Shown here piece by piece: positions 1 through 64,000 of a stretch of 64,000 nt of DNA. The DNA comes from Deltaproteobacteria bacterium (lineage in GTDB: Bacteria; Myxococcota_C; UBA6777). How positions within the stretch are numbered: the stretch's first letter is position 1; each line of letters begins with the position of its first letter. Under the pieces are notes generated by a model that saw nothing but the letters and a program-made list of their open reading frames with translations, was not told the origin of the DNA and searched no databases. The DNA lies in NCBI GenBank assembly GCA_002731275.1, contig PCBK01000017.1:1-64000 (forward strand). The letters are read 5' to 3'. The translations under genes were made by a program, and so were the position numbers.

Positions 1-252
1 GATTGCAAGTGAAGACGCAAAAAACCCACTGAAAGCTCGAAAGCAACTGGGCTCTACAAGGATATGGCCTTGCTATATCCGCCTGAAAGATGGGGATGAA
101 CTCGTGGAGTCAGGGGAGTTTGCGGAGACACAAGTGCAACATCCGCCGGAACAGCATTCTAGCTAAGTTGCCGTTTATATCGGCTAAAACCCCCCTTTTT
201 CTCCAAAGGCTGGAGAGAAAGGGGTTGGGGGATTGTGAGGTTTGTTGAGGCG
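1..252 (+). repeat. Family A structured repeat, left-edge unit 1
   Basis: This unit starts in mid-repeat with GATTGCAAGTGAAGACGC and ends where the next unit begins with the same words. It matches the units at 17208-18058 along most of its length. It carries a hairpin at about 60-77 (GGATAT / ATATCC arms) and a strong stem at 192-204 pairing with 212-224 (CCCCTTTTTCTCC with GGAGAGAAAGGGG, one G-U pair). That stem lies where other copies have CCCTCCTCTC / GAGAGGAGGG, so the pairing is kept while the bases differ. The array continues off the left edge of the window. No coding frame in it is credible. Confidence 0.85.
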
Positions 253-457
253 GATGATTGCAAGTGAAGACGCAAAAAACCCACTGAAAACTCGAAAGCA
301 AAAGGGAACCCAAGGATATGGCTTGCTATATCCGCCAGAAAGAAGGGGATGATTTGGTGGAATCAGGGGAGTTTGCGGAGGCACAAGTGCAACGTCCGCC
401 GGAACAGAAAACTAGAATACCCCGTGTATCTCGGGTAAGTCTCCCCTTTCCCTCCAC
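253..457 (+). repeat. Family A structured repeat, left-edge unit 2 (truncated)
   Basis: This is the second head-to-tail unit. It repeats GATTGCAAGTGAAGACGC, the GGATATGGCTTGCTATATCC hairpin (about 314-333), the GAGTTTGCGGAG block and the AAGTGCAACGTCCGCCGG block. It stops before the long GC-rich stem and passes straight into the family B palindrome, so its 3' end seems to have been replaced. Confidence 0.8.
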
Positions 458-540
458 CTATAGCACGGGGTTTGAACCCGGTGACACCAAACAATCAACT
501 CCCTCTACCCAAGCATTCAAGGCATGATCCTGTCTCCGGA
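458..540 (+). repeat. Family B palindromic repeat, plus orientation
   Basis: This is an 83-base element starting CTATAGCAC and holding a hairpin at 464-483 (CACGGGGTT / AACCCGGTG, one internal mismatch). It is followed by a conserved tail with CCCTCT, CATTCAA and ATCCTGTCTCC blocks. The same element occurs inverted at 16421-16504, where the hairpin is a perfect 9-bp stem. It resembles REP-type dispersed palindromes. No transposase lies next to it. The remaining bases up to the gene at 683 show nothing recognisable. Confidence 0.75.
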
Positions 541-682
541 ATCGGGCAGGTCTAAAGACCCCCTCAAAGCCACACAATATCAACCGATATATATGATGCC
601 GAGAATTGAATTTACGAACGCTCGAAACGTCCAACTCCACCAAAGCTCGCTCAACATCCATACGTACAAAGGAGTGGAACAC

Positions 683-1717
683 ATGCAACACAAGCATTGG
701 GGTTATCTGGCACTGCTATGCCTTTTTCTTTTCCCCTTCTCCCAAGCACAAGGCTCCCAAAAGAATCGCAAACATTGTCGTCGAATCCTCAAGGTGAAGA
801 TCCTCGCGAGCAAACATCGCCTCCCTCTCAAACAGCTCAACATCCTCGAACAACTCTATTGCTCCAAAGGCAAACACCTCAGAAAAAGAAGACGTATCGT
901 TGGCGCTTTCGAAATCTACAATAGTGACTCATGTAGCAGCAGTTATTTGCAGATCACAGTAGGACCCATGACCAATTGCTCCCTTTTGCCAGCGAAGGGT
1001 CGCGGTGCAGATGGGATCAAGGTGAATGGCAAATGTATCAACATCCCAGACACAAACCAACGAGCAGCTTGTGAACGTTATCGAGGATTCCTGTTTCCAG
1101 CGAAGCGAAGATACGAAGTTTACGATAGCAGTCAATGTAGTTCAAACCAACTGAAGGCTGTGATTGGTCCCGATTCAGATTGCCAGCTGTTCCCGGACAA
1201 AGGACATGACGCAGAGGGACTGAAAGTAGATGGCAAATGTATCAACATCGATGACACAAACCAACAGGATGCCTGTGAGCGCTACAAAGGCTTCTCAACT
1301 CCACCAAGGCGAAGGGTCAAACTTTACAATAGCGACTCTTGTACTAGCAGCCTCTTGAAAGGTGTCATCAGTGTAGACAGTCGATGCCAATACTTCTCGG
1401 CCAAGGGTCGCGATGTCGATGGGGTGAAAAATCGTGGAAAATGTATCAATATCCCCGACACAAACCTACAAGCAGCCTGCACCCAATACATGGGACTATC
1501 AAGTCCACGCTCCCAACAAGTTTGGGTATATGACAGCAACTCCTGCTCAGCGAGCTATTTAAAGGCAGTCATGACCCCTTGGACACGTTGCGCCACATTC
1601 CCATCAAAAGGACACGACGCAGAAGGCATCAAAGTACATGGGAAATGCATCAATATCGATGATACCCATCTCTCAAGAGCCTGCCTGAAGTACCAAAATC
1701 AAGCAAATGTAAGGTGA
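683..1717 (+). CDS. Secreted protein with four Cys-rich repeats
   Basis: The protein has 344 residues. An ATG at 683 is chosen because AAAGGAG sits 8 bases upstream and the first 25 residues form a clear signal peptide (HWGYLALLCLFLFPFSQAQG); a longer open frame starts at 524 but has no signal peptide. A basic stretch rich in Lys and Arg follows. The rest is four tandem repeats of about 65 residues, each with the pattern YNSDSC, a middle Cys, KG-x-x-x-[AD]G-[IL]K, GKCINI-[PD]DT and AC-x-x-Y. Each repeat holds four Cys, which suggests two disulphides per repeat. I do not recognise the family. It is probably secreted or periplasmic. The alternation of KGR/IPDT (repeats 1, 3) and KGH/IDDT (repeats 2, 4) suggests growth by duplication of a two-repeat block. 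Confidence 0.85.
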   Translation: MQHKHWGYLALLCLFLFPFSQAQGSQKNRKHCRRILKVKILASKHRLPLKQLNILEQLYCSKGKHLRKRRRIVGAFEIYNSDSCSSSYLQITVGPMTNCSLLPAKGRGADGIKVNGKCINIPDTNQRAACERYRGFLFPAKRRYEVYDSSQCSSNQLKAVIGPDSDCQLFPDKGHDAEGLKVDGKCINIDDTNQQDACERYKGFSTPPRRRVKLYNSDSCTSSLLKGVISVDSRCQYFSAKGRDVDGVKNRGKCINIPDTNLQAACTQYMGLSSPRSQQVWVYDSNSCSASYLKAVMTPWTRCATFPSKGHDAEGIKVHGKCINIDDTHLSRACLKYQNQANVR

Positions 1718-1762
1718 GCTCTCTCCTGCTGGCTTGACCTTTGGAAGGGGCTTCTTGAGAAT

Positions 1763-1834
1763 CTGACACAGCCAAAATTCCCCTCCTGAGAACCACACTC
1801 GTGTGGTCGCACACTACAACCAAACCTCTTGCAA
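1763..1834 (+). repeat. 72-bp duplicated upstream element, copy 1
   Basis: The stretch from CTGACACAGCCAAAATTCCC to CAAACCTCTTGCAA is nearly repeated at 5288-5360. Here it ends 43 bases before the first LRR gene. It contains CCACACTCGTGTGG, a near-perfect inverted repeat. The two copies share the end ACTACAACCAAACCTCTTGC exactly. It could be a promoter or operator module or a relic of duplication. Confidence 0.7.
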
Positions 1835-1877
1835 TGAACACGATACATACGTTTAAACCGTACACAGAGGCAAGAAT

Positions 1878-3830
1878 ATGAATATACAAGACGAACATTT
1901 CTCACGTTTACGCGGACTTCTGGCACAAGAGCGTTCCAAAGACACATTCCAACAAATCCTCGACACATTCGAAGATTGGAAAGAAGATTCTCAATTGGGT
2001 TTGGAGTACGCCCTCGAACATCTAGAGTCATGGCCCGATGCATACCGAGAAGCCACATTAAAACAGTACTGGCCGGATTTCCCGAACTTACAACCAACAG
2101 AGCATTCGGCACTTGTTCGTTCTCTCAACCTTTTCGACAACAAGTTTGGCACAGAGAGCGTCAAAGCACTCGCCAATGCTCCTCACCTCACAAGCCTCAC
2201 CATACTTCTCCTTTCGGAGAATAACATTGGGAACGAGGGTGCCGAATTCATCGCAAGTTCTCCTCGATTCACGAACCTCACAACGCTCGACCTTTCCAGA
2301 AGCAACATCAGAAATGAGGGAGTAACAGCCATTGCAAAAACAACATCCCTCACAAACCTCACCACACTCAACCTTTCCAGCAACATGCTTGGGGATGAAG
2401 AAGTCAAAACCCTCGCAAACTCTCCTCAACTCCACAACCTAAAAGCACTCGACCTTTCCCATAACCAAATCGGAAGTAACGGCGTCGATGCCATCGCAAA
2501 TTCTCCTCACCTCACAAACCTCACCACACTCCACCTTTCCAACAACAGCACCAAGCCAGAGGGAGCCAAAGCGCTCGCAGAATCAACATCCCTCCAAAAC
2601 CTCACCACACTCAACCTTTCCCACAACGAAATTGGAGCAGAGGGAACCATCGCGCTTGCAAATGCTCCGTCCCTTCAAAACCTCAACACACTCAACCTGA
2701 CATTCAACGACATCAGGGATAAGGGCGCCAAAGCCATCGCAAGTTCTCCTCACCTCACAAACCTCACCACACTCCACCTTTCTCACAACGATATCGGGTC
2801 AGTTGGAACAAAGGCACTTGCAAGCACAAAAAACCTCCTCAAACTCGACCTTTCCCACAACAAACTCGAAGCAAAGGGAGCCAAAGCGCTCGCAAAATCA
2901 ACATCCCTCCAAAACCTCACTTCACTCAATCTGAAATCCAATCGGCTTGGGGATGAAGGAGCCAAAGCCATTGCAAACTCCACACATCTCCATAATCTCC
3001 AGACCATTGACCTTTCCGACAATCGCATTGGGAACGATGGAGCGAAAGCAATCGCAACATCTCCTTCTCTACAAAACCTTTCTTCGCTAACACTTGACAA
3101 CAACTGGATCAAAGCAGAAGGAGCAAAGGCGCTTGCCAATTCTCCTCACCTCCAAAACCTCACCACACTCCACCTTTCAGACAACAAAATTGAGGAAGAA
3201 GGAGCCAAAGCAATTGCCAATTCTCCTCACCTCCAAAACCTCGACACACTGAAACTTTCCTACAACGAGATTAAAATGGAGGGAGCCAAAGCACTCGCGA
3301 ACTCTCCCCACCTCACAAACCTCACCACACTCGAGCTATACGGCAACAAGATCGGGTCAGAGGGAGCCAAAGCCATTGCTGAGTCTCCATACCTCCAAAA
3401 CCTCAAGACACTCCACCTTTCAAACAACAGGATTGGAGATGAGGGCACAAAAGCACTCACCCATTCGGCAAACCTCCAAAACCTCACTTCGCTCGACCTT
3501 TCCCTCAACGGCATCAGAGCTGAGGGAACAAAGGCCATTGCAGAGTCTCCCTACCTCAAAAACCTCACCACACTCTACCTTTCCTCCAACATGATCGGGG
3601 ACGAAGAAACAAAAACCCTTGCAAGCTCTCCGAACCTCACAAACCTCATAAAACTCGACCTTTCCGACAGCCAAATCGAAAGTGAAGGAGCGAAGGCGCT
3701 TGCAAACTCTCCTTACCTTACAAACCTCAAGGAACTCAACCTCTACGACAACGACATTGAGTACGACGGAGTCACCGCGCTAAAAAATTCTCCTTACCTC
3801 AAAAACCTCACCTCACTCGACCTCGATTGA
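1878..3830 (+). CDS. Leucine-rich repeat protein (27-residue, RI-like repeats)
   Basis: The protein has 650 residues and starts at an ATG with AGAGG 7 bases upstream. Residues 1-75 form a helical N-terminal module with LEYALEHLESWPD and YWPDFP, shared with the LRR protein at 6473. The rest is about 21 tandem repeats of 27 residues with the pattern L-x-NL-x-x-L-x-LS-x-N-x-I-x-x-EGAKALA-x-SP. This is closest to the ribonuclease-inhibitor type of LRR, a curved binding scaffold. One repeat, near residue 320, is three residues short. No signal peptide or membrane segment is seen, so it is probably cytoplasmic. The 81-bp DNA period is strong and makes length variation by recombination likely. The target is unknown. 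Confidence 0.9.
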   Translation: MNIQDEHFSRLRGLLAQERSKDTFQQILDTFEDWKEDSQLGLEYALEHLESWPDAYREATLKQYWPDFPNLQPTEHSALVRSLNLFDNKFGTESVKALANAPHLTSLTILLLSENNIGNEGAEFIASSPRFTNLTTLDLSRSNIRNEGVTAIAKTTSLTNLTTLNLSSNMLGDEEVKTLANSPQLHNLKALDLSHNQIGSNGVDAIANSPHLTNLTTLHLSNNSTKPEGAKALAESTSLQNLTTLNLSHNEIGAEGTIALANAPSLQNLNTLNLTFNDIRDKGAKAIASSPHLTNLTTLHLSHNDIGSVGTKALASTKNLLKLDLSHNKLEAKGAKALAKSTSLQNLTSLNLKSNRLGDEGAKAIANSTHLHNLQTIDLSDNRIGNDGAKAIATSPSLQNLSSLTLDNNWIKAEGAKALANSPHLQNLTTLHLSDNKIEEEGAKAIANSPHLQNLDTLKLSYNEIKMEGAKALANSPHLTNLTTLELYGNKIGSEGAKAIAESPYLQNLKTLHLSNNRIGDEGTKALTHSANLQNLTSLDLSLNGIRAEGTKAIAESPYLKNLTTLYLSSNMIGDEETKTLASSPNLTNLIKLDLSDSQIESEGAKALANSPYLTNLKELNLYDNDIEYDGVTALKNSPYLKNLTSLDLD

Positions 3831-3933
3831 TTTCCAAGAAGATCTTTCTCAATGCACAAAAATGGAACGTTTCATCTCCACACCCTCCACCTCATGTAGG
3901 AATTCCCTCTTTCCCAAACAAATGGAGAACGTT

Positions 3934-5025
3934 ATGAAACGTAACCAATTCTTGTATCCAATCGCAGTGAGCGTGTTTCTCTCAACATGCTCATTTAGCC
4001 TTCGCGCAGAAGCCGCGATCGCAGGCTATCTCTACGAGCACAGCAACTTTCGAGGACGTCGCATCACCGTACAAACAAGCACAAATAGACAAAGCATCTC
4101 TTACTCTTGGAGGCGCAAAATCTCTTCCGTGAGAGTCAATCCTGGTCATGTCTTCACTCTCCATTTAAAACATGGAAGCTACCGAATCATTCACAAGAAC
4201 ACAAACCTGCCAAAACGGACAAACGATTACTTTGTCGCTGTATCCAATGGTGTACCAATGGGTAGCGACCACGCAAAGTTGTACGCCCATCACTTCAGCG
4301 GCAACCGCTTAACGCTCTCCCACTCCAAGCGATACATCCCCATCTTTCCGACATCGTCAAACGATAATATGTCCTCTATCTGTGTACGGAGAGGTCAACT
4401 CCTGACGATCTACGAGCACAACTACTACCAAGGCCGTTCGCGACGCATCAGCGGAACGTGTGTCAAATTGAATGGATTTTGGAACGATCGCATCTCATCA
4501 TGTCATCTGGGGACGGTGAAACCCCCTCCAACATTTCGCTTTTTTCGAAGTCGTGGTTTTCGAGGGCATCTCCTCACAAAGTACACACTCACAAGAGGCT
4601 GGGGGGGTGACTTGATCTCAAAGTACAACGACAAGATCTCCTCCGTCATTGTCGCTCCAGGGAAGGCTATCACAGTGTATCGCCACTCCCGTTTTCGCGG
4701 CGCATCTCGTGTGTTAAGAGGAAGAGTGAATCTGTCAGGTATATGGAACAACTCCATCAGTTCGTACAAAATAGGCGTTTACCCGAATAAACCCATTGCG
4801 ATCGTTTACAAACACCACTCAGGTGGACCATTGGGAGTCATTTATAATGGCGGAGGTGCAACATTAACCTCGAAATGGAACGATCAGATCTCGTCCATTA
4901 AGGTCCTTCGGGGATCGATCAGAGTGTATGAGCACGCCTATTATCGCGGAAGATCGAGACGGCTTGGTGTTGGCATGCATCGCCTGAGAGGATTCTGGAA
5001 TGATAGGATCTCAAGTATCAGATAG
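3934..5025 (+). CDS. Secreted beta/gamma-crystallin repeat protein
   Basis: The protein has 363 residues. The ATG at 3934 has GGAG 6 bases upstream and opens a signal peptide (about residues 1-27, ending near AEA). The mature part is a chain of Greek-key units of the beta/gamma-crystallin family, with Y-E-H-x-x-F/Y-x-G motifs (YEHSNFRG, YEHNYYQG, YEHAYYRG). The calcium-binding signature [ND][ND]xx[ST]S appears as NDNMSS at 143, NDRISS at 184, NDKISS at 232, NNSISS at 272, NDQISS at 316 and NDRISS at 356. A degenerate version, RRKISS, is at 60. Microbial relatives such as Protein S of Myxococcus bind calcium and coat cells or spores. A calcium-binding extracellular or surface role is likely. 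The exact role is not shown by the sequence. Confidence 0.88.
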   Translation: MKRNQFLYPIAVSVFLSTCSFSLRAEAAIAGYLYEHSNFRGRRITVQTSTNRQSISYSWRRKISSVRVNPGHVFTLHLKHGSYRIIHKNTNLPKRTNDYFVAVSNGVPMGSDHAKLYAHHFSGNRLTLSHSKRYIPIFPTSSNDNMSSICVRRGQLLTIYEHNYYQGRSRRISGTCVKLNGFWNDRISSCHLGTVKPPPTFRFFRSRGFRGHLLTKYTLTRGWGGDLISKYNDKISSVIVAPGKAITVYRHSRFRGASRVLRGRVNLSGIWNNSISSYKIGVYPNKPIAIVYKHHSGGPLGVIYNGGGATLTSKWNDQISSIKVLRGSIRVYEHAYYRGRSRRLGVGMHRLRGFWNDRISSIR

Positions 5026-5287
5026 AGAGGTTAAAAATGCCACAAGATGGAGAATCGCGCCTTCAAAGCAAGTGAGAACCCATCACCTGAGACTGTCGGG
5101 GTCTGATCCACTCCAAGCTCCCCACCAAGTCGACACCCAACATAACGAAGTGGCCACCAAGACAGATCCATCACACAATAAAGCACGACATACATCTTTT
5201 CCTCCAAGGTACACTCATTAAAAAAATAGAACCGATGAGTAGAAGAGACACCTTCAAGAACAAACGATCGTGCCTCGAAGCGTTGAG
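5026..5287. other. Non-coding stretch, nothing recognised
   Basis: No credible frame, no hairpin with a T-run and no clear promoter was found between the crystallin gene and the duplicated element that precedes moaA. A short open frame on each strand lacks a ribosome binding site. Confidence 0.5.
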
Positions 5288-5360
5288 CTGACACTGCCAA
5301 AATCCCCCTTCGAGAGAAGTACGCTCGTGTGGTTACAGACTACAACCAAACCTCTTGCAA
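5288..5360 (+). repeat. 72-bp duplicated upstream element, copy 2
   Basis: It matches the element at 1763-1834 from CTGACACTGCCAAAATCCCC to CAAACCTCTTGCAA, with scattered changes in the middle and identical ends. It ends 68 bases before moaA. The inverted repeat seen in copy 1 is weakened here (TACGCTCGTGTGG). Confidence 0.7.
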
Positions 5361-5428
5361 TTGTCTCACAACATCATTAACACTTTGATCGGAGACAACT
5401 CACGACCTCAAAACACAAAGAGAGAGAC

Positions 5429-6412
5429 ATGCTTCAAGACGCATATGGACGTACCATCCGAGACCTCAGGATCTCAGTCACAGACCGGTGCAATTATCGA
5501 TGCTTTTACTGCAAACCTGTCCACAGTCAAAAGCTCACCTACCGCGCCGGCATCATGACCTACGAAGAGATCATCCGTCTCGCCAATGTCTTCGTCCACT
5601 TAGGCGTCAACAAGCTCCGTATCACTGGCGGTGAACCCACCATTCGAAGAGAGCTTCCTTTTCTCCTCAAAGAGCTGGCCTCGATCCCTGGTGTCGATGA
5701 CCTCGCGATGACGACCAACGCACACTTTCTGGCCAAACAAGCGCAGATGCTCAAAGACACAGGTTTGCATCGATTGACAGTCAGTCTCGACTCCCTCAGA
5801 CAAGACCGCTTCAAAGAAGTCACTGGCGTCGATGGACTCAAGAAGGTGCTTCACGGTATCGAGGTCGCCCAACAAGTCGGCTTCGACCCGATCAAGATCA
5901 ACGTCGTCGTGATCCGCGATGTCAACGATGATGAGCTGCTCGACTTCGCTCACTATGCCCGAGAAACAGGGAATATCGTGCGCTTTATCGAGTTTATGCC
6001 CTTGGACGCAGACAAACAATGGGACCACAAACGCGTCGTCACACAGGCCGAGATGCTCCAACGCCTACAAGAGATCGAGACACTTGAACCGATCAACCGT
6101 TCATACACGAGCGAGACCGCCAATAAATTTCGCTTCGCAGACGGGAAAGGCGAGATCGGGATCATCGCGTCTGTTTCGGCGATGTTCTGTGGTCAGTGTA
6201 GTCGGATGAGGCTGACTGCTGATGGCAAGCTCCGCCCTTGTCTGTTCTCCGAGAAGGAATACGATATCTTGAGTGTGATGAGAGCAGGTTGTAGCGACGA
6301 AGAACTCATCGATAAGATCGCAGAGATTACAAAGCTGAAAGAAGCTGGACACCGTATCAACGATCCCAATTACACTTACCCCGAACAGAGTATGTCTTCT
6401 ATCGGAGGGTAA
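5429..6412 (+). CDS. moaA: GTP 3',8-cyclase MoaA (molybdenum cofactor synthesis)
   Basis: The protein has 327 residues, the normal size for MoaA. It is a radical SAM enzyme that converts GTP to 3',8-cyclo-GTP, the first step towards cyclic pyranopterin. The N-terminal cluster motif is CNYRCFYC near residue 21 and is followed by the SAM-binding ITGGEP. The C-terminal cluster motif is CGQCSRMRLTADGKLRPC, with three Cys. The chain ends in the Gly-Gly that is typical and functionally important in MoaA. A purine-rich AAAGAGAGAG lies just upstream of the ATG. No other moa gene is nearby, so the gene is isolated from the rest of its pathway in this window. A short hairpin (AAGGCC TAA GGCCTT, 6435-6449) lies after the stop. 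Confidence 0.96.
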   Translation: MLQDAYGRTIRDLRISVTDRCNYRCFYCKPVHSQKLTYRAGIMTYEEIIRLANVFVHLGVNKLRITGGEPTIRRELPFLLKELASIPGVDDLAMTTNAHFLAKQAQMLKDTGLHRLTVSLDSLRQDRFKEVTGVDGLKKVLHGIEVAQQVGFDPIKINVVVIRDVNDDELLDFAHYARETGNIVRFIEFMPLDADKQWDHKRVVTQAEMLQRLQEIETLEPINRSYTSETANKFRFADGKGEIGIIASVSAMFCGQCSRMRLTADGKLRPCLFSEKEYDILSVMRAGCSDEELIDKIAEITKLKEAGHRINDPNYTYPEQSMSSIGG

Positions 6413-6472
6413 GGCTGCCGGATGGAAAAAGCGAAGGCCTAAGGCCTTTCCAAACACAGTGAGTCTATCTAT

Positions 6473-8404
6473 ATGCGTGATGTGTACATCTCACAACTTC
6501 GTGCCCTCCTCACACAACCCCCCACAAAAGAAAGATTTGAGCATATCCTTGCGCTCTTTGAAGTGTGGCAAACATACGAAACTGCCGACCTAGATTACGC
6601 CCTCACGCACTTACGAACATGGCCTGATGAGCTGAGATATGCCCATTTAAGTAGCTATTGGCCTGATTTCCCAGAGGGTTCCCCCCCTCCTCACGCTGCT
6701 CTCGTGCGCTTTCTTGAGATCTACGAACACGCGGATTTTGGGGACAAAGAAGCCATTCAATTTGCGTCTTCAGAGACCCATGACTCTCTGACAGGCTTAC
6801 GTATATCCGAGAGCTTCGTCGACATCGATGGTTTTGAGGCACTTCTACGTACCCCCTCTCTACACCAAATCACATTCCTGGATATATCCAATCATAACTC
6901 TGTCGATGTCGTTGGTGTGCTCGTGAATACGCCAGCCCTGAAAAACATCACGACACTCGACCTTGGCTACAATGATCTTGCATATGAAGACGCCTACGCC
7001 CTCGCGCAATCTGCGCACCTCTCGAACCTCACGACACTTCATCTCGAAAACTGCGACCTCACAACAGAAGGGCTCCTCGCGCTGACCCAATCCCCCCACC
7101 TGACACAGCTCGAAACACTCAACCTCAGTGGCAATGATCTCACAGAAGACGCCGCAACAATTCTCGCACAGGCTCCCAACCTGCAGGCGCTCACGCTCCT
7201 CGACCTGGAGTTTAACAGTATTGGTTCCAACGGCGCAAAGGCGCTCGCAGAGGCGGCTGCCCTCACGCAACTCGCAACACTGAAACTCCAAGAAAATGAC
7301 ATTGGCACAGAGGGATTTGCCGCGCTTCTCTCGTCGTCTAAGCTCCCACAACTCTCCCATCTCGGCCTCGAAGCGAACGACATTCTCTGTGAAGATCACG
7401 AATATCTCTCCCTCCCCCCCTCACTCAACCATCAACTCGACACATTAGAGCTTCAAGGAAATGGGATCGAAGCACACGGAGCCGAACAACTTGCAAGCTC
7501 ACCACCTCTTGCGCAGCTCACATCGCTCCAACTCCAAAATAACGACCTCCAAGATGAAGGAATACAGTCCATCGTCGATTCTCCCTATCTCACAAACCTG
7601 ACGACACTTGATGTAAGTGGCAACGCGATCGGCCCAGAGGGAATAGAGGCTCTTGTACATTCCCAACATATGGGAAGTTTACAATCTCTCGACCTGGGAG
7701 GTAATGATCTTGGCGATGAAGGCTGCCTTGCGCTCAGCACAGCGAGGAACCTCCTGTCTCTCAAGAGACTCTCACTTCACGATAATCATATCGGCGATGC
7801 AGGCGCCGTTGCCCTCTCGCGTTCCAAACTGTTATCCCAACTGACCACACTCGATCTCTCAGGAAATGACATCGGAGCTGAGGGAATTCGTTCAATCGCA
7901 TCAACCCCAAAGCTCGAACGACTGACCACACTCAGCATCAAATACAACGCGATAGGTCCGACAGGGGCCAAAAGTATTGCCGAATCAAAGACACTCACTC
8001 AGCTCGAAACGCTGATCATTGCAGGCAATGACATCCAGGATGAGGGCATTCTCGCCCTGGTCAACTCATCGAATATTCAAAGGGTCGTGTCGCTCGACAT
8101 CTCCAACAACAACTTTGGTCCAGAAGGCGCAAAAGCAATTGCCTCTTCTCGTTTTCTACGACAGCTCACAACACTTCACTTGTTTGCAAACAACATCACG
8201 AAAGAAGGCTTCCAAAGTCTCGCATTTTCGGGGACACTCCCATTACCCATCCGTGCACAATACCTACCACTAAATGTAAGCAAAGAGGCCATCTTGGAAG
8301 AAGCCAAGAGGCGCTCTATCACAGAAACAGATCTTCATCGCGTCATCAATCTGCTGCTCTACACACCTCATGTCCAGTATGGGAAAAACAGGCTGATGGA
8401 ATGA
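6473..8404 (+). CDS. Leucine-rich repeat protein, paralogue of the 1878 gene
   Basis: The protein has 643 residues. Its N-terminal module (residues 1-75: QLRALL, LDYALTHLRTWPDELR, SSYWPDFPEG) matches that of the first LRR protein and is not itself an LRR, so the two share a whole architecture. About twenty repeats of roughly 27 residues follow (L-x-x-L-x-x-L-x-L-x-x-N-x-I-x-x-EGAKAL). The repeats are more diverged from each other than in the first gene, which suggests an older or less homogenised array. The last 60 residues are not repeats. No signal peptide is seen. The gene follows moaA by 60 bases and has only a weak ribosome binding site, so co-transcription with moaA is possible. A protein-binding scaffold role is inferred from the fold only. 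Confidence 0.9.
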   Translation: MRDVYISQLRALLTQPPTKERFEHILALFEVWQTYETADLDYALTHLRTWPDELRYAHLSSYWPDFPEGSPPPHAALVRFLEIYEHADFGDKEAIQFASSETHDSLTGLRISESFVDIDGFEALLRTPSLHQITFLDISNHNSVDVVGVLVNTPALKNITTLDLGYNDLAYEDAYALAQSAHLSNLTTLHLENCDLTTEGLLALTQSPHLTQLETLNLSGNDLTEDAATILAQAPNLQALTLLDLEFNSIGSNGAKALAEAAALTQLATLKLQENDIGTEGFAALLSSSKLPQLSHLGLEANDILCEDHEYLSLPPSLNHQLDTLELQGNGIEAHGAEQLASSPPLAQLTSLQLQNNDLQDEGIQSIVDSPYLTNLTTLDVSGNAIGPEGIEALVHSQHMGSLQSLDLGGNDLGDEGCLALSTARNLLSLKRLSLHDNHIGDAGAVALSRSKLLSQLTTLDLSGNDIGAEGIRSIASTPKLERLTTLSIKYNAIGPTGAKSIAESKTLTQLETLIIAGNDIQDEGILALVNSSNIQRVVSLDISNNNFGPEGAKAIASSRFLRQLTTLHLFANNITKEGFQSLAFSGTLPLPIRAQYLPLNVSKEAILEEAKRRSITETDLHRVINLLLYTPHVQYGKNRLME

Positions 8405-8439
8405 GTGAGGGATTCTGGGACGTATAGCGGAGAGAAAGC

Positions 8440-9477
8440 TTAGGATTTTCGTTCGAAGGAGTGGACACATTCGATGAGATGAGCGACGTGCTCAGGGGGA
8501 GTGTACTTGAAGATACCATGTCCAAGGTTGAAGATATGTGGTCCGCCAAGTCCAGCCTTGAGGGTTTTTGTTGCTTCTCTTGTGATGACCTCTGGATTGG
8601 AGAGCATGACGGCAGGATCGAGATTGCCTTGCAGCGTCTTACCAGGGAATTGAGGACGAACCTGATCCAGTGGCACACGCCAATCCACGCTGACCACCTC
8701 CACTGGAAGTTTTGCGATCTCATCATACAAATGACTGGCTTTCACGGCGATGTAGATGCGTGGGACGCCTTCGTCAGCGAGCGCGGAGAGGACTTTGGTC
8801 GCGTACTTCGCGCCAAACTCACGATACATCTCAGCATCGTGAATACCAGCCCATGAATCAAACAATTGAATCGCTTGTGCGCCAGCCTTCACCTGCTCCT
8901 TCAAATACCCAATGCTCAAATCAGCGAGCTTGTCGAGTAAGAGATGTGCAGCTTCAGGTTCCGCACGCAAAAACTGCCGCAAGAACTCGTACTCCTTGCT
9001 TCCAGAACCTTGGACGAGATAGGTCGCGAGTGTCAGTGGCGCACCACCAAAGCCAATGAGGGGCACTTTCAATTCACGACGCAGGATTTTGATCGTCTCC
9101 ATCACGAAGGGAGTGATCTCTTCTGGCTCAGGGACACGGAGCGCCTCGACGGCTGCGACATCGCGGACGGGATTCTCAATCACGGGACCAGGTGAGAAGT
9201 CGATCTTGACCCCCATCGATTCGAGCGGTGTCATGATATCCGCAAAGACAATGGAAGCATCAAGTGGAAAACGACGCAATGGTTGAAGTGTGACTTCAGC
9301 GGCAAGTTCAGGTGTTCCAGCCAACTCAAGGAATGTGTATTTCTCTTTGAGGGCTCTATATTCGGGGAGGTATCGGCCGGCCTGTCGCATGATCCAGATA
9401 GGCGCACGATCCGTATCTTCGCCCCACGCGGCACGCAAAAAGAGAGGTTGGTTTGATTTGACACTCTGCTCGGACAT
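8440..9477 (-). CDS. hemE: Uroporphyrinogen decarboxylase HemE
   Basis: The protein has 345 residues. It removes four acetate carboxyls from uroporphyrinogen III to give coproporphyrinogen III in haem synthesis, in the cytoplasm. Family landmarks are PIWIMRQAGRYLPEYR near residue 26, FADIMTPLE, GFGGAPLTLATYL, FDSWAG and HIFNLGHGI near the C-terminus. The ATG at 9477 is preceded by AGGAG; a TTG one codon upstream is possible but less likely. It is the last gene of a minus-strand run with hemA, hemC and a two-component pair, 44 bases after the response regulator. Its end faces the LRR gene with a 35-base gap and no clear terminator. Confidence 0.96.
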   Translation of the reverse strand: MSEQSVKSNQPLFLRAAWGEDTDRAPIWIMRQAGRYLPEYRALKEKYTFLELAGTPELAAEVTLQPLRRFPLDASIVFADIMTPLESMGVKIDFSPGPVIENPVRDVAAVEALRVPEPEEITPFVMETIKILRRELKVPLIGFGGAPLTLATYLVQGSGSKEYEFLRQFLRAEPEAAHLLLDKLADLSIGYLKEQVKAGAQAIQLFDSWAGIHDAEMYREFGAKYATKVLSALADEGVPRIYIAVKASHLYDEIAKLPVEVVSVDWRVPLDQVRPQFPGKTLQGNLDPAVMLSNPEVITREATKTLKAGLGGPHIFNLGHGIFKYTPPEHVAHLIECVHSFERKS

Positions 9478-9521
9478 CAATGGAACTCCTGTGGGTATAC
9501 AGCGAAGGCCATTTTACAGAC

Positions 9522-10232
9522 CTAAAGGGATTGAGGATCTTTTGTGAAGCGAAAACGAGCCCCACGCAATGTGTGAAAATGAACAGGCTCTTGGGGTGCA
9601 GGTTCGAAGATCTTCCGCAGCTCATCGATATGACGTTCAATGGCACGTGTTGAGGGATACACACCTTCCTGCCAGACTTGTTGTAAGAGCAGATCGCGCT
9701 CTACGACTTGATCTTCATGTTGATGGAAGAAACGAAGCAACTGCAGGGGTTTTCCGTGAAGTTCGAGGTGCTGACCGTTGGACAGGCGAACTTCGCCGCG
9801 CTCGACATCGACTTGATGTCCCAAAAACTCGATCACACCTGCAGTATCATCCTTTTCAAAGGACCACTCTCTGCGCTTGAGCATATTTTTGACACGAAGC
9901 AACAGCTCGGGTAAGTGGAAGGGCTTGACGAGATAATCATCCCCACCAGAGGCCAAACCTCTCACACGATCTTCGGGACGTCCTTTCGCGCTCAAAAACA
10001 AAACAGGGGTCTCATCCCCCTCCTCACGCATCGTCTCGCAGATCGAGAATCCATCCACATGAGGAAGCATCACGTCGAGTAACACGAGTTCAGGTTGCCA
10101 CTCTCTCCACTGTTCAAGAGCTTTCTTGCCATCAGCGGCATGTGCGACGAGAAATCCTTCATCTTCAAGATTGTCGACGAGGACCTCCGCGACAACGGAC
10201 TCATCTTCGACAATCAAGATCTTGCGGCTCAT
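9522..10232 (-). CDS. OmpR/PhoB-type response regulator
   Basis: The protein has 236 residues. A receiver domain covers residues 1-120 with acidic pair E9/D10, phosphoacceptor D53 (LLDVMLP), S81 and K103 (LVKPF). A C-terminal winged-helix DNA-binding domain covers about 130-232 (RAIERHIDELRKIFE, then HTLRGARFRF). It should bind DNA when phosphorylated. Its start overlaps the stop of the sensor kinase by one base (TGATG), so the two are translationally coupled and form a cognate pair. It lies between hemC and hemE, which suggests control linked to haem or respiration; the target is not shown. Confidence 0.93.
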   Translation of the reverse strand: MSRKILIVEDESVVAEVLVDNLEDEGFLVAHAADGKKALEQWREWQPELVLLDVMLPHVDGFSICETMREEGDETPVLFLSAKGRPEDRVRGLASGGDDYLVKPFHLPELLLRVKNMLKRREWSFEKDDTAGVIEFLGHQVDVERGEVRLSNGQHLELHGKPLQLLRFFHQHEDQVVERDLLLQQVWQEGVYPSTRAIERHIDELRKIFEPAPQEPVHFHTLRGARFRFTKDPQSL

Positions 10233-11371
10233 CAGGTTATATCCTTTTGGGTGTCAGTGTTTGTTTCCTTAGGTTCAGCACGATGTACAGAGACAGTGAA
10301 GCAGCTTCCGGTCTCAAGGCGTTTGTAATAGATACGTCCTTGCATATTGCGAACCATCTCACGTACGAGGTGAAGCCCTAGACCGAGACCGGGGCGTTCG
10401 CGTGTAAGCTCACTTCCAACCCGATAAAACGCTTCAAAGATCTTGTGCTGTTCTTCTGTAGGGATACCTGGTCCATTGTCTTTGACTGAGATCGACACAA
10501 AGCGCTTTTTCACCTTGATCTGTACGGTCACCTGTTTTGGGATCGTCACAGTGTACTTAACGGCATTATCGACAAGATTCCTGAGGACAAGCTCCAAGGA
10601 GAGAGGATCGACAAGCGCCCACGCAGGTTCTTTGGCGGGTATAAATGTGAATTGAACCTCTTCTTCGTCGTGGGAGTCACGAAAGACATCCATTTGCCTG
10701 TCGATGTCTGTGTTGAGTTCTCTAACCTCGTGTCGTGTAACGTCGTCTGTATCGTCGAGATTGGCAGCAGAAAGAACATGCTCACATGTATTCTGTAGTC
10801 GATCGAGTTGACCACCAAGACGTTGCAAGTAACGGGCACGTTTTTCGCCCTCATACGCCCTCATCTGGAGGGTCTCCACGATCAACCTGATCGCGCCGAT
10901 GGGCGTCCTCATCTCGTGACTCACAGCGCTCAGGAAATTCTGCTGTCGTTCGCGAAACTCACGCTCTGTACCGATGGCTTTCAGGAGCAGGTAGAGTCCT
11001 CCCATCACCAAGATCACAAAGACAAAGCCTTCCCAGACAAACATCCGCACATAACGACGTTGTTTATGAAGCTCGACGACGGCAGACTTGAGCAAACGAA
11101 AGCGAGGGCCTTGGCACTCGAATCCTCGATAGTAACGTTCACATACGGAGATCACATGAGCGCGTTCTTTGGCGTTTTGGGCTTCGTGGTAGAGGGTTTG
11201 CAAGCCGAGCTGCTGGAGGGCAAGAGAGGTGCTTTGGTGCTTCGCCGTTCGATCGACGAAGTTGCGCAAGAAGACAACCCACCACACAGCCTGGGCCGTG
11301 ACGAAAGCAAAGATAAACGCCAACACCAAGGAGATCATTCGGTGGGAATGTGAGAGCGTACCTCTCTTCAT
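10232..11371 (-). CDS. Membrane sensor histidine kinase
   Basis: The protein has 379 residues. Transmembrane segments lie at about 11-35 and 110-131 and enclose a periplasmic loop of about 75 residues that has Cys77 and Cys86. The dimerisation and phosphoacceptor box is AVSHEMRTPIGA with H152. The ATPase domain has the N box LVLRNLVDNAVKYT, the G1 box DNGPGIP, FEAFYR, and the G2 box PGLGLGLHL. It should sense a signal at or across the membrane and phosphorylate the regulator encoded next to it. It starts 14 bases after hemC. The two periplasmic Cys are candidates for redox or metal sensing, but this is only a guess. Confidence 0.93.
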   Translation of the reverse strand: MKRGTLSHSHRMISLVLAFIFAFVTAQAVWWVVFLRNFVDRTAKHQSTSLALQQLGLQTLYHEAQNAKERAHVISVCERYYRGFECQGPRFRLLKSAVVELHKQRRYVRMFVWEGFVFVILVMGGLYLLLKAIGTEREFRERQQNFLSAVSHEMRTPIGAIRLIVETLQMRAYEGEKRARYLQRLGGQLDRLQNTCEHVLSAANLDDTDDVTRHEVRELNTDIDRQMDVFRDSHDEEEVQFTFIPAKEPAWALVDPLSLELVLRNLVDNAVKYTVTIPKQVTVQIKVKKRFVSISVKDNGPGIPTEEQHKIFEAFYRVGSELTRERPGLGLGLHLVREMVRNMQGRIYYKRLETGSCFTVSVHRAEPKETNTDTQKDIT

Positions 11372-11385
11372 TATATATAGACCTT

Positions 11386-12279
11386 CTACTCTGCAAAAAA
11401 TTGAAAGGCGTCTGTGATGAGCTCATCGGGAGATGTCCCTGTCGCTGTGTACGTTTTCCCTTCGTACCAGACGAGCAGAGAGAGACCCTCATCCGCTGTA
11501 GACGTTGCGTGTGCGCCAAGTGCGAGTTGGCATCCTCCATCGAACTTCTTCATCAAACCACGTTCGACATTCACAGTCTTTGCGGCGTCGGCATCATGGA
11601 TCTTGGCCATGACTTCTCTTGTGTATGTGTCATCATCCCTGCACTCAATCGCGAGCGCGCCTTGTCCAGGTGCTGGGACAAGTTCGTCGGGTTCCAGTGT
11701 GAAGACGGTGAGGTGATCGACGGTGATTTCGAGACGTGTCAACCCGGCTGCTGCGAGAATAATCGCATCGTATTCACCATCGACACATTTTTGGATACGT
11801 GTGGGGACATTGCCTCGAAGCTCGGCAAGTTGGAGATCGGGGCGTAGTTGTGCGATCTGTTTTTGGCGTCGAACGGCGCTTGTTCCGACTTTGACGCCAT
11901 CCTTAAGTGGAAATCCCTTTGCAGTTTTGTCGATCGCTTCAGGTCGTGCGAGGAGACATTCACGGGGATCGACGCGTTGTGGGATGGCGATCAACGTGAG
12001 TCCTTCACAAGCTGCGGAGGGCAGATCTTTGAGGGAGTGTACAGCGATATCGGCGTTTCCATTGAGCACCTCATCCTGGACAGCTTTGGTGAAGAAGCCT
12101 TGCCCTTTCATCAGACGAAAAGCGGTCAACTGTTTATCGCCTTGTGTCTCGACAAGAACAAGTTCAGCATCGACGCCCTGTGCCTGGAGTTGGTCTTTGA
12201 CCCAATTGGCTTGCCACAATGCGAGTTTGCTTTTCCGGGTCGCGATACGAATCGTCTTGGGGGATGTTTGGGAGTCCAA
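11386..12279 (-). CDS. hemC: Hydroxymethylbilane synthase (porphobilinogen deaminase) HemC
   Basis: The protein has 297 residues. It joins four porphobilinogen molecules into hydroxymethylbilane. Landmarks are IRIATRKSKLALWQA at 10-24, HSLKDLP with catalytic D85, GTSAVRRQ, LRGNVPTR, LVPAPGQGALAIE, and FDGGCQ with C250, which carries the dipyrromethane cofactor. The start is a TTG. An in-frame TGA two codons upstream rules out a longer protein, and the conserved N-terminus rules out any later Met. GGAG lies 10 bases upstream. It lies between hemA and the sensor kinase gene. No hemB or hemD was found in the window. Confidence 0.95.
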   Translation of the reverse strand: MDSQTSPKTIRIATRKSKLALWQANWVKDQLQAQGVDAELVLVETQGDKQLTAFRLMKGQGFFTKAVQDEVLNGNADIAVHSLKDLPSAACEGLTLIAIPQRVDPRECLLARPEAIDKTAKGFPLKDGVKVGTSAVRRQKQIAQLRPDLQLAELRGNVPTRIQKCVDGEYDAIILAAAGLTRLEITVDHLTVFTLEPDELVPAPGQGALAIECRDDDTYTREVMAKIHDADAAKTVNVERGLMKKFDGGCQLALGAHATSTADEGLSLLVWYEGKTYTATGTSPDELITDAFQFFAE

Positions 12280-12350
12280 AGGTCACGCGCTCCAATCGTT
12301 ACATGTTTGAGAGAAAGTGAATATCACGGACAATGTGTGCGATATTTTGT

Positions 12351-13523
12351 TTACGATGTCAAAGGAAAGATGTCAGCAGCCTCCAGAAAAGTTTTCGCGG
12401 CTTGCAGACCGTGCTCCCGGGCCATCACACGTAAGCCTTTGATCGGACCTTTCGCGAGCTGATTGGCGAGTCGAGAGGCATCCTTTTCAGAGACAAAGGC
12501 CTTGGCTTTCTCGATATACATCATCCTGAGAGCTTTGATAGAAGGTCCAAGTTGCCGCTCGATCCATTCTCCGATCGCAAGATCGAGTTCTTCGAGCAAA
12601 ACATCTTCAGCGAAGATAAGTTGCTCTTCGAGATCTCTTCGTCTTTCCTGTCCAGCTTGTTGAAGTGTTTCGACATCAAACAACGGTACACCGAGAGCTT
12701 GGGCGGTCCCTGGCGCGACATTACGAGGAAGCCCCATATCAACGATGACACGTAGACCATCAACCTCTTGAAGCTGCTCACGTGAAAACAAGCTCTCCAC
12801 GGAGACGGCGGAGATAAAAGCGTCGAGTGGAGGTGTTGTCTCCAAAAACTGAGAGAGCGCCATCGCCTCAACGTGTTCGCCCATCTTTGCTGCGACTTTT
12901 TCGGCTTTTTCAACGCTACGATTGATCAGGGTGATGTGTGTCTCTGGTCGCTCAGCCATGACTTTCGCAGCGAGTTGGCCGATCTCACCAACACCGACGA
13001 TTCCAACCTTCGCCTGTTGTGGGAGATGGGATTCCATCGCGGGACGAGCGAGACTAAACAAGGACGTGTTGAGCGGCGCGAGGCGAACCTCACGTCGGAT
13101 TCTTTTTGCGATCCGAAAAGCTGTTGAGAAGGCGAAGTTGAGTTCTTTTCCGACAGCCTTCTCTTGTTGTGCCTGTGCAAACGATTCGCGCATCTGCATC
13201 ATGATCTGATCTTCGCCAGGGTTAAGAGAGTCTAGCGATGACGCGATACGTGCGAGCTGTTCGACACATCCCTCACGAGAGAAGACGTAGCAATGCCTCG
13301 AATGTTCAGGCATCAGTCTGTGCTTGGCGGCTTCAAAAGAGTCATCCTCTTCAAGTACGACAGCCAACTCAAAGCGGTTGCATGTCGAGAGAATCGTGAC
13401 TTCGGCAAATCCCATATCGAGGAATTGTCGATGTGTGAAGGAACCATATTTTCGATTCCAGAACTCAAGCGCCTCGATCCCGCCTCTGCGGTGGGCTACA
13501 CCAATTAATGCTAATCTATCCAT
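12351..13523 (-). CDS. hemA: Glutamyl-tRNA reductase HemA
   Basis: The protein has 390 residues from the ATG at 13523; the open frame runs further upstream, but MDRLALIGVAHRRGG is the family N-terminus. It reduces glutamyl-tRNA(Glu) to glutamate-1-semialdehyde with NADPH, the first committed step of C5-pathway haem synthesis. The catalytic Cys is C48 in TILSTCNRFE. The NADPH site is GIVGVGEIGQLAAKVM. DMGLPRNVAP and the C-terminal helical dimerisation domain follow. It is first in the minus-strand haem run and sets the flux of the pathway in many bacteria. hemC follows 71 bases later. Confidence 0.95.
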   Translation of the reverse strand: MDRLALIGVAHRRGGIEALEFWNRKYGSFTHRQFLDMGFAEVTILSTCNRFELAVVLEEDDSFEAAKHRLMPEHSRHCYVFSREGCVEQLARIASSLDSLNPGEDQIMMQMRESFAQAQQEKAVGKELNFAFSTAFRIAKRIRREVRLAPLNTSLFSLARPAMESHLPQQAKVGIVGVGEIGQLAAKVMAERPETHITLINRSVEKAEKVAAKMGEHVEAMALSQFLETTPPLDAFISAVSVESLFSREQLQEVDGLRVIVDMGLPRNVAPGTAQALGVPLFDVETLQQAGQERRRDLEEQLIFAEDVLLEELDLAIGEWIERQLGPSIKALRMMYIEKAKAFVSEKDASRLANQLAKGPIKGLRVMAREHGLQAAKTFLEAADIFPLTS

Positions 13524-13793
13524 CAATCCAATCAAACGACTCTTCCGCACTCTAGAGCATCGACACGTGCGAAAACATAAACCAAAAAAGACAGCCAATG
13601 TACTGTCAAGACTCCGACCCAGACAGGGTATGTTCTCTGATGTAGAGATGCAAGGAAAACAAATCGGCTTCGCATTCCGACAGAAAGGATCAGAAAGCAA
13701 GGTCGCAGCCAAAAATGAGCGAAGGTGTCGAAGGGAGTTTAAGCGTGCAAGTAAGTCGTATCAAATCGTTTGCAAATTGAGCGAGTTGATACA

Positions 13794-13823
13794 TTGTCAT
13801 CACGCCGAAAGATGTGCTAAGAT
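13794..13823 (+). promoter_or_regulatory. Sigma-70-like promoter for the cytochrome-like operon
   Basis: TTGTCA at 13794-13799 and TAAGAT at 13818-13823 are 18 bases apart. This places a transcript start near 13830, about 75 bases before the ATG at 13905. The rest of the divergent region 13524-13793 shows no gene; a TTGACA facing hemA (minus strand, about 13604-13609) has no well-placed -10. Confidence 0.5.
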
Positions 13824-13860
13824 GCGCAATATTCGACTTCGCAACGTAAGCACAAATGTA

Positions 13861-13879
13861 CATTCCCACCGCGGGAATG
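13861..13879 (+). promoter_or_regulatory. Leader hairpin CATTCCC/GGGAATG
   Basis: A perfect 7-bp stem with a 5-base loop lies in the predicted 5' leader, 12 bases before the AGAGG ribosome binding site of the gene at 13905. It could be an operator or a leader structure. No function is shown. Confidence 0.4.
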
Positions 13880-13904
13880 AAGAAAACGAAAGAGGTCAGA
13901 GCAG

Positions 13905-14783
13905 ATGATGTTGAAGAAGTGGTATGCGCAACAAACCATGCAGATCACCATAGCAACTTGCACGTTGGTATTTTTTGGTGTGCTTTTGGTCCAACCGACT
14001 CTCGCAGCGGCCAAACAGGCTTCGAGCACCAAGCGATACGATCAAGCGCAAGAGAGCATTTATTTTCGCGCGAGCCAACCGAAGCTTCCGTTATGGCAAA
14101 AGATTCAATGGACCCTGACAGCGCCACCAAGTGCGGTACAGTCGTCCGCTTCGAAAAGAGCGCCCCAAAAAATTGCGATGGTCCAACCGACCAAAGAGCA
14201 ACACATGCAGATCGATTTTCGCCAAGCAGTCCGCCTGCCACAAGCGAAGGTCAAAAAGAAAAAACAACAACTTCGCCTCGCAGCGGCAGGCGCAGAAGCA
14301 CAAAAACGCCATGAAGCGATTGGATTGTGGCACCAAATCTTTGGATTAAGCTCCTTGGCCTTGATGGCTGCGAGTGTTGTCATTGGTCAGATCAACGCGA
14401 TCGACTTTCTCAATGATCGCCTGAGCTCGGAACCTTTGATTTGGACACACCGTGGCCTGATTCTCGGAACAGCGATCACGTATCTCGCCGCACGAATCCT
14501 CGCGTGGATGCTTCCAAAAGTCGAAGACTCCGATGAGGATGGTGGATTTAACGAAGATGGTGAGACAAAAGAGAAGAGCTTTGACTCCTCCAAAATCCAC
14601 AACCTTCTCTCTTGGATACACGGCATCGGTATGTTGGCGCTGATGATCGGTGGATTTATCAACGCAAGATTTATCCCTTCCTATACCCCTGCAAAAACTG
14701 CATTTACAGTCTCTCACCTTGTGAGTGGATATGTCACGTTGGCCTCCATGGGAGCTGCCGCGATCGTGATCTCGTACTTTTAA
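13905..14783 (+). CDS. Four-helix membrane protein with paired His, possible b-type cytochrome
   Basis: The protein has 292 residues. An N-terminal hydrophobic segment (about 12-36) is followed by a basic soluble stretch to residue 135 and then four predicted membrane helices at about 141-161, 182-203, 234-254 and 268-291. Each helix has a His near one end: H143, H182, H239 and H271. H136 and H232 lie just outside. A four-helix bundle with two His pairs is the layout of b-type cytochromes of the b561 or ferric-reductase kind, so it could bind haem and move electrons across the membrane. I do not recognise a named family. An acidic loop (SDEDGGFNEDGE) joins helices 2 and 3. It is first in a three-gene run with CX4CH lipoproteins and is divergent from hemA. 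AGAGG lies 9 bases before the ATG. Confidence 0.75.
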   Translation: MMLKKWYAQQTMQITIATCTLVFFGVLLVQPTLAAAKQASSTKRYDQAQESIYFRASQPKLPLWQKIQWTLTAPPSAVQSSASKRAPQKIAMVQPTKEQHMQIDFRQAVRLPQAKVKKKKQQLRLAAAGAEAQKRHEAIGLWHQIFGLSSLALMAASVVIGQINAIDFLNDRLSSEPLIWTHRGLILGTAITYLAARILAWMLPKVEDSDEDGGFNEDGETKEKSFDSSKIHNLLSWIHGIGMLALMIGGFINARFIPSYTPAKTAFTVSHLVSGYVTLASMGAAAIVISYF

Positions 14784-14808
14784 CTGATTTGTGTAAGGAG
14801 CAATCCGA

Positions 14809-15216
14809 ATGAAATTTTATGTTGTTGTTGGAATCGCTTTGTTGGGTGGTCTCTCATTTCTTGCTTGTGGTGATGGTGACTCATGCACAACCAACGTCTC
14901 GTTGTCCAAATGCATCCTCCCCTTATTTAATGATGACACCAATGGTTGTACTGGCGCAGGATGCCACAGCGGCGCGACCCCCAACTCCGATCTCGATCTG
15001 TCCCAAAATCTCCACGCGAACATGGTCAACGTCAAAGCAAAAGACGGAACAAACGTGTACATCGTCCCTGGAAAACCTGAAGAGAGTTACCTCCTCACAA
15101 AAATGAAGGCCAATCCTCCTGCAGGTGGACAGATGCCCATCGCAAGAACAGCGTTCACAACCGAACAACTCACAATGATTGAGACGTGGATCAAAGAAGG
15201 TGCGCTGGATAACTAA
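14809..15216 (+). CDS. Cytochrome c-like lipoprotein, one CX4CH motif
   Basis: The protein has 135 residues. A short signal peptide ends in a lipobox (LSFLAC, Cys20), so it should be a lipid-anchored envelope protein. The putative haem site is CTGAGCH, a CX4CH form rather than CXXCH. LDLSQN, YIVPGKPEESYLL, a possible axial Met in GGQMPIA and IETWIKEGA follow in the order seen in myxobacterial and planctomycete cytochrome-type domains. It begins 25 bases after the membrane protein and 34 bases before the two-domain paralogue. Attachment of haem is inferred, and electron transfer to or from the membrane protein is a guess from position. Confidence 0.82.
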   Translation: MKFYVVVGIALLGGLSFLACGDGDSCTTNVSLSKCILPLFNDDTNGCTGAGCHSGATPNSDLDLSQNLHANMVNVKAKDGTNVYIVPGKPEESYLLTKMKANPPAGGQMPIARTAFTTEQLTMIETWIKEGALDN

Positions 15217-15250
15217 TCAACGCCCCGCAGATTCGAGAAATGGAGGCATC

Positions 15251-16057
15251 ATGCGTATTGGATTGTTTGTTCTCGCCGCCGCGATCTTGGGTTGTTCTTT
15301 GCTCGCATGTGAACCCCCAACTGAATGCCAGGGTGATAGCAATATCTCTTACATCAAATGTATCCGCCCCACGCTCACAGCCAATTGTACAGGTGGGCAC
15401 TGTCACGGAGAGGATGAGCCAGGCAAAGGCCTGCGCCTCGACGAGATTGGGAAGATATATGACAACATGGTTAACAAACAAGTTGCCGCAGGTGGCACAA
15501 CACACATCCTGATCAAACCAGGTGACCATGAGAACAGTTACTTGTACCTGAAGATGCTTCAAGACAAACCTGCAGAAGGAGGCCGAATGCCCATTGGGTT
15601 CAGACCCTTCCTCAGTGAGTCACAAATGAAGATGTTCCGTGTATGGATCAACGAAGGTGCAAAAAACGACGATCCAAATTACACGCCACCTGACACGGAA
15701 GCCAAGAAGCCCGAAATTCCTGCAGGCATCGAAAATGTATCATTCAAAAATGATATCCAGGCGATCTTCAAAAAGAGTTGTCTGGGACAAGGATGCCACG
15801 GGAAAACAGGCTTCTCTGGTAATCTCAACCTCGAAGAAAACACCCTCGCCAATATCCTCAACAAGGACTCACTGAATCCGGACTTCAAGCATATTGTCCC
15901 GGGTAAACCTCTGGAGAGTTACATCCTGGTCAAAGTACTTGATGATGACAAACGCCCAGATACAGCCGGTTCAAGGATGCCCTTTGGTACGCCTCTCACG
16001 ACAGAAGAGATCGCCAAGATCTACGTCTGGATCGAAGAAGGCGCCAAAGACAACTAA
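15251..16057 (+). CDS. Cytochrome c-like lipoprotein, two CX4CH domains
   Basis: The protein has 268 residues from the ATG at 15251, with GGAGG just upstream; the open frame is longer but lacks the signal. The lipobox is SLLAC. Two copies of the domain in the preceding gene follow. Domain 1 has CTGGHCH and GGRMPIG; domain 2 has CLGQGCH and GSRMPFG. Each ends in W-I-x-E-G-A. The two domains are joined by a short Pro-rich linker. The gene probably arose by duplication of the single-domain form. It is the last gene of the run and leads into the repeat island. Confidence 0.82.
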   Translation: MRIGLFVLAAAILGCSLLACEPPTECQGDSNISYIKCIRPTLTANCTGGHCHGEDEPGKGLRLDEIGKIYDNMVNKQVAAGGTTHILIKPGDHENSYLYLKMLQDKPAEGGRMPIGFRPFLSESQMKMFRVWINEGAKNDDPNYTPPDTEAKKPEIPAGIENVSFKNDIQAIFKKSCLGQGCHGKTGFSGNLNLEENTLANILNKDSLNPDFKHIVPGKPLESYILVKVLDDDKRPDTAGSRMPFGTPLTTEEIAKIYVWIEEGAKDN

Positions 16058-16067
16058 TCCCTCCTCG

Positions 16068-16290
16068 TGCATCTGCTCCAGGGGCAGTTGCACTTGTGTC
16101 TTCGCAAAGTGCACCCGAACATACGACACAATCCCCCAAGGCAATACGTATGTCGCAAGCGACATCCTTCAAGTGCTCGACTGCTCGGGTAACATATGCG
16201 GTTGTCATTTGCGACGCCACTTTGCAACGCCCCCTTCAACAAACCTCTCCATCCCCCTGAGCCTTCGGCTCTTCCCCCTCAGAATGATGC
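16068..16290 (-). repeat. Family A repeat, diverged inverted copy
   Basis: Read on the minus strand it has the family A order: GAAGAGCCGAAGGC, GAGAGGTTTGTTGAAGG, TTGCAAAG and then TTTGCGAAGACACAAGTGCAAC with CTGGAGCAG. It also holds TGTCGC-AA-GCGACA (16151-16164), close to the TGTCGC-GAA-GCGACA hairpin of other copies. It faces the plus-strand copies that start at about 16612. Confidence 0.6.
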
Positions 16291-16309
16291 GATGCTGTAA
16301 GCATCGCAT
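16287..16309. repeat. Perfect 10-bp hairpin
   Basis: ATGCGATGCT and AGCATCGCAT pair exactly around a GTA loop. It has no T-run, so it is not an obvious terminator, and it sits inside the repeat island. 16310-16420 holds nothing else that I can recognise. Confidence 0.6.
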
Positions 16310-16420
16310 ACGCTCTCCATAGGCCCCGGTTTTACCTGGGTGGATGGCCATTCGTATCCCAATATCCGTACGTGTATGATGTTATTCGTATCCTTTGGGC
16401 GCGTTCTTCCAACGAACGTT

Positions 16421-16504
16421 TCTGGAGAACGGGATAATGGCTTGAATGATTGGAAAGAGGGATTCGTTTGGTTGGTACCACCGGGTTAAAACCCGGTGCT
16501 ATAG
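16421..16504 (-). repeat. Family B palindromic repeat, minus orientation
   Basis: This is an inverted copy of 458-540. The hairpin at 16479-16498 is a perfect 9-bp stem (CACCGGGTT / AACCCGGTG) with an AA loop. The TCTGGAGAACGGGATAATGG, TTGAATG and AGAGGG blocks mirror the tail of the left copy. The pair brackets about 16 kb. Confidence 0.75.
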
Positions 16505-16547
16505 ATAGCGTACGCTCGCCTTAAGGCTTCGCATCGATCTGAATTAC

Positions 16548-16568
16548 GGTGGGACTCAAAGTCCCACC
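16548..16568. repeat. Perfect 9-bp palindrome GGTGGGACT/AGTCCCACC
   Basis: This is a perfect inverted repeat around a CAA loop, of the REP or BIME style that is often found with the GCACCGGGTT palindrome in environmental genomes. No T-run follows. Confidence 0.65.
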
Positions 16569-16611
16569 TCAGCGCACAATCCCCCCACACGATGATAGAT
16601 TAGAACAGATT

Positions 16612-16775
16612 CAATCATCCCAAACAGGACGCTTGCTTTGGACGCAAGCACAACGTCCGTCGAATCAGATTTATAGCTAAGCAGCCGTATATATCGGCTA
16701 AATATCCCCTCCCCTCGAAAGATTTGAGGGGAGGGAAGTTGCGAAGCGACAGGGTGGAGAGTTTGTTGAGGTGGA
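16612..16775 (+). repeat. Family A structured repeat, isolated copy
   Basis: It has the GCAAGCACAACGTCCGTCGAA block, GCCGTATATATCGGC, a long stem CCCTCCCCTC / GAGGGGAGGG (within 16706-16735), a GAA-loop hairpin (16738-16750, with one G-U pair) and GAGAGTTTGTTGAGGTGGATG. Compared with 17401-17429 the long stem shows a T-to-C change matched by A-to-G on the other arm. Confidence 0.8.
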
Positions 16776-16822
16776 TGATTGCAAGCACACGAAGAGAAGA
16801 ATACACCTACTAGACGGGTCTT

Positions 16823-17030
16823 TCCCCCCTGTGCAACCTGTATTTTGCTCCGGTCGACAAGGGGAGCAATGCAAAGGAGAGAACAGAACCCCCTCAGTCC
16901 GACCTACGGTCGTCCGGCTCCCCCTACTCGACTTTGTCGGCAAGGGGAGCGATGCAAGCCCCCCTCAGCCTCCCTTACGGTCGGCAGTTCCCCCTTCTAT
17001 TCAACTTCGTTGGCAAGGGAAGCGATGCAT
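16823..17030 (+). repeat. Third repeat: about 71-bp tandem units
   Basis: Two clear units start at 16889 and 16960 with CCCCCTCAG, and a more diverged unit precedes them. Each unit has TACGGTCG, a run of CCCCCT, a TCGACTTTGTCGGCAAGG-like block and GGAAGCGATGCA. It is unrelated in sequence to family A and lies between family A copies. The repeats are too few and too diverged for a CRISPR. Confidence 0.65.
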
Positions 17031-17094
17031 ATCAAAGGATATATCGCGATATAAACGAAAAATCCGTGTATGTCGGTTAAAACTCAGTAGGGGC

Positions 17095-18058
17095 GGGCCT
17101 TGTGTCCGACCTCAACCATCGTATATATCGGTTGGTTGCTCCCTCCTCTCGAAAGGTTTGAGAGGAGGGAAGAGCCGAAGGCGAAGGGTGGAGAGTTTGT
17201 TGAGGCGGATGATTGCAAGTGAAGACGCAAAAAACCCACTGAAAGTTCGTAAGCAGCCGAGCTCTAAAAGGATATAGCTTGCTATATCTGCCTGGAAGTG
17301 AGGGATGATATAGGATGGTCGGGGGAGTTTGCGGAGACACAAGTGCAACGTCCGCCGGAGCAGATTTATAGCGAAATGTCGTATATATCGGGCAAATGCC
17401 CCCTCCTCTCGAAAGGCTTGAGAGGAGGGATGTCGCGAAGCGACAGGGTGGTGAGTTTGTTGAGGTGGATGATTGCAAGTGAAGACGCAAAAAACCCACT
17501 GAAAACTAGCAAGCAAAAAGGAATCCAAGGATATGGCTTGCTATATCCGCCTACAAGATAGGGATGAACTCGTGGAGTCAGGGGAGTTTGCGGAGACGCA
17601 AGTGCAACGTCCACCGGATCAGCATTCTAGTATACCCCGTATACATCGGATGAATGGTCCCTCCTCTCGAAAGGCTTGAGAGGAGGGAAGAGCCGAAGGC
17701 GAAGGGTGGAGAGTTTGTCGAGGCATATGTTGCAAAGCGCACGAAGCAAATAAGCCCGAACAGGGCGCTTGCTTTGGGTGCAAGTGCAACGTCTGCCGGA
17801 ACAGATTTTAAGCGAAATATCGTATATATCGGATGAATGGTCCCTCCTCTCGAAAGGCTTGAGAGGAGGGATGTCACGAAGTGACAGGGTGGTGAGTTTG
17901 TTGAGGTGGATGATTGCAAAGCGTACGAAGCAAATCAGCTATGAAGAGAAGCCTCTCCAGGAAGAGTTCTGTCAGTGGTAAAGCCCTAACCCCGCAGGGG
18001 TTCAAATGCGGTCCAGCGCGCTGCGCTGGTGCAACGTCCGCCGGATCAGATTTTGAGT
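17095..18058 (+). repeat. Family A structured repeat, tandem array of four units
   Basis: Long stems CCCTCCTCTC / GAGAGGAGGG lie at 17141-17169, 17401-17429, 17659-17687 and 17842-17870, spaced 260, 258 and 183 bases. A GAA-loop hairpin follows the stem: TGTCGC-GAA-GCGACA (17431-17445), TGTCAC-GAA-GTGACA (17872-17886), or GCC-GAA-GGC in the other two copies. Two units also have the GGATAT..ATATCC hairpin; the 17261 copy is the 8-bp GATATAGC/GCTATATC. The third unit lacks the GTGAAGACGC to GCGGAGACAC segment, which explains its shorter length. No gene is credible here; short open frames on both strands are by-products. Confidence 0.85.
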
Positions 18059-18099
18059 ATTTTTGTTGGAGGAGGATAGAGGGGTGAGCAGGCGAGGTG

Positions 18100-18348
18100 T
18101 TATGCGGAGCGGTAGGGTTGCCATGGGGCGTAGGGTTGTCCTTGGACACCAGCACCAGAACCACGCCAGCCATCACCACCCTGGAATTGGGTCCAGCGGA
18201 GTTGGACAGAGCTACGTTCGTAGAAATCTTTGTAAAATTTCACTTCGAGGTTGTCTTTGACACTGAATGTAGGCTCTGTGCCTTTTGCACGAAGAGCCTG
18301 AAGATAGGTTCCGCCAATGGCACCACTTCCAACGCGTCCAATCGCCAT
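18100..18348 (-). CDS. Small hypothetical protein
   Basis: The protein has 82 residues. The start is well supported, because GTAGGAGGATAAA precedes the ATG at 18348. The N-terminus (AIGRVGSGAIGGTYL) is Gly-rich, the middle is polar and aromatic (KFYKDFYERSSVQLRWTQF), and the C-terminus is Gly, Pro and Trp rich. It has no signal peptide or membrane helix. I do not recognise the family. Its 3' end lies about 40 bases from the last family A unit, so the array may have moved into its downstream region. Confidence 0.6.
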   Translation of the reverse strand: MAIGRVGSGAIGGTYLQALRAKGTEPTFSVKDNLEVKFYKDFYERSSVQLRWTQFQGGDGWRGSGAGVQGQPYAPWQPYRSA

Positions 18349-18811
18349 TTTATCCTCCTACATTGCTGCAAAGACCACCGGGTCTGTTGCGAGTCAGTTT
18401 GTTTCTATTAAGAAATCAAGATGATGTTACATATTTGTGAACGGATCATCAAGGATCTTGTGTGATTTTGGCATAGAACCAAGAAGGACACAAGAGCTGG
18501 ATCGATCGCCTTGTGTAGATTATCGGTGCAGTTGTCGAAAGGTTGCGATCTTTTTTTGGGAGCAGAAGGTCACAGAGATGGTCTTGCATTTGCGGGCGAG
18601 GCGTGGGATAACAGTGCTGCGATGTTGAAAGAAGGACAAATCCTCGCGCTGACACCGAAGCTCACCTGTTATCGTCATTTTTTTCGTTTTTTTTCTTCCT
18701 TTCATTTCAAGTCGTTAGGGTTATTTCAAAAAAAGAATTGGGTGCGTGCGATAAAAACGAGATAAGAACAAGACTAGTAAGAACAGGTACGGTGTGTACA
18801 GAGCTACTCGA
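18349..18811. other. Non-coding stretch between divergent genes, nothing recognised
   Basis: Short open frames on both strands have no ribosome binding site. A T-rich tract lies near 18675-18730. The minus-strand gene at 18100 must have its promoter in this stretch, but no clear one is seen. Confidence 0.4.
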
Positions 18812-18841
18812 TTGCGTTCACAACAAGAAGCGCAATGATAA
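18812..18841 (+). promoter_or_regulatory. Possible promoter for the barrel-metzincin block
   Basis: TTGCGT (18812-18817) and TGATAA (18836-18841) are 18 bases apart. They would give a leader of about 175 bases for the gene at 19021. The match to consensus is only moderate. Confidence 0.3.
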
Positions 18842-18882
18842 AGAGTAGATATGAAACAGATCGTACAAAGGATCACTATGCG

Positions 18883-18908
18883 CTTGCGATCAGGATCCGG
18901 ATCGCAAG
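18883..18908. promoter_or_regulatory. Perfect 9-bp inverted repeat in leader
   Basis: CTTGCGATC and GATCGCAAG flank an 8-base centre (AGGATCCG). It lies 112 bases upstream of the ATG at 19021. It could be an operator or an RNA hairpin. No T-run follows. Confidence 0.5.
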
Positions 18909-19020
18909 AACGAGTCCAATAGAGAGAAGAAAGATCATGATCAAGTTGACGCAAAACCAACACGAAAAAACTCCCCAATTGAAAAGAATCGTGCGTGGTA
19001 TTTGTTTGGAGAGAAAAGCC

Positions 19021-20046
19021 ATGAAGAAGGTATTGTTGTTGTTGTTGATGTTGTTGGTTGTGCCTTCAGTGGCGAACGCAGCACCAGGCTACAGCTTCAT
19101 TATTAATGATAGTCAATTGCGAAAAGATCCAACGTACTGGCGTGCAAAAGCACCCATGGTACCTTCCTTGGGTGTTGGTCTTGGCTTTGGTTTTCGTCCT
19201 GTCTACTACGCGCCTTCCAACGCAGAAGTCCAACCCTACATTACGTCGGGTTTGAGCATCAGCATCGGCGCTGTCGCAGCCCAATTTGGCGCACGTGGAT
19301 ACTGGAGTGACCTTCGTATGGGTGTTAGCTGGGGCTTCTCTAAAGCCCTTACCGACAACGTCGGAAGCTCCCAGTACGCACGCCTCGAATATCCAAGAGA
19401 CGTAGGTCTCAGCCTTGGAAAATCCCTGTTTGTTGAGAAGAACACAGGAATTCGCGTTGGTTTTGGTGTGAGTGGTCGCATCCCAGTGTCCCCTTCTTCC
19501 CAGTTGCGCACATTGATCACAAGCTTGAGCCCCCGCCTCTCAGCGTCCAAGACGTTCTTGGGTCGCATCTCGCTTTCTTACGGATTCGGCGTCAACTTCA
19601 ACTTCTACTTGCAAGACAGTGGTGTGTACAACCCCGACCTCGCAGGTATCCCAGGCGTCAACAATCGCTGGGGAATGAACCACTCATTTGGCTTGGGTGT
19701 TGCGATCTTGCCAAACCTGCGTGTGAGCTTTGGATTGAGCATCGGCGTAGGCTACTCATTTGCTGACAACTACACAGCAGTCGACGGTCCACAGGTCTTC
19801 GGTGCAGAGAACCTGACCCCTGCGGATCTCGCATCCTTCCCCATCAACGAAGGAAACTCATACGGAATTGGCTTTACATTGAGCTACGCTATCAACCGAC
19901 ACATCGGCTTGAGCCTCGGTTACAGCAACGGCGGTCGCCAATTCGAATGGCAATTCGATTCCCAAGGAAACAGACACTTTGTTTTACGTAACCCGTTTAA
20001 ACTCGAAAATGGCTCATTTAACTTCGGTATTCGCGGAAGTATCTAG
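19021..20046 (+). CDS. Outer-membrane beta-barrel-like protein
   Basis: The protein has 341 residues from the ATG at 19021, which has GGAG 9 bases upstream; the open frame starts earlier but lacks the signal. Residues 1-20 are a classic signal peptide (KKVLLLLLMLLVVPSVANA). The rest is a series of alternating, Gly- and aromatic-rich strands (GVGLGFGFRPVYY, SYGFGVNFNFYL, SFGLGVAILPNLRVSFGLS, GIGFTLSYAINRHIGLSLGYS). This is the look of an outer-membrane barrel. No named family is certain. It is followed after 112 bases by two giant metzincin lipoproteins, so it may help export or anchor them, which is inference only. Confidence 0.75.
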   Translation: MKKVLLLLLMLLVVPSVANAAPGYSFIINDSQLRKDPTYWRAKAPMVPSLGVGLGFGFRPVYYAPSNAEVQPYITSGLSISIGAVAAQFGARGYWSDLRMGVSWGFSKALTDNVGSSQYARLEYPRDVGLSLGKSLFVEKNTGIRVGFGVSGRIPVSPSSQLRTLITSLSPRLSASKTFLGRISLSYGFGVNFNFYLQDSGVYNPDLAGIPGVNNRWGMNHSFGLGVAILPNLRVSFGLSIGVGYSFADNYTAVDGPQVFGAENLTPADLASFPINEGNSYGIGFTLSYAINRHIGLSLGYSNGGRQFEWQFDSQGNRHFVLRNPFKLENGSFNFGIRGSI

Positions 20047-20158
20047 AGTCGACAGCTCTCAGGAGGACAAAAAGAACATTGGAACGTAGAAGACCCATCG
20101 ATGTATTGGCGAAGGTCATAAGGACTTTCGATTGGCAGTCGTGAAGGAGGAACTGGAG

Positions 20159-23100
20159 ATGAGAAGACACCTCACCGTGGTGTTGCTCACACTAGCAAGC
20201 ATGTTCCTGTCCAGCATAGTCGTAACAGGCTGTGCTTACAGGCGAGCAGACCGCAGTCTTGTTCAGCCGCTTGCGTTGAGCAAAAAGCAATTTAAAGGTG
20301 AATGGTACTACATGAAGACGGTCTACGAAGCACCCTTTGAGTCAGGGTTCTTCAACGGCCAGGGCGGTTGGCCACTTGGTGCCAAGATCCGTTGGGAGAT
20401 CACAGAGCGTTACCTGTACGCATTTAACGCTTCCCCCAACGTCCGTAACACTGATAGCGAATTGACTCCATTGGCAGCATGGCCAATCACAAGTCACTTC
20501 GATATCAAGCCCGCCATCAACTATATGACAGGCGAGCCCTCGAACGTGATCATCGAGGAGCGACGTGATGGTCTTCCCTGGTATCAGCGTAAGTACATGC
20601 GCGTTATGTGGGAAAGACAATCATTGTCCGACTGGACAGACATCTTCCAGACATACTACAAATGGATGGGTGTTGTTCGCGTTGAGCCCGCAAACTACGT
20701 TGCACCACAGAAGGTGGAGATGTCTTCAGACTACATGACTTTTGTGTCTGATGACCTGATCACCAAGATCTACGACAGCTACTACAACATGGTGATCAAA
20801 GAGATCCCCATGTCATCGTATCGTGTTCGTACTCGCCACGCCTTCAGAAAGGTCAAAACATCCACGTACTCCCCCAAAGAGTACAACGATGCCATGTTTG
20901 CGAAGTTTGGTAACTTCCGTACGACTGTCGTCCGATACAACCAACAACGTGGTATCGTCGACTGGAGTTACAAGTTCTACGCAAGTCGCCACAACGTCGC
21001 GACCCAAGAAGAGCTCGACAAATACGCAGCCGACAACACGCCAGAAGATCAGCAAAAACCCAAGCAGGTCGTCTACTACCTCTCCCCAGACTTCCCCGAG
21101 GAGTTGATGGAAGGTGTGCGTAAGGTCGAGAAGGGTTGGAACGAAGCATTCCAACACGCGCTGCAGCGTAAAGACCAGGTCTTCGAGATCCGTTGTAACG
21201 GATACAAGATGATGGACGGAAAAGCTGAGTGTGACGCAGCCAAAACAGGTATTCGTCGCGACCTTGGTGATCTCCGCTACAACTTCATCTGGTGGGTTAA
21301 TCCTCCACAAGCAGGTGGTCTTCTCGGTTATGGTCCCAGCCTCGCGGACCCAGATACTGGTGAGATCGTTCACGGCTCCGCTTACATCTACGGTGCTCCC
21401 CTCCGTCAGATCGTCGACTCCTACATGGTCCTCTACGATATGACAACAGGCCGTTATAAGAGTGAAGACATCCAAAACGGTGTCGAATACCTCAACGCAG
21501 CCTTTAACCTGAACAACAACTTGCCCCTCGCGTTGCCCAATGGCTCCACGCAGAAGGCTATCAACCCCACAGTGACAGGACCCAAAGTCCGCACACTGAA
21601 TACACCCGCGAAAATCCTCACGCGCATCAAAAGCCCTGGGTACTTGCAACGTATGCTGCAAGTGAAAAAAATCGATCAGGCTTCCATCACTGCAAGCCTC
21701 TCTATGATCGACAACCACCCACTCGCAAAACAAACATTGATGCACGATGAGATGGTACAGCTCGCATTCCCAGGTCTCGACCCTTCAGCAGTCCTGACGA
21801 ACTCAGATGCGAAGGTCCAAGAGATCCTCAACCGCTACCACCCCGTCGAGATGTTGAAGCCACACCGTCTGCGTGACATGCTCAACACCTTCCTCGCGCC
21901 ATCCAAAATGAACATGTACATGGCCGACTACTACGACGATGTAGCGCTGCAATCGTTCTTCAAGTACCACATCCAAAAGAAAACGCCTCGCAACGAATTG
22001 CGTAAGCGTATCATGGAGTTCTTGTTTGTCTCTGTCACCGCTCACGAATGTGGTCACACGCTCAGTTTGACACACAACTTCAAAGGCTCAACTGACGAGT
22101 ACAACTACCACGACTCCTACCACGATCTCGCGAAAGACGGAAAAGTCAAATGTCAGGACGACGACAAATGTCCTCCCGACATGAAAGTTCCCGCTTCAAC
22201 GAGCAAAGAAGACATCACAGCAGTCCAACGTTTCTACCGAAACGCTTCTATCATGGACTACGCTGGCGAATACTATGACGACACACTCGGTGTAGGTAAA
22301 ACTGACAAAGCAGCGATCGCATTCATCTACGGTGGATTGGTCGAAAAAGCAGTCAGTGATCCTCGCGAGCAAGGTGAGTTGATCAAATGGAGCGTCGAGG
22401 TTGAGCGTAAAAACCAAAACCCCAACGATCCCCTGAAACTCCGTCCCTTCCGATTCTGCTCTGACTACCGCGTCGGCCAGGATCCCCTGTGTCAACGTTG
22501 GGACTCCGGTCCAGGCGCAGTCGATATCGTCCAACGTATCATCAAAAGTTACGATCGTACTTACCCACTTCGTTACTTCCGTCGTGGACGTCGTAGCTAC
22601 AGCATGAACGCTGCGTTCTACCGCAACTTCTTCGGGTTCCAACATATCGCGAGTATTTACCAAGACTGGACATACCGCGTTATCACACAACCCGGTTACA
22701 AGAAGACCAAGGACTTCGAAGATAAACTCCAGGCGATCCAAACAGGTTTCCAATTCTTCACAAGAATTTTGACCACACCACGTGTTGGACAGCACGAGTT
22801 TGACAAGATCTCCCAAACATGGCAGCTCAGCGCGACAAGTGAAGACATTCACCGCGTCAAAGTGGACATCCCAGTGGGTGTTGCACGCTACATGTTTAGT
22901 ACCGTCCAAGACGGTTACTACGGAATCTTCCGTCTCCGACGTTCAGGTTCATTGTATGACAAATTGTTGTCCCTCATGTCGATGTCGATTCGCTCTTGGG
23001 GTTACTACAACAACGACGTCAACTGGATTTATACCAACTTCTACGATCTGTTTACAGAAGATACAACAGAGCTGTTCCAACAAGGTATCTCCAGTGTTTG

Positions 23101-23623
23101 GAAGCCAGACAGTCCACTGTTGTTTAAAATGGAAGTGGAAGAAAACGGCAAGAAGATCCAAGCGCCCATCGAACCAGGTTGGCACCCCTTCTTGCAGTAC
23201 AACAGTATGATTTACGGACTCGCGTTGCTCAACAACCAACTGTCTGATCGTACATTCCAAAACTTCATGCGCGTTGGTATTGAAGGTAGCGGTAAATCCT
23301 GGACACCACCAGGCTCCAAAACTGTCACCTGTCCTGACATCAACAGCGTCACCAAACACTACAGTTGCAAATCCGCTCCCGTACTCTGTTTCATGAACGC
23401 ACAAAAGACACGTACCTACTTCGGTGTTCAAACAGAAGCAAACAACAGCGTCTCTTGGCAGCTCGTCAAGCGTGGCTGTGAGCTTGCTGAAGAAGTCGAG
23501 TTGTTGCGTAATAATACAGCGAACGTCGAGCGTTCGGACATCGAACGTAAAGAGAATGAGCTTCGTCTGCTTGAGACCGTACTCACCTACATGCAGTACT
23601 ACGTCTCGATCTATGGCGGTTGA
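20159..23623 (+). CDS. Giant metzincin-type zinc metalloprotease lipoprotein, copy 1
   Basis: The protein has 1,154 residues. The ATG at 20159 has GAAGGAGG 8 bases upstream. The signal peptide ends in a lipobox (VVTGC), so it is lipid-anchored. The zinc site is HECGHTLSLTH at 629-639 (HExxHxxxxxH), with a later Met-turn SIMDYAG. This fits the zinc-dependent metalloproteases with an EcxA/pappalysin-like catalytic part (DUF5117/DUF5118/Met-zincin group). The long N-terminal half (QFKGEWYYMKT, YYLSPDFPEE) and C-terminal half are shared with the next protein. A short Cys-bearing segment near residues 1058-1082 is absent from the paralogue. The likely role is peptide-bond cleavage outside the inner membrane. 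Confidence 0.88.
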   Translation: MRRHLTVVLLTLASMFLSSIVVTGCAYRRADRSLVQPLALSKKQFKGEWYYMKTVYEAPFESGFFNGQGGWPLGAKIRWEITERYLYAFNASPNVRNTDSELTPLAAWPITSHFDIKPAINYMTGEPSNVIIEERRDGLPWYQRKYMRVMWERQSLSDWTDIFQTYYKWMGVVRVEPANYVAPQKVEMSSDYMTFVSDDLITKIYDSYYNMVIKEIPMSSYRVRTRHAFRKVKTSTYSPKEYNDAMFAKFGNFRTTVVRYNQQRGIVDWSYKFYASRHNVATQEELDKYAADNTPEDQQKPKQVVYYLSPDFPEELMEGVRKVEKGWNEAFQHALQRKDQVFEIRCNGYKMMDGKAECDAAKTGIRRDLGDLRYNFIWWVNPPQAGGLLGYGPSLADPDTGEIVHGSAYIYGAPLRQIVDSYMVLYDMTTGRYKSEDIQNGVEYLNAAFNLNNNLPLALPNGSTQKAINPTVTGPKVRTLNTPAKILTRIKSPGYLQRMLQVKKIDQASITASLSMIDNHPLAKQTLMHDEMVQLAFPGLDPSAVLTNSDAKVQEILNRYHPVEMLKPHRLRDMLNTFLAPSKMNMYMADYYDDVALQSFFKYHIQKKTPRNELRKRIMEFLFVSVTAHECGHTLSLTHNFKGSTDEYNYHDSYHDLAKDGKVKCQDDDKCPPDMKVPASTSKEDITAVQRFYRNASIMDYAGEYYDDTLGVGKTDKAAIAFIYGGLVEKAVSDPREQGELIKWSVEVERKNQNPNDPLKLRPFRFCSDYRVGQDPLCQRWDSGPGAVDIVQRIIKSYDRTYPLRYFRRGRRSYSMNAAFYRNFFGFQHIASIYQDWTYRVITQPGYKKTKDFEDKLQAIQTGFQFFTRILTTPRVGQHEFDKISQTWQLSATSEDIHRVKVDIPVGVARYMFSTVQDGYYGIFRLRRSGSLYDKLLSLMSMSIRSWGYYNNDVNWIYTNFYDLFTEDTTELFQQGISSVWKPDSPLLFKMEVEENGKKIQAPIEPGWHPFLQYNSMIYGLALLNNQLSDRTFQNFMRVGIEGSGKSWTPPGSKTVTCPDINSVTKHYSCKSAPVLCFMNAQKTRTYFGVQTEANNSVSWQLVKRGCELAEEVELLRNNTANVERSDIERKENELRLLETVLTYMQYYVSIYGG

Positions 23624-23670
23624 TCATGAGAAACAGAATACAAATCCTCTTCGGACGGAAGGAGTATAAA

Positions 23671-26600
23671 ATGGCTACCCACCGAAAAAAGTTGTCCCTG
23701 GTGCTCCTATTTTTGGGCGCACTAGTACTTGGGGCTTCAGTGGGAACAGGCTGTGCCATTCAGCGAGGTGAACGCAGTGTCGTTCAACCTCTCGCGCTGA
23801 GCAAGACCCAATTTCAGGGTGAATGGTACTACCAAAAAACAATCACTGAAGCGCCATATGACGCACCTGGCGTATTTATCGGATCGACCTCCACTGGTTA
23901 CAAGATCCGTTGGGAAATCACAGAGCGTTATCTTTACGCTTTCACCACACAACCAAACGTCCGTAACGCGGACTCCACAGTTGCACCAGTCGCGGCGTGG
24001 CCCATCATCGGTCACTTTACGATCCGCCACCGTATCAACTACTCCACAGGACAGCCCTCAAACGTTGTCTCTGAGGACTACATTGATAAGCCCTGGTATC
24101 AACGCCCACACTTCCGCGTTGCTTGGGAACGTTCCTTCATCACAGACTTCTCTAGTTCCTTCTGGATCTACAGAATGTTCGGATATGTCGTAGGCGAAAG
24201 ACCCGTCAACGTACGTCCCGAAAAAGTCCGCATGTTGAAAGACTACATGGACTTTGTCACAGAAGAAGTCATCAGCCCAGGCGTCGGCGCACTCATTGGA
24301 AAACTCAACACTTCCATGCCAGTGTCCGCATACCGCATCAAGTACCGTCACTCGTTCCGCAAGGTTGGTAAGTCCACCTACACACCACAACCCATGAGCG
24401 ACGATCAATTTGAAAAATTCGGATTCTTCCGTACAGCGATCATCAACAACCACATCGACCGTGGTCTCGTTGACTGGAGCTACCAGTACTATGCAAACCG
24501 ACATAACGTCGCGACACAAGCAGAGCTGGATAAGTACGAAGCCGACAAAACTCCTGAAGCAGATCGCAAACCCAAGCAGATCGTCTACTACCTCTCACCG
24601 GACTTTCCCGAGAAGTACAAAGACACTGCTCACCTGATCATGGAAGACTGGAACAAAGCGTTCCAAAACGCGCTGGGTCGTAAAGATCAAGTCGTCGTCC
24701 TCCACGAAAATGACTTCGGTCTGCCTGAAGGACAAAAGCGCGAAATCGGTGATATCCGATACAAGTTCCTCTACTGGGTCGCGAAACCCATCTCCATGGG
24801 ACTGCTCGGATATGGACCTAGCTTCGCAGACTACGACACTGGTGAGATCATCTCCAGCGCCGCGTACGTCTACGGTGCAGTCGTCGACCGCGTCGTCAAC
24901 CGCTTCATGCTTTACTACGATATGGTCAAAGGAACCTATACCGACGAAGAACTTCGTAACGGTAAAGATTACCTCGACATCATCAACAACTTCGGCAACA
25001 GCACAAACGGAACAAGCCAACCTCTGACCGCCAAAAATGGCGTGAAGATTATGCCCCCTGCATACAAAGGCTTTGACATCCAAAAAGCTCACAACTACGT
25101 GCACACTGCTGAATTTAAGCACAAAACACAGCTGCTTAAGAAATTGGACCGCACCGCGATCCAAGCGCGTATGTCAATGCTCGACAACAAACCCCACCTT
25201 CAGTGGGCGATGATGAGCGATGACATGTTGCGTGGCCTGTTCCCACAAACAGAGCCCGCTGCACTTCGCCAATCAAACAGCGACACAGCGCGTAACATCC
25301 TTGAGTCCTACTTCAACCCTGCAAAATTGACTCGCATCACGGGTCTTCGCAAGTTGATGAATGACGCAGATGAGTTCTCCAAGCACAACGCAATGCTCGC
25401 TAACTACGTTGACCCTGCGTTGCAAAAGTTTGTCGTCGCCAACAAAAACCTCAGCCGCTCCGAGCTCGCTGATAAGATGGCACGCATGATCTTCCGTGGT
25501 ACAGAAGCACACGAGATCGGTCACACACTTGGTCTTCGCCATAACTTCTCCGCTTCCGCTGATGAGCCAAACTACTTCCCCGAGTACTTTGAGCTTCAGA
25601 AAAAGCAAGGTGGAAATACTCCAGGTGATGACAAAGACAACCGTCACTCGTGGTTCTACATGTACTCATCTATCATGGACTACCACGGTGAAGTCTATGG
25701 TGATGCAGTCGGTATCGGTAGTTATGACTACGCAGCGATCCGCTATGGTTATGCCGGAAAACTCGAACTGGATAACACAGATGATTTGACACAGTATGTC
25801 AAAAAGGTCGCTTCAGCGTTCAAAACAACTGAGTACTACAAAGATCTCTACACAGAACTCAAGATCGAAGAGAGCGCACTGAAAACAAGCAAAGGTCTCG
25901 ATGGTCAAACCATCTTCGACGCCAACCAGAGCTTGCTCAAGGTTACAGGTGTTAAAGCAGATGGCTCCACCACTTTGATCATGAACTTGACCGCTGATGA
26001 CCTCAGTGGACGTCGTGCACTTCAACGTATCAAGGCGATGTTCAACATCATCCCCCAAGATGCACGTCTCTTCGCAGATGGTTACCTCTTCATCGATGAT
26101 GGAAAGACACCTCTGAAACGACGCTTCTACCGATTCTGCTCTGACGAGCTCGTCGGTCAAAACCCATACTGTAACCGCTTCGACTCCGGTTCCAACCCAC
26201 GCCAGATCGTCGACAACATGATTCGTCGATACGACGGTGTGTACCCACTGGTGAACTGGAGCCGTGGACGTCGTTACTTCCGCTTGGGTTATGGATACCT
26301 CTCCTACCTGATCGGTCGTTTCCGTGTTGTCAACGACTTCTATCAAAACTGGATGTTCCGCGTCATCAACGAAGCCAACTTCGACGGTAGCGCTGAGTAC
26401 TACAACCAGCTCGCTGCGATCTCCAAAGGTCTCGGCTTCATCAGCCGTGTCATCCACACGCCTGAGCCAGGAAACCACGTCCTCGACACCGATCAAAATA
26501 TGTACGTTGCGTCGCCCACCAAAACGGCCAACAACATTAACATCCCCATCGGTATCGGACGTTACTTCTACAGCCGTCTGCAACAAGATGAGCTTGGCCT

Positions 26601-27228
26601 CGCGATGTACCGCTTTGATCGCATCGGTACCATGTACGACAAGTACGTGGCGATGATGACACTTGGTATTCGCGACTGGGGTCTTGTCCGTAACCGCTTG
26701 AACTTCTTCTACGTCAACTTCCTGGATTACTTCTCCAGAGATGATGTCACGGATATGTTCACAGGTTCGATCTCCGGTATCTTCGAGAAGAAATTCGCGA
26801 TGACACACGACGACAAGATGATCGCTCCCAACTTCCACCCTGTCCTCCAGTACTTCAGCATGTACATGGCTATGACCATGCTCAACAGTGGGTTCTTTGG
26901 TAACACCTTTACCCACTACATGACTGTCGCAGCTGTTGGTAGTGGTGATAGTTGGACACCTCCACCAGGTGCCAAGACCATCTCGTTCTCCAACACCTCC
27001 AACACCATGACCTACTTTGCTGTCCAAACACGCGACAACAAGAGTATCGCTTACAAGCTCGTCAAGCTCGGAAACGACTACTCGACGAAGCTCAAAGAGT
27101 TGCGTGCAGCACAGCCCACGTCCGCTGTCAACAACGTCAAGATCAAAGAGCTTGAGTCCAAGCTCCAGTGGGTTGAGACGGTCATCAACATGATGAAGCT
27201 TTATGTAGACACTTACTTCGAAGGATAA
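23671..27228 (+). CDS. Giant metzincin-type zinc metalloprotease lipoprotein, copy 2
   Basis: The protein has 1,185 residues. The ATG at 23671 has AAGGAG 6 bases upstream. The lipobox is VGTGC. The zinc site is HEIGHTLGLRH at 614-624 and the Met-turn is SIMDYHG. It matches the preceding protein over its whole length (QPLALSKTQFQGEWYY, YYLSPDFPE, FYRFCSDE, WTPPPG). It carries an insertion of about 100 residues after the Met-turn (near 720-830) that copy 1 lacks. The two are clearly tandem duplicates that have diverged, perhaps to different substrates. The gap between them is 47 bases, so they are probably one transcript ending at the terminator at 27255. Confidence 0.88.
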   Translation: MATHRKKLSLVLLFLGALVLGASVGTGCAIQRGERSVVQPLALSKTQFQGEWYYQKTITEAPYDAPGVFIGSTSTGYKIRWEITERYLYAFTTQPNVRNADSTVAPVAAWPIIGHFTIRHRINYSTGQPSNVVSEDYIDKPWYQRPHFRVAWERSFITDFSSSFWIYRMFGYVVGERPVNVRPEKVRMLKDYMDFVTEEVISPGVGALIGKLNTSMPVSAYRIKYRHSFRKVGKSTYTPQPMSDDQFEKFGFFRTAIINNHIDRGLVDWSYQYYANRHNVATQAELDKYEADKTPEADRKPKQIVYYLSPDFPEKYKDTAHLIMEDWNKAFQNALGRKDQVVVLHENDFGLPEGQKREIGDIRYKFLYWVAKPISMGLLGYGPSFADYDTGEIISSAAYVYGAVVDRVVNRFMLYYDMVKGTYTDEELRNGKDYLDIINNFGNSTNGTSQPLTAKNGVKIMPPAYKGFDIQKAHNYVHTAEFKHKTQLLKKLDRTAIQARMSMLDNKPHLQWAMMSDDMLRGLFPQTEPAALRQSNSDTARNILESYFNPAKLTRITGLRKLMNDADEFSKHNAMLANYVDPALQKFVVANKNLSRSELADKMARMIFRGTEAHEIGHTLGLRHNFSASADEPNYFPEYFELQKKQGGNTPGDDKDNRHSWFYMYSSIMDYHGEVYGDAVGIGSYDYAAIRYGYAGKLELDNTDDLTQYVKKVASAFKTTEYYKDLYTELKIEESALKTSKGLDGQTIFDANQSLLKVTGVKADGSTTLIMNLTADDLSGRRALQRIKAMFNIIPQDARLFADGYLFIDDGKTPLKRRFYRFCSDELVGQNPYCNRFDSGSNPRQIVDNMIRRYDGVYPLVNWSRGRRYFRLGYGYLSYLIGRFRVVNDFYQNWMFRVINEANFDGSAEYYNQLAAISKGLGFISRVIHTPEPGNHVLDTDQNMYVASPTKTANNINIPIGIGRYFYSRLQQDELGLAMYRFDRIGTMYDKYVAMMTLGIRDWGLVRNRLNFFYVNFLDYFSRDDVTDMFTGSISGIFEKKFAMTHDDKMIAPNFHPVLQYFSMYMAMTMLNSGFFGNTFTHYMTVAAVGSGDSWTPPPGAKTISFSNTSNTMTYFAVQTRDNKSIAYKLVKLGNDYSTKLKELRAAQPTSAVNNVKIKELESKLQWVETVINMMKLYVDTYFEG

Positions 27229-27254
27229 GCAAAAGCTTCGTTGGCCCCCTCAAT

Positions 27255-27292
27255 AAGGGCCTCACAGAAAGGGGCCCTTTCCCCCCTTTTTC
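27255..27292 (+). terminator. Rho-independent terminator after the metzincin block
   Basis: AAGGGCC (27255-27261) pairs with GGCCCTT (27273-27279) and is followed by a pyrimidine run ending in five T. It lies 26 bases after the stop of the second metzincin. Confidence 0.65.
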
Positions 27293-27343
27293 TATTCCCA
27301 TTTTTTGAACAAAAGAAAGTAACAATTGTTCATGACATTCATT

Positions 27344-27398
27344 GCGTATCGTAGTATATTCTCAGCGTCCCCCGACATGGGGGTACACTACGATACGC
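27344..27398. promoter_or_regulatory. Nested inverted repeat upstream of Cys-rich lipoprotein
   Basis: GCGTATCGTAGT (27344-27355) and ACTACGATACGC (27387-27398) are perfect 12-bp inverted arms. Between them CCCCC and GGGGG form an inner stem. It ends 48 bases before the ATG at 27447. It may be an operator, a leader RNA structure or a small cruciform. Confidence 0.6.
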
Positions 27399-27446
27399 CA
27401 TCCCCTTCATGAACACATAAAAGGTTTGATAGGAGTTCACCACATC

Positions 27447-28133
27447 ATGGAACGCCTTTTCGCGAAATATTTCAAACGTATTGTTGTCGTAAGCATGTTG
27501 TTTGCGGGTCTCTCATTTGTCGCCTGTTCAATCGTTCCTCCTCCCCTTCCCACAGAAGGTCAGGATCCCAATAAGAAGGTCGAAAAAGACGTCACAGCCG
27601 CCAAAGACCTCAACATCTGGAACGGAACAAAGCCCGGTGAAAACCCACCTGAGTTCCCCAAACCACTCCACCTCACAGAGTGCAGCGCGGACACTGACTG
27701 TGGTAGCGGTATTCCCCCCAATGGTGGCGCACAGACCTGTGTGAACCTCCTCGGAACACCCACCTGCTTCTTCCCTTGTGATCCTGACAAAGGCGTCGGT
27801 GACAAGCAAAACCCAGACTGTATCCAACCCGAAAACTGTATTCGTCTGAACTCGAACGAGGGGATCTGCATCTACGTTCCAGGTCAGCTCTACGGTATCG
27901 GTACCTATACAGCTGTTGTCCAACACAAAGCCGGTGAGCAATGTCTCCTTCGCTTTGGTGGTTGCATCAGCGGTTTGACCTGTGTTGACAACCAACGACA
28001 CGGTTCAGTTGGACGTTGCGCTGAAGAGTGTATTCCTCCCCTCGATAGCAGCACACCTGCTCCCACTTGTGAGACGCCTAACACCGTATGTACTCGTCTC
28101 GCCAATGGCTTTGGTGCCTGTCTGCCCAAGTAA
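27447..28133 (+). CDS. Cys-rich lipoprotein
   Basis: The protein has 228 residues. The ATG at 27447 has AGGAGT 10 bases upstream; an earlier open frame runs through the inverted repeat and is rejected. The lipobox is LSFVAC. The mature protein has about 17 Cys in the pattern common in Myxococcota lipoproteins, including CSADTDCGSG, CFFPCDPDK and CVDNQRHG, and several regions of about 50 residues each beginning G-x-x-C. Related to the larger proteins at 33344 and 35894 by style and by the CxxDxDC motif. It is probably a disulphide-bonded outer-envelope protein. The function is unknown. Confidence 0.8.
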   Translation: MERLFAKYFKRIVVVSMLFAGLSFVACSIVPPPLPTEGQDPNKKVEKDVTAAKDLNIWNGTKPGENPPEFPKPLHLTECSADTDCGSGIPPNGGAQTCVNLLGTPTCFFPCDPDKGVGDKQNPDCIQPENCIRLNSNEGICIYVPGQLYGIGTYTAVVQHKAGEQCLLRFGGCISGLTCVDNQRHGSVGRCAEECIPPLDSSTPAPTCETPNTVCTRLANGFGACLPK

Positions 28134-28243
28134 TTCCGCCTCTTCTCCCCACAAGTTTCCAACCGGACCTTCCCGCAACGCTCCTTTCTGTGATATTCTC
28201 ATCCTCCCAACACTCTCTCGAAATGTATAGGAAGGGAATCTCT

Positions 28244-29140
28244 GTGCCCCAGCGCCCGTCACGAAAATGGATCTGGCAATTTATCCCAAGCTCTCTTGTA
28301 GGCTCGATCTTCATCTTACTAGGGCTGTGGTGTTTCCTACACCCTGCGATCTTTTTTATGTATGGTGTGTTGTGGTTTTTTCTTGGCGCAGGGATCTTGG
28401 GCGGGAGTATCTACTTCCTCGCCCAGAGCGCGAGTATGAGCACAAAAGAGCTCAGCAGTCTTGGGCTTGGTGTAGTTGTCGCAGAGACCCGACTCCCCCA
28501 ACCCCCATACCAATGTCAAAGATGTAAGAAGACCTTCCACTTTCGCCCTACTCTTCGAGGAGATGAGGTCTTTTGCTCAAAGAGTTGTGAGTTCCCCTCC
28601 CGCCAGCCCGAGATCGAAGAAGAGCCGATCTTGCTTCCGCCTCCCCTCTACGCTGAAGAAATCCACAGTACACTAGAAAAGGCCATTCAACTCGCAGAGA
28701 GAGCGCTCCGTAACGCCTCAGAAGGCAAGCTCGACCGCCCTTTGCTCAAAGCCACCCGAAAAGGCCTCGGCGCAGGAAAACTGACACAACACGTCATCAC
28801 CTCTTTGCTGGTTTGGGGCGCTCACGAGTGGGCCACCAGACTCCTCAACGCACCCCCTCCAGAGCCCACGCTCGAAGGAGGCAGCACTGGTTCAGCCAGG
28901 TTTTTCTCGGTAGCGAGAGAATGTCAGCAATTTGTCTTGGAGTTGGAGCAAGGCGAAGATCCCTTTGAGATCCTCCAAATCGAAGATGCCCTGGAAGAAG
29001 ATGATATCAGGGCTCTCAGGCAAGAACCACACTCTCCAGAAGAGCGCGCAGCGTTCGAGCAAATAGAGAAAGCATTTCAACAGCTTCAGGGGTTGATCGT
29101 AGAGCGAACCATCGAGATGGAGCTTCCTAATCTGTCGTAG
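28244..29140 (+). CDS. Membrane protein with zinc-ribbon-like Cys cluster
   Basis: The protein has 298 residues from a GTG at 28244 with AGGAAGGG 7 bases upstream; an ATG at 28223 (305 residues) is the alternative but has no ribosome binding site. Two membrane helices lie in the first 70 residues (SSLVGSIFILLGLWCFL and FMYGVLWFFLGAGILGG). A CxxC-x18-CxxxC cluster (CQRC, then CSKSC) suggests a bound metal in the cytoplasm. The rest is helical with acidic stretches. No family is recognised. It is convergent with the Sm/ParB-like gene. Confidence 0.65.
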   Translation: MPQRPSRKWIWQFIPSSLVGSIFILLGLWCFLHPAIFFMYGVLWFFLGAGILGGSIYFLAQSASMSTKELSSLGLGVVVAETRLPQPPYQCQRCKKTFHFRPTLRGDEVFCSKSCEFPSRQPEIEEEPILLPPPLYAEEIHSTLEKAIQLAERALRNASEGKLDRPLLKATRKGLGAGKLTQHVITSLLVWGAHEWATRLLNAPPPEPTLEGGSTGSARFFSVARECQQFVLELEQGEDPFEILQIEDALEEDDIRALRQEPHSPEERAAFEQIEKAFQQLQGLIVERTIEMELPNLS

Positions 29141-29186
29141 AGCGCTCCGAAGATGTAGGGGATATCGTTGTTTGGAAGTGGTGAAT

Positions 29187-30659
29187 TCACATGACTCGAA
29201 CGGGGATTTTTGGAAGCTCTTTTTCACGAGCAAGGGTCAGACGACGATAACCATCGAGCAGTACGTACTGTTCGCCTTCTCGTCGGATACGGATGGGGTG
29301 AAGCTGAAACTTTCCGGCATCGAAAAGCTCTGAGATCTCTTCATACCGTTTATCTTTGACATCATAGTCATCAAATTGCACAGGGACGAGGATCTCTTCG
29401 AGCGCCAATTCTTTGGGGTGATTGTTTGGTAGCTCAGGTGACTTCTCCAAAAATGCCTTGAGATTCGTACTCGATTCGAGGAGAAACTCGTTCCCTTCAG
29501 AGGCTTTGGCGACACTGTGTTTGAAGACAAATACAACCCCACCTTCATCGAGCTCCAACAAGAATTGAAAACGATCGGACCAACCCACTTTCCCTTTTAA
29601 CAACAACCCATCGTGTGTCACGAGCGAAAGGGAAGAGCCGCTTTTGAGAAGATCATCGGAGAGCTCAATCCGCCGGGAAGGCTCACGTGGCGGATATTGC
29701 AACAAAGACATCTGATCGAGATTGACATGTATCTGGCTGAGAATGGCGTCTGCTTCGGAGGAAACATAGACAAAAACACATCCGAGCTTGCGCAAACGAA
29801 GGGCTTCTTGGTGTTCCGTTTTCATGATCAACATGAGCGGCTGGATCTCTGTAATCACCCCTTCAAAGCGAGGAGAGTGGAATCGCCAAACGGAGACAGA
29901 GTTCCCCTCTTCACTACGATTTCGCAGAAACTCATCCCCCATCGAGCCGAGATGTGCTTCTTGTTCGAGTCGCTCAGCGAGTAATTTCATCCGCTCTTCT
30001 TGTAATTCCTTCGCCCGATCACGCTCTTCAGAAGTACGTGTCGAGAGGGACTTCTTCTTTTTCTGTGCGCGACGCTTCAGGAACTCTTCATAGCTGATAT
30101 TTTCTCGCAATAATTGCCCGGCAACAGCACGAGTCAGGTCGGGATATCGGCTCACAAGACGATCAAGCTTTGCTTTTCGTTCGGCCTCTTTGGAGAGACG
30201 ATTTGAGCGTTTTTTCCCACCACCGCGCGGACCACCGCCACGAGGACCACCACGTGGTGGTGGCTTTCGGCCTCTGTGACGCTTTTGCTGCCGCTCTTGC
30301 TGTCGTGCGCGTGCCCGCGCTTTTCTTTGCTCTTCCGCACGGCGTTCGAGAAACTCTTCGGGGGTGATATTTTCTTTAACGATGAAGGTCGCTTCTTCTT
30401 CCGAAATGTTTTTATGTTGAGAACAAATGAAGGCGATCATACGCTTTTCTTTCGCGATACGTCGGGCTTCCCGTTCTTCTTCTTTTTTCGCGTGCCACTC
30501 TTCAAAAGAGATCCCCATGTTCAAAATTTCGAGCGCTTCTTCGCGCTCAAGGGATGGGTGATCTTGGAGAAGTCCCGCCAGAAGAGCTTTCTTACTGGTC
30601 TTGTTACTTTTCTTCTTTTTTGAGGGGGTAGGTGCGCTTTTTTTCTTACGTTTTGCCAT
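29187..30659 (-). CDS. Probable RNA-binding protein: helical repeats, RGG region, two Sm/Hfq-like domains, ParB-like domain
   Basis: The protein has 490 residues from the ATG at 30659, with AAAGGAG upstream. Residues 1-25 are Lys-rich. Three related helical repeats lie at about 25-60, 73-110 and 165-200, each ending in a motif like NISYEEFLKRRA. An RGG-type basic, Gly-rich stretch lies at 126-149. Residues 252-300 and 341-386 look like Sm folds; the second has HDGLLLKGKVGWSDRFQF and then VFKHSVA at 378-384, very like Hfq (NG-x-x-L-x-G-x-x-x-x-F-D-x-F and YKHAIS). Residues 450-489 match the core of ParB/Srx-like domains (PIRIRREGEQYVLLDGYRR, then IPVRV). The domain calls are by eye. A role in RNA binding or regulation is inferred. 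The deoxynucleoside kinase gene lies 223 bases upstream, and that gap holds no gene. Confidence 0.75.
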   Translation of the reverse strand: MAKRKKKSAPTPSKKKKSNKTSKKALLAGLLQDHPSLEREEALEILNMGISFEEWHAKKEEEREARRIAKEKRMIAFICSQHKNISEEEATFIVKENITPEEFLERRAEEQRKARARARQQERQQKRHRGRKPPPRGGPRGGGPRGGGKKRSNRLSKEAERKAKLDRLVSRYPDLTRAVAGQLLRENISYEEFLKRRAQKKKKSLSTRTSEERDRAKELQEERMKLLAERLEQEAHLGSMGDEFLRNRSEEGNSVSVWRFHSPRFEGVITEIQPLMLIMKTEHQEALRLRKLGCVFVYVSSEADAILSQIHVNLDQMSLLQYPPREPSRRIELSDDLLKSGSSLSLVTHDGLLLKGKVGWSDRFQFLLELDEGGVVFVFKHSVAKASEGNEFLLESSTNLKAFLEKSPELPNNHPKELALEEILVPVQFDDYDVKDKRYEEISELFDAGKFQLHPIRIRREGEQYVLLDGYRRLTLAREKELPKIPVRVM

Positions 30660-30882
30660 CTTCTCTGCTCCTTTGTACCAGGGAGCGTCCGTTCTTGATA
30701 GCGTGGAACGACGCCCGTGGACCATGCATATTAGCTCACGAGCGAACACCTGTCCAGTCTTCTCGGAAGGTTCTAGATTTGAAAGGAGGCAAGGGACAAA
30801 TACAGCACACCATCTGCATTGCAGAACAGCAAGCCAACAAGATGACCATTCGGTGCGTACAGAGATTTAGGGGGCGGTGACT

Positions 30883-31563
30883 TTACGTAGAAGAGAGCGC
30901 GGCTTGTGCCGTAAACAACTGAGGTTCTAGGCGACCAGTCTGCCCCTCTCGGATCAGCTGCATCAACCTATCCACGTGTTGTTCCTCCCGAAAATCGATG
31001 GAAGTCGTGTCGATAGAGATGACAGGTGTCTCCAGTGAGCGGGTAAACTCCGAGCTATAGAGCTCGCTCAGTTGTGTGAGATACTGCGCATCCATCCCTT
31101 GCTCGTAGCTTCTTCCGCGAGCATGGATACGTTCGAGCAGGACCTGCACAGGAGCATGCAAGTAGATGATCAGATCCGGAGTTGGCAGGGAGCGAGAGAG
31201 GATCGAGTACATTTGATCGAAGAGTTGAAACTCGTGTTTGTCGAGCGTCAAGAGCGCAAAAAGGCGACATTTTGGAAAGTAGTAATCGCCGATAGTGAAG
31301 CGCTGAAAGAGCTCCTCTTGGGCGAACGCTTCTTGTTGGCGAAAACGACCGAGAAGGAAGAAGACCTCCGTTTGAAATGCGTAACGTTTGCGATCTTCGT
31401 AGAACTTCGACAAGAAGGGATTGTCTTCAAATTGTTCGAGCATCAAACGTCCATTCAGGCGTTGTGCGAGCGCTTCAACCAGGGTCGTTTTTCCGACTCC
31501 GATCGGTCCTTCAACGATGACATAACGTGGAAAGTCATCGGAGGATTGACTGTGTATATCCAT
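30883..31563 (-). CDS. Deoxynucleoside kinase
   Basis: The protein has 226 residues. The ATG at 31563 has AAGGAG 6 bases upstream; an earlier in-frame ATG does not. It phosphorylates deoxynucleosides for salvage. The P-loop is VEGPIGVGKTTL near residue 20. EQFEDNPFL follows, and the family motif for phosphoryl transfer and lid (LLERIHARGRSYEQGM) comes at about 145. It is of the dGK/dAK type by look, but the substrate cannot be told from motifs alone. It is divergent from the ThiF-like gene; the 275-base gap shows nothing clear. Confidence 0.9.
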   Translation of the reverse strand: MDIHSQSSDDFPRYVIVEGPIGVGKTTLVEALAQRLNGRLMLEQFEDNPFLSKFYEDRKRYAFQTEVFFLLGRFRQQEAFAQEELFQRFTIGDYYFPKCRLFALLTLDKHEFQLFDQMYSILSRSLPTPDLIIYLHAPVQVLLERIHARGRSYEQGMDAQYLTQLSELYSSEFTRSLETPVISIDTTSIDFREEQHVDRLMQLIREGQTGRLEPQLFTAQAALSST

Positions 31564-31838
31564 CCAGGGCTCCTTTTCGACATCCAATCAGGGTACTTGT
31601 GAGCAGGCACAAGCCGCCCTACCTTAGCGGCTCTCTGGAGGGGTTGCAAGGATTCAACAAAAGTCAGTACGCGCAGGACACACCGGCACCCCACCTAACC
31701 CCTTGTATCAACGCATAGACAACAAACCATTCAAAGCCCAAACAAAACGACAAGGAAGGCATCACCCCCGTCCATTGAGTATGCAAGGGACAACGTTTGT
31801 GGTAAAGAAGATCGCCTGTCAATCGAAAGGAGAAGCAG

Positions 31839-32867
31839 ATGTCAGAAAAACACACTCGCTATGTACGCCAAGAGATGTTTGCACATATAGGGCAAGAAGG
31901 ACAGCAACGTATCGCGGCGTCCAAAGTCCTGATCGTAGGTTGCGGAGCGCTTGGCGCAGCCCAAGCCAACTTACTGGCCCGCGCAGGGGTCGGAAAGCTC
32001 ATCCTTGTCGATCGCGACATTCTCGACTGGAGCAATCTTCAGCGACAACTCCTCTACGATGAGTCCCAAACAGAAGCAGGCCTCCCGAAAGTTATCGCTG
32101 CACAGCAACGACTTCAACAGATCAACAGCGCCATCGAGATAGACGCTCACATCCTCGACATCACGGCTTCAAACATTGCACAGTATGTCAAGCAAGCTGA
32201 TCTTGTGCTCGACGCGACAGACAACTTTGAGACGCGCTTTTTGCTCAACGACGTCTGTCTCAAGCTCGGTGTACCCTGGATTTACGGCGCGTGTGTTGGA
32301 AGCTATGGCCTCAGCATGAACATCATCCCCCACAAGACCCCCTGTTTACGGTGCCTGTTTGAGAGCATTCCAGCGCCAGGCACCACCCCAACCTGCGATA
32401 CAGCTGGTGTGATAGGACCGATCGTATCAATGATTGCCTCCATACAATGCGCAGAGGCGCTCAAGTTCCTCGTCGGTGACAAGGCAGCGCTGCGCGAAGG
32501 TGTCGTAAATGTCGACTTGTGGCAAAATCAACTCCACCAACTACAACTGACCCTCCCAAGACCAGATTGCCCGGCCTGTCAAAAACAGGAGTGGGAATAC
32601 CTCCACGGCGAACGAAGGCACACAACGACAGTCCTGTGTGGGCGCAATACAGTACAGGTCACACCACAACAAGACGAACCCTTTTCTCTCGACAATGTCG
32701 CGGCACAGCTCGCCCAGATAGGCCCAACCACACACAACGCCTTCCTGGTGAGGTGCACTCTCCCAGAGCATGTACTCACGGTCTTTCGAGATGGTCGAGC
32801 CCTCATCGAAGGGACCAGCGACCCCTCTGAGGCGAGAAGTATATATGCCCGATATATAGGGGGCTAA
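31839..32867 (+). CDS. ThiF/MoeB/HesA-type E1-like adenylyltransferase
   Basis: The protein has 342 residues, with AAAGGAG just upstream. It has the E1-like Rossmann fold: GCGALGAAQANLLARAGVG for ATP, DRDILDWSNLQRQ, DATDNFETR, and two CxxC zinc pairs (CLRC and CPAC). The Cys in TPTCDTAGVIGP is the candidate active site. The family adenylates the Gly-Gly end of small sulphur carriers such as ThiS or MoaD. The last 80 residues form an extra domain in the position where MoeB relatives may have a rhodanese domain, but no rhodanese Cys motif is seen. The chain itself ends in Gly-Gly. A link with moaA at 5429 is possible but there is no operon. Thiamine or molybdopterin synthesis cannot be told apart here. 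Confidence 0.88.
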   Translation: MSEKHTRYVRQEMFAHIGQEGQQRIAASKVLIVGCGALGAAQANLLARAGVGKLILVDRDILDWSNLQRQLLYDESQTEAGLPKVIAAQQRLQQINSAIEIDAHILDITASNIAQYVKQADLVLDATDNFETRFLLNDVCLKLGVPWIYGACVGSYGLSMNIIPHKTPCLRCLFESIPAPGTTPTCDTAGVIGPIVSMIASIQCAEALKFLVGDKAALREGVVNVDLWQNQLHQLQLTLPRPDCPACQKQEWEYLHGERRHTTTVLCGRNTVQVTPQQDEPFSLDNVAAQLAQIGPTTHNAFLVRCTLPEHVLTVFRDGRALIEGTSDPSEARSIYARYIGG

Positions 32868-32909
32868 AAGGGATAGAAACAGAGGGCAAATGTGGGTGTC
32901 TTTTTCGAG

Positions 32910-32924
32910 GTTCACAGTGTGAAC
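32910..32924. promoter_or_regulatory. Palindromic site GTTCACA-G-TGTGAAC
   Basis: Perfect 7-bp arms with one central base, typical of a dimeric repressor operator. It lies 43 bases after the ThiF-like gene and 420 bases before the next gene, in a 476-base non-coding stretch that otherwise shows only the possible promoter at 33131. Confidence 0.45.
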
Positions 32925-33130
32925 TAGGAATGTTTCAAGAAGCCGCCTACACTTTTGTTGATGCAAATACTTTCAGGAGCGAAGTGCGCCTCTTGATGTT
33001 GTGGAATGAGAACCTCATATCCACCCACACGCTCCATGATATCAAAGTGTTGTTGGCAATGCAGATGAAGAAAACGACATGATGTCGATGTCGCAAAAAC
33101 CACCATTCATTGTTGCGATGAGAGTTCTTC

Positions 33131-33160
33131 TTGACGTGTGTGCGTAAATTGTGATATCAC
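33131..33160 (+). promoter_or_regulatory. Possible promoter with palindromic -10 region
   Basis: TTGACG (33131-33136) and TATCAC (33155-33160) are 18 bases apart. The perfect palindrome GTGATATCAC (33151-33160) overlaps the -10, which would let a regulator block it. It would give a leader of about 180 bases for the gene at 33344. Confidence 0.35.
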
Positions 33161-33343
33161 ACCGTGCTCTATGCGAAAAAACTCCCATATCGAATAAAGA
33201 TTCGATTTTCTCAGAGGTTCAATCTTTAAACTTTGAATGCGACACATAAACAATGCAAAATCCCTCAGTGTCCAATGAGGCTTACAAGCATATCAAAGTG
33301 ACCCAAGCATGAATTTTTCCCATCTTTGGAGGAATACAAACCC

Positions 33344-35797
33344 ATGAAACATAGTCTGCGCCTTACAGGCCTCTTACTCGCAACCATTTTTAGCATCACA
33401 TCGATGATGTATGCCTGTTCCCCCCCCCCTGCTGAATGTTCGGCCGACAAAGCCTGCCCAAGCGGGCAAACCTGCTCCTCCGAAGGCAAGTGTGTCTCCG
33501 ATAACAAAGAGCAAGGCGATACAGAAAAGTCTGAAGAGAAAAAAGGCGAAGACAAGAAACAAGACGAACCTACCAAAGATGACACCGCTGATGGTGGTAC
33601 AGAGCCCACGCCCGACACAGAACCTAAAAAAGATGGGGGAGTGTGTCCTCTAGGGTGCCCGGATTGTGATGGTGGTACGACACCAACAAACGAACCATTA
33701 ACCCTCGGCACGAGCTGTACAGAGCCCTATAAAGGTGCTGAGTGTACCGCCCAGCAAGCATGTGACAGCGGTTCAACCTGCTTGAAACCCAACGCTTACG
33801 CGACAAAAACATACTGCTTCGTCGAGTGTACAGCAGACACAGATTGTAAGGCTGCTTCTGACAAAGCGGGCAAAACTCTCACTTGTCAGACTGTCTCAGG
33901 CAAAAAAGTCTGCGCTGAAAAAGAGAGCTGTGACAGCACAAAGAACCATCGCTGTATCCAAAACGGAATCAACGATGTCGGTTACTGTTACAGGTCATGT
34001 AACACCGACACAGACTGTGATCAGGGACAAAAGTGCCAGGATGATAAATTCTGCGCGACACGCGTCGCAGAGCTCGAAGCTTGTAACTACTCCAGACAAG
34101 CATTCTGTGATGCAGGACTCATCTGTCTCGTCAGCAACTCAGAGCAAACAGCCGGTATCTGTTACAAACAATGTCAGCAAGAGCAACAATGTGATGCGAC
34201 AAAAGACTTGACTTGTCGAGCATTTAACGCGAGCGACCCCACCAACAAACTCTGTATGCCCAAGATCTACGATGGTCCTCTCTGTATCGGACAAACTTGT
34301 AACACATCCGCGACCGCAACAAACTGCCAAAAAGGCCTCGTTTGTGATGGAGGAACATGTGTCAAAACATGTTCCAGCGCAGCGGACTGTGACACAGCTT
34401 CGGGTGAAGAATGTAAGATCGTCGACATCACCAAACCAAAAGTCTGTCTGCTCCCCCCCTCCGTCACCAAATCTGGCGAAAAGTGCAACAACTTTGACAA
34501 ACGATGTGATGATACCAAAGGACTTAGCTGCGCGAGTATCACCGAAGGCAACTCCATCTGTTTGAAGACTTGTGATCCCAACAAGACCAACCAGGCCACA
34601 GGAATCAACCCCGATTGTGACGCAGGTGACATCTGTCGTGCAACCCAAAACGGCAGCGCTTTCTGTCTCAAAGGTAGCGACAAAAACGGCTCCTGTGTCG
34701 TTCCCAACACATGTAAAAGCTCCAACGATGTCTGCGTTGGCTTCTCATCAGACGGTACAGAGTCTTACTGTCTTGGACCATGTGATCCCAAAAAGAACAA
34801 AAGCGAAGACGACGAAAGCAACCCCGACTGTGCAGACGCACAAGGAAACTTGGGTCGTTGTGTCACGCTGACAAATGGTAGCGGCGCGTGTATCCCTTAC
34901 CGACCCAAGACCAAAAAAGCCGGCGAAAACTGCGGAACAGACGGAAACCTCGTCGCACCAGACTGTGAAGATGGCTTGCGTTGTGTCAACCTGGGTAGCG
35001 GTCCCACTTGTTACGTAGATTGTGACCCATGTACAGCCAAGCTCGACTCGACTGGAGAGTGGAAACACCCCAAATGTAACGGCGGAAAAGATGCTTGTTC
35101 TGCGCTTACATACTCAGACGGTCGCGCTGCGGGTGGTGTTTGTCGAACTTCCGGTGACCCTGTCCTCGACGATGGAGAGTACTGTGACGAGCCTGGAAAA
35201 GGCTGTAAAGAAGGTCTTACCTGTGTCAACTTCTCCAACGAAGAAGGCGCACGCCCCATCTGCTCTGGAGAATGTATCCCCGGCGAACAAGGACAGTGTA
35301 ACGGCGGAAGTTGTGCTTCCCTTACAAGTGGTGGTGGTGTCTGCCTCCCACAAGCCAAGCGAAAAGTCGACCTCGGTGGCGAATGCCTTGGTACTCGCGG
35401 AACGGATGGCTTCCATGACTGTTTGGAGAAGAGCAAAGACGGCAAACCGCTCGTCTGTGCCCTCCCCGCCTTCGCAGGCGCCAAACGAACCTGCCAGATT
35501 TTGTGTAACCCTGTTGACGGGATTCAAAACAACACTGGATGTAAAGCACAAGGACTCAACAACCACCTCTGCCTCTCCGCAGATGAAAGAGATCCCAAAA
35601 AAGGTGCTTGCCTCGAAAAATGTCAGCTCATCGACAAGCTCCGTTGTAAAACAAGCGCTTGCCAACTTGGCGTCTGCCAAGAAACCAGCGTAGGACGACG
35701 TGGTGAGTGTACAACCGCCGCAAAAGAGAAAGAGTGTGCAGACACCTTTGGCGGTACATGTGTTGACAAAACTTGTATTGTCAGCCTTTGTAACTAA
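33344..35797 (+). CDS. Large Cys-rich lipoprotein
   Basis: The protein has 817 residues. The ATG at 33344 has GGAGGA 10 bases upstream and opens a signal peptide with lipobox MMYAC. After a short Cys-rich segment (CSADKACPSGQTC) there is an acidic, Lys/Glu-rich linker (about 55-110) that probably spans away from the membrane. The rest is a chain of Cys modules with CTADTDC, CNTDTDC and CSSAADC motifs, similar to the Dickkopf-like Cys-rich domains seen in myxobacterial proteins. More than 70 Cys suggests a rod held by disulphides. It shares style and many motifs with the next gene. A terminator at 35815 follows. Function unknown; surface adhesion or structure is a guess. Confidence 0.85.
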   Translation: MKHSLRLTGLLLATIFSITSMMYACSPPPAECSADKACPSGQTCSSEGKCVSDNKEQGDTEKSEEKKGEDKKQDEPTKDDTADGGTEPTPDTEPKKDGGVCPLGCPDCDGGTTPTNEPLTLGTSCTEPYKGAECTAQQACDSGSTCLKPNAYATKTYCFVECTADTDCKAASDKAGKTLTCQTVSGKKVCAEKESCDSTKNHRCIQNGINDVGYCYRSCNTDTDCDQGQKCQDDKFCATRVAELEACNYSRQAFCDAGLICLVSNSEQTAGICYKQCQQEQQCDATKDLTCRAFNASDPTNKLCMPKIYDGPLCIGQTCNTSATATNCQKGLVCDGGTCVKTCSSAADCDTASGEECKIVDITKPKVCLLPPSVTKSGEKCNNFDKRCDDTKGLSCASITEGNSICLKTCDPNKTNQATGINPDCDAGDICRATQNGSAFCLKGSDKNGSCVVPNTCKSSNDVCVGFSSDGTESYCLGPCDPKKNKSEDDESNPDCADAQGNLGRCVTLTNGSGACIPYRPKTKKAGENCGTDGNLVAPDCEDGLRCVNLGSGPTCYVDCDPCTAKLDSTGEWKHPKCNGGKDACSALTYSDGRAAGGVCRTSGDPVLDDGEYCDEPGKGCKEGLTCVNFSNEEGARPICSGECIPGEQGQCNGGSCASLTSGGGVCLPQAKRKVDLGGECLGTRGTDGFHDCLEKSKDGKPLVCALPAFAGAKRTCQILCNPVDGIQNNTGCKAQGLNNHLCLSADERDPKKGACLEKCQLIDKLRCKTSACQLGVCQETSVGRRGECTTAAKEKECADTFGGTCVDKTCIVSLCN

Positions 35798-35814
35798 TAA
35801 TGATGCCTCAACCC

Positions 35815-35858
35815 GGAGAGAAGTCGCCGAGACTGATGGCACTTCTCTCCATTTTCCT
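35815..35858 (+). terminator. Rho-independent terminator
   Basis: GGAGAGAAGT (35815-35824) pairs perfectly with ACTTCTCTCC (35841-35850), with a further GCC/GGC pair inside the loop, and is followed by ATTTTCC. It lies 18 bases after the stop of the first large Cys-rich gene, so the next gene may have its own promoter. Confidence 0.75.
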
Positions 35859-35893
35859 TCTTTCCGAGAAAGCGATAATAAGGAGTGTATAGT

Positions 35894-37966
35894 ATGATTC
35901 GTTCCATTCGTTCTTTGTTTGCAGTGGGCCTCGCGCTGCTGCTCGCAAGCTCCATCATGGTAGCTTGTGGCGGTGGTGATGAGTGCGCCAAAGATGCTGA
36001 TTGTGCGAGTAAAGGTGACGACTACAAATGTAAGCTCAACACCGAGACCAACAAACGCACTTGTCAACAAGAAACCGCATCCACAGTCTGTAAAGAAACA
36101 GATTGTGCAAGTGACGACGACTGTAAAGATTGCTCTGGTGGCAAAACCAAGTGTGACACCGCTGCAAAAACTTGCGGTACTGGCGGCTCTAGCACAGTTT
36201 GTAAAGAAACAGATTGCGCAAGTGACGACGACTGCAAAGATTGCTCTGGTGGCAAAACCAAGTGTGACACCGCTGCAAAAACTTGTGGTACAGGCGGCTC
36301 TAGCACAGTTTGTAAAGAAACAGACTGCGCAAGTGACGACGACTGCAAAGATTGCTCTGGTGGCAAAACCAAGTGTGACACCGCAACAAAAACTTGTGGT
36401 ACAGGCGGCTCTAGCACAGTTTGTAAAAACCCCTGCTCCACAAACAGCGACTGTAAAGACTGCTCCGGCGGCAACAACACTTGTAACAATGGTACCTGTG
36501 GCCCTGGTGGCAACAACCCATCTGTCGGTGACAACTGTAACCCACAACAAGCGGACTCTTGTGGTACAGACGGCAAACTCGTCTGTCTCGCTGTGAGCCA
36601 AACTGAAGCATACTGTGGTGAAGTTTGTACTGATGATGCAGGTTGTACTGACTCCGCACGCAACAAGTGTGTCACTCTCTCCGATGGCACAACCAAAGTC
36701 TGTCTCGGCGAAGCTGACAAAGATGGCGCATGTGGTATCTCCGGAAAAACGCAAGTTGTTTGTAAAGAAGGCACCACGCCTCCCCTTGGTTGCCAAGGCG
36801 GAAAATGTGTTGAGCTTCAAGTTGTCGCAACAAACGAAGCTTGTGGTGGTGGAAGCACCAAAACATGTGCAGACACAGACATCTGTGTCACTCTCGCGTC
36901 CGGCGCAAGCAACGGTTACTGTTTGACCAAGTGTGATCCCGCCAACAACACCTGCCCCAACAACGGAAGATGTGTAAGCCTCCAAGGCTCTGGTGGTGCT
37001 TGTATCCCCGCAGGGACTGCTACTGAAGGTGCGGACTGTGAAGATGTCTCCGCAGGTGGCGCGAAGCTCGATCCCGCAAAAATGTGTGCATCTGGTTTTA
37101 GCTGTGATGCAACGACCAAAAAATGTGTAAAAGTCCCCGAAGCTGCGACATTCGAAGCTTGTGGTGGAAACACAGGCAAACAATGTGCGTCCGCAGATGT
37201 TTGTGTCAGCTTCTCCCAAAACGCACAGCAAGGTTACTGTTTGACCAAATGTGACCCCAACGCTCCCAACTGTGCAAACGGTGGCGAGTGTCTGGCACTC
37301 TCCGGTGGTTCTGGTGCATGTGGTCTCGTCGGTACACTCACAGAAGACAAAGTCTGTGAAAGTGCAGGCGACACAGCGCCCAGGCTCGATCCTGCGACAT
37401 CTTGTGCCAAAGGCCTCATCTGCCTCGTCTTCAGCGATGGGGTCGGAATGTGTACATCGACTCTCGCGGGTGGATGTTCTTCTGGTACATGTCCTGGTAC
37501 AAACAGAAAATGTATCGATCTCCAGAGCGGAGACGGTGCGTGCGCCAAAGATTGTACAACAACCGACACCTGTACAACAGACGATCCTGCGACAGAGTGT
37601 CTCGACCTGACAAGCCAAGTCGGCGGTAAAGTCTGTGCTCCCAAGCCAGTCTTCGGTCCTAACGACTTCGGTCAGATCTGCTCCGACCCCACCAAAACAA
37701 ATGGTTGTAAAGAGGGTCTCCTTTGTATGAAACAAGCAGCAGCAGATCCTTCCGGATTCTGTTCAAAAACTTGTACAACTGACACTGACTGTGCTGGATA
37801 CAAAAACTCCGCAGGTACTGCTATCAACGGAACTTGTGTCCAAAACGGAACAAGCAAAATCTGTTTGTTTGATTGTTCACAGCCTGGCTCAACTTGTCCC
37901 GATGGAACAACTTGCCAAGCGCTCTCTTCCGGTGCGCAATTCTGTTTCCCCGGCTCCACTCCCTAA
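35894..37966 (+). CDS. Large Cys-rich lipoprotein with three near-identical 37-residue repeats
   Basis: The protein has 690 residues from the ATG at 35894, with AAGGAG 9 bases upstream. The lipobox is IMVAC. Residues 64-174 are three almost identical repeats with VCKETDCASDDDCKDCSGG and KCDTA, followed by a diverged fourth. The rest matches the style of the preceding protein (CDPNAPNCANGGECLAL, CTTDTDCAGYK). The repeats are acidic and have nine Cys each. It is probably a surface or periplasmic disulphide-rich protein. The identical repeats imply recent duplication and possible length variation between strains. Confidence 0.85.
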   Translation: MIRSIRSLFAVGLALLLASSIMVACGGGDECAKDADCASKGDDYKCKLNTETNKRTCQQETASTVCKETDCASDDDCKDCSGGKTKCDTAAKTCGTGGSSTVCKETDCASDDDCKDCSGGKTKCDTAAKTCGTGGSSTVCKETDCASDDDCKDCSGGKTKCDTATKTCGTGGSSTVCKNPCSTNSDCKDCSGGNNTCNNGTCGPGGNNPSVGDNCNPQQADSCGTDGKLVCLAVSQTEAYCGEVCTDDAGCTDSARNKCVTLSDGTTKVCLGEADKDGACGISGKTQVVCKEGTTPPLGCQGGKCVELQVVATNEACGGGSTKTCADTDICVTLASGASNGYCLTKCDPANNTCPNNGRCVSLQGSGGACIPAGTATEGADCEDVSAGGAKLDPAKMCASGFSCDATTKKCVKVPEAATFEACGGNTGKQCASADVCVSFSQNAQQGYCLTKCDPNAPNCANGGECLALSGGSGACGLVGTLTEDKVCESAGDTAPRLDPATSCAKGLICLVFSDGVGMCTSTLAGGCSSGTCPGTNRKCIDLQSGDGACAKDCTTTDTCTTDDPATECLDLTSQVGGKVCAPKPVFGPNDFGQICSDPTKTNGCKEGLLCMKQAAADPSGFCSKTCTTDTDCAGYKNSAGTAINGTCVQNGTSKICLFDCSQPGSTCPDGTTCQALSSGAQFCFPGSTP
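36083..36415 (+). repeat. Three tandem 111-bp units inside the lipoprotein gene
   Basis: ACAGT[CT]TGTAAAGAAACAGA recurs at 36083, 36194 and 36305 and, as a shorter match, at 36416. The period is exactly 111 bases, 37 codons, so the frame is kept. The few differences are mostly at third positions. Confidence 0.9.
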
Positions 37967-38240
37967 GTCTCCAACACACCCTTCCTCTCCTCGGAGAGGC
38001 CCCTTCCTCCCCTTCTTCATCCAAATCCACAAAAGAGCTACCTAAATGGCCTTCTTCCTGCTACAATGGCTGAAGGCTGAGATGTAACTCGATACATCCC
38101 CTCACCATTTATCCATCACAGCAAATGACCAAAACGCATCAATGCTCGCACACGTGCAGAGTTGTGATGGATGATCACCTATGGACTTATAAAACACTCA
38201 TGTTGTGATTTTGGAATCGAGTAGTTAAAGGAACGAGAAT

Positions 38241-38717
38241 ATGGAAGGAAAAATTCCAATTACCCCACAAGGGTTGCACAATCTCAAAGAGCAACTCAAG
38301 CACATCAAAACCGTCGAGAGACGTAAGAATATCCAAGACATCGAGACCGCGAGAGAGCACGGCGATCTCAGTGAAAACGCTGAGTACCAGTACGCCAAAG
38401 AAAAACAAGCACAGATCGCAGGTCAAATCCAAATGCTTGAAGACCAGATCGCGCGCGCAGATGTTATCGATCCCAGAAAACTCGGCGGAAGCAGAGTTGT
38501 TTTTGGCGCAACCATCGAAGTCTACGACCACGATCAAGACAGAAATATCACCTACCAGATTGTTGGTCCCCCTGAAGCAGACAGCAAAAACAACAAGATC
38601 TCCGTCTTCTCCCCACTCGCCCGCGCGATGATTGGAAAAGAAGTCGATGATGAAGTCGTCGTCGAAACCCCCGCCGGCGATCGTTACCTCGACATCATCT
38701 CCCTCAAGTTCGAATAG
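38241..38717 (+). CDS. greA: Transcription elongation factor GreA
   Basis: The protein has 158 residues, the normal size. It enters the secondary channel of RNA polymerase and triggers cleavage of backtracked RNA. The coiled-coil tip motif GDLSENAEYQYAKE holds the two acidic residues that act in catalysis. The C-terminal domain has GSRVVFGATIEV, SPLARAMIGKEVDDEV and a final YLDIISLKFE. AAAGGAAC precedes the ATG. The 274-base gap before it holds a weak hairpin (CCTCTC-CTCG-GAGAGG, 37984-37999) without a good T-run. The gene ends one base from the convergent hydrolase gene. Confidence 0.95.
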   Translation: MEGKIPITPQGLHNLKEQLKHIKTVERRKNIQDIETAREHGDLSENAEYQYAKEKQAQIAGQIQMLEDQIARADVIDPRKLGGSRVVFGATIEVYDHDQDRNITYQIVGPPEADSKNNKISVFSPLARAMIGKEVDDEVVVETPAGDRYLDIISLKFE

Positions 38718-38718
38718 C

Positions 38719-39285
38719 TCACTTCACCAGCCTGGAGATCGCTTTGAAATCCGGGCCTCCCACCTTCTGAAGCAAATCCAACAACATCGTATCTGTCGAA
38801 GATATCGTCACGCCAGCGCGTTCCATCAACCGAATCCCCACCTGCAAATTATCGTGAGAACGCGATGCAATTGCATCTTCAGCGATAAACACGCCAAAGT
38901 GGCGACGCACAAGATCACGCGCTGTCTGAAAGACACTGACATGCGCCTCGATACCACAGACAATCACCTGATTGCGTTTGGAGTCCTTCAACGCCTCCAT
39001 AAACGCAGGCGCTCCACAACAGGAGAAGCTCTCCTTCTCCAGGATCTTTGCGCCTTCAGGTAAACTGCGGGACAGATCGTCGAGTGTCGAACCGAGTCCT
39101 TTGGGATACTGTTCCGTCACAAACACAGGCATCCCAAAAGCCCTCGCACCTTCGATCAATTTGCGCACATTTTTGCGCAACGCGAACATACGACTTTCAG
39201 GCATCAATGCAGTATTTTTCTCTTGTAGATCGATGACCAACAAAGCAGCGTGTTGTTTGTGAAGTTGCAGAGTATCGACTTGCAT
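38719..39285 (-). CDS. Isochorismatase-family cysteine hydrolase
   Basis: The protein has 188 residues with AAGGAG before the ATG. The catalytic triad of the family is visible as the Asp in LLVIDLQEKN (about residue 19), a Lys before the middle, and the Cys in CGIEAHVSVFQTA (about 110). TEQYPKGLG is a conserved substrate-loop motif. It is closest in look to the YcaC-like group, whose substrates are poorly known. It is 32 bases upstream of the PepT end on the same strand, so the two could share a transcript started at pepT. Confidence 0.88.
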   Translation of the reverse strand: MQVDTLQLHKQHAALLVIDLQEKNTALMPESRMFALRKNVRKLIEGARAFGMPVFVTEQYPKGLGSTLDDLSRSLPEGAKILEKESFSCCGAPAFMEALKDSKRNQVIVCGIEAHVSVFQTARDLVRRHFGVFIAEDAIASRSHDNLQVGIRLMERAGVTISSTDTMLLDLLQKVGGPDFKAISRLVK

Positions 39286-39317
39286 GTTCGCGGCTCCTTT
39301 CGAGGTAACAGAAACAA

Positions 39318-40553
39318 TCAGGCCTTTTCAGCCCATATCTTCACGAGCTCGATGATCGTCTCCACACTCTTTCTCATCGTGGAGACCGCAGCCCATTCAG
39401 TCTTTGCGTGGAACGCATGGGCACCTGTAAAAATGTTGGGTGTAGGGATGCCTTTTGCAGTCATCATCGCACCGTCCGTACCACCGCGGATGGAACTTAA
39501 GTGAGGCTCAACACCCACACGTTTGGCCGCCTCCATCGCGTACTCCACGATCTCTGGGCGCTCCTCAAGACGAAAACGCATGTTGTCATAACTGTGTTTG
39601 AACGTACAGGTCACCTCAGCGCCAGGAAAACGCTCCTCTGTGCGCGCACAGATCTCCCACAACAGCACTTGCTTTGACTCGACACCTTCTCGCTCGAAGT
39701 CGCGGATCAGGACGTGCAAAGAGGCCTCCTCTTCACATGCGGTCGCTTCATGTGGGTGGACATACCCTTCTCGACCTTCGGTGGATTCGGGGAGCATATC
39801 TTCGGGAAATTGTGTCACCAAAAAGGACAACACACGAAGCGCGTTGATCATCTTGTCCTTGGCATATCCAGGGTGGACGTTCTTACCACGAATGGTGATC
39901 TGTGCACCAAAAGCATTGAAGTTCTCGTTCTCGATCTCGCCGAGCTTGCTCCCATCCATCGTGTATGCACACTCTACACCGAGCTTCTCAATGTCCAGGA
40001 ACTCGACCCCACGACCAATCTCCTCATCAGGTGTAAAGAGCACCCTGACCTTTCCGTGGAGCGCATCCTTGTCTTGTATGAGCTGCTCCATCGCGGTCAT
40101 AATCTCGGCAATCCCGGCTTTATCATCCGCACCAAGCAGGGTCGTCCCATCTGTCGTGATAATGGGCGTCCCCTCGTAATCCTTCAGCATCGGATAATCC
40201 GCGACCCGAATCACCTGTGAAGGATCTTTTGGCAACACAATGTCGCCTCCTTCGTAATCAACCCACTGTGGATCGACGTTTGCGCCTGTCACAGAAGGCG
40301 AAGTATCAACGTGTGAGATAAACCCAATCACAGGGATCTCTTTGTGCCCCTCTGGTAGATTCGCAGGCAATGTCGCCATCACGTATCCGTGCTCGTCAAG
40401 CTCAACCTCCTGCATCCCAATCTCCTTCAACTCCTCCACCAACATACGGGATAAGTTGAGCTGTTTTGCGGTGCTTGGGTAGGTCGTGCTCTCTTCATCA
40501 GACTGTGTATCTATTCGGCAATATCGCATAAATCGTTCAATAAGACGTTCCAT
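39318..40553 (-). CDS. pepT: Tripeptide aminopeptidase PepT (M20B)
   Basis: The protein has 411 residues from the ATG at 40553, with AAGGAG 6 bases upstream; a longer open frame is rejected. It removes the N-terminal residue of tripeptides in the cytoplasm. Two-zinc site motifs are GFISHVDTSPSV (His and Asp), GADDKAGIAEI (bridging Asp), PDEEIGRGV (Glu pair) and YTMDGSKLGEIE. The C-terminal metal His is in LSSIRGGTDGAMMT. The length matches PepT. It is divergent from the radical SAM gene with a 177-base gap. Confidence 0.95.
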   Translation of the reverse strand: MERLIERFMRYCRIDTQSDEESTTYPSTAKQLNLSRMLVEELKEIGMQEVELDEHGYVMATLPANLPEGHKEIPVIGFISHVDTSPSVTGANVDPQWVDYEGGDIVLPKDPSQVIRVADYPMLKDYEGTPIITTDGTTLLGADDKAGIAEIMTAMEQLIQDKDALHGKVRVLFTPDEEIGRGVEFLDIEKLGVECAYTMDGSKLGEIENENFNAFGAQITIRGKNVHPGYAKDKMINALRVLSFLVTQFPEDMLPESTEGREGYVHPHEATACEEEASLHVLIRDFEREGVESKQVLLWEICARTEERFPGAEVTCTFKHSYDNMRFRLEERPEIVEYAMEAAKRVGVEPHLSSIRGGTDGAMMTAKGIPTPNIFTGAHAFHAKTEWAAVSTMRKSVETIIELVKIWAEKA

Positions 40554-40730
40554 GATGGACTCCTTTTCCTTCAAATGTTGGAGCACGAGCATCCCCGACA
40601 CACCAGAAAAACGCAAGCTCTTTTGCGTAAGGTCCCAAACAGAAACCACCATCCAACCTTCAGACTTGTCCCGATGTTTGTTCTTGGGTATCCTCTCAGT
40701 CAATCGATCGCGACCACACAGGAACAAAAC

Positions 40731-41813
40731 ATGTACGATACATCACACCATCCAGCCCGGTATTGGCACACGCTTGACACAACACGCATCCAGTGCAACT
40801 TATGTCCACGTTTTTGCAAATTGAAGGAAGGACAACGAGGATTCTGCTTTGTCCGGCAAAACATTGAACACCAGCTTGTCCTGACAACATATGGTCGTAG
40901 CAGTGGATTTTGCGTCGACCCCATCGAAAAAAAACCCCTCAATCACTTTTATCCAGGGACGAGCATTCTGTCCTTCGGAACAGCAGGTTGCAACCTCGGA
41001 TGTCGTTTCTGTCAGAATTGGGACATCAGCAAGTCAAAAGAGATGGACAAACTTGCGGACTACGCCTCCCCCGAACAAATCGCCAAAAAGGCTGCATCTT
41101 TGGGCTGTCGTTCAGTTGCCTTTACGTACAACGACCCTGTGATCTTTGTCGAATACGCGATCGACATCGCCAAAGCTTGCGCAGAACACGACATCCGCTC
41201 CGTTGCCGTTTCGGCAGGATACATCACAGCAGAAGCTCGCGAGGATTTCTTCTCCCACCTGGACGCAGTCAACATCGACCTCAAGTCATTTCGAGAGGCG
41301 TTCTACCACTCCCTGTGCTTTGCCCAACTTCAGCCAGTCCTCGACACTTTGCTTTACCTCAAACACGAGACCGATGTCTGGGTCGAGATCACAACCCTTT
41401 TGATTCCAGATGAAAACGACAGCGATGAAGAATTACACGCACTCACAGAGTGGATCGCGACGCAGCTTGGTCCCGACGTTCCTTTGCACTTCAGCGCCTT
41501 TCATCCCGATTTTAAGATGGTGGACAAATCACGCACACCCAAAACAACACTCCAACGTGCGAAGCGCATCGCAACACAAAAAGGGTTGCGCTATGTGTAC
41601 ACAGGCAATGTCCACGACGAGACAAACGCGAGCACATATTGCCCCCAATGCGAAGCTCGTGTGATCCAACGAGATTGGTACGCGCTCGGAGAATACCATA
41701 TCCGAGAAGGACGTTGTGCACACTGCCAAACTCCTATCGCCGGACATTTCGAGAACGAACCTGGAAAGTGGGGACGAAAACGACTTCCAGTCCGCATCAC
41801 ACAAAAAGGGTGA
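40731..41813 (+). CDS. AmrS-like radical SAM enzyme (PflA-related)
   Basis: The protein has 360 residues from the ATG at 40731, with AGGA 8 bases upstream. An N-terminal Cys motif (CNLCPRFCKL) is followed by the radical SAM cluster CNLGCRFCQNWDIS. AFTYNDPVIFVEY and DLKSFREAFYH are typical of the AmmeMemoRadiSam-system radical SAM protein. A C-terminal CPQC-x-CAHC zinc-ribbon-like segment closes the protein. The usual partners (Memo-like and AMMECR1-like) are not in the window, so it stands alone here. The substrate is unknown. Confidence 0.88.
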   Translation: MYDTSHHPARYWHTLDTTRIQCNLCPRFCKLKEGQRGFCFVRQNIEHQLVLTTYGRSSGFCVDPIEKKPLNHFYPGTSILSFGTAGCNLGCRFCQNWDISKSKEMDKLADYASPEQIAKKAASLGCRSVAFTYNDPVIFVEYAIDIAKACAEHDIRSVAVSAGYITAEAREDFFSHLDAVNIDLKSFREAFYHSLCFAQLQPVLDTLLYLKHETDVWVEITTLLIPDENDSDEELHALTEWIATQLGPDVPLHFSAFHPDFKMVDKSRTPKTTLQRAKRIATQKGLRYVYTGNVHDETNASTYCPQCEARVIQRDWYALGEYHIREGRCAHCQTPIAGHFENEPGKWGRKRLPVRITQKG

Positions 41814-41940
41814 CAACGCTCAACACAAGAGGCAGAAACTTTTTTCTGGATAAGATTTGCCCTGCGAACAGACCTCCAAAAGTGATAATGCCGCTGGAAG
41901 GATGGACGAAAACTAGCCCTCTCTTTTTAGAGAGACGGAA

Positions 41941-41969
41941 TTGACGTTTCAGTGGGGACAGATTATCTT
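41941..41969 (+). promoter_or_regulatory. Sigma-70-like promoter for the TonB-like gene
   Basis: TTGACG (41941-41946) and TATCTT (41964-41969) are 17 bases apart, the ideal spacing. The start would lie about 75 bases before the ATG at 42051. A small hairpin (CTCTCT-TTTT-AGAGAG, 41919-41934) just upstream might end the radical SAM transcript weakly. Confidence 0.55.
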
Positions 41970-42050
41970 GTTGAAGGATAGGAGGGTGATCGAAGACAAA
42001 CCTTCCCACGTAACAACACAAGGACCCTAGCGACAGAGACCGAATACACG

Positions 42051-43343
42051 ATGCCCCGCAACCTCTCGGCCTCACAACTCAGTGGAAACATGCGCTCTCG
42101 TAGCGTCATCCTATCGGTGTGTCTGCTACTCGCGGTCCTGCTTCACGCGCCGTTCTTCTTGATTCCTTCTTCTTGGCTCTTTTCGGACACGCCTCTCCCC
42201 AAGAAACGAACCCTCGTCGTCCAAAGACTGTACCGCACTTCAAAAGGTAAATACAAACGCCGAAAAGTCCGGATGCAAAAATCGTCCGTGCGTCGGAGAC
42301 TCGCAGAGAAGCGCAAGAAAAAGCGTAAAGAGCCCGATCCTAAGAAGGTGAAAGGACAAGTCGTCGACCTCGCGCCAAGTCCCAGTGACAAAGCGCCCAA
42401 AGACGCGAAGTATCTAAGCCAGTACAACACTTACGCAAAGAAAGAGACCGTCAGCCGACACAGGCGACTCAAATACAAACTCGCGACGAAAAAATTGCTG
42501 CGAAAGAAACGCGCCAAGCCCAAGAAAGGCCGGCTTGTCAGCCGTGGGATCAGTATTCGCAGCCGTAAGCCCTTCAAAGCCAACCCCAAACGTGCGCAAA
42601 AAGCCCCCTCCAAGGCCCAAAAACAACGAAAACGTGCGGCCAAAAAACCGAACAAACGACGTCTCGCGATCCCCAAAGTTCGAAAGAAGCGACGTCTGCG
42701 ACTGACAAAGTCGCAAAAAGCGCGCCTGCGATACCAAAGGAAAAACCAACGTATGATCCCAGGAAGAGGCCGCTTTTTGAGCCTCGGCATCGGGAAACTA
42801 TCCCTGAAAACCGCCCCCAACAATGGCAGCAAACAGGGTCAAAAAGGCGGTCGCTCAAGCGCAGGTGCAGGCGCACCAAATGTCGTCGATCTTCGCCCCG
42901 ACTTTGGGACACTCTCTCGTATCCAGGGAGCCCCCGCACCTGACGACATTGACGCCCCCAAAGGCGAGGAGACCGCGCTCAACTCAAAACGTTGGCTGTA
43001 CGCGTCCTTCTTCAACCGAGTCAAAAAGCTGATCGCCCAACACTGGAACCCCGTAAAAGTCTACCAAAGACGCGATCCATACCTCAACGTATACGGTGTC
43101 AAACGACGCACAACCATGCTCACAGTTACGCTCAGGGCAAATGGTAAACTCGAAAAGCTGAGCGTCTCCAATTCGAGTGGATTGACCTTCCTCGACAGAG
43201 AGGCGATGAGAAGTATCCGCGCTGCCTCTCCCTTTCCAAATCCCCCCAAAGCGCTCGTGTCCAAAGGACAAATCCGCTTCAAATTTGGCTTCACTTTAAG
43301 CCTCTCCAACAAAAGAGACCTCTTCAGAATCTTCCGAAGATAA
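42051..43343 (+). CDS. TonB-family protein with highly basic linker
   Basis: The protein has 430 residues; a second ATG at 42090 is an equally possible start because neither has a strong ribosome binding site. One membrane helix near the N-terminus (SVILSVCLLLAVLLHAPFFL) anchors it in the inner membrane. Residues 50-235 are extremely rich in Lys and Arg (KRKKKRKEPDPKKVKG and similar), where classical TonB is Pro-rich. The last 110 residues resemble the TonB C-terminal domain (LTVTLRANGKLEKLSVSNSSG, AMRSIRAASPFPNPP). It may transmit force to outer-membrane receptors, but no ExbB or ExbD is nearby. Confidence 0.75.
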   Translation: MPRNLSASQLSGNMRSRSVILSVCLLLAVLLHAPFFLIPSSWLFSDTPLPKKRTLVVQRLYRTSKGKYKRRKVRMQKSSVRRRLAEKRKKKRKEPDPKKVKGQVVDLAPSPSDKAPKDAKYLSQYNTYAKKETVSRHRRLKYKLATKKLLRKKRAKPKKGRLVSRGISIRSRKPFKANPKRAQKAPSKAQKQRKRAAKKPNKRRLAIPKVRKKRRLRLTKSQKARLRYQRKNQRMIPGRGRFLSLGIGKLSLKTAPNNGSKQGQKGGRSSAGAGAPNVVDLRPDFGTLSRIQGAPAPDDIDAPKGEETALNSKRWLYASFFNRVKKLIAQHWNPVKVYQRRDPYLNVYGVKRRTTMLTVTLRANGKLEKLSVSNSSGLTFLDREAMRSIRAASPFPNPPKALVSKGQIRFKFGFTLSLSNKRDLFRIFRR

Positions 43344-43500
43344 CGTTTTGACAGAAAAACATGCGCCCACAAAATCAACGAATGGTGGCTCCACTCCCTG
43401 TATTCGAAGGCTGCGTAAGGTTTTGTAAGTTCAGGCTTTGTGTAAGAAGATCGTGTGTTTTGGTAGGTTTGGGCCTTGTGCCCAAGATAACGTAGAGGCT

Positions 43501-44751
43501 TCAGGAGAGGGCTTTGAGCATCCGTGCGACACTTTGTCTGTGTCCACCAGAGAGATCTTTGAGCAAGTTCCAGATGATCTTGACGCCGAGATTGGGGTCA
43601 CTGCGCAGCAGATCGAGAAACTCAGTGCGTGGGATCTCCAAGAGGCGCACCTGGTTCTCGGCCTTGGCCGTGACCAGACGCCCCTGCCCATCGACAAGTG
43701 AGAGTAATCCAAAGTGTTGGCCAGTTTCGACAGTCGCGACCCAATGCTCTCCCCGGGAGAGTGTGACCTGTCCGTCAAACACGATGAACAAAGAGCGCTC
43801 AGCAGTGTCTTCTGTGAAGATCGTCTCGCCAGAGATATAATCTTGTGTGTGTCCAAGTTTGAGCACACGAGTGGTCTCACCAGGCTTCAATCCACGAAGA
43901 ATCGGAGAGTTTGAGAGGCTTCGGCCGATATCGACTTCTGTGGTAGGTACGTAGTGTTCGGGAGAGGAGAGACGTATCGCGACAGCGGTGATGTTGTCAC
44001 TTCCTCCGCGTGCGTTGGCACAGTCAATGAGTCGAGGGACGATCCTGTGACCTGCGGGCTCTTCGAGGACTGTGATGATCTCGTGGTTTTCGAGATAGCC
44101 ATGAAGCCCATCAGAACACAATAAGAACTGATCACCGGGTTCAAGGGTAAAGAATTCAACTTGCGGATCGAGCTCTTCACCTTTTCCGATGGCCTGGATA
44201 AGGACGTTCTTAAATGGCGAAAATTTCGCTTGTTCTTCGGTGATGTACCCCTCTTTGACCTGCTGCGCGACGAGGGAGTGATCTTCTGTGAGCTGGGAAA
44301 GCTCGCGATACCGGACGCGATAGATCCTTGAATCACCGATATGGGCGATAATACCAGTATTCCCTTGGAGGATCATGGCGGTCAATGTTGTCCCCATGGA
44401 GACATCGGGACCTATCTCTCTGCGCAAGCGAAGGATCTCGGCATTGGCCGCGACGACAGCTTGCGTCACAAGCTCACCGACTTTTTCTTTCACAGCGCTG
44501 TCATTGGGTTGTTCTGCGATTTTGCGAACGAGGTCACGTTCGTTATAGATGGTCGCGCTGAAGGTCTCAATGGCGCGGCGGCTGGCTTTTTCGCCTTCGA
44601 CACCACCACCCATACCATCAGCGACAACAAACAAGCCGTTGAGCGCATCGACGAGGTAATTGTCCTCGTTTTTCTTGCGGACCTGCCCTAGATCTGTACC
44701 CACCCAGGATTCAATTTGAAAGGGAGGTGCCTGATTTTGCGACGTATTCAC
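43501..44751 (-). CDS. PP2C-type protein phosphatase with cyclic-nucleotide-binding-like domain
   Basis: The protein has 416 residues from a GTG at 44751, with AAGGGG 6 bases upstream; a TTG at 44790 has no ribosome binding site. The PP2C part (about 15-260) has GTDLGQVRKKNEDNYL, VADGMGGG with D45, GDSRIYR, SDGLHGYL and GGSDNITAVAI, all the metal-binding Asp. The C-terminal part (about 285-400) is a cNMP-binding/CRP-type barrel (SGETIFTEDTAERSLFIVFDG and FGLLSLVDGQGR). It should reverse Ser/Thr kinase action, with a possible ligand switch. Several kinase-like genes are at the right end of the window. Confidence 0.9.
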   Translation of the reverse strand: MNTSQNQAPPFQIESWVGTDLGQVRKKNEDNYLVDALNGLFVVADGMGGGVEGEKASRRAIETFSATIYNERDLVRKIAEQPNDSAVKEKVGELVTQAVVAANAEILRLRREIGPDVSMGTTLTAMILQGNTGIIAHIGDSRIYRVRYRELSQLTEDHSLVAQQVKEGYITEEQAKFSPFKNVLIQAIGKGEELDPQVEFFTLEPGDQFLLCSDGLHGYLENHEIITVLEEPAGHRIVPRLIDCANARGGSDNITAVAIRLSSPEHYVPTTEVDIGRSLSNSPILRGLKPGETTRVLKLGHTQDYISGETIFTEDTAERSLFIVFDGQVTLSRGEHWVATVETGQHFGLLSLVDGQGRLVTAKAENQVRLLEIPRTEFLDLLRSDPNLGVKIIWNLLKDLSGGHRQSVARMLKALS

Positions 44752-44932
44752 GTGCCACCCCTTGTGGAATGAGAGTGTCTGTTGATACAACAGAGAAAAC
44801 GTTATAGGATGAATGAATCATTCGAGAGAATCGATTATAACGAATGTGATCTTCTTTCTCAAGCAAAGACTTTCAACGGCACACAACAATGATCCGTAGT
44901 GTCGGTTTCTTCGAACCCATGAGAGGATTGAT

Positions 44933-46066
44933 ATGTCTACAAAAACATCGCCGTCGCCCACACAGGCGCCTTGTGCCCAGCCACAAGAGCAGTCGACAAA
45001 GACGTACTCCAGACGCGCAATGTTAACAGCAGGCGCAACGAGTTTGGCCGGTTTGTGTTTGGGCGCAGAGGACCTCTTTGCCGCAGATGATACGCTCACA
45101 CATCAGAAGATCCCTCATCTCTCAGGCATTGGCGATGTCGGGGGGATGGTCAGAGGGGTAGGACAACGGCGCCAAGGGTATGTGCTGGAAGTCCACCACC
45201 GCTCGGTATATCCCAACACCATCTATCCTGTGAAGGGAGCCGCCGCCAAACAGATGGTGGATACATTCATCAAAACGTACACCAAAAAATCGACCGTCGC
45301 AGATGCTTGGGGACAATTTGTGGGGCCAGGTGATGTCGTTGGGATCCTCGTCGACGCGATCGGCAAACAGCAAGCTCGTGTCCGCCCTGCCGTCATTAAA
45401 GCTATCGCGCTAGGTTTGATCGCGGCTGGCGTCAACGCCAACCACATCATTGTATGGACACGCCACGGAAAGTATCTCCCACAAGTCGGCTTCAAGATCA
45501 ACTGGACCAAAAACGGCGTGCGCGCGGTCGGTGCAGATCAGATGGGGTTTGATGCACGCCACGGTTTCCGCATCAAATCAGGACTCTTCGGACAGACCTG
45601 CGCCATCTCCAAGATCGTCTCTCGCTACTGCACCCATATCATCAACGTCGCGAGCCTTCAGGATCACCCAGTCATCGGCTGTCGACTCTCACTCGCCCAA
45701 CAGATCCTCGCCTCTTATTCATGTTCGGGCTCATTTGTCCGCAAGTGGGGTGGCCCAGATATTGGCGTGATCTCCAAACAGACGATTATCCGACAAAAGT
45801 TCATTTTGCACATGATCGACGGTCTCGCAGGCACATATGATGGTGGTTTGAGTGGGTGGAATCCCCAGGTCATTATGGGTGGGACAGATCCCGTCGCGCT
45901 CGATCGGATTGGCTTCTCTAAGATCGAAGCCGCGCGACGCCGAACCGCCGCGACTCTCATCTCAAACTCCAGACGTAACCCCCAATACATCGGGCTCGCA
46001 GACACAAATGGGCTCGGAGAATCCGACCTCCTCAAGATCAAGCATCAAAAAGTCTTTCTTCGATAA
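44933..46066 (+). CDS. Tat-exported DUF362-like protein
   Basis: The protein has 377 residues with GAGGATT before the ATG. A twin-arginine signal is present (YSRRAMLTAGATSLAGL, about 26-45), so a folded, perhaps cofactor-loaded, protein is exported. The mature part has DVVGILVDAIGK, HIINVASLQDHPVIGC and GGTDPVALDRIG, as in DUF362 proteins. No ferredoxin Cys cluster is seen, unlike some relatives. The reaction is unknown. It is divergent from the phosphatase gene and convergent with sppA, with 38 bases between the ends. Confidence 0.78.
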   Translation: MSTKTSPSPTQAPCAQPQEQSTKTYSRRAMLTAGATSLAGLCLGAEDLFAADDTLTHQKIPHLSGIGDVGGMVRGVGQRRQGYVLEVHHRSVYPNTIYPVKGAAAKQMVDTFIKTYTKKSTVADAWGQFVGPGDVVGILVDAIGKQQARVRPAVIKAIALGLIAAGVNANHIIVWTRHGKYLPQVGFKINWTKNGVRAVGADQMGFDARHGFRIKSGLFGQTCAISKIVSRYCTHIINVASLQDHPVIGCRLSLAQQILASYSCSGSFVRKWGGPDIGVISKQTIIRQKFILHMIDGLAGTYDGGLSGWNPQVIMGGTDPVALDRIGFSKIEAARRRTAATLISNSRRNPQYIGLADTNGLGESDLLKIKHQKVFLR

Positions 46067-46104
46067 GACCCTTTTCCGCTTCTACCCCCAACGCTCCCCC
46101 TTCT

Positions 46105-48657
46105 CTACTGAACGGTCACCTCATTGGGTTCGACAGCCCATACATTCACACTTTGCAGCCGCTGAAAGATCTGCTTATAGCGTTGGAGTGTCTGCAAGAT
46201 ATGCGCGGTGGATGGTCCTCGCTGGACGGAGATAGAAGGCAACCCCGAGAGGCTCAATCGCCATGAAGGAAAACGTGGCCAACCCACCACATCAAGCTTC
46301 GCCTGTTTTGGGATCTGCGCCCTGATACGGACACGCTCGATAGCCTTCCAGAGACCGCCAAAGTCATCGATAAGACCATGCTTTTTGGCACGGATCCCTG
46401 ACCACACACGTCCAGCAGCCAATCGCTTCACCTTCTCCAGTTTCATCTTGCGCCCTTTTACAACCTTGTCCAAAAACTGCTCGTAATTGACGAGGATAGA
46501 GGCCAACAATTGCTTTCGCTGAAGCTTGCTGAAGGCACGAAAGGGACTGAAAATATCGGCCATCTCCCCACGTTTTTGGATCTTGACATGGGCACCGATT
46601 TTCTTCATCAACCCTGAAAAGTCGAACTTCCCTGTGTAGATCCCAATCGAGCCCGTGATCGTCCCAGGCATCGCGAGGATCTCATGAGCGGGCGCCGCGA
46701 CGTAATATCCTCCAGACGCTGCGACCCCTCCCATCGAGACAACGACAGGCTTGACGCGCTTGAGCTTCTCGACATAGCGCCAGATCGTATCCGCCGCAAT
46801 GACTGAGCCGCCAGGAGAATCCACACGCAGCACAACCCCCTTCACGCTCGGATCAAAGCGGGCTTTGATCAGCAACTTCACGATCGTCCGCGAACCAGAG
46901 AGATGTGTCCCAAACAAGGGATCGTCCAAATTCGGCCCAGAGACGATCGCGCCATCGACGTAGATGACGGCGATCTTGTCACGACCACGCCACCGCTCTT
47001 TGACATAGCGACGACGGACGTATTTGACATCAAATGTGTAGGGGATCTTGATGTGCTTACGGAGCTTTTGCTCAAACATATCCCAGTAAAAGACATCATC
47101 GACAAGACCACGCTTTTTGGCCTGCGCAGCGGAAAAAATACCATGACGAAACCAGGACTTGATCACAGAGAGCTTCCGCCCCCGGCTCTTACTGAGTCCC
47201 TTTTGAAGGACACCAAAGAGATCGTCAAGCAGCGCGTTCGAGGCCTCTTTGTGTGCAGGCGTAAAGCCCGTCTTCGTGTAGGTGTTGGGCGCTGTTTTGT
47301 ACTTCCCAAACTTCAAGAATTCGGCTTTTACACCGACCTTTGCAAAGGTATCTGCCCAGAAGATACGACGACTCGCCAATCCACCAAGTTGCACGTTCCC
47401 AACAGGGCTCATGAAGACCTTATCAGCGACACTCGCGACAAAATACGTGCGTAAATTCATACCAGTCGCATACACGACGATCTTCTTCTTCTTTTTGCGG
47501 ATCGCTTCGAGGGCCTCTCGCAACTCTTCGAGCTTGGCGACACTACAACGTAGATTCCCCAACCGCAGAAGGAGACCAACGACCTTTGGATCATATGCGA
47601 TCCGGTAGAGAGCTTGCAGGACCCGCAAAAAGGTCGGCTGACCTGCTGTGAGTGTCAATCCAAGCTGACGCTCAGGCAATGTCCCACCGAGATCCAACAA
47701 CACCATCTTCCCACCAGTACGAATGAGCGGACGGTGAGGTTTTCCACGAACCCAGGCTGAGACGGTCATATTTTGAAACGTCGTCTGGTTGCCCAGACCG
47801 ATCATCCCAGTCGAGCTGACACCCACACGACCAAAGCGAAACGCCAGATACGCCCCCACCATCACTCCCATCCCAGGGATGAAGTTGTTTTGGTAATTGG
47901 CGCTGTGTGCGAAACTCGCTCCCAACACCCAGCCGTGAAGAGGCTCACCTTCGAGGCGATAGCGAAAGTCAATCCGCCCTGTCGTCTCAGGTAAAGACAC
48001 ATCAGCAGAGAGACTCAAGCGCGCGTTGGAGAGTGGTCGAATCGACAACCCAACCTCCCAAGTCCGAGGCGTCACGACAGTGCCAAAGCGCGGCGCCAAG
48101 ACGTTACGGACATTGACACCGACGGACAGTATATTCAGCGGACGCCATAGCAACCCAACGTCGAACTGGAAGAGATTGGAAAAACCGACCTCATCGCCGA
48201 TCAACAGGTGAGCAGTCAGTGATGTGGAGAGTGTGGGATGGATCAAGACAGCCGATCCCAATGAAGCGCGCAAATGCGCACCAAGCTGCTCTCCAGCAGC
48301 GTTGGCAGAGTCCGGATAGAGGTACTGTAACCCAACAGAGGTGGACAACAATCCCAAAAATCGCTGGGACCAAAAGAGCGCGAGGCCATCTCCGTTCAGC
48401 GACGGATCTTGGGCAGCAGTCGGCTCCCAAGGCACGCGAAGTCCTGTATGCGTCAAAGAGAAGATCCACCCTTCCTGAAACCCTGTTGACGCTGTATTGA
48501 GCCGAAAAGAGACCGCGTCATCGTGATCTGCGATCGAACCCCAAGGGACAAACACCCCATCGACAGGGACATTATTTGCCCACACATTGGGAGCAGGCCA
48601 CAACAGCAGCGAAACAAAGAGCAAAGACACAACACGACGAAGAACACAACAGGTCAT
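46105..48657 (-). CDS. sppA: Barrel-fused signal peptide peptidase SppA
   Basis: The protein has 850 residues, against about 600 for E. coli SppA. A signal peptide (1-27) is followed by about 280 residues of alternating strands (LSVGVNVRNVLAPRFG, VMVGAYLAFRFGRVG) that look like an outer-membrane barrel or beta domain. The tandem SppA domains follow from about 300. The general base Lys is in FGKYKTA and the Ser nucleophile is in GGVAASGGYY, so the enzyme looks active. It digests signal peptides or membrane fragments. It overlaps the preceding gene by 4 bases (ATGA), which implies coupled translation. Confidence 0.88.
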   Translation of the reverse strand: MTCCVLRRVVSLLFVSLLLWPAPNVWANNVPVDGVFVPWGSIADHDDAVSFRLNTASTGFQEGWIFSLTHTGLRVPWEPTAAQDPSLNGDGLALFWSQRFLGLLSTSVGLQYLYPDSANAAGEQLGAHLRASLGSAVLIHPTLSTSLTAHLLIGDEVGFSNLFQFDVGLLWRPLNILSVGVNVRNVLAPRFGTVVTPRTWEVGLSIRPLSNARLSLSADVSLPETTGRIDFRYRLEGEPLHGWVLGASFAHSANYQNNFIPGMGVMVGAYLAFRFGRVGVSSTGMIGLGNQTTFQNMTVSAWVRGKPHRPLIRTGGKMVLLDLGGTLPERQLGLTLTAGQPTFLRVLQALYRIAYDPKVVGLLLRLGNLRCSVAKLEELREALEAIRKKKKKIVVYATGMNLRTYFVASVADKVFMSPVGNVQLGGLASRRIFWADTFAKVGVKAEFLKFGKYKTAPNTYTKTGFTPAHKEASNALLDDLFGVLQKGLSKSRGRKLSVIKSWFRHGIFSAAQAKKRGLVDDVFYWDMFEQKLRKHIKIPYTFDVKYVRRRYVKERWRGRDKIAVIYVDGAIVSGPNLDDPLFGTHLSGSRTIVKLLIKARFDPSVKGVVLRVDSPGGSVIAADTIWRYVEKLKRVKPVVVSMGGVAASGGYYVAAPAHEILAMPGTITGSIGIYTGKFDFSGLMKKIGAHVKIQKRGEMADIFSPFRAFSKLQRKQLLASILVNYEQFLDKVVKGRKMKLEKVKRLAAGRVWSGIRAKKHGLIDDFGGLWKAIERVRIRAQIPKQAKLDVVGWPRFPSWRLSLSGLPSISVQRGPSTAHILQTLQRYKQIFQRLQSVNVWAVEPNEVTVQ

Positions 48658-49898
48658 TCGATCTCCCGAAAGCGCGGAATCTGAAAAAGATCTTTCAGCA
48701 CTTCATCAAAATAATCAGGCATGTACCGTATCCAGACTTTGATCGGAAGATCATCGATACGGGTTTTAGGCGAGATGCCACAAGCAAACATAAATTCCAT
48801 CAGGTAACTCACGTTTCTCGCAAGGTGGCCTCGATAAGACTGGTTCATTCGCTGACGAATGATGCGATTTTCGTGCATACTCCGACCGATCTCGGATTCC
48901 AACATCTCCTGAAAGTCGCTGATGATAAGCTCGATATGAATGGAGTCTTCACCACTGAGGACGAACTGGCGAAAGTCACCCTCCACACGATCGCGACGTA
49001 AACCTCGATGAACCAGACGATCAAGGGCTATCGTTGAGAGAGGCTGCGCGAGTAGTTCTTCTTTGTTGGGTGCGTAACGAAACACGACATTGGTCGCATT
49101 GTAATGACCGCGGTGATGCTCGATCTCGATGATCTCACAGTGAGGATGCTCTTTGAGCAACTGGATCACTTTCGGTTGCTCATACTCCTCAGCGATCACC
49201 TTCACACCAAGTACATCTTCGAGGATGAACGCCTGCTCTTTTGGAAAAAGTTGCCCCCGACTCAACGCCATCGCGATGCGACTCTCTGCCCGTTCAAACT
49301 CATCGTTCATTTGCTCCGGCGTCGAGATTAGCTCGCTCTTATGAATCCCCATGATATCGGCACGCTCTTGAGCAAGTAGATCCGCACGTTGTTTGATCTG
49401 CTTGTAGATGTAATCGCTGATCCGTCGCGCCCCCTTCTCCGCGATACGACGGACCCTCTTGATGCGACGAGAACCGATATACGCAGGTTTTCCTTGGCGC
49501 TCTACAGAGTAAAGGACTCCAGAGAAAGGAGTCTCACGCAAGTAGCGCTCAGGATGCTGTTCATAACGTCTGTTTAGACTGATGATCCGCTCGTTGACGT
49601 AGCGAGGATTTTGCACGAGCAGATCTTTGAGCTCACCTTTGTTGCTGACGGTCTGTTCTTGGACCTTGTCGCCCGAGAATTGTGGAAAAAACCACTGCGC
49701 AAAGTCACGACCAAGTCGGTTGATCCACAAGCTGTTGAAGTTGATCAACGTTTTCAACGTGACGAGATCAGCAGGTTCGAGTTGATCGGCGAGCCAGCGA
49801 CGTGTAATATCGTAGAGTTGTTGACGATGTAGAAAGCTGTTGATACGGATCATAACAAACGCCCCCAAAACCAAGAAAAAAAGATTGTACACTCTCAT
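48654..49898 (-). CDS. Hypothetical protein, possible RelA/SpoT-like fold
   Basis: The protein has 414 residues from an ATG at 49898 with a poor ribosome binding site; an ATG at 49853 has a G-rich stretch upstream and would remove a hydrophobic N-terminus (FFLVLGAFVMI). The middle has ILEDVLGVKVIAEEYEQ, a HHRGHYNATNVVF motif, and IHIELIISDFQEMLESEIG. This order faintly recalls RelA/SpoT synthetase domains (D-x-x-G-x-R, GYRSxH, E-x-Q-x-R-T), but the key residues are not all there, so it is only a suggestion. It starts 18 bases after the small gene upstream and is coupled to sppA. Confidence 0.6.
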   Translation of the reverse strand: MRVYNLFFLVLGAFVMIRINSFLHRQQLYDITRRWLADQLEPADLVTLKTLINFNSLWINRLGRDFAQWFFPQFSGDKVQEQTVSNKGELKDLLVQNPRYVNERIISLNRRYEQHPERYLRETPFSGVLYSVERQGKPAYIGSRRIKRVRRIAEKGARRISDYIYKQIKQRADLLAQERADIMGIHKSELISTPEQMNDEFERAESRIAMALSRGQLFPKEQAFILEDVLGVKVIAEEYEQPKVIQLLKEHPHCEIIEIEHHRGHYNATNVVFRYAPNKEELLAQPLSTIALDRLVHRGLRRDRVEGDFRQFVLSGEDSIHIELIISDFQEMLESEIGRSMHENRIIRQRMNQSYRGHLARNVSYLMEFMFACGISPKTRIDDLPIKVWIRYMPDYFDEVLKDLFQIPRFREIE

Positions 49899-49916
49899 AC
49901 CGATGAGAGCGAGATA

Positions 49917-50156
49917 TCAGCGAGCACGGACGAAGCGGTGACCGCTGACGCCAGGCGCTGAGACGACCTCCATGACACGCATACGTCGGCGATGAGGCTC
50001 TTCTTTGAGCTGATCCATCACGCTACGAAAGGTCTCTGTTCGCGCAGCTTCTTGTGCGTCGATCGACTGAACACGCCGGGCAGACTCATGCCAATGAATG
50101 GAATCAACACGCTCGGCATTGGACCGATGAACACGACCTATCGCAGAGATACGCAT
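49917..50156 (-). CDS. Small hypothetical protein
   Basis: The protein has 79 residues. The ATG at 50156 has GGAGGA with good spacing; a longer open frame from 50261 is rejected. It is Arg- and His-rich with no membrane helix. It has no recognised motif. It is first of a minus-strand run of three with the 48654 gene and sppA. Confidence 0.6.
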   Translation of the reverse strand: MRISAIGRVHRSNAERVDSIHWHESARRVQSIDAQEAARTETFRSVMDQLKEEPHRRRMRVMEVVSAPGVSGHRFVRAR

Positions 50157-50319
50157 ACTTTCTCCTCCATTTTTATCCACAGAACCGGTGTTTGTCTGTT
50201 TTGTCCTGGAAAATCTTGACCCAACAGAGTATAACATAGAACCCTGTTGACACAATATCATGCATTGTTGGTGATTTCATATTCGTAATCATGTGCAAGA
50301 CCCCCCGAAGGAAGACAAG

Positions 50320-51153
50320 ATGCAGATGGCAAACCATTCGGCTCCCCAAGAAGCCCATTGGCTCCAAATTTTCTGGCAACTGGAAAAAGGCAATCATCCC
50401 ATCCGTCCAACACTGACGACCCCTTCGGAGAAAGTAGAGGACGTCCTCACACGTGCGCTTATGGAATTCCATACACTCGGTTATATCGACTCACCAGAGT
50501 CATTTAGCGCCCCCTCCCAGCTCAGCAACTTCTGGAATCTCTCCGTACTTGACGACGGTTTGCAACGCACGCTCAAGCTCGATCAAACGCTCGAAGCACA
50601 AGGTGTTACAGAAGGAAGCAAGATCTTCATCCAAGCGCTGTCACGTCCTGCGCTTGCACAGCACGTCGATCCAGAGCTCCCAGTGCTCAAGGAAGGCTCC
50701 AACCTGCTCGTGTTCGCGCTCGTCTTTTGTATTCTGCTGCTTGTTGGAGCGATCGTCTTCGTCGCGTTGAGTGGTCCAGCCAAAAAACCAGCCAAGCGCG
50801 GAAACACCCCGACAAAGAACCTTACGCTCCCGACAGACACTGAGATACCATCCTTCTCAACGGAGAAACTGACAGCATCAAAAGACGCAGGTGCTGCCGA
50901 AAAAGCCGCCGAGGTCCTCCCAGAAGAAGCCCCCCCCGAAAAAGAAGCGCTCCCTGAACCTGCACCCCCCAAGAAACGCAAGGTCGTCAAGAAGAAGCGC
51001 AAAAAACGCAAGCTCATCAAGAGAAAGCGCAAGAGACGCAAAAAAGTACGTCGACGTCGTTCCAAGCGTCGAGTCAAGAAGAAGCGCAAGGCCACCAAAA
51101 GAAAGCGCAAGAGGCGCAAAAAAGTACGTCGACGTCCTACCAAACGTCGCTAA
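50320..51153 (+). CDS. Membrane protein: ubiquitin-like domain, one helix, very basic tail
   Basis: The protein has 277 residues from the ATG at 50320, with GAAGGAAG 5 bases upstream. Residues 27-106 look like a beta-grasp, ubiquitin or YukD/EsaB-like domain (LDQTLEAQGVTEGSKIFIQAL at its end). One membrane helix spans about 129-151. A Pro/Glu/Ala linker leads to a tail of about 60 residues made almost only of Lys and Arg. The tail holds a duplicated KRKRRKKVRRR block encoded by 78-bp direct repeats (51023 and 51101). YukD-like domains occur in type VII-like secretion, but no other such gene is here. It could bind nucleic acid or lipid heads with its tail; this is a guess. Confidence 0.7.
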   Translation: MQMANHSAPQEAHWLQIFWQLEKGNHPIRPTLTTPSEKVEDVLTRALMEFHTLGYIDSPESFSAPSQLSNFWNLSVLDDGLQRTLKLDQTLEAQGVTEGSKIFIQALSRPALAQHVDPELPVLKEGSNLLVFALVFCILLLVGAIVFVALSGPAKKPAKRGNTPTKNLTLPTDTEIPSFSTEKLTASKDAGAAEKAAEVLPEEAPPEKEALPEPAPPKKRKVVKKKRKKRKLIKRKRKRRKKVRRRRSKRRVKKKRKATKRKRKRRKKVRRRPTKRR

Positions 51154-51263
51154 TCCCGCCTTTTGTGCTTTCATCGATTCGCCAAACACCCCCAACATCT
51201 TTGATCTCATTCATCAACAAACCAAACGCCCCCATCATCACAGTAGTATGAGAAAGGAAGCGC

Positions 51264-52691
51264 ATGACGACACATTCCGAACCAAGCGATCTCGATATCC
51301 TGTTGGACTCAGGCCACGAAGACGAAATCCGCAGTTTCTTGCGTCTCCTCCAGCGCGACGAGTTAATCGAGTTGCTTCAGGAATTGTCCACTCCCCACCG
51401 CGCAAAGATCTTCTCTTACCTGCACCCCTCTGATCTCGCGGACTTCCTCACACAGCTGCCAGAAGTCGAGTGGAATGCGGTCCTTGAAGAGCTCGACCAC
51501 GAAGCGCTCTCCGACCTCCTCTCAGAGCTGGAAGATCCAGAGATCCAGCGCCTTCTGCAGATGATCCAACACCAGGAGTTGCCTGCGATCCTCTCGGATA
51601 TGGAGTCCGATGACGCGGCAGATATCCTTGGGGAATTGAGTGAACAACAAGCGCTCGCGATCCTCAAACAGATGCCTGATGAAGAGTCCGACCCCATCGA
51701 AAAGCTGCTACAATATCCAGAGGACAGTGCCGGCGGATTGATGCAGACAGAGCTGATCGCGGTCCCTACGACGTACAGCGTATCGGAGACGATCGAGGCC
51801 ATTCGAATGCTCGCCGAAAAAGATGACGATCTCGATATATACGAGATCTTTGTGATCGACGAACGCCATCGACTGGAAGGGCAGATCTCCCTCAAAACCC
51901 TGATCCTCGCTGATCCCACCTCAACACTTGGTGGGCTACTCGACGCAGAACACTATTGGGTCCACCCCGAGCTCGATCAAGAAGAGGTCGCCGACTACTT
52001 CCAAAAATACGATCTCATCAGCCTCCCTGTTGTCGACAAAGGACACCATTTGCTAGGGCGCATCACTGTCGATGATGTCGTCAACGTCATCGAAGAAGAG
52101 GCCTCGGAGGACATCCTCCAGCTCGCAGGGGCCAACAAACAGGATCTCGTCTACGACAAGATCCTGAGGAGCGTAATGTTGCGTATTCCCTGGCTGTTTA
52201 CCAACCTCGGTGGAGGGTTGCTGACGGGATATTTGATGTGGTTGTACAAAGCGACGCTCAGTGAGATCCTCGCGCTCATAACATTTGTCCCCGTGATCAC
52301 AGGGATGGGTGGAAATGTTGGGACACAATCATCGAGCATCACGGTCCGAGGCTTCGCGATCAATCGTATCGACTTGAGCAACTTTGGCCGCTACCTCTTC
52401 AAAGAGATGCGCGTTGGTGCGTTGCTTGGTGTACTATGCGGGGGCTCACTGATGCTCATCGGCTACCTATGGCATGGTAACCCAATGCTCGGTGTCGTTG
52501 TAGGATCATCCCTGTTTATGGCCATGACACTCGCGGCCATCACTGGCTCTTTGTTCCCTGCGTTTTTTACTCGCATCAAGATCGACCCAGCGTTAGCATC
52601 TGGGCCGTTTGTCACGACGATTAACGACGTGACAGGGATTTTGATCTATTTGACCACTGCGACGATTTTTCGCCAATGGCTTTTGCACTGA
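51264..52691 (+). CDS. mgtE: Magnesium transporter MgtE
   Basis: The protein has 475 residues, normal for MgtE. An N-terminal superhelical domain (1-140) is followed by two CBS domains (about 145-275) that sense cytoplasmic Mg2+, a linker helix and five membrane helices. The selectivity motif TGMGGNVGTQSSS is intact, and the C-terminal DPALASGPFVTTINDV motif is typical. AAAGGAAG precedes the ATG. It moves Mg2+ down its gradient when CBS-bound Mg2+ is low. Confidence 0.96.
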   Translation: MTTHSEPSDLDILLDSGHEDEIRSFLRLLQRDELIELLQELSTPHRAKIFSYLHPSDLADFLTQLPEVEWNAVLEELDHEALSDLLSELEDPEIQRLLQMIQHQELPAILSDMESDDAADILGELSEQQALAILKQMPDEESDPIEKLLQYPEDSAGGLMQTELIAVPTTYSVSETIEAIRMLAEKDDDLDIYEIFVIDERHRLEGQISLKTLILADPTSTLGGLLDAEHYWVHPELDQEEVADYFQKYDLISLPVVDKGHHLLGRITVDDVVNVIEEEASEDILQLAGANKQDLVYDKILRSVMLRIPWLFTNLGGGLLTGYLMWLYKATLSEILALITFVPVITGMGGNVGTQSSSITVRGFAINRIDLSNFGRYLFKEMRVGALLGVLCGGSLMLIGYLWHGNPMLGVVVGSSLFMAMTLAAITGSLFPAFFTRIKIDPALASGPFVTTINDVTGILIYLTTATIFRQWLLH

Positions 52692-52769
52692 ACCTTGTTC
52701 TTACTGTGGACTTTGAGACAATAAGAAGTCTTCCTTCACCATGTACCATGCCTATGGGAGAGTCAGAGA

Positions 52770-53417
52770 ATGGACGTTGCGAGCTTACCAGCCGTCATCA
52801 CCCCTGCGTTGTTTTTTGAGAAGATGCTCATTGAATGGGCTGAAGAGATCTTTACCCCTCCCCCTCTGATTGAGGAGGTCAAATTTGCCATCCAGATCGA
52901 CCTCGTGGGAGATGAAGGTGGGATGTGGAGTCTCCACTTTGATCTGGGCGATGTAGAGTGCCAAACAAGCCCAGCGATGCGACCTCTGCTCGCGTTTAAA
53001 GGACACAGTGACGCGTGGATGACGACGTCTGGTCAGTGGCTAAAGGAGTTTGCACAAAAAATCGAGGACGCAGGCGGTCCAGAGGATTTTATCGAACAGC
53101 TCATTGAGAAAGAGCGCCAACAAGGACACCCCGAGATTCGCTTGACAGATGATATCTTGCAGGCACTTCTCCAACACCCAACCATGTTTGCGTTTACACT
53201 CAAGGACTACGAAGGACAAGATATGCACCTGCTCATGGGGTTGTGGTGCACGGACTTCTCCAAGAGTCCTGATATCACCGTGACATTAGACGGAGAAACG
53301 CTACGTGCCTTACGTGACCAAACACTCCACCCACTCAGCGCCTGGAAGCAAAAAAAGATACTCGTCGAGGGGAACTTGAATCTCGGCCTGAAGTTGGCCA
53401 AAATACTCCGTCCATGA
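52770..53417 (+). CDS. SCP2-like sterol-carrier domain protein
   Basis: The protein has 215 residues. The C-terminal half has the SCP2 layout: DITVTLDGETLRALRDQTL, followed by KKILVEGNLNLGLKLAKIL. The N-terminal half (FAIQIDLVGDEGGMWSLHFD and LLAFKGHSDAWMTTSGQW) looks like a second, diverged copy of the same fold. It should bind a hydrophobic ligand in the cytoplasm. It follows mgtE by 78 bases and may be co-transcribed. Confidence 0.72.
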   Translation: MDVASLPAVITPALFFEKMLIEWAEEIFTPPPLIEEVKFAIQIDLVGDEGGMWSLHFDLGDVECQTSPAMRPLLAFKGHSDAWMTTSGQWLKEFAQKIEDAGGPEDFIEQLIEKERQQGHPEIRLTDDILQALLQHPTMFAFTLKDYEGQDMHLLMGLWCTDFSKSPDITVTLDGETLRALRDQTLHPLSAWKQKKILVEGNLNLGLKLAKILRP

Positions 53418-53488
53418 TCCAACATAGACCTCTATTCCATGAGGCTTGTCACCAAAATCTTACCACCTATAAGACCATCGTGTCGGTC

Positions 53489-53518
53489 TTGGCAATTCGC
53501 AGTGGGATGTGGTATGGT
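53489..53518 (+). promoter_or_regulatory. Possible promoter for the Hsp70-like gene
   Basis: TTGGCA (53489-53494) and TATGGT (53513-53518) are 18 bases apart. It lies about 85 bases before the ATG at 53602, inside a 184-base gap. Confidence 0.4.
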
Positions 53519-53601
53519 TGGGATTGGTTTCAGGAGCAAGTGGTCACGGAGAGACCAAAACATCAGGTAAATTCGGTTTTTGAGCCCGATAAGGACAAAA
53601 C

Positions 53602-55452
53602 ATGCACGAAGAAGACCAGTTTACGATTGGGATTGATTTGGGGACCACCAACTCGTGTGTCACGTTTATGGATGGCAACCGTCCACGTGTTATCCCCAAT
53701 CGCTCCGGTTATTCAACGACGCCTTCGATCGTCGCCTTTACCAACAAAGGTCGTCGTCTCGTGGGTCAACTCGCGAAAAGACAGGCGGTGGTCAACTCCG
53801 CAAACACCATTTACGCTTCAAAACGCCTTATAGGTCGTCGCTGGGACAGCCCCCTTCGTGCAAGGATCCAGGAGATCGTCCCCTACCAACTCTCTGGCGA
53901 CATGGGTGGAGGTATCCGTATCGACATCCAAGACCAACACTACTCCCCCGAAGAGATCGGGAGTATTGTCCTCGCGGAGCTCAAACTCGTCGCCGAAGAA
54001 TACCTTGGACACTCCGTCACCAACGCGGTGATCACTGTCCCTGCCTACTTCAATGATGCACAGCGTCAGGCGACCAAAGACGCTGGTCGGATGGCTGGCC
54101 TGGAAGTCCTGCGCATCATCAACGAACCCACAGCCGCTGCACTTTGCTATGGATTCGGCAAACAAAACAACCAAAAAATTGCCGTTTACGATCTGGGAGG
54201 AGGGACATTTGATATCTCTATCCTCGAGATCAACGATGGGGTCTTTGAGGTCCTCTCGACAGCAGGAGACACCTTCCTCGGTGGAGAAGATTTTGATCAA
54301 CGTGTTATCGAGTGGTTGGTGTTTAGCTTTGCCAAAGAGCACAAGATCGACCTGCGCAAAAACAAGATGGCGCTGCAACGTCTAAAAGAGGCTTCGGAGA
54401 ACGCCCGCTGTGAACTCTCAAGTGTGACAGAGACCGAGATCAACCTGCCCTTCTTGATTACAGACAACCAGGGACAAACCCTCCACCTGCGAAAAGTCCT
54501 CACACGAGAAAAACTCGAGACCCTTACAGCAGACCTGATCGATCGCACCATTCAAATTTGCCAAAACACACTCGAAGAAGCATACATCAGCCCCGAAGAG
54601 ATCGACGAAGTCTTGTTGATCGGTGGGATGTCACGTATGCCCAAAATTCAACAAGCCATCACACAACACTTTGGTCATCCCCCAAACAGAGGTATCCACC
54701 CAGACGAAGCCGTCGCGCTCGGCGCTGCCGTCCAAGGTGCTGCGCTGCTCGAAGAACGCACAGACGTCCTCCTACTCGACGTGACCCCCCACTCCCTTGG
54801 GATCATGATCGCGGGCGGTTTCTACCAAATCCTGATCGAACAAAACACCACTGTCCCTTGCTCTCACAGTCACATCTTTACGACCGTGAAAGACTACCAA
54901 ACACAGGTCAAGATCCTCGTGCTCCAAGGGGAATCATCCAGGGCTGAGGAGAATGAGCTGCTCGGAGAGTTTGTCCTCGACGGATTGCGTCCTGCGCCTC
55001 GTGGTGAGGTACAAGTTGAGGTCACATTCTCGATCTCGGCAGATGGGATTGTCTCTGTCTCTGCAAGAGATTTGGAGACCAACCAACAACAATCGATCCT
55101 CGTCACCGCCACAAGCCGACTCAGTGAAGAAGAGATGCGGCGCATCATCGAAGAAAACCGAGACTTCGCGCTAGAGGCCAAGACGAGCGAAGAGTTCGAA
55201 CGGCAGCGCAGTGTCGCAGAACAAGATATGCAACACATCCTTGACTTGCTTCCACAGGTACAAGAGATTGTAAGTAACTCCTCTTTTGGACAGGAAGCCC
55301 TGGGCAAGGCCGAAGAGATCATTCTTCGCACAGAACAGGCCATCGAAGAGGAAAATTTGATGGTGTTGGCCTCTGTTTTGCCAGCCCTTCAACGAACAAG
55401 GAAGATATTCCGGCAGATCCTCGACCACTCCCTCAACAGTGGACGAATGTAG
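53602..55452 (+). CDS. DnaK/Hsp70-like chaperone paralogue
   Basis: The protein has 616 residues, with AAGGAC upstream. The ATPase domain is intact: [54 protein letters not shown] and LIGGMSRMP. The substrate-binding beta domain ([16 protein letters not shown]) and a helical lid follow. The end (HSLNSGRM) lacks the acidic EEV-type tail of housekeeping DnaK, and no grpE or dnaJ is nearby, so it is probably an accessory Hsp70. Such paralogues exist in myxobacteria. It is followed after 13 bases by a TPR protein that is likely to be its partner. Confidence 0.93.
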
Positions 55453-55465
55453 CAAGGGCGTCAGT

Positions 55466-57094
55466 ATGGATAAGCGCGCACAACTCATCGCACTCCTGGA
55501 AAAAGGCCTGGACCATTTTGGCCAGGGTGATCTCGACACAGCGAAACAAAACTGGTTGCAGGTCCTCTCACTCGATCCAAGCAACGAGAAGGCCAAAGAG
55601 TATCTCCAGTATCTGGAGACCGAGTACCCCGGAAATACAAACGCAATACCAGAAGCGCTTGAGGCAGATCTTCCCTTTCAAAGTCAAGATCACATGCATG
55701 CCTACACACAAAGTGGACAAGCGCACATTCCAGTACACGATCCACATCATGTCCCCGATGATAATCCGTGGCTCTCTCATCCCTCCACCCCACCAGAAAA
55801 CAACTGGCAAGCGACAGAGCTTGAGCTTGAGCTTGAGCACGAGCCCAACGGGGAATGGAACCCTTCAGGAGATGACTTTTTGCGCCCAAACGCGCAAGAG
55901 TGGAGCCCTTCCCCACACGAGACAGCCCCTCCACAGCAAACCTACGAATACCAAGGTCCCAACGGATACGCACAGGACCCCCAATATACACCACAGTACG
56001 ATCCGCCCGCTTCCCACGCTGAGACGATGTACCCTAGCTACCTCGACTACAACATCGAATCCGAAGATCTCAGCAGAAGCCCCATCCCAGAACCGCTAGG
56101 TCCTGCACAACCTGTCGAACCAGAACAATTTCTCGAAGAGGATTTCCAGGACCCTTCTCCAGCCGCACAACACAACCCAAGTGGCTACCAAGTCAACTAC
56201 TCACCGTACAATACAGAGGCTTACCCCCAAGACGTATTGACCTCTCGCTACGAACCAACAAAGCCACCACAAGCCGATGTCTCAGCGTATTACCGCGAGG
56301 AAGACATCCTCCCTCAACCCCCTCCGCGCCCAAAACCAAAGATCCGAGAGCGGTTATCCAACCAAGCAGATACAGCTCAATCATCCTCCGCCAACATACC
56401 CTCTGTAGAAAACAACAAGGGGCACCACCCATACGACTCTTCAGCACAGCACACTTCTGCGCAAATGCCGATGGAAAGTACCCTCAATTACATCACCCCA
56501 AACAAGACAAAACATCCCCAAAGCAAAAGTGGTGATAACTTCTCTCTCCCCCCTTGGGCATCAGACGCGTTTAAAAAGACACTGACCCCAAAACCAGCGT
56601 CCCCAAAATCTCTGGCCAAGGAAGCCTTTGCAGAGACATACATCGCTCCAAACAATGACAACCCCCCTCTCGTCGCAGCACCGAGCAATCCCCCTCCTGC
56701 AGATGAGCCCGACGACGAGTTGGAGCTCCTACTCTCCGGCGCAGAGGACCTCATCGATGCGAGAGATTATAGCGGCGCAATGGAGCTGTTAGAACTCTGC
56801 CTTGACTCATCTCCACACCACGGCAAAGCCAAAAGCCTCGTGCAGAAATGTGAACAGCAGCTCGCATCGCAGTACCAGGAACAATTTCAGGATCTTGATA
56901 TGATCCCAAAGATGGACTGTCACCCTGATCAGCTCACACAGCACAGACTTGACCACCAAGCAGGTTTTGTCATCTCACAACTCGATGGACATACGAGTAT
57001 CCAAGATCTCCTTCTGATCACAGGGCTCGAAGAATTTACGTTGCTGCGCATCCTCAGCCAGCTCGTGGATAAAAATCTTGTTTCGCTCTCTTGA
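55466..57094 (+). CDS. TPR-like protein with long Pro-rich linker
   Basis: The protein has 542 residues from the ATG at 55466. Residues 1-55 hold a TPR-like helix pair (RAQLIALLEKGLDHFGQGD, then LSLDPSNEKAKEYL). Residues 60-410 are disordered, rich in Pro, Gln and Tyr (PQYTPQYDPPA, PPPRPKPK). Another TPR-like pair follows near 415-465 (AEDLIDARDYSGAMELLEL). The last 70 residues (DGHTSIQDLLLITGLEEFTLLR) resemble the short C-terminal winged-helix-like domain found in many myxobacterial regulatory proteins. It is paired with the Hsp70-like gene. The function is unknown. Confidence 0.75.
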   Translation: MDKRAQLIALLEKGLDHFGQGDLDTAKQNWLQVLSLDPSNEKAKEYLQYLETEYPGNTNAIPEALEADLPFQSQDHMHAYTQSGQAHIPVHDPHHVPDDNPWLSHPSTPPENNWQATELELELEHEPNGEWNPSGDDFLRPNAQEWSPSPHETAPPQQTYEYQGPNGYAQDPQYTPQYDPPASHAETMYPSYLDYNIESEDLSRSPIPEPLGPAQPVEPEQFLEEDFQDPSPAAQHNPSGYQVNYSPYNTEAYPQDVLTSRYEPTKPPQADVSAYYREEDILPQPPPRPKPKIRERLSNQADTAQSSSANIPSVENNKGHHPYDSSAQHTSAQMPMESTLNYITPNKTKHPQSKSGDNFSLPPWASDAFKKTLTPKPASPKSLAKEAFAETYIAPNNDNPPLVAAPSNPPPADEPDDELELLLSGAEDLIDARDYSGAMELLELCLDSSPHHGKAKSLVQKCEQQLASQYQEQFQDLDMIPKMDCHPDQLTQHRLDHQAGFVISQLDGHTSIQDLLLITGLEEFTLLRILSQLVDKNLVSLS

Positions 57095-57228
57095 CATGGC
57101 TTGCGAATTCTCACGGTGTATGCTACACCCTACAACGCAAGCACCGAGCTATTGCAGCCAAGAGAGTTTCCAAAAAAGCTCCCATACAACCACACTCACC
57201 AGCACACTTCACTCGAGCTGAGCTCTTC

Positions 57229-57675
57229 ATGTGCATGTTGCATCACAAAGACACCAAATCCCACACCTCGCTCGTCCATCTCTCTCGTATATTTCGCGGC
57301 CTGACCCCTTGGTTCCTCGCCACACTTGCGTGTCTACTGCTCGCCTGCCCGCTCCAGAGGAAACCCTTACGCCCTTACCCCCCTCCCCCCGCAAAGAGCA
57401 GCGCAATCACTCAAAAAGTCCGATGGTTTCGCACCTCTTTTTACAATTACTACCAACTTGAACGACAGCTCGCAAACCCACAAGATCGACTCAGAAGGTT
57501 GATCAAACAATTCCCCAACATCGCCACGCTGACCTTTTTTCGAAACCAGTCGTATGTCGAGAAGCGCAAAAAGCAAGGCCAGAGACTCAACAACCTCGCA
57601 CAATTTTATATGCTCATGAACCTCCTCATCAAAGAGACCATCCCCATACCATCCACTCCCCCGAAACAACGCTAA
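57229..57675 (+). CDS. Putative small lipoprotein
   Basis: The protein has 148 residues if the ATG at 57229 is used; an ATG at 57235 and upstream starts are possible and no good ribosome binding site is seen. A basic N-terminus leads to a hydrophobic segment with lipobox LLLAC (FLATLACLLLACPL). The mature part is basic and Pro-rich with FNYYQLERQLANPQDR-like helices. No family is recognised. It lies between the TPR gene and folE on the same strand. Confidence 0.5.
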   Translation: MCMLHHKDTKSHTSLVHLSRIFRGLTPWFLATLACLLLACPLQRKPLRPYPPPPAKSSAITQKVRWFRTSFYNYYQLERQLANPQDRLRRLIKQFPNIATLTFFRNQSYVEKRKKQGQRLNNLAQFYMLMNLLIKETIPIPSTPPKQR

Positions 57676-57713
57676 CATCGTTTTCCCGTACCACGACAAG
57701 GAGAAGGTAGTCG

Positions 57714-58307
57714 ATGCCAAAAACAAAACCGGAGCTCACCCCTCACAACGCTCCACACACCGCCTCGATGCAAGATGCAGTCCGCTCGCTCCTTGAATCC
57801 TCTGGTTTCTCAATGGACGAACCCCACTTACAAGACACACCACAACGTGTCGCGACTTGTTGGCAAACACACCTGCTAGATGGACATCAAATGGACGCAG
57901 CAACCCTGCTCTCCGAAACATTCCCCTCCGAGGGGCAGGGACTCATCGTCGCAAAAGACATCTTTATCCAGGGACTTTGCCCTCACCACCTCCTGCCATT
58001 CTTCGGAAGAGCACACATCGCGTACCAACCTGATGAACACATCGTCGGATTTTCCAAGCTCGCAGAGCTACTGCAATGTTTCTCACATCGATTGACGCTT
58101 CAGGAAAAAGTGACGCAAGAGGTCTGTGACGCTCTCGAACAACATTTAGGCGCAAAAGGGACAGGCTGCATTATAGAGGCAACCCACACCTGTATGATTT
58201 TACGTGGTGGTGAGCAACGACAAAGTCAGGTCTTGACCAGTCAATTTACAGGCACCCTTAGAGACAATCCCCCCTGGCAGCAAATGATGCCCTCCTCCAG
58301 GCTCTAA
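57714..58307 (+). CDS. folE: GTP cyclohydrolase I FolE
   Basis: The protein has 197 residues with AAGGAG upstream. It opens GTP to 7,8-dihydroneopterin triphosphate, the first step of folate and pterin synthesis. Zinc and catalytic residues are in GLCPHHLLPFFGRAHIAY (Cys and His) and in the second zinc Cys of EATHTCMILRGG. The motif GFSKLAELLQCFSHRLTLQE is typical. The C-terminal part QSQVLTSQFTGTL matches the family in place of the usual TxxxxGxF. It ends by overlapping the convergent matrixin gene by 4 bases. Confidence 0.95.
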   Translation: MPKTKPELTPHNAPHTASMQDAVRSLLESSGFSMDEPHLQDTPQRVATCWQTHLLDGHQMDAATLLSETFPSEGQGLIVAKDIFIQGLCPHHLLPFFGRAHIAYQPDEHIVGFSKLAELLQCFSHRLTLQEKVTQEVCDALEQHLGAKGTGCIIEATHTCMILRGGEQRQSQVLTSQFTGTLRDNPPWQQMMPSSRL

Positions 58308-59164
58308 CGGACCAACCTCCCTCTACGCAACACAAACAAACACAACAATCCAAGAGACCACAACAGCCATCCATCCCCGTGAGCAGAGACTGTTGAGCAA
58401 CCAAGTCCCCTCTCAATATCGATCTGTTTGTAGATTGGGACGTTGATCTCTTTGGGTTTGTAGAGTGTACAGACGGCTTGTATATCATCCGCGTCGAGGT
58501 CTCTCTTTTTGAGCTCTTGGTCGAGCGCTGAGGCGTACATGGTCGCCTTTTCGACGTCACTGTGCCCCAAACCGACCATGTGCCCAATCTCATGTGTCAC
58601 TGTATTTTGGATGTCACGGAAGATGTTGTTCTCATCCTCCGTTTGTGTGGTCAAACGGAACAATGGGTTGGACGCATTGATCTCCATATCAGCGTCCAAG
58701 ATCTCACCAGTATCGAGGTTTTGTGTGGTCGTCGTCATCGCAAGGGATTGTTGATCGTGACGCCACTGCCCCTGATCCAAGAAAAAACGTATGAGATTGG
58801 TGTTGCAACTATCACAACTCTCATTGTAACCAATCGCCGTTGTACTTGGAACACGGCCTGTTGACTGGAATTGCAATGGTGAGGCGATCCCACCACATGT
58901 GATCCCAGCCCACGCACGAAAAGAGTTCTCAATCGCGTCGAACTCGCTACCAGAGACTCCCCAGTCCTTGTTTTTTTCGTAGTATTCTCCAAGCCCCGCG
59001 GTGTCGATCGCGTAGCCGATCGGGAAGCGCTTCCAGTGAAGTGGTGCGCCATTGTCCGTTCGATTAAACTCATATGCGGAGGCGAGACGATGTCCCCAAG
59101 GCGCCGCTTGAAAGAGACCAACGAGCGCAAAAAAGAGCGCGATACGAAGATACATTTGTTGCAT
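58304..59164 (-). CDS. Matrixin-type metalloprotease with MYXO-CTERM-like tail
   Basis: The protein has 286 residues. The ATG at 59164 has AGAGGA upstream; residues 1-25 are a signal peptide. The zinc site is HEIGHMVGLGH with the Met-turn ATMYAS, as in matrixins. The C-terminus has GCSTVS, then a hydrophobic helix (WLLWSLGLLCLFVL) and a basic end (RRGRLVR). This is the three-part layout of MYXO-CTERM surface-sorting signals, which supports a Myxococcota origin. It probably cleaves proteins at the cell surface. Several Cys in the mature part may form disulphides. Confidence 0.9.
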   Translation of the reverse strand: MQQMYLRIALFFALVGLFQAAPWGHRLASAYEFNRTDNGAPLHWKRFPIGYAIDTAGLGEYYEKNKDWGVSGSEFDAIENSFRAWAGITCGGIASPLQFQSTGRVPSTTAIGYNESCDSCNTNLIRFFLDQGQWRHDQQSLAMTTTTQNLDTGEILDADMEINASNPLFRLTTQTEDENNIFRDIQNTVTHEIGHMVGLGHSDVEKATMYASALDQELKKRDLDADDIQAVCTLYKPKEINVPIYKQIDIERGLGCSTVSAHGDGWLLWSLGLLCLFVLRRGRLVR

Positions 59165-59304
59165 TTGTATGTCCTCTGGCACAAAAGTACGGGGAAACAA
59201 ACCCACACCACGAACGAGCCACAAACTTCAGGTGATGTGAGAAAGAATCCCATTGTGCGAAAAGTACCTGCAGGTACTCATTCACCCACAAAACATATCA
59301 CTTT

Positions 59305-59847
59305 TTACGATGATATGGAAGGCTCCAAAGAGTCGGGAAACAAAGAGGGGCTCGAACCCAAAACACATCCATTGCGTTGAACCCAGGCCTGCCAATCCAC
59401 ATCAGGCTCAAAGCGAAACAGGATGGGAAAAGGGAAACGCTTCGCGATCAAAGCCCTGTCAGCATACTCTGGTGCAAAGTGTTGCTCGGGTCCAATGTGG
59501 ATGCACACAGCCAGACGACCAATGTCTTCGGCAGGCCCCCACACCTGAGGAATATACCAATCCAACCAACCAAAGAAGTCAGCGGTCATCTCTTCACTTG
59601 CTTCAAAGGTAACAAGCTCTTTTCCGTCCAGTCCAAGCCACTGTTGGAATGCAGGTAGCAACTCGTCTTCCACCATGGGTACAGCTGCGACTCCCGCCGC
59701 AGACACTCCCCAATGGTTGAGAAAAAAAAGCATAATATCATGCCATTCGTCGGTAAGCCCTGGAAAAGTATACTTGTCTCGCTCTGTATCCAATCGTTCA
59801 CTCCTTTCATCACGATCACACGATGCAGTGGCCAAATGAGCCAACAT
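59305..59847 (-). CDS. Hypothetical protein, about 180 residues
   Basis: The start is uncertain: ATG at 59847 is used, but GTG and TTG codons up to 59898 are possible and none has a strong ribosome binding site. The protein is acidic and rich in Trp and Phe (FFGWLDWYIPQVWGP, FRFEPDVDWQAWVQ). No signal peptide or motif is recognised. It looks like a soluble globular protein. Confidence 0.5.
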   Translation of the reverse strand: MLAHLATASCDRDERSERLDTERDKYTFPGLTDEWHDIMLFFLNHWGVSAAGVAAVPMVEDELLPAFQQWLGLDGKELVTFEASEEMTADFFGWLDWYIPQVWGPAEDIGRLAVCIHIGPEQHFAPEYADRALIAKRFPFPILFRFEPDVDWQAWVQRNGCVLGSSPSLFPDSLEPSISS

Positions 59848-60002
59848 CTGATCCAAAATCAACCCGCAAATCGTACCCCTCACAGGCGCTCTTGACAAGG
59901 TATCTGCTTACGTTCATGATAACGCACAACAAGAGAGTACATCGATAACACCTACAACCTCCCTACCGAACTTACTTGGAGCGCATACGAAGGAGAAAAA
60001 GT

Positions 60003-60905
60003 ATGAAGAAATTGCTCACTCTCGCGATCATGTTCGCCGCGACACCTGCATTTGCGAACACACCTGTTGCAAAAAAAACAACAAAGAAGACCGTCGTCGC
60101 TAAAAAAGTTGAAGCCAAAAAAGTTGAGGTCAAAAAAGCAGCCTCACCGACAACCAAGGCGACCAAAAAAGCTCCCGCCACAGAGCCTCCACTGTACAGC
60201 ATTGACTCCGCAGCAAAACCGGCTCCACCAGCAAAAACAGCTCTCGCACGTATCCTCAGAGCACAACACCTTCGCGTCTGTGTTCGCTCAGATGTACCTC
60301 CATTTGGGTACTTTACAAACAAAGGCCTGACAGGCTTTGACATCAGCCTCGCGACCGAGCTCGCCAAGCGTATCAGCATCGACTACAAGAAAAACCTGCA
60401 CATCGGATGGACTGTGATCACCGCTGGCGCACGTATCACGAGCTTGCAACAAAAAACATGTGATATTGTCATCGCAGCATTTTCCTACACGAAAAGTCGC
60501 GCAAAACTCGTCTCCTTCAGCAAAATCTACTTGTTGACGGACAAAGTCCTCGTCGCAGCAGCGAACTTGACCAGGAAAACGCCTGTGATCGCCCGTGTCA
60601 AAGGGACAACAGGTAAACTCGATATCAAAGGTGAAGTGCGTTACTACAACAACTATCAAGAGATCATCAACGCGATGGAAGAAGGCACTGTCGATTACGT
60701 CATCGCAGACCGCCCCATCGCGCTGCACATGATCCGAAGCGTGACACGCCCCTTCAATATCACCAAAACACTCTCCAAAAACGCCGAACATTATGCTGTG
60801 GGTATGAACAAAGGCGACACACACCTTTTAAAAGCCGTCAACAGCGCGCTCTCAAGTCTCGCTCAATCAGGACGTCTTACGTACCTTCACCGTCAGTGGC
60901 TCTAA
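60003..60905 (+). CDS. Family 3 periplasmic solute-binding protein
   Basis: The protein has 300 residues. AAGGAG lies 8 bases before the ATG at 60003. The signal peptide is KKLLTLAIMFAATPAFA. A Lys/Ala-rich linker of about 50 residues (KKTTKKTVVAKKVEAKKVE) precedes the binding domain. The SBP family 3 signature is VRSDVPPFGYFTNKGLTGFDI, with DIVIAAFSYTKSRAKLVSFSK and AMEEGTVDYVIADRPIA later, as in amino acid binding proteins. No ABC permease or ATPase gene is nearby, so it may serve another transporter or act as a sensor. The unusual linker could anchor or extend it. Confidence 0.88.
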   Translation: MKKLLTLAIMFAATPAFANTPVAKKTTKKTVVAKKVEAKKVEVKKAASPTTKATKKAPATEPPLYSIDSAAKPAPPAKTALARILRAQHLRVCVRSDVPPFGYFTNKGLTGFDISLATELAKRISIDYKKNLHIGWTVITAGARITSLQQKTCDIVIAAFSYTKSRAKLVSFSKIYLLTDKVLVAAANLTRKTPVIARVKGTTGKLDIKGEVRYYNNYQEIINAMEEGTVDYVIADRPIALHMIRSVTRPFNITKTLSKNAEHYAVGMNKGDTHLLKAVNSALSSLAQSGRLTYLHRQWL

Positions 60906-61158
60906 CCCACTGACTCCAAGTACTGCTCTCTCCTTCCACCCCTTCTCTGCCTGTTCCACCCAAATTTTGATCATAGAAACACCACGCTCATATTGACGAA
61001 ATGGGTCCTTTGCCTGTACAAAGAATGGACGCAAAAGCATATTCTCATGACTGCGGACCTCTCAAGAGACCGATGCATACAATATGCGTTCAGGACAGCT
61101 CATCCAAAAGAACCCGGCCAAGTCGCCGGAATAAGGTATTTGTGGAGACGAAAAAGAT

Positions 61159-63183
61159 ATGGCAAGTTACGGAACCGCCAGGCCGACAAACCTAGGTGGC
61201 TACCAGCTACAACGAACCGTCACAGAAGATCGCCTGGGTGTTCTTTACTACGGCACAAGCCCACAACATGCACAACCTGTTTGGGTCAAGCAGTTCCACA
61301 CAGCGTTTACACAAGACGCCGCTTTGCAACAACGCTTTCTGGATGGGATCCAATACCTTAGACAATTCCAACATCCGAGTATCTTGCGCGTGCTGGATTT
61401 TGGTAACGATGCACAGCATGGTCCTTTTGCGGTCACAGAGTCCTGTGACGGCCATAGCTTTCAACAATTGCTCTCCGAGCGACAACCCCTCAGTAGCTAC
61501 ACCATTCAGGCATTCATCGAGCAGTTACTCGATGGAATTGAATACCTGCACCGTTCCTCGCTGATCCACGGCGATCTACATTTGGGGAGCATTTACCAGG
61601 ACGCACAACAAAACGTCAAAGTACTGCACCTCGGACACGGTTGGTGGTGGAGTGACAGTTTGCGCGAGTCGGGTGGTGTCACACAGCACTCGGAGTACTA
61701 TCTCGCGCCAGAGCAAAGCAAAGGCTACGCGTGGGATCATCGCGTCGACATTTACGCCTGTGGAGTCATCCTCGCAGAGCTGCTCATGGGGACTTCTTTG
61801 TCCCTCAAACCACGCGCAGAGCTGTTTACGAAAGAACAGTCTCTCCGCGTCTCTACGCTGATCTCCTCCATGTCTCAAAGCGGCCTGGACCTCGCTCAGA
61901 TCGAAGGTGTCTTGCGCAAGGCGCTCGCGCTCAACCCCAACGATCGCTTCCACTCCGCAGAATCATTTAAGCTCGCGTTGCAGGGGGCATTCACTCCATC
62001 AAGACCTGCACAAGCCGCACCTCAAAGCTTCAACGAGGAGGTCAAAACCGCGAGTCGCAAAGAGTTCAGCAACGAAGACTACGACGAGATGCTCGGCGAC
62101 ACAGGATTTGCAGATGATTCAACGGTCATCCAAACCATGCCCAAGCTCGACGATGAGGTAGAAGAGCTCAGCACGGTCCGTATGAGTGTCGATGAAGCCA
62201 TGCAAAACATCGACTACCAGGAATATCTCAGAAGCAATGCTCAGGCGACACAGGCCTCACAGGTCGATCTCGCAGCACTTGAATCCGAGATGCTCGGCAT
62301 GGATGAAGATCTCACGCGCCCAGGGATCGCCCCCCCCGACTCACTCCCTGCGCTGACCCCGATGCCTACCATTCGGGCATCAGGAAAAGAACTCAGGGAG
62401 TCCATGCCCAACGACCCGTTGGAGGTCACCTACGTCGGACCTCGCGATGTCGCACGCGCAGCCGGTGGAAATGAAGAAGCCACTCCCATGGGTTGGCTCA
62501 AATGGGCTGCGCTCCCTGTCGGAGTGCTTATTCTCGGTGTCATCGTTATCTACGTGATCCGCCCGACAACACCACTGCGTGCCCCCGCGCCACCACCGCG
62601 AAAAGTCCACGTCACAATGGAGCTCAACACAGTCCCCGGTGGAGCTGACATCTGGGTCAACGGTGAAAAAACAGGCAAAACAACACCTGAAACCATTCGC
62701 TCGCGTGTTGGGAACAAGCTCGTGATTCAGTTGCGCAAAACCGATCACAAACCCATTACATTCTCATGGCTTGCCAAAGCACACAGCAAGCGAGAATTTA
62801 CACTCGAATCGACCAAACCAAAGGTCATTCCGGATACGAACACACAGCCCGATGCACCTCAACCAAGAGCCATCGCCAAAGTCGGGAAAAAAACAAACAA
62901 GAAGCCCAGAAAAGTCCGCACGGCAGGCACCTCTCCGCTCCCAAGAATCAGCGGCAACATGGCCATCCTGTCACTCAAAAGCGTCCCCCCCAAAGCCAAG
63001 GTCATCGTAGGTGGACGGCAGTGGCCCGGGAGAACACCTCTCCGCATCCGCGTCACCCGTGGTGTCAACGTCAAAATCGTCATCCAAAAATACGGCTATC
63101 ATCACGCCTTCTTTCACTGGAATGCCGACAAAAACGAAAGCAAGTCCATCCAACTCTACCGATACAGCTGGTACAATCCCTGA
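61159..63183 (+). CDS. Pseudokinase-like protein with TM helix and two PEGA domains
   Basis: The protein has 674 residues. Residues 15-265 have a Ser/Thr kinase fold. The beta3 Lys (K44, VWVKQF) and an APE motif (A183-P184-E185) are kept. The glycine loop is degenerate (TEDRLGVLYYG). The catalytic loop reads HGDLHLGS (D139 kept, but the Asn is Ser144), and the DFG motif reads HLG (H157 in place of Asp). So it should bind nucleotide poorly or not catalyse. A Thr/acidic linker with DDSTVIQTMP follows, then a TM helix (about 455-475), then two PEGA-like domains (ELNTVPGGADIWVNG and SLKSVPPKAKVIVGG). It is probably a scaffold for signalling with the kinase encoded next. The 253-base gap before it shows nothing clear. 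Confidence 0.85.
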   Translation: MASYGTARPTNLGGYQLQRTVTEDRLGVLYYGTSPQHAQPVWVKQFHTAFTQDAALQQRFLDGIQYLRQFQHPSILRVLDFGNDAQHGPFAVTESCDGHSFQQLLSERQPLSSYTIQAFIEQLLDGIEYLHRSSLIHGDLHLGSIYQDAQQNVKVLHLGHGWWWSDSLRESGGVTQHSEYYLAPEQSKGYAWDHRVDIYACGVILAELLMGTSLSLKPRAELFTKEQSLRVSTLISSMSQSGLDLAQIEGVLRKALALNPNDRFHSAESFKLALQGAFTPSRPAQAAPQSFNEEVKTASRKEFSNEDYDEMLGDTGFADDSTVIQTMPKLDDEVEELSTVRMSVDEAMQNIDYQEYLRSNAQATQASQVDLAALESEMLGMDEDLTRPGIAPPDSLPALTPMPTIRASGKELRESMPNDPLEVTYVGPRDVARAAGGNEEATPMGWLKWAALPVGVLILGVIVIYVIRPTTPLRAPAPPPRKVHVTMELNTVPGGADIWVNGEKTGKTTPETIRSRVGNKLVIQLRKTDHKPITFSWLAKAHSKREFTLESTKPKVIPDTNTQPDAPQPRAIAKVGKKTNKKPRKVRTAGTSPLPRISGNMAILSLKSVPPKAKVIVGGRQWPGRTPLRIRVTRGVNVKIVIQKYGYHHAFFHWNADKNESKSIQLYRYSWYNP

Positions 63184-63345
63184 GACATTTCAACACACAA
63201 ACCAAATTCTTGATGACATCCACCTCATTCTCCTCTATCATATCAACACCCGCAACCTTCCTAGAGACCCGCAATACATCGACATGTCTGGCCATTTCAT
63301 ACACCAGACAACATACCGCTCCCATAACCTGGAGAAGAGGAATCC

Positions 63346-64000
63346 ATGGGTGAGACATCTTCCGAGTTGATTGGCCTCGTACTCAAAGACACCTACCGCA
63401 TCGATACATACCTCGGCGAAGGCGGACCTTCTATCGTATATAAAGGGACAGACCTTCTACTCGGCGTCCCTGTCGCGATCAAGCGACTCAAGCTCCTTCA
63501 GCAAAACGAAGAACAACGCGAACTCATGGCCGAACGCTTCCTTCGAGAAGCTCGGACACAGGCCAAACTCGTACACCAAAATATTGTCGGCATTCGGGCG
63601 ATGCTCGAAGAAAAAGGCGAATATTACATCATCATGGAGTTTATCGATGGCAAAGACCTCGCCTATCGTCTCTTCGACACAGAAGGACACAGCAAAAAGC
63701 TCCCCTTCGATGAAGTGGTCCCTCTCTACGAACAAGCACTCGCAGGACTCGGCTACGCACATGAACATGGCGTGATTCACCGCGACATCAAGCCCTCCAA
63801 CATACTCGTGACCCAAGACAATCACGTAAAGCTCGCTGATTTTGGTATCGCCCGCGCCCTTGACGATCAACGACTCACAAAGACAGGCTTCCTCGTCGGT
63901 ACACCCATCTACATGTCTCCCGAGCAGCTCAAGTCCGGAGACATCGATCATCGCAGTGACATCTACAGTATGGGCGTCGCGCTCTTCGAAGCGCTCGCAG
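63346..64000 (+). CDS. Ser/Thr protein kinase, N-terminal part (runs off the window)
   Basis: Only the first 218 codons are present. The ATG at 63346 has GAGAAGAGG upstream. The kinase domain is intact: GEGGPSIVYKG loop, K46 (VAIKRLK), HRDIKPSN with D147 and N152, DFG at 165-167, and GTPIYMSPEQ for activation segment and APE-like motif. It is a Hanks-type kinase and should be active. It lies 162 bases after the pseudokinase, with no terminator between. The C-terminal part, which may hold a TM helix or sensor, is outside the window. Confidence 0.93.
   Translation, partial: MGETSSELIGLVLKDTYRIDTYLGEGGPSIVYKGTDLLLGVPVAIKRLKLLQQNEEQRELMAERFLREARTQAKLVHQNIVGIRAMLEEKGEYYIIMEFIDGKDLAYRLFDTEGHSKKLPFDEVVPLYEQALAGLGYAHEHGVIHRDIKPSNILVTQDNHVKLADFGIARALDDQRLTKTGFLVGTPIYMSPEQLKSGDIDHRSDIYSMGVALFEALA

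Follow-up and report, generated by a model that had tools for sequence, protein, structure and literature searches.

A widespread, unnamed family of membrane proteins linked to YceI lipocalins, with predicted c-type lipoproteins as its neighbours in one bacterial lineage

Three genes form one run on the forward strand of the window, the whole stretch of 64,000 nucleotides (64 kb) analysed here. With a probability of about 0.6, they belong to a unit of a two-haem b-type membrane protein, a YceI lipocalin and c-type lipoproteins, which links the quinone pool to the periplasm. This reading is based on conserved residues, a predicted fold, gene linkage and a match to a c-type family, from which we infer haem binding, the membrane side, the quinone partner, the direction of electron flow and a protective role. 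The membrane protein is a member of a widespread family that has no name in Pfam or NCBIfam. The family is real and conserved, probably of a two-haem electron-transfer type with a lipocalin partner, and the window carries a lineage form of it with predicted c-type lipoproteins. The genes, taken from the list of open reading frames, are as follows.

13905–14783, forward strand: four-helix membrane protein, 292 aa, with an N-terminal signal-like helix and predicted bis-His pairs H143/H232 and H182/H271 (open reading frame, 63-row alignment, AlphaFold)
14809–15216, forward strand: one-domain CX4CH lipoprotein, 135 aa, predicted mono-haem c-type cytochrome (PSCyt1, motif, alignment with relatives)
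15251–16057, forward strand: two-domain CX4CH lipoprotein, 268 aa, predicted di-haem c-type cytochrome (PSCyt1, motifs, structure model)
12351–13712, reverse strand: hemA, divergent neighbour, context only (open reading frame)

The gaps in the run are 25 and 34 bp, and a ribosome-site-like sequence, aaggag, precedes the one-domain lipoprotein gene. For the two-domain lipoprotein, the ATG at 15251 is most likely the start codon, and not the TTG at 15179, from which the frame would overlap the preceding gene. The original prediction described a membrane protein gene followed by one- and two-domain CX4CH lipoprotein genes and divergent from hemA. These genes exist, are co-directional and have this orientation to 12351–13712, which by its sequence we take to be hemA, for glutamyl-tRNA reductase. 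The host genome is 10.75 Mb in 200 contigs. In the genome collection, the phylum of the window comprises five genomes of a single family, that of the window and four sisters (G001–G004).

The alignment of the membrane protein family has 63 rows: 62 of the 76 non-redundant members and L005. Five divergent sequences (L080 and L114–L117), L105 and eight close relatives were left out. Columns are on average 25% identical, and just five positions never vary across the 63 rows, H143, G147, H182, H232 and H271; this invariance is partly built in, since searching with a profile selects for sequences that carry them. The codons of the four invariant His residues and of a second His in helix 3 are the following.

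14331–14333, forward strand: His143, helix 1, predicted ligand (His in 63/63 rows)
14448–14450, forward strand: His182, helix 2, predicted ligand (His in 63/63 rows)
14598–14600, forward strand: His232, helix 3, predicted ligand, replacing H239 (His in 63/63 rows)
14619–14621, forward strand: His239, helix 3, not conserved family-wide (His 21, Ala 41, Thr 1 of 63)
14715–14717, forward strand: His271, helix 4, predicted ligand (His in 63/63 rows)

One His per helix had been proposed, namely H143, H182, H239 and H271. All four are present, but helix 3 contains two His residues, and the proposal fails for H239. This residue is seen in 9 of the 12 seed rows, yet it is not kept in the wider family. 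By helix order, it lies two turns deeper than H232. H239 is rejected as a ligand because it is Ala in 41 of 63 rows, and the alignment points to H232 as the likely ligand of helix 3. The four His residues (143, 182, 232 and 271) are kept in all nine left-out members (L105 and the eight close relatives) and in 20 of 20 members of a further phylum, one of which is already among the 63. The four relatives of the divergent group L114–L117 are without H143 and keep the other three. L080 has a longer copy, L129, that probably falls outside the family.

The AlphaFold model made with the 63 rows has a mean pLDDT of 78.5, and its core blocks are mostly at 90–98. The predicted helices are 113–169, 176–202, 228–256 and 262–291, and each invariant His is on a separate one. 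The predicted four-helix fold is well supported. Structure prediction, which had been suggested as a check, gives a confident four-helix bundle that resembles di-haem bundles. Judged by helix order and length, H143 and H232 would lie towards one face of the membrane and H182 and H271 towards the opposite face, as in a two-haem layout. Many relatives have signal-peptide-like N-termini when read by eye, and because of these starts we place the H143/H232 face in the periplasm. Against this placement, the residues ahead of helix 1, on the face called periplasmic, carry positive charges, contrary to the positive-inside rule.

Structural comparison with VIA-align returns designed bundles (Z up to 15.2), including the two-haem designed 4D2 (Z 13.8, rmsd 1.8–1.9 over 104–106 residues), cytochrome b6 of b6f (Z 13.5) and the b561 4o6y (Z 12.1 over 134 residues), where a Z near 13 may reflect no more than a common helical bundle according to the tool's own note. 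Foldseek with the same model finds nothing at E < 0.001, and its best E is 0.28. When PDB sequences are compared with the family profile, the top match is again the b561 4o6y, with an E of 0.024 that is not strong alone. Matches at E up to 0.1 among the 63 members are to PF03188 (27 members), PF01292 (20), PF01794 (3) and PF02628 (2), and the best PF03188 E is 8.8e-05. Among members scanned singly, none is over the Pfam b561 cut-off, and the best PF03188 score is 22.7 against 23. The window protein itself has no PF03188 match up to E 1 and reaches 11 bits against PF01292, for which the cut-off is 30.1. We favour haem because several weak signs agree, namely the fold, the profile and the sub-threshold b561 matches, together with the His pattern.

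The His residues might instead bind zinc, iron or copper in a haem-free metal-binding or structural four-helix protein, and the YceI linkage would then reflect lipid handling, not redox. Four-helix bundles are common, members scanned singly reach no Pfam cut-off, and haem binding is a prediction. Nevertheless, weak matches recur to several haem-binding membrane families (those four of Pfam), the helix order spreads the His residues over both membrane faces, and redox carriers are frequent neighbours of the gene. We consider a haem-free protein improbable, and the two-haem b-type protein is kept as the preferred reading.

A search with the single window protein finds it in 6 of 98 genomes: the five of the window's family, and G053 with a weak match (hhalign probability 97.9% over 139 columns) in which the key His residues are present. 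The profile search finds members in 12 of the 386 genomes drawn as relatives. They are also found in 88 of 195 genomes of the phylum of G032, 39 of 245 of that of G201, 6 of 297 of that of G228 and 6 of 45 of that of G209. The best Pfam match of the window protein is DUF4079, at 15.9 bits against a cut-off of 31.4, and just 3 of the 63 members match this family. Membership in DUF4079 is rejected on these grounds. NCBIfam LIC_13387 matches 6 of the 63 members with a best E of 1e-6, and none of these was found among the 20 proteins scanned, of which 18 are in the 63-member set. By eye, the G228 relative at L039:5952–6914 has an N-terminal extension that resembles a carboxypeptidase regulatory-like domain. 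Also by eye, L109:3589–6099 contains a relative of the membrane protein beside an apparent membrane protein of the ferredoxin type and another redox protein.

The most constant neighbour of the family is a gene for a YceI lipocalin. It is just upstream of the membrane gene in all four sister genomes; the YceI proteins of G002, G003 and G004 pass PF04264, and that of G001 is found only by a custom model. Outside the window, 101 distinct loci were read: 82 distinct ones of 87 strong matches, and 19 of 20 more (L154 repeats L043). These cover part of the profile matches in the phyla of G032 and G201. A YceI gene accompanies the membrane gene, in the same orientation, in 85 of the 101; one to three YceI genes were found per genome of 6.6–10.8 Mb. 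The other 16 loci are without YceI in the stretch read, in a set where flanks are often only 1.5 kb. By hand count, YceI is seen in 4/4 loci of the sisters, 6/6 of the G228 phylum, 8/8 of the G209 phylum, 20/20 of the G201 phylum, 0/2 of G053 and G378, and 47/61 of the G032 phylum, where many loci are close relatives, so that the YceI counts are not independent events. A Rieske protein is nearby on either strand in 53 of the 101, and the Rieske domain is upheld by Pfam in all four proteins scanned; the YceI and Rieske models were built partly from these same loci. Among the frames scanned, there is no fusion of the membrane protein with YceI. The linkage between the membrane protein gene and YceI is well supported.

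Neither YceI nor Rieske is present in the 64 kb of the window. The idea that a remnant of YceI survives in the interval from hemA to the membrane gene is rejected, since tblastn with eight YceI proteins gives a best E of 0.23. A YceI on contig C103 of the same genome is 31–34% identical to the YceI of three sisters and 18–24% identical to eight others aligned. From these identities, it may be the displaced partner of the window's membrane protein. The partner was invisible from the window sequence because it is encoded elsewhere in this genome.

In the window's lineage, CX4CH c-type lipoproteins stand in the place of a nearby Rieske protein. Both lipoproteins of the window have a lipobox cysteine. 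CX4CH is present in all three domains (14947–14967 in the one-domain protein; 15386–15406 and 15779–15799 in the other). A possible axial Met had been predicted, and indeed each domain has a later Met-Pro, with the Met at 15133, 15587 and 15977. The two-domain lipoprotein passes PSCyt1 (PF07635) with 35.3 bits against the cut-off of 22, and the one-domain lipoprotein is narrowly under it with 21.9 bits. The model of the two-domain lipoprotein is of medium confidence (mean pLDDT 71) and poor at the first haem site. Its structural matches include hydrazine synthase, FoxE and PccH, all proteins with c-type haem, at Z 4.2–7.4. Foldseek with this model gives three weak rows from two c-type cytochrome entries. 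Cytochrome c assembly proteins (PF01578) are present in all five genomes of the lineage. Based on their sequences, the lipoproteins are predicted to be mono- and di-haem c-type cytochromes.

In 5/5 genomes of the lineage, a co-directional gene for a CX4CH or CX5CH lipoprotein is downstream of the membrane gene, close in four and about 0.9 kb off in G002; one lipoprotein domain of G003 has CX5CH. The genes beyond this lipoprotein vary among the five genomes. The lipoproteins could be unrelated passengers that stand beside the membrane gene in this lineage only and do not take its electrons, and the neighbourhoods from outside the lineage that were read by eye show no recognisable CX4CH lipoprotein next to the gene. 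Their persistence in all five genomes, while the genes beyond them change, makes passengers very unlikely, and we keep them as putative electron acceptors of the membrane protein.

Conserved gene order, proposed beforehand as a check, holds for YceI (the sisters and 85/101 loci, not the window itself) and, within the lineage, for the lipoprotein (5/5), but not for hemA. Divergent hemA is beside the unit in three of the five lineage genomes, those of the window, G002 and G004. In G003 the 20 kb read contain no hemA, nor does the 4.3 kb contig of G001. Because it is adjacent in only 3/5, hemA is rejected as a functional partner and as a defining context. The link to hemA on which the original prediction had drawn is local genome context, and the constant neighbour is YceI.

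The surroundings show other features. At 8440–13712 on the reverse strand, the window contains hemA, hemC, a sensor kinase, a response regulator and hemE, as named from their sequences. The same order is seen in G002 (L022 13913–19171), and in both the genes of a two-component system lie within a cluster for haem synthesis. An intergenic array at 16643–17939, between the lipoprotein and the next gene, has five copies of a repeat of about 140 bases that are 60–100% alike, with a palindrome-like core. The stretch 18835–23623 encodes a beta-barrel-like protein, which matches OMP_b-brl below cut-off, and a large Met-zincin that passes PF16313. Genes like this pair follow in G002, and the barrel alone in G004.

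As for the mechanism, the membrane protein would be a b-type cytochrome with four helices and two haems, in the b561-like fold class. Each haem would be held by two His residues of alternate helices, H143/H232 near the periplasmic face and H182/H271 near the cytoplasmic face. A periplasmic YceI lipocalin, able to carry an isoprenoid quinone, would work with it, encoded in this genome on another contig. Electrons would be passed singly to the envelope c-type lipoproteins at their CX4CH haem sites, and in other phyla the carrier encoded nearby would usually be Rieske. Electrons most likely move through the unit between quinone, in the membrane or bound to YceI, and periplasmic one-electron carriers. 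As has been proposed for LcoA-BcnA, its purpose would be to hold envelope quinones or lipids at the proper redox state. The b-type to c-type path of the original prediction stands as the best reading, given the four invariant His residues, the fold, the sub-threshold PF03188 matches in 27/63, the c-type matches and PF01578 in 5/5, and loses only its H239 ligand and its hemA link.

A more specific version can be proposed tentatively, at well under even odds. Across several phyla, the unnamed two-haem protein would take electrons from quinone presented by YceI and pass them to any high-potential one-electron carrier of the lineage, whether Rieske, CX4CH cytochrome c or perhaps cupredoxin. At L112, a CXXCH protein follows the membrane gene. 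At the divergent L116, which is without H143, a cupredoxin gene (PF00127, over cut-off) is upstream.

The unit could also be a quinol-oxidising outlet, a minimal counterpart of the b and Rieske/cytochrome c part of a bc-type complex that feeds adjacent high-potential carriers, with YceI supplying or storing the quinone. The variation of carriers by lineage (Rieske, the CX4CH lipoproteins, the cupredoxin of L116) would fit it, as would cytochrome b6 among the closest folds. However, the likeness to b6 is no stronger than that to designed bundles, the predicted ligands are one His per helix, unlike those of cytochrome b of bc complexes, and for the members from the G209 and G228 phyla, which pair the membrane protein with YceI, no Rieske was found, so that a carrier is not obligatory. 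A quinol-oxidising outlet is thus rather unlikely, and exchange between quinone and one-electron carriers, in whichever direction, is preferred.

YceI lipocalins bind quinones and other lipids, and their one studied membrane partner, LcoA, is tied to defence against lipid peroxidation (PMC9113575). Here an apparently unrelated, unnamed membrane family shares the YceI partner, often with Rieske in addition, in lineages outside the synteny section of that paper. If independent, this second case of a b-type candidate paired with YceI would speak for electron transfer, to or from the cargo of the lipocalin, as the core function. YceI, Rieske and the lipoprotein are soluble, testable parts and offer a route to the function of YceI.

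Four known systems can be compared. With PSCyt1, the planctomycete-type cytochrome c (PF07635), the two-domain lipoprotein shares a score over the cut-off, but here the sites are CX4CH, apart from the CX5CH domain of G003, and the lipoproteins are beside a membrane b-type candidate. The core of cytochrome b561 (PF03188; 4o6y, 5zle) likewise has four helices with one His each. Cytochrome b561 has six helices, whereas the membrane protein here has four core helices only, stays under the Pfam cut-off when members are scanned one at a time, and has other partners. Cytochrome b6 or b of bc complexes with Rieske is similar in its two-haem four-helix bundle, predicted here, and in the Rieske gene nearby in other phyla. 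The His ligand layout of cytochrome b in bc complexes differs from one ligand His per helix; besides, YceI is the most constant partner here, and there is no sign of a bc-type complex.

The closest studied system is LcoA-BcnA of Burkholderia cenocepacia. According to PMC9113575, the b561 gene lcoA is linked to YceI genes, lcoA and bcnA mutants show increased lipid peroxidation, and YceI lipocalins are found with ubiquinone-8 or other isoprenoids. In LcoA-BcnA(-BcnB) and E. coli YceJ-YceI (PMC9113575), as in the family described here, a membrane b-type cytochrome, here a candidate, is linked to YceI across many bacteria, and two bis-His haems are expected in the membrane part. The family here differs in its signal sequence and N-terminal extension and in its frequent Rieske neighbour or, in the window, c-type lipoproteins; the main text of PMC9113575 mentions neither Rieske nor cytochrome c. 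In the open-access literature searched, this membrane family is nowhere described together with YceI and Rieske, and no paper combines YceI, Rieske and cytochrome b561. Comparison of the family with E. coli YceJ by hhalign gives a probability of 0.3, that is, no detectable homology. Because the same kind of lipocalin is linked, yet kinship to E. coli YceJ is not detectable, the unit resembles LcoA-BcnA in design and is not a member of that system.

Follow-up and report, generated by a model that had tools for sequence, protein, structure and literature searches.

Results

Layout of the gene and its protein

The window, by which we mean the whole stretch of 64,000 nucleotides analysed here, carries on its minus strand an open reading frame of 490 codons plus stop, which starts with an ATG at position 30659 and is preceded, 8 nt upstream, by the Shine-Dalgarno sequence AAGGAG. 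As judged from profile comparisons and structure prediction, the encoded protein (hereafter the window protein) joins helical repeats, an RGG arm, two Sm/Hfq-like domains and a minimal ParB/Srx-like core in a single chain (Table 1). Elsewhere in the window, positions 23620-27228 encode a 1202-aa lipoprotein-like Met-zincin (DUF4953) protease, and positions 33326-35797 an 823-aa cysteine-rich protein of secreted type with no Pfam match.

Table 1 Features of the gene for the window protein (positions are those of the window)
Feature	Residues	Positions	Strand	Basis
Whole gene: helical repeats-RGG-helical repeat-Sm1-Sm2-ParB-like core	490 aa	29187..30659	-	ORF, translation, relatives
Helical repeat 1	21-67	30459..30599	-	internal repeat alignment; AF2 all-helical
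Helical repeat 2	70-116	30312..30452	-	internal repeat alignment; AF2 all-helical
RGG/RGGG low-complexity stretch	128-151	30207..30278	-	sequence; residues 135-149 predicted disordered (AF2)
Helical repeat 3	160-206	30042..30182	-	internal repeat alignment; hhalign to relatives' repeats
Sm1, Hfq-like	238-301	29757..29948	-	profile against PDB Hfq, hhalign, AF2 strands, residue survey
Sm2, Hfq-like	329-388	29496..29675	-	profile against PDB Hfq, hhalign, AF2 strands, residue survey
ParB/Srx-like core	414-490	29190..29420	-	profile against PDB ParB; hhalign; low-confidence AF2

An earlier note on this DNA had described three related helical repeats and an RGG stretch in the N-terminal part, and repeat alignment, sequence and the AlphaFold2 (AF2) model agree with that description. 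The three repeats align with one another and, in hhalign, with the repeats of distant relatives (95.9%, 5.4e-9); no significant relative was found among known families or solved structures. The RGG stretch is longer in the protein of a second genome of the same phylum (P0002), which has the same domains and, within the family alignment, shares 44% identity with the window protein.

Both Sm domains match Hfq

Taken alone, the window protein gives only sub-threshold Hfq matches in Pfam and NCBIfam, at residues 340-384 within the second Sm domain (E 2.3e-4 for Pfam Hfq, and 2.2e-3), and the curated cut-offs for Hfq proper (TIGR02383, PF17209) are missed (21.1 versus 27 bits; 17.8 versus 61.7 bits). 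Since the Pfam match by itself does not reach significance under the curated thresholds, the case for the Sm domains rests on family profiles. Built from 13 family members and compared with the PDB, these profiles matched Hfq chains at 2.8e-8 for Sm2 and at 9.1e-5 for Sm1, where the leading matches were all Hfq; a profile made from the window's phylum alone reached Hfq at 1e-5. In agreement with this, hhalign against six single-domain Hfq proteins yielded 97.5% and 5.9e-12 for Sm2 and 95.1% and 3.1e-8 for Sm1. The matches stand above noise: among 100 column-shuffles for each comparison (Sm1, Sm2 and the ParB-like core), none attained half of the observed score.

The five strands of the Sm fold occur twice in an AF2 model computed from a 20-row alignment, with a pLDDT of about 83-93 for both domains. 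In Sm1, a helix (240-250) precedes strands at 255-259, 262-272, 276-281, 286-290 and 294-299; in Sm2, where the preceding helix is short or missing, the strands are at 343-348, 352-361, 365-370, 375-379 and 383-388. A Foldseek search with this model retrieved the Hfq-RNA complex 1kq2 at an rmsd of 1.2 Å over 59 columns (TMt 0.85). The model of a relative, L052 (bacterium isolate JZ-2.bins.100), reached a pLDDT mostly >90 in both Sm domains, and the best 50 PDB matches listed for it by Foldseek were all Hfq. By profile and predicted fold, both Sm domains of the window protein belong to the Sm/Hfq superfamily. The earlier note had read residues 341-386 as the Hfq Sm core and residues 252-300 as a second, weaker copy; both readings hold, with the wider extents given in Table 1. 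Neither of the two outcomes that the note had named as refuting it occurred: the profile matches exceed noise, and the predicted structure has the five-strand Sm fold.

Retained and lost residues of the uridine pocket

We mapped 59 Sm1 and 59 Sm2 copies on E. coli Hfq. In this survey, whose counts are not independent because many of the copies are closely related, lysine occupies the K56 position in every Sm1 copy (59/59), while Sm2 has F or Y at position 42 in 59/59, K or R (mostly R) at position 56 in 53/59 and H at position 57 in 56/59 copies. Q8 and the distal-face Y25 are lost in both domains, and RNA specificity must therefore differ from that of E. coli Hfq. Within the window protein, Sm1 is divergent, having lost H57 and keeping the K56 equivalent as residue 291; Sm2 keeps the equivalents of F42, K56 and H57. 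This pattern would fit a proximal-type pocket shared by two unlike domains, as might be expected in a three-chain ring.

The tandem Sm unit might instead be a scaffold or ribosome-associated platform, comparable to tandem Tudor or KOW domains, whose arms bind rRNA or the translation machinery. Such a role could be suggested by the Foldseek search with the window model, in which some tandem Tudor proteins appear next to Hfq in the ranking, though with low TM-scores, and by a TPR-type paralogue of the window protein that in each of the phylum's five genomes adjoins an additional EF-G-like gene. However, Hfq is the only Sm/SH3-like fold to which the sequence profiles give significant matches, the best 50 matches listed for L052 contain Hfq only, and the residues of the Hfq uridine pocket are, Q8 excepted, largely kept. 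We therefore regard a pure platform as rather unlikely.

A minimal ParB/Srx-like core at the C-terminus

The ParB/Srx-like C-terminal core proposed earlier was recovered by a four-row profile of residues 414-490 against PDB ParB (5.7e-7) and, with 97.7% and 2.5e-12, by hhalign against five domains of ParB type encoded in the same genome; AF2 confidence is low for this part. At the Box II position the window protein reads DGYRR and all four relatives DG[YF]RR, so that Y or F replaces the E of GERR. The chain ends at residue 490, before Box III (ENxQR), the helix-turn-helix and the C-terminal dimerisation domain of ParB; the genome's own ParB (L108) runs on into a Box III-like stretch, ENVQRENLSPVEEA. 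Because everything from Box III onwards is lacking, we take the core of the window protein to be a ParB/Srx-fold module and not a ParB. ParB-type CTPase activity is doubtful because the E of GERR is replaced and the chain ends before Box III. Within the window's phylum, the ParB form was found in two genomes only, out of five. The same genome also encodes an RluA-type pseudouridine synthase (L113:865-2394, G000:C160) with an N-terminal ParB/Srx-like mini-core, which in a small comparison was closest to the core of a tandem-Sm protein from another phylum.

Hfq is able to bind DNA too, and the ParB-type domain is real, so the window protein could be a DNA or nucleoid protein in which the core and the basic arms contact DNA and the Sm domains only oligomerise. 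We consider this distinctly improbable: the core lacks the parts of ParB from Box III onwards, one pseudouridine synthase of this genome carries a similar mini-core, and in relatives the place of the partner is taken by cold-shock domains.

The tandem Sm unit occurs in several phyla

The window's phylum was represented by five genomes, all of one family. Each of them has the TPR-type paralogue (loci G000:C3 (L118:8049-9557), L003, L004, L005 and L119), which has one helical repeat and both Sm domains in common with the window protein. Its N-terminus is TPR-like, and four of the five copies contain a long disordered linker. Nudix and aldehyde dehydrogenase-like genes lie near it in some genomes.

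A core profile search of 386 genomes detected the Sm-Sm unit in other phyla and in four architectures. TPR-like part, linker, helical repeats, both Sm domains and ParB-like core follow one another in L019 and L020, from another phylum (the core of L052 is the same as that of L019, and the two probably represent the same genome). A cold-shock domain and a linker precede Sm-Sm in Poribacteria and in a phylum made up of the two genomes G047 and G192, helical repeats precede it in L026 and L123, and L022 and L024 consist of Sm-Sm with little else. A first core alignment of five rows had no sufficiently conserved stretch; a named collection of genomes, scanned with an alignment of members outside the window's phylum, gave 46 loci, 45 of them Poribacterial. 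Weak matches at L015, L016 and L036 were put down to chance. A phage origin found no support, as two scans of viral collections returned no relatives.

Some further observations concern these loci. A CxxCxxCC (YkgJ-like) family is encoded at 41 of the 46 scan loci (L053-L097), in most cases directly after the Poribacterial tandem-Sm gene and on the same strand. The phylum of G102 has a second, short Sm-Sm protein of about 153 aa (L051 in G368:C12; L050 in G102, where the frame holds one stop). A further Poribacterial variant of 296 aa (L099 in G394) has a different N-terminal region and scores above the Hfq cut-off.

The alignment of P0002 with the cross-phylum L020 extends over 325 residues (E 3e-19), which means that this domain order either is of ancient origin or moved as one piece, and is not an accident of assembly. 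Between L019 and L020, dN/dS is 0.10 for the repeats, 0.09 for Sm-Sm and 0.05 for the ParB-like core, and 0.79 for the linker; the low values outside the linker indicate that the ordered parts are under selection. The source genome is a 10.75 Mb draft (200 contigs; contamination estimated at 5.5%), and a mis-assembled chimera or a chance resemblance might have been feared on that account; we attach practically no weight to this explanation. It is refuted by independent relatives with the same domain order, which come from a second genome of the phylum and from two genomes of another; strong purifying selection on the ordered domains and the shuffled controls, where 0 of 100 approached the observed scores, also speak against it. 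The fusion in the window protein is thus real and conserved. The domain composition read in the earlier note stands in every part; the arrangement is not unique to the window protein, which represents one architecture within a multi-phylum tandem-Sm family. Searches of the open-access literature brought up no description of this family, and on that basis we regard it, with its members in several poorly known bacterial phyla, as undescribed.

Canonical Hfq in genomes with tandem-Sm proteins

None of the five genomes from the window's phylum gave a match above the cut-off for canonical Hfq; the earlier observation that the window has no separate hfq thus extends to the whole genome and to the phylum as examined. 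The search was extended to 20 further genomes, 19 of them distinct (the matches in G320 and G395 coincide). Canonical Hfq was not found in the 18 tandem-Sm genomes outside the window's phylum. G252 has both a canonical Hfq and a double-Hfq; the only other match above the Hfq cut-off, in G394, falls in the tandem variant L099, and the remaining matches were sub-threshold and mostly inside long tandem-Sm frames. The case for absence is strong and not final, as draft genomes can miss genes. Since these phyla seem to lack ordinary Hfq, the tandem-Sm family may stand in for it there.

Discussion

We think it probable that the tandem Sm-Sm protein is an Hfq-like RNA chaperone that forms a three-chain ring of paired Sm domains and whose ParB-like core is a possible nucleotide switch. 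Three chains would assemble into a pseudo-hexameric ring in which Sm1 and Sm2 alternate. The proximal face of this ring would hold U-rich RNA or RNA 3' ends through the retained aromatic, K/R and H residues, and the helical and RGG arms would add RNA contacts, for which relatives may use their cold-shock domains. Where Hfq is lacking, the protein could in this way bring RNAs together or stabilise them. The ParB-like core may sense a nucleotide or recruit a partner. The role as RNA regulator is suggested by domain content and retained residues. RNA-associated parts share the chain with Sm-Sm in the window protein (RGG) as well as in the Poribacterial relatives (cold-shock domain). A bolder version, which we put forward only tentatively, is that several phyla replaced Hfq with tandem-Sm chaperones and that in two of them a ParB-type module gates RNA binding with CTP, ATP or GTP.

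Hfq is said to be absent from large parts of the bacterial tree. For sRNA regulation in phyla without Hfq, the tandem-Sm family, with its cold-shock, RGG, TPR-like or ParB-like partners, provides a concrete and testable candidate. Its members fall under the Pfam and NCBIfam cut-offs and are therefore missed by annotation. A domain of nucleotide-binding type on an RNA chaperone would be a new principle of control.

Among known systems, Hfq (PF17209, TIGR02383) shares with the window protein the Sm fold of an N-terminal helix and five strands, and the equivalents of D9, F42, K56 and H57 are kept in Sm2. In contrast to Hfq, the window protein has two Sm domains per chain and large N- and C-terminal additions, remains below the curated cut-offs and lacks Q8 and the distal-face residues. 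The 'atypical Hfq' case of FlgV (PMC11607428) was weighed as a warning; FlgV is without the Sm fold, whereas the window protein has one.

Two Sm units per chain are likewise found in the double-Hfq type RNA chaperone (NCBIfam NF010691/PRK14091, about 176 aa), to whose model the window protein scores 12.8 bits and so does not reach the cut-off of 270. L027, provisionally assigned to the double-Hfq type by its length, matches the Hfq model strongly and, unlike the window protein, has no extra domains; its genome also has a canonical Hfq. In the Poribacterial relatives, Sm-Sm is joined on its N-terminal side to a cold-shock domain like that of the CspA family of bacterial proteins, whereas the window protein has helical repeats and RGG instead.

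For the C-terminal part, the closest parallel lies in the ParB-CTPase-fold domains, for which fusions with RNA-related domains and binding of CTP, ATP or GTP have been reported (PMC12704722); the main text of that survey makes no mention of Hfq or Sm-like domains. Like those ParB-CTPase/Srx fold fusions, the window protein combines a ParB-type core with unrelated, in their case sometimes RNA-related, domains (PMC12704722); it differs from them in that its core is minimal and placed at the C-terminus.
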